Source: Candidatus Zhuqueibacterota bacterium (GTDB lineage: Bacteria > SM23-31). From it: DNA of 5,864 nucleotides. Within the stretch, counting starts at the first letter, position 1. Every line of letters starts with the position of its first letter. Under the pieces are notes generated by a model that was not told the DNA's origin, ran no database searches, and saw only the letters and a list, made by a program, of their open reading frames with translations. The stretch lies in the NCBI GenBank assembly GCA_022562855.1, contig JADFON010000136.1:1-5864 (forward strand), given 5' to 3'. This document shows, one piece after another, positions 1-5,864 of this stretch. A program made the translations under genes and the position numbers.

Positions 1-330
1 AGACAGGAATTACTTTCCATTTATGGGATCGGAGAAGAAACTGCCGATTGTATCTTACTTTACGCTTTCAATATTCCCACCTTCGTTGTAGATGAATATA
101 CAAAAAGAATTCTTTCACGTGTGGGGTTAATAGAGACAGGCGTAACGAAAAAATTATTAAAAGATATTATCGAAAATGCTCTTCAAAAGAATACCTCCTT
201 GTATAATGAATTTCATGCATTATTTGTAAACCTGGGCAAGGAATATTGCCGTAAAAATCCAAAGTGTCAAAATTGCCCGTTACGCGATGCATGCGCGCAT
301 TGTAAGAATTGCGATCCGAAGGCGGGGTAG
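1..330 (+). CDS. Endonuclease III-related DNA glycosylase (COG2231/MagIII-like), 5'-truncated
   Basis: This is the C-terminal 109 residues of an HhH-GPD base-excision DNA glycosylase; the frame is open to the left edge, so the N-terminal part is missing. A helix-hairpin-helix with the hairpin YGIGEETAD lies at visible residues 4-22 and is followed by VVDEYTKR, whose Asp31 matches the catalytic Asp of the superfamily. The position of the endonuclease III catalytic Lys (GRKTA in E. coli Nth) is Glu13 here. This argues for a monofunctional glycosylase of the COG2231 type, whose characterised member is Helicobacter MagIII (3-methyladenine glycosylase), rather than a true Nth with AP-lyase activity. 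The tail has a [4Fe-4S]-type Cys set (Cys83, 89, 92, 98) with spacing 5-2-5, one residue shorter than the usual 6-2-5, plus Cys101 and Cys104. The family call is firm; the substrate is inferred. An internal GTG at 121 is not the start, because the HhH and catalytic Asp lie upstream of it. Confidence 0.85.
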   Translation, partial: RQELLSIYGIGEETADCILLYAFNIPTFVVDEYTKRILSRVGLIETGVTKKLLKDIIENALQKNTSLYNEFHALFVNLGKEYCRKNPKCQNCPLRDACAHCKNCDPKAG

Positions 331-352
331 ATAACCTTAATGCATGTTTTTC

Positions 353-381
353 TTGCCTTTATAGAGCTATCTTGTTATATT
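353..381 (+). promoter_or_regulatory. Candidate sigma-70 promoter for the TPR/FxLYD-pilMN-yjbQ-mtnA unit
   Basis: In the 82-base gap between the glycosylase gene and the next gene, TTGCCT (353-358, 4 of 6 to the -35 consensus) and TATATT (376-381, 5 of 6 to the -10 consensus) are separated by exactly 17 bases. Transcription would begin near 387-390 and give a leader of about 25 bases. This is a motif match in AT-rich DNA, so chance is possible, but position and spacing fit. I see no rho-independent terminator for the upstream gene in this gap. Confidence 0.45.
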
Positions 382-412
382 TTTTCAATAGTGCAAGGAC
401 TTTATCTTTCGA

Positions 413-2200
413 ATGGGCGAGAAATATGTAAAAAAGATAGTCAATCTTACCATTATTAGTGAGAATTGGCAGAGCAGTTCAGCTACCGGTGGAGGAAATG
501 TAAGCTACACCGTTCAGGGTGAGATCAAAAACTCCGGGTTATCGGAAGTAAAGAATGCATTATTAATAGCTTCGATCGTCAATAAAAAGTCAAACAAGAC
601 TTTCCAATTAGTCAGCAAAAAATTCACAATTTTCAAAGCCGCAGATTACTCAATCCTTCCCCCTCTCAAATCCGGTGATATTCTCCCTTTTGAAATCACG
701 ATTAATTTTCCGTCTTCAAAGTTCCTTTTACTCGGTAAATGGGGACTACGGTCTCTTGAAGACAAGCTGTTAAAGGGTAAATGCAAGCAAAAACTATACT
801 TGCTGTATGATACAAAAGTACTTGACGAAAGCACGCAGGAATGGTTTATGGATGAACTTTTGGAGAGTTTGAAGTTGATCCGCCCTCAATGGAGTCCCAT
901 GCATAATAAGAATAAGGAACTTATCGCTTTTAAATGCAGCGGGAAAATCAAAAATATTGGAAATAAAACAATCAAAAAATTTAACGTTCAGGGGGTTTTG
1001 GAGGACGAATACGGTGAGACCCTAAAGCTGAATCATGATGAAAAGGAATACACTATTCAAGGTAACCAGGAATTTGAAGAGATTCTACCTAATACACGGC
1101 TAAGTTTTGAGTTTACATGCCGTCTTCCTTCACAGGAAATCCTGAGTTTCAATAAGTTATCTTCTTCAGAAATCGAAAAACGGGTAGAAATACATAAAAT
1201 CAAAACCAGGCTTGCAATAGCTTACCTTGATTATAAACAGCAAAAACTAACGTACATGGATGTGGATGAATCTCCCACGATCATTGAGGAAGATGAGGGG
1301 AACAAAAAAATAGAAATAATTGAAGAGGATTGGGCGCTGGATGAAAAAAATGACGAGTATACGATATCCGGAAAAATTAAAAATACAGGCTCAAGAGATG
1401 TAGAATATATCTATATCATTGCATCCATTATCGATAAGGAAAGTGAAAAACCCATCGCATGGGAAAGCGCGACGGACACGTTGAAGACCCTGGTAATTGA
1501 AAAAATATCTTACTTAAAAATAAACGACGATTGGCCCTATGATATAAAATTAAAGCTCCCGCATGGAAAGATATTGGGCAGGGCAAAATGGAATTCCAAA
1601 AATATCCAGGGAGGAGTATCTGACGGTTCGCTCATTCGGAAAGTCGAGTTGTATTATACAAGAGAAGATGTTTACGAGGAGGGGATGAAACGCTTGAGGT
1701 TTGGCAACAGTTATTTTCTACTGAAGAATTTCCGGGGATGTTTGCGGGAATATACCGAGGGAATTAAGCTCATTCCCGATGAAAAGAGGTTCTATTTGAA
1801 TATAGCGCTGTGTTATTATAAGGAAGGAGCAATTCAAAGGGCTATAGAATATACGAAGAAAGCTTTGAATATCGACGATCAGTATGAGAAAGCGTATTAT
1901 TTATTGGGATTGTTGTATCACACCATGAAAAAATATAGTGACGCGTTACCGTGGTACAGAAAAGCCTATGATATTGACAAGAGCAATCCAAAGATTATCT
2001 ATAACATGGGATGTGCCGAATTTGGAGACAATAAAATAAATGAAGGTATTCAATGGTTAGATAAAGCTTGCAATTTCGATAAAAGTCAAGTAATAACACA
2101 AATGATCAAAGACCCGGAACTTAACCCGGTAAGAAAAAACGCAAAGTTTGCAGAATTTTTGAAAGATCTACGGAAAAGAGAAATAGTCAAAAGTAAGTAG
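413..2200 (+). CDS. Three FxLYD-like beta-sandwich modules plus C-terminal TPR domain, 595 aa
   Basis: This protein is of unknown function, probably a cytosolic scaffold. Three tandem modules of about 120-130 residues (roughly 9-133, 152-275 and 299-417) share a start pattern ending in Trp (W19, W160, W307) and a core G-[EK]-I-K-N-x-G (36-42, 177-183, 320-326), typical of FxLYD/CARDB-like immunoglobulin-fold domains. Modules 1 and 3 also share a late KW (109-110, 392-393). Four TPR motifs follow at about 421-454, 457-490, 491-524 and 525-558, then a capping segment with DPELNPVRKNAKF, a common end to bacterial TPR arrays. TPRs bind protein partners. There is no signal peptide, lipobox or membrane helix. 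An in-frame stop at 389-391 leaves ATG 413 as the only ATG start, so an exported form is not hidden upstream. The ribosome-binding site is weak (AAGGA at 395-399, 13 bases away). The gene lies 45 bases before a PilM-PilN fusion, which suggests but does not prove a role in that machine. Confidence 0.8.
   Translation: MGEKYVKKIVNLTIISENWQSSSATGGGNVSYTVQGEIKNSGLSEVKNALLIASIVNKKSNKTFQLVSKKFTIFKAADYSILPPLKSGDILPFEITINFPSSKFLLLGKWGLRSLEDKLLKGKCKQKLYLLYDTKVLDESTQEWFMDELLESLKLIRPQWSPMHNKNKELIAFKCSGKIKNIGNKTIKKFNVQGVLEDEYGETLKLNHDEKEYTIQGNQEFEEILPNTRLSFEFTCRLPSQEILSFNKLSSSEIEKRVEIHKIKTRLAIAYLDYKQQKLTYMDVDESPTIIEEDEGNKKIEIIEEDWALDEKNDEYTISGKIKNTGSRDVEYIYIIASIIDKESEKPIAWESATDTLKTLVIEKISYLKINDDWPYDIKLKLPHGKILGRAKWNSKNIQGGVSDGSLIRKVELYYTREDVYEEGMKRLRFGNSYFLLKNFRGCLREYTEGIKLIPDEKRFYLNIALCYYKEGAIQRAIEYTKKALNIDDQYEKAYYLLGLLYHTMKKYSDALPWYRKAYDIDKSNPKIIYNMGCAEFGDNKINEGIQWLDKACNFDKSQVITQMIKDPELNPVRKNAKFAEFLKDLRKREIVKSK
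437..1663 (+). repeat. Protein-level tandem triplication of FxLYD-like modules
   Basis: The three modules encoded at about 437-811, 866-1237 and 1307-1663 align by their Trp, by the G-x-I-K-N-x-G core (spacing 141 and 143 residues) and by a hydrophobic end strand (LLYDT, AIAYLDY, ELYYT). I see no clear DNA-level repeat, so the duplication is old. Modules 1 and 3 resemble each other more than either resembles module 2. Confidence 0.65.
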
Positions 2201-2219
2201 CAGCAGTTTTCGAGTAAGG

Positions 2220-2225
2220 TATAAA
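2220..2225 (+). promoter_or_regulatory. Possible -10 element before the pilMN fusion
   Basis: TATAAA (5 of 6 to the -10 consensus) lies in the 45-base gap before the fusion gene. The hexamer 17 bases upstream (GTAGCA, 2197-2202) matches the -35 consensus at only 3 of 6. If used, it would give a very short leader of about 10-14 bases, which would fit the absence of a ribosome-binding site before ATG 2246. It is weak and could be chance in AT-rich DNA. Confidence 0.22.
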
Positions 2226-2245
2226 TTTAACCGTTTTGATCAAAT

Positions 2246-4474
2246 ATGTTCGATACAATTCACAGTTCGTCTGTCGATTTAATGCTGGAAATACCGGAGC
2301 ATATATCATCCTCGTTAAAGGATGATAGCATTCTTGATGAAATTAAGCATGAGGATGCACTCGATAAGTTTGATGATTATGAATTTCTGAATCTAATAAG
2401 GTCGGAAATCATCGATTTAACGGAGAAAGATGATGATGACAAAGATAAAATTGCCCAACAACTGCCCTACGCCCCGGTTAAACAGAGAATTTTCAGCTGG
2501 ATACTACGGTCGCTCGGTTGGCGGTATTTTCATAATGTAACGGCAGGCGAGTACCTTGAAGATATTGATATCGACGAGTCTGCGAAAGTAGTATCCGACG
2601 AAGATGAACTCGTTGAGGAAGCCGGCGCCGGCAAGGGGGAAGCGAGAGACGCAACACTTGAAGAAATTCTGACTATCGAAAAAGAAGAAATAAGCCAGAT
2701 TTTTCGGGTAGCAAAAAGGTATTTCCTTACTGATTTGGTCCACAAGATCAGAAAGCGATTTTTCAAAAGCAATGTCGTGATCGGATTTGATATCGGGACG
2801 CAGAATGTAAAGTATACACAGATTCGCAGAGATAAGGGAAAAAACATCCTTGACCGCTACCGGATGCAGGAAATAGGCATAAAATCTAATGATTCAAATG
2901 AAATAATTCGAAGCAAAACTGCCCTCGCAATCCAAAAAATCATTCCGCATGATATTTTGCCGATTGCCGATGTGTCCGTTTCGTTCAGCAGGCTTCCGGT
3001 GTTTATGAAAACCGAGAAGCTGCCTTCCATGGATAAAAAGGAATTGCATCAAGCTGTTATGTTCAGGGCGCAAAAATTAGTTCCGGAGACAATAAAAAAT
3101 CCTGAGATAACGTACGAGATAATTGAAAAATCCGAATCGAAAGAAGAGTCGATGCTCTTGATCCGTGTATACATAATCGACAAAACAGAATTATCGGGAT
3201 GGATACAGGTATTGAACGAATGTGGAATCATACCGGAAAAAATCACCTTGCCGCATATGTCGATTCAGGAAAATCTCCGTAAGTTTTTTCCGGCTGCATT
3301 GAAGGAAGGAGTTGTGGTATTCGACTTCGGGGGTGAACATTCTCAATTAACTTTCGCGGATAAAGGCAGTATAAAACTTGTCAGGGAAATAGAGACGGGC
3401 GTAAGCGATTTCTTAAATGCGCTGACAGGAACCATTCATCTCGAGGACAGAACGATCGAGGTGAACCGTGAATTGGCTGAAGAATTGTTAAGAACATATG
3501 GAATATCCGATAAAAACAGCATAGGGTACACAAAAGAAAAAATTCCAATTGCAAGGATTGGAATATTACTCTTTCAGACTGTGGAAAAACTCGTACATGA
3601 ACTTCACAGAAGCATCGATTTTTACCGGTCGAATTTCAACAATGTCTCCATTGAGTCAATATTGGTTACCGGAGGCGGTTCTGAAATAATAAATCTCTTT
3701 GACCTGCTTCAGAATCAATTCGGTATACCCGTAAAGGAGTTCTCATATCTCCAAAAACTCACCATCGGCAGAGATATTTCCGAACTGGACCAATTGGTGC
3801 AGGATGCCAATTTACTCTGTGGTTCCGTAGGTTTGGCGCTTGATAGCACCAATGAACTTAATCTGCTGTCCAAGAAAGACCAGCAGCGGAAATTAATGAA
3901 TTTGGCTGCATTGGGAATTGCAGTGACATTCGTGACCATGCTGGCGATAATCCTAAATATTTCGATTGGTCTGGGAAGTGATTACAGCAATATTTTATCT
4001 CTACAACAAGATGCAAACCGGGAATTAAGGAGCAGACAACCACGCAGGAGCGAATATGCCACCCTGCTAAACCAGGTAAGTAATGCCTCGAATCTGCAGA
4101 TTTTAATTGAGGAACAACTTGGATCGAAAGAGGAGAATGATTCCATCGAAAACATTTTGAAATTGCTGTCACTTTACAACTATTCCGATAAAATAATAAT
4201 CAATAGTATCGTCATTAACGAACGAATGTTAGAAAATATTAGTGCAGGAAATACAATTCAGACAATTTTAGCGCCTCGTTCTATTATCTTAAAGGGGAAA
4301 ACACTTGCCGAAAACATAAATAACTCTATCGTGGAGTATATTTTATATCTGAAAGGAATTCCGTACTTTGACCGGGTTGAAAAGCAGTCTTATGAGGGTG
4401 AAGATTTCAACGACCAAAGATATTTTCAAATTTCGCTATACTTAAAGGGGACGCCGAAAAATGGTAATAAGTGA
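2246..4474 (+). CDS. pilM: PilM-PilN fusion: actin-like ATPase plus membrane-anchored PilN domain, with acidic N-terminal extension (742 aa)
   Basis: This is a type IV pilus (or type II secretion-like) inner-membrane assembly protein. Residues 1-175 are a variable, acid-rich extension with two basic-aromatic helical segments (79-97, 152-174). Residues 176-534 form a PilM/FtsA-type actin-like fold: phosphate-1 motif GFDIGTQNVK (180-189), an SHS2-like insert (about 248-345), phosphate-2 motif VVFDFGGEHS (357-366) and adenosine motif VTGGGSE (474-480). All three look intact, so ATP binding is expected. Right after the PilM fold, ELNLLSKKDQQRK (537-549) resembles the INLLP-type N-terminus of PilN, the peptide that docks onto PilM in separate-protein systems. 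A single membrane helix (about 551-577) and a PilN-like periplasmic domain (578-742, ending in the F-D-R-V then Y-F-Q-I-S-L-Y strand pattern) follow. PilM (about 350 aa) plus PilN (about 190 aa) plus the extension accounts for the length. The architecture recalls GspL of type II secretion, but GspL lacks these nucleotide motifs. Start: stops at 2222, 2228 and 2237 leave ATG 2246 as the first choice; no clear ribosome-binding site is seen, and ATG 2282 is an alternative. Confidence 0.87.
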   Translation: MFDTIHSSSVDLMLEIPEHISSSLKDDSILDEIKHEDALDKFDDYEFLNLIRSEIIDLTEKDDDDKDKIAQQLPYAPVKQRIFSWILRSLGWRYFHNVTAGEYLEDIDIDESAKVVSDEDELVEEAGAGKGEARDATLEEILTIEKEEISQIFRVAKRYFLTDLVHKIRKRFFKSNVVIGFDIGTQNVKYTQIRRDKGKNILDRYRMQEIGIKSNDSNEIIRSKTALAIQKIIPHDILPIADVSVSFSRLPVFMKTEKLPSMDKKELHQAVMFRAQKLVPETIKNPEITYEIIEKSESKEESMLLIRVYIIDKTELSGWIQVLNECGIIPEKITLPHMSIQENLRKFFPAALKEGVVVFDFGGEHSQLTFADKGSIKLVREIETGVSDFLNALTGTIHLEDRTIEVNRELAEELLRTYGISDKNSIGYTKEKIPIARIGILLFQTVEKLVHELHRSIDFYRSNFNNVSIESILVTGGGSEIINLFDLLQNQFGIPVKEFSYLQKLTIGRDISELDQLVQDANLLCGSVGLALDSTNELNLLSKKDQQRKLMNLAALGIAVTFVTMLAIILNISIGLGSDYSNILSLQQDANRELRSRQPRRSEYATLLNQVSNASNLQILIEEQLGSKEENDSIENILKLLSLYNYSDKIIINSIVINERMLENISAGNTIQTILAPRSIILKGKTLAENINNSIVEYILYLKGIPYFDRVEKQSYEGEDFNDQRYFQISLYLKGTPKNGNK
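4444..4450 (+). promoter_or_regulatory. Ribosome-binding site of yjbQ inside the end of pilMN
   Basis: AAAGGGG lies 10 bases before ATG 4461, within the last codons of the PilM-PilN fusion. It supports the overlapping start and suggests translation coupled to the upstream gene. Confidence 0.5.
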
Positions 4475-4877
4475 GCAGTTATCGCTGTCGACGCATGGAA
4501 ATTCTGAACTTTCGGACATAACCGGGCGTGTAAGCGCCTTGTTGGAAAAAAATGATATAAATAACGGGATAGTCACCATATTTGTTCCCGGGTCGACCGG
4601 GGCAATAACAACGATTGAATTCGAAAAAGGAGCTGTTACAGATTTGCAGCAATTACTCGATGATGTGGCGCCTCCCGACAAAAATTATTATCACAACCAG
4701 GCATGGGGCGATGGCAACGGACATTCTCATCTGCGATCCGCATTGTTAGGTCCTTCGATAACGGTACCATTTATAAACAAAAAGATGACTCTTGGAACCT
4801 GGCAGCAGATAGTATTTATTGACTGCGACAATCGTCCACGGCAAAGAACCCTTGTCGTTCAAATTATGGGAGATTGA
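4461..4877 (+). CDS. yjbQ: YjbQ/UPF0047 family protein (secondary thiamine-phosphate synthase-like), complete, 138 aa
   Basis: This is a small cytosolic protein of the UPF0047/YjbQ family, whose E. coli member can supply thiamine-phosphate synthase activity; the physiological role in most bacteria is unsettled. It is full length for the family. The sequence shows the DIT near the start (19-21), the strand VTIFVPGSTGAITTIE (38-53), the His/Asp/Asn cluster HNQAWGDGNGHSH (78-90) expected at the metal or active site, the GPSITVPF segment (97-104) and the family signature LGTWQQI (111-117), followed by the R-Q-R-T-L-V-V-Q-I end strand. It begins 14 bases before the stop of the PilM-PilN fusion in another frame. 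The family is a near-certain match; the thiamine role is inherited from annotation and is not shown by the context, since no other thi gene is present. Confidence 0.95.
   Translation: MVISEQLSLSTHGNSELSDITGRVSALLEKNDINNGIVTIFVPGSTGAITTIEFEKGAVTDLQQLLDDVAPPDKNYYHNQAWGDGNGHSHLRSALLGPSITVPFINKKMTLGTWQQIVFIDCDNRPRQRTLVVQIMGD
4868..4873 (+). promoter_or_regulatory. Ribosome-binding site of mtnA
   Basis: GGGAGA at the very end of yjbQ lies 10 bases before ATG 4884. It fixes the mtnA start and implies that the two genes are translated from one message. Confidence 0.45.
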
Positions 4878-4883
4878 TCGGTT

Positions 4884-5864
4884 ATGACAATTGCACGCAA
4901 GGCATTGGAGTGGGTTGACGGTTCTCTTCGCTATATAGACCAGGAAAGTTTGCCAGGAAAATTGCAATACATAGAAACTGGGAATTACAGGAATGTTATA
5001 GATGCAATAAAAAGATTGAAAATTAGAGGAGCGCCGGCGATAGGCATTGCTGCCGCTTTCGCTTCTGTTCTGGCAGCTAAAGAGGGCGCTTCAAACACGG
5101 GCAATAATTTTGTTTTGTGGCTGGAGAATGTACTGAGCGAAATTGAGCAAGCAAGACCCACTGCAAGAAACTTATCCTTCGCAATCGGTCAAATGAGAAA
5201 AATACTTCAGAATTATGACGGAAAAGGAAAGGTAAAAGTCGTTGAGGCTTTTTTGACGGAGGCAAAAAGATTATACGATGAAGATACCGAGTTGTGCAGA
5301 AAAATCGGGATGTTTGGCGCAGAGTTAATTGAAGACGGATATAATATCATTACCCACTGTAACACGGGTATGCTTGTGACAGCAGGGATAGGCACAGCGC
5401 TTGGAGTAATATATTACGCAAAAGAACAGGGTAAAAAGGTACATGTATATGCTGATGAAACCCGTCCTTTGCTGCAGGGTGCAAGGTTGACTACATGGGA
5501 GTGCATGAATCTTGGAATCCCTGTTACGCTGATATGCGACGGAGCGGCGGCGGACGTTCTGCAAAGAAAAAAGATTGGTTGTGCTATCGTAGGGGCAGAC
5601 CGCATCGCCGGTAACGGCGACGTAGCCAATAAGATAGGGACGTATTCGTTAGCGGTAAACTGCAAAGAACATTCGGTTCCTTTTTATGTGGCAGCCCCGT
5701 ATTCCACATTCGATTTTTCCCTGGATTCAGGGTCCGATATTCCAATTGAGATTCGCGACGGTAAAGAAGTTTCCACCCTGCTGGGGAATGCAATCGCTCC
5801 TGAAAATGTGGATGTGTACAATCCTGCATTCGTTATAACGCCGTCAGAACTAATCTCGGTAATA
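4884..5864 (+). CDS. mtnA: S-methyl-5-thioribose-1-phosphate isomerase, 3'-truncated
   Basis: The enzyme converts 5-methylthioribose-1-phosphate to 5-methylthioribulose-1-phosphate, in methionine salvage or in MTA-disposal shunts. 327 residues are visible; the family is about 340-350 long, so only the last stretch is lost at the window edge. The N-terminus has the family pattern EWVDGSLRYIDQ..LP (9-24). The substrate-binding RGAPAIGI is at 48-55, the catalytic Cys is Cys159 in THCNTG and the catalytic Asp is Asp239 in VGADRIAGNGDVANKIGTY, matching the Cys/Asp pair known for B. subtilis MtnA. YADETRPLLQGARLT (189-203) is also diagnostic. These features favour MtnA over the related eIF2B-alpha and ribose-1,5-bisphosphate isomerase proteins, although some MtnA-like enzymes also act on 5-deoxyribose-1-phosphate. 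The segment CDGAAAD (218-224) differs from the more usual DxxAA form but is not a known catalytic site. No other salvage gene (mtnB, mtnK, mtnP) is in view. Confidence 0.95.
   Translation, partial: MTIARKALEWVDGSLRYIDQESLPGKLQYIETGNYRNVIDAIKRLKIRGAPAIGIAAAFASVLAAKEGASNTGNNFVLWLENVLSEIEQARPTARNLSFAIGQMRKILQNYDGKGKVKVVEAFLTEAKRLYDEDTELCRKIGMFGAELIEDGYNIITHCNTGMLVTAGIGTALGVIYYAKEQGKKVHVYADETRPLLQGARLTTWECMNLGIPVTLICDGAAADVLQRKKIGCAIVGADRIAGNGDVANKIGTYSLAVNCKEHSVPFYVAAPYSTFDFSLDSGSDIPIEIRDGKEVSTLLGNAIAPENVDVYNPAFVITPSELISVI

Follow-up and report, generated by a model that had tools for sequence, protein, structure and literature searches.

An orphan PilM–PilN fusion protein with a docking-type motif at the junction in Candidatus Zhuqueibacterota

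The window analysed here is a stretch of 5864 nucleotides and makes up one entire contig; the metagenome-assembled genome from which it comes is 2.5 Mb in size and 80% complete. The window contains a 742-codon ORF (2246–4474, + strand) without an internal stop. A preliminary description made from the DNA alone had read this frame as PilM running straight into PilN in one polypeptide, and had suggested that the protein may be an intermediate between type IV pilus and type II secretion systems. The locus raises the questions of whether both proteins are present in full, whether such a fusion is exceptional, and what role this copy would have.

Architecture of the fused protein

The features of the window are given below, with the evidence for each in brackets.

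2246–4474, + strand: fused PilM–PilN protein, 742 aa (single ORF; PilM_2 Pfam match; PilN profile–profile match; fused orthologues)
2246–2767, + strand: N-terminal extension, acidic, residues ~1–174 (alignment; pLDDT)
2768–3850, + strand: PilM actin-like domain, residues ~175–535 (PF11104; PDB PilM chains; fold match; motif columns)
3854–3892, + strand: PilN-type docking motif ELNLLSKKDQQRK, residues 537–549 (alignments; start of the end-to-end PilN alignment)
3902–3967, + strand: transmembrane helix, residues ~553–574 (hydropathy scan)
3968–4471, + strand: PilN-like periplasmic domain, residues ~575–742 (hhalign to the PilN set; model secondary structure)
413–2200, + strand: TPR and DUF2393/FxLYD protein, 595 aa, possible partner (Pfam/NCBIfam; orthologue distribution)

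The PilM domain is matched by Pfam PilM_2 (PF11104) over residues 180–534 and profile positions 1–339 of 340 (53.5 bits, cut-off 27). In NCBIfam, the Amuc_1101 PilM-like family and pilM match best, though neither reaches its curated cut-off; the score is 105.5 against 133 for TIGR01175 and 111.5 against 650 bits for NF045709 (Amuc_1101), which places the protein below membership of that family. PDB PilM chains are matched with E values from 1.7e-39 to 8e-23. The fold comparison, which covered the PilM part, gives 2ych_A, the PilM chain of the Thermus PilM–PilN complex, as the best match (Z 27.8 over 315 residues); other PilMs and FtsA come next. The three ATP-site motifs, described earlier as intact, are all present (DIGTxxxK 182–189, DFGG 360–363, and TGGG 475–478), with D182, G184, K189, D360, G362, G476, and G477 in the motif columns. 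K189 aligns with the lysine essential for ATP binding in Thermus PilM (PMC6325625). Mutation of Lys-26 in Thermus PilM abolishes ATP binding, yet stimulation of the motor PilF persists in the mutant (PMC6325625); intact ATP motifs alone therefore say little about mechanism. The extension in front of the PilM domain is probably mostly disordered, as the pLDDT of ~20–35 over residues 1–170 suggests, and alignment identifies in it a short helix-like N-terminal motif, L-x-x-x-R-L-L-E, common to the operonic paralogue described below.

The motif ELNLLSKKDQQRK falls inside the stretch (3848–3976) to which the preliminary description had assigned a retained docking motif, and it is indeed found there, before the membrane helix. 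Its INLLP-type core occupies residues 538–541, and N539 is invariant in the family alignments. Pfam PilN (PF05137) gave no match at E ≤ 1 with the window protein, nor did the GspL profiles TIGR01709, PF05134, and PF12693 in the Pfam/NCBIfam searches. Residue 537 to the end is, however, co-linear with a profile of 10 stand-alone PilNs (182 aligned columns; probability of 97.7 and E of 1.5e-12 in hhalign), when the C-terminal part of the window protein is combined with two orthologues as the query; used by itself, the window protein reaches 17 bits with the PilN profile, compared with a maximum of 6.6 bits among 200 shuffles. This profile–profile alignment identifies the part as PilN by the co-linear order of motif, one helix, and periplasmic domain. 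Profile searches, which had been suggested as a check, thus recover PilM through PilM_2 and PilN through profile–profile comparison, with the Pfam PilN and GspL families unmatched. As the C-terminal part aligns from the motif to the end with stand-alone PilNs, the protein is a whole PilM followed in frame by a whole PilN, and the alignments place the join at the position expected for the PilN start codon. As regards the ferredoxin-like periplasmic fold of PilN and PilO, the structural model shows an alpha-beta-beta-alpha-beta-beta order near the C-terminus with moderate pLDDT. The pLDDT of the full-chain model is 51 and that of the model without the extension 62, both being low over residues 514–645, around the junction.

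Orthologues, operonic paralogue and genomic surroundings

Six species make up the phylum sample, one relative being deposited as 'candidate division KSB1'. The single window protein as the query of the genome contigs gave no match; the family alignment as the query gave three relatives and a distant Omnitrophica match. Full-length copies of the fusion, N-terminal extension included, occur in G002 (42% identity) and G005 (~26%). In G003, the PilM part and the motif are present, and the contig ends just before the membrane helix. The motif of the window family is less canonical (NLLS, NILP, NFLP, NFIY), and 10 residues separate the last PilM glycine from the motif asparagine.

The neighbours of the fused gene are the TPR/DUF2393/FxLYD gene upstream and yjbQ and mtnA downstream (Pfam/NCBIfam), with no gsp operon around it. 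Pilus genes do not adjoin the window-type fusion in any orthologue contig, with pilO, pilP, and pilQ absent there. What sets the window copy apart locally is its orphan position together with an N-terminal extension of ~170 residues. Full-length orthologues of the TPR/DUF2393 protein are confined to the four phylum genomes that carry the window-type fusion; the frame of the relative is interrupted in G003, and in G005 the gene is on a separate contig from the fusion. The protein encoded at 413–2200 has neither a signal peptide nor a membrane helix. PilT-like ATPases, assigned by frame length (~350–377 aa) and N-terminal sequences, are present in the same four genomes, and neither PilT nor a window-type orthologue was found in the remaining two; with only six incomplete genomes, this co-occurrence is suggestive only. 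Assigning the orphan as the missing PilMN of a pilus operon near a second PilT (L073) was considered and rejected; next to that PilT lie an M99-type peptidase and an L,D-transpeptidase instead of a secretin and PilO.

A second fused protein, more distant from the window protein than the orthologues, is encoded in an operon in three phylum genomes (L034, L035, L036). In G002, this operon contains minor pilins, an ExeA-like ATPase, PilO/GspM-like and PilP/GspC-like proteins, a secretin, and PilT. The operonic paralogue exceeds the Pfam PilN cut-off (23.1 versus 22.8 bits). It has the same fused architecture as the window protein, falls in the same clade, and carries the short N-terminal motif; it differs in its more canonical junction motif (INLLP, VNLVP, LNLLP), its shorter N-terminus, and its PilO-like/PilP-like/secretin/PilT operon. 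The paralogue of the window's own genome (L034, G000:C104, minus strand) has one in-frame TGA at ~4409. TGA is the stop of the window gene itself, and the one in L034 may be a sequencing error or mark a gene that became a pseudogene recently; were it real, the orphan would be the sole intact fused copy seen in that genome.

Distribution and origin of the fusion

PilM_2 matches were found in 199 of the 241 genomes surveyed, most of the frames being ~350 aa and many longer than 500. Frame length alone was rejected as a sign of fusion, as a 528-aa PilM (L082) has a separate pilN after it; long frames therefore also had to show a membrane helix downstream of the PilM domain. Of twenty long PilM_2 frames examined individually, only L082 was separate, and the protein at L095 was classed as fused by hand, from its junction motif and a helix at the contig edge. 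When the long frames and the first survey are combined, fused proteins occur in ~23 genomes outside the phylum, in addition to the three other phylum genomes (G003 partial). In most of those outside the phylum, a recognisable motif is retained immediately ahead of the helix, in the forms INLLP, VNLLP, TNLLP, ANLLP, INILP, ISLLP, IDMLP, and INLLS, with NFRK or DLRK in GspL-like fusions; the distance from the last PilM glycine to the motif asparagine is mostly 10–19 residues. Of the fused proteins, 26 of 31 have the lysine that corresponds to K189, and 32 of 33 have the phosphate-2 glycine. Since a kept motif and ATP site are usual among fused relatives, neither is special to the window protein.

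At the phosphate-2 position (window D360, nucleotides 3323–3325), the residue is Asp in 24 of 33 fused PilM domains, whereas 23 of the 28 separate ones have Asn or Glu. This bias could relate to ATP turnover or could reflect ancestry alone. One genome, G031, encodes two fused PilM–PilN-like proteins ~10 kb apart (L044, 6233–7921 and 16,392–17,927), the second with degenerate ATP motifs.

A tree was calculated from 61 PilM domains. As the taxa were partly picked for long frames, frequencies should not be read from it. One fused clade (support 100/98) unites the window family with the operonic paralogue and L038, and 20 other fused proteins form a second (93/94); the best tree requires at least five changes between the fused and separate states. 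The window protein groups with its own phylum's pilus-operon paralogue rather than branching basally in the GspL-like group. The AU test does not reject a joint clade of the window group and the 20 GspL-like fusions (p-AU 0.20). A single origin of all fusions is neither shown nor excluded by these sequences.

Known systems and the role of the orphan copy

GspL/PulL of type II secretion is the textbook fusion of the PilM–PilN type. The preliminary description had likened the layout to that of GspL, correctly: GspL, PulL, and EpsL, like the window protein, combine an actin-like cytoplasmic domain, one membrane helix, and a PilN-like periplasmic domain in one chain. Unlike GspL, the window protein scores as a PilM and lies outside a secretion operon. 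PilM and PilN are also fused in one polypeptide in the type IV pili of Clostridioides difficile (PMC6916266). That system, likened here by description, differs in its monoderm host, and a different PilM–PilN contact motif has been proposed for monoderms (PMC6916266). The Amuc_1101 family (NF045709, 608 positions) is the best NCBIfam match of the window protein (residues 175–538) and of several fused relatives, but the match of the window protein is limited to the PilM part. A designed counterpart is PDB 5EOU, an engineered Pseudomonas PilM–PilN(1–12) chimera (PMC5805733), in which the PilN residues MARINLLPWREE are placed on the PilM C-terminus (chain residues 361–372) in the order of the natural junction. 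In 5EOU, ~15 residues separate the last PilM glycine from the motif asparagine, as compared to 10 in the window protein, and the membrane and periplasmic parts are absent. As the chimera has the same order, docking of the junction motif in the PilM groove of the fused protein is plausible, whether in cis or in trans. Overall, the earlier interpretation is only partly right. It had contrasted the fusion with systems in which PilM is a separate protein; with GspL/PulL, C. difficile (PMC6916266), and ~23 further genomes, PilM–PilN fusion with a kept linking motif is already known and common, and the finding is mostly ordinary. Fused forms are abundant in under-studied phyla, and the split pair of model organisms is only one arrangement.

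The orphan most likely acts as a second platform protein for type IV pili. We regard it as an inner-membrane platform protein, similar to GspL, that serves a type IV filament machine, and as an orphan duplicate of the phylum's pilus-operon PilM–PilN fusion (probability roughly 0.75). The PilM profile and fold, the full PilN, the fused orthologues and paralogue, the occurrence of this architecture in many further genomes, the supported clade with the operonic paralogue and L038, the ATP motifs with K189, and the co-occurrence with PilT count for such a role; the lack of adjoining pilus genes, the less canonical motif, and the small basis of the PilT co-occurrence (six incomplete genomes) count against it. 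The fusion would have arisen when an ancestor with adjacent pilM and pilN lost the pilM stop, joining a complete PilM to a complete PilN. By analogy with the family, the PilM domain would bind ATP in the cytosol and contact a PilB/PilT-type motor, and the junction motif would pack into the PilM groove of its own chain or of a ring neighbour. The single helix and the periplasmic domain would pair with a PilO-type protein and couple the motor to pilin assembly. The fusion would fix the PilM:PilN ratio at 1:1. A tentative extension, which we consider rather unlikely, is that one pilus machine switches between two unlinked fused platforms (for example, for extension and retraction, or at two cell sites), the orphan being the one with a cytosolic extension and a co-inherited TPR/DUF2393 partner.

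The lack of pilus neighbours, the ~170-residue extension, the weakened motif, and the conserved neighbouring TPR/DUF2393 gene that co-occurs with the orphan would also suit a protein that has left the pilus machine and become an actin-like, membrane-anchored scaffold in some other process, possibly together with the TPR/DUF2393 protein; as the PilM ATP motifs, the motif asparagine, and the whole PilN-like part are kept and the fusion co-occurs with PilT, we consider this unlikely. That the protein is a genuine evolutionary intermediate linking the separate PilM/PilN pair to the GspL of type II secretion, as had been proposed from the intact ATP motifs, is very improbable. Such a status would account for a GspL-like layout combined with PilM-like ATP motifs, and a joint clade with the GspL-like fusions is not rejected by the AU test. 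However, the motifs are intact in most fused proteins and so do not mark an intermediate, no GspL profile is matched, and the best tree separates the two fused groups and places the window protein with the operonic paralogue. Separate genes in close relatives had been named as the sign of a sequencing error that removed a stop. A metagenome contig invites suspicion of a lost stop codon or a faulty assembly join, and separate pilM-like and pilN-like genes do exist elsewhere in the phylum (L064–L068), but these lie at a different, distant locus, the window frame is undisrupted, and the same full-length fusion is found in two independent genomes, with a third consistent up to the contig end. The fused orthologues refute the artefact reading, whose remaining probability is negligible.

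As a second platform protein, the orphan copy would be a modest starting point for studying the duplication and specialisation of pilus platforms, and a single chain with both partners at a fixed 1:1 ratio makes the PilM–PilN contact testable.

The separate genes at L064–L068 form a third locus, near rsmD and coaD. The pilM-like gene is degenerate and has lost the PilM ATP motifs, and the PilN-like protein starts with M[IL][DKR]INLLG, MIDINLLG being one instance. At another locus, with GspE/CpaF-type ATPase genes (L072, 6421–10,135; L103, 297–4127, is the neighbouring part), a 539–559-aa protein with a PilM-like start is followed by a one-helix protein. The 539-aa form has no Pfam match, and L072 also encodes a secretin.
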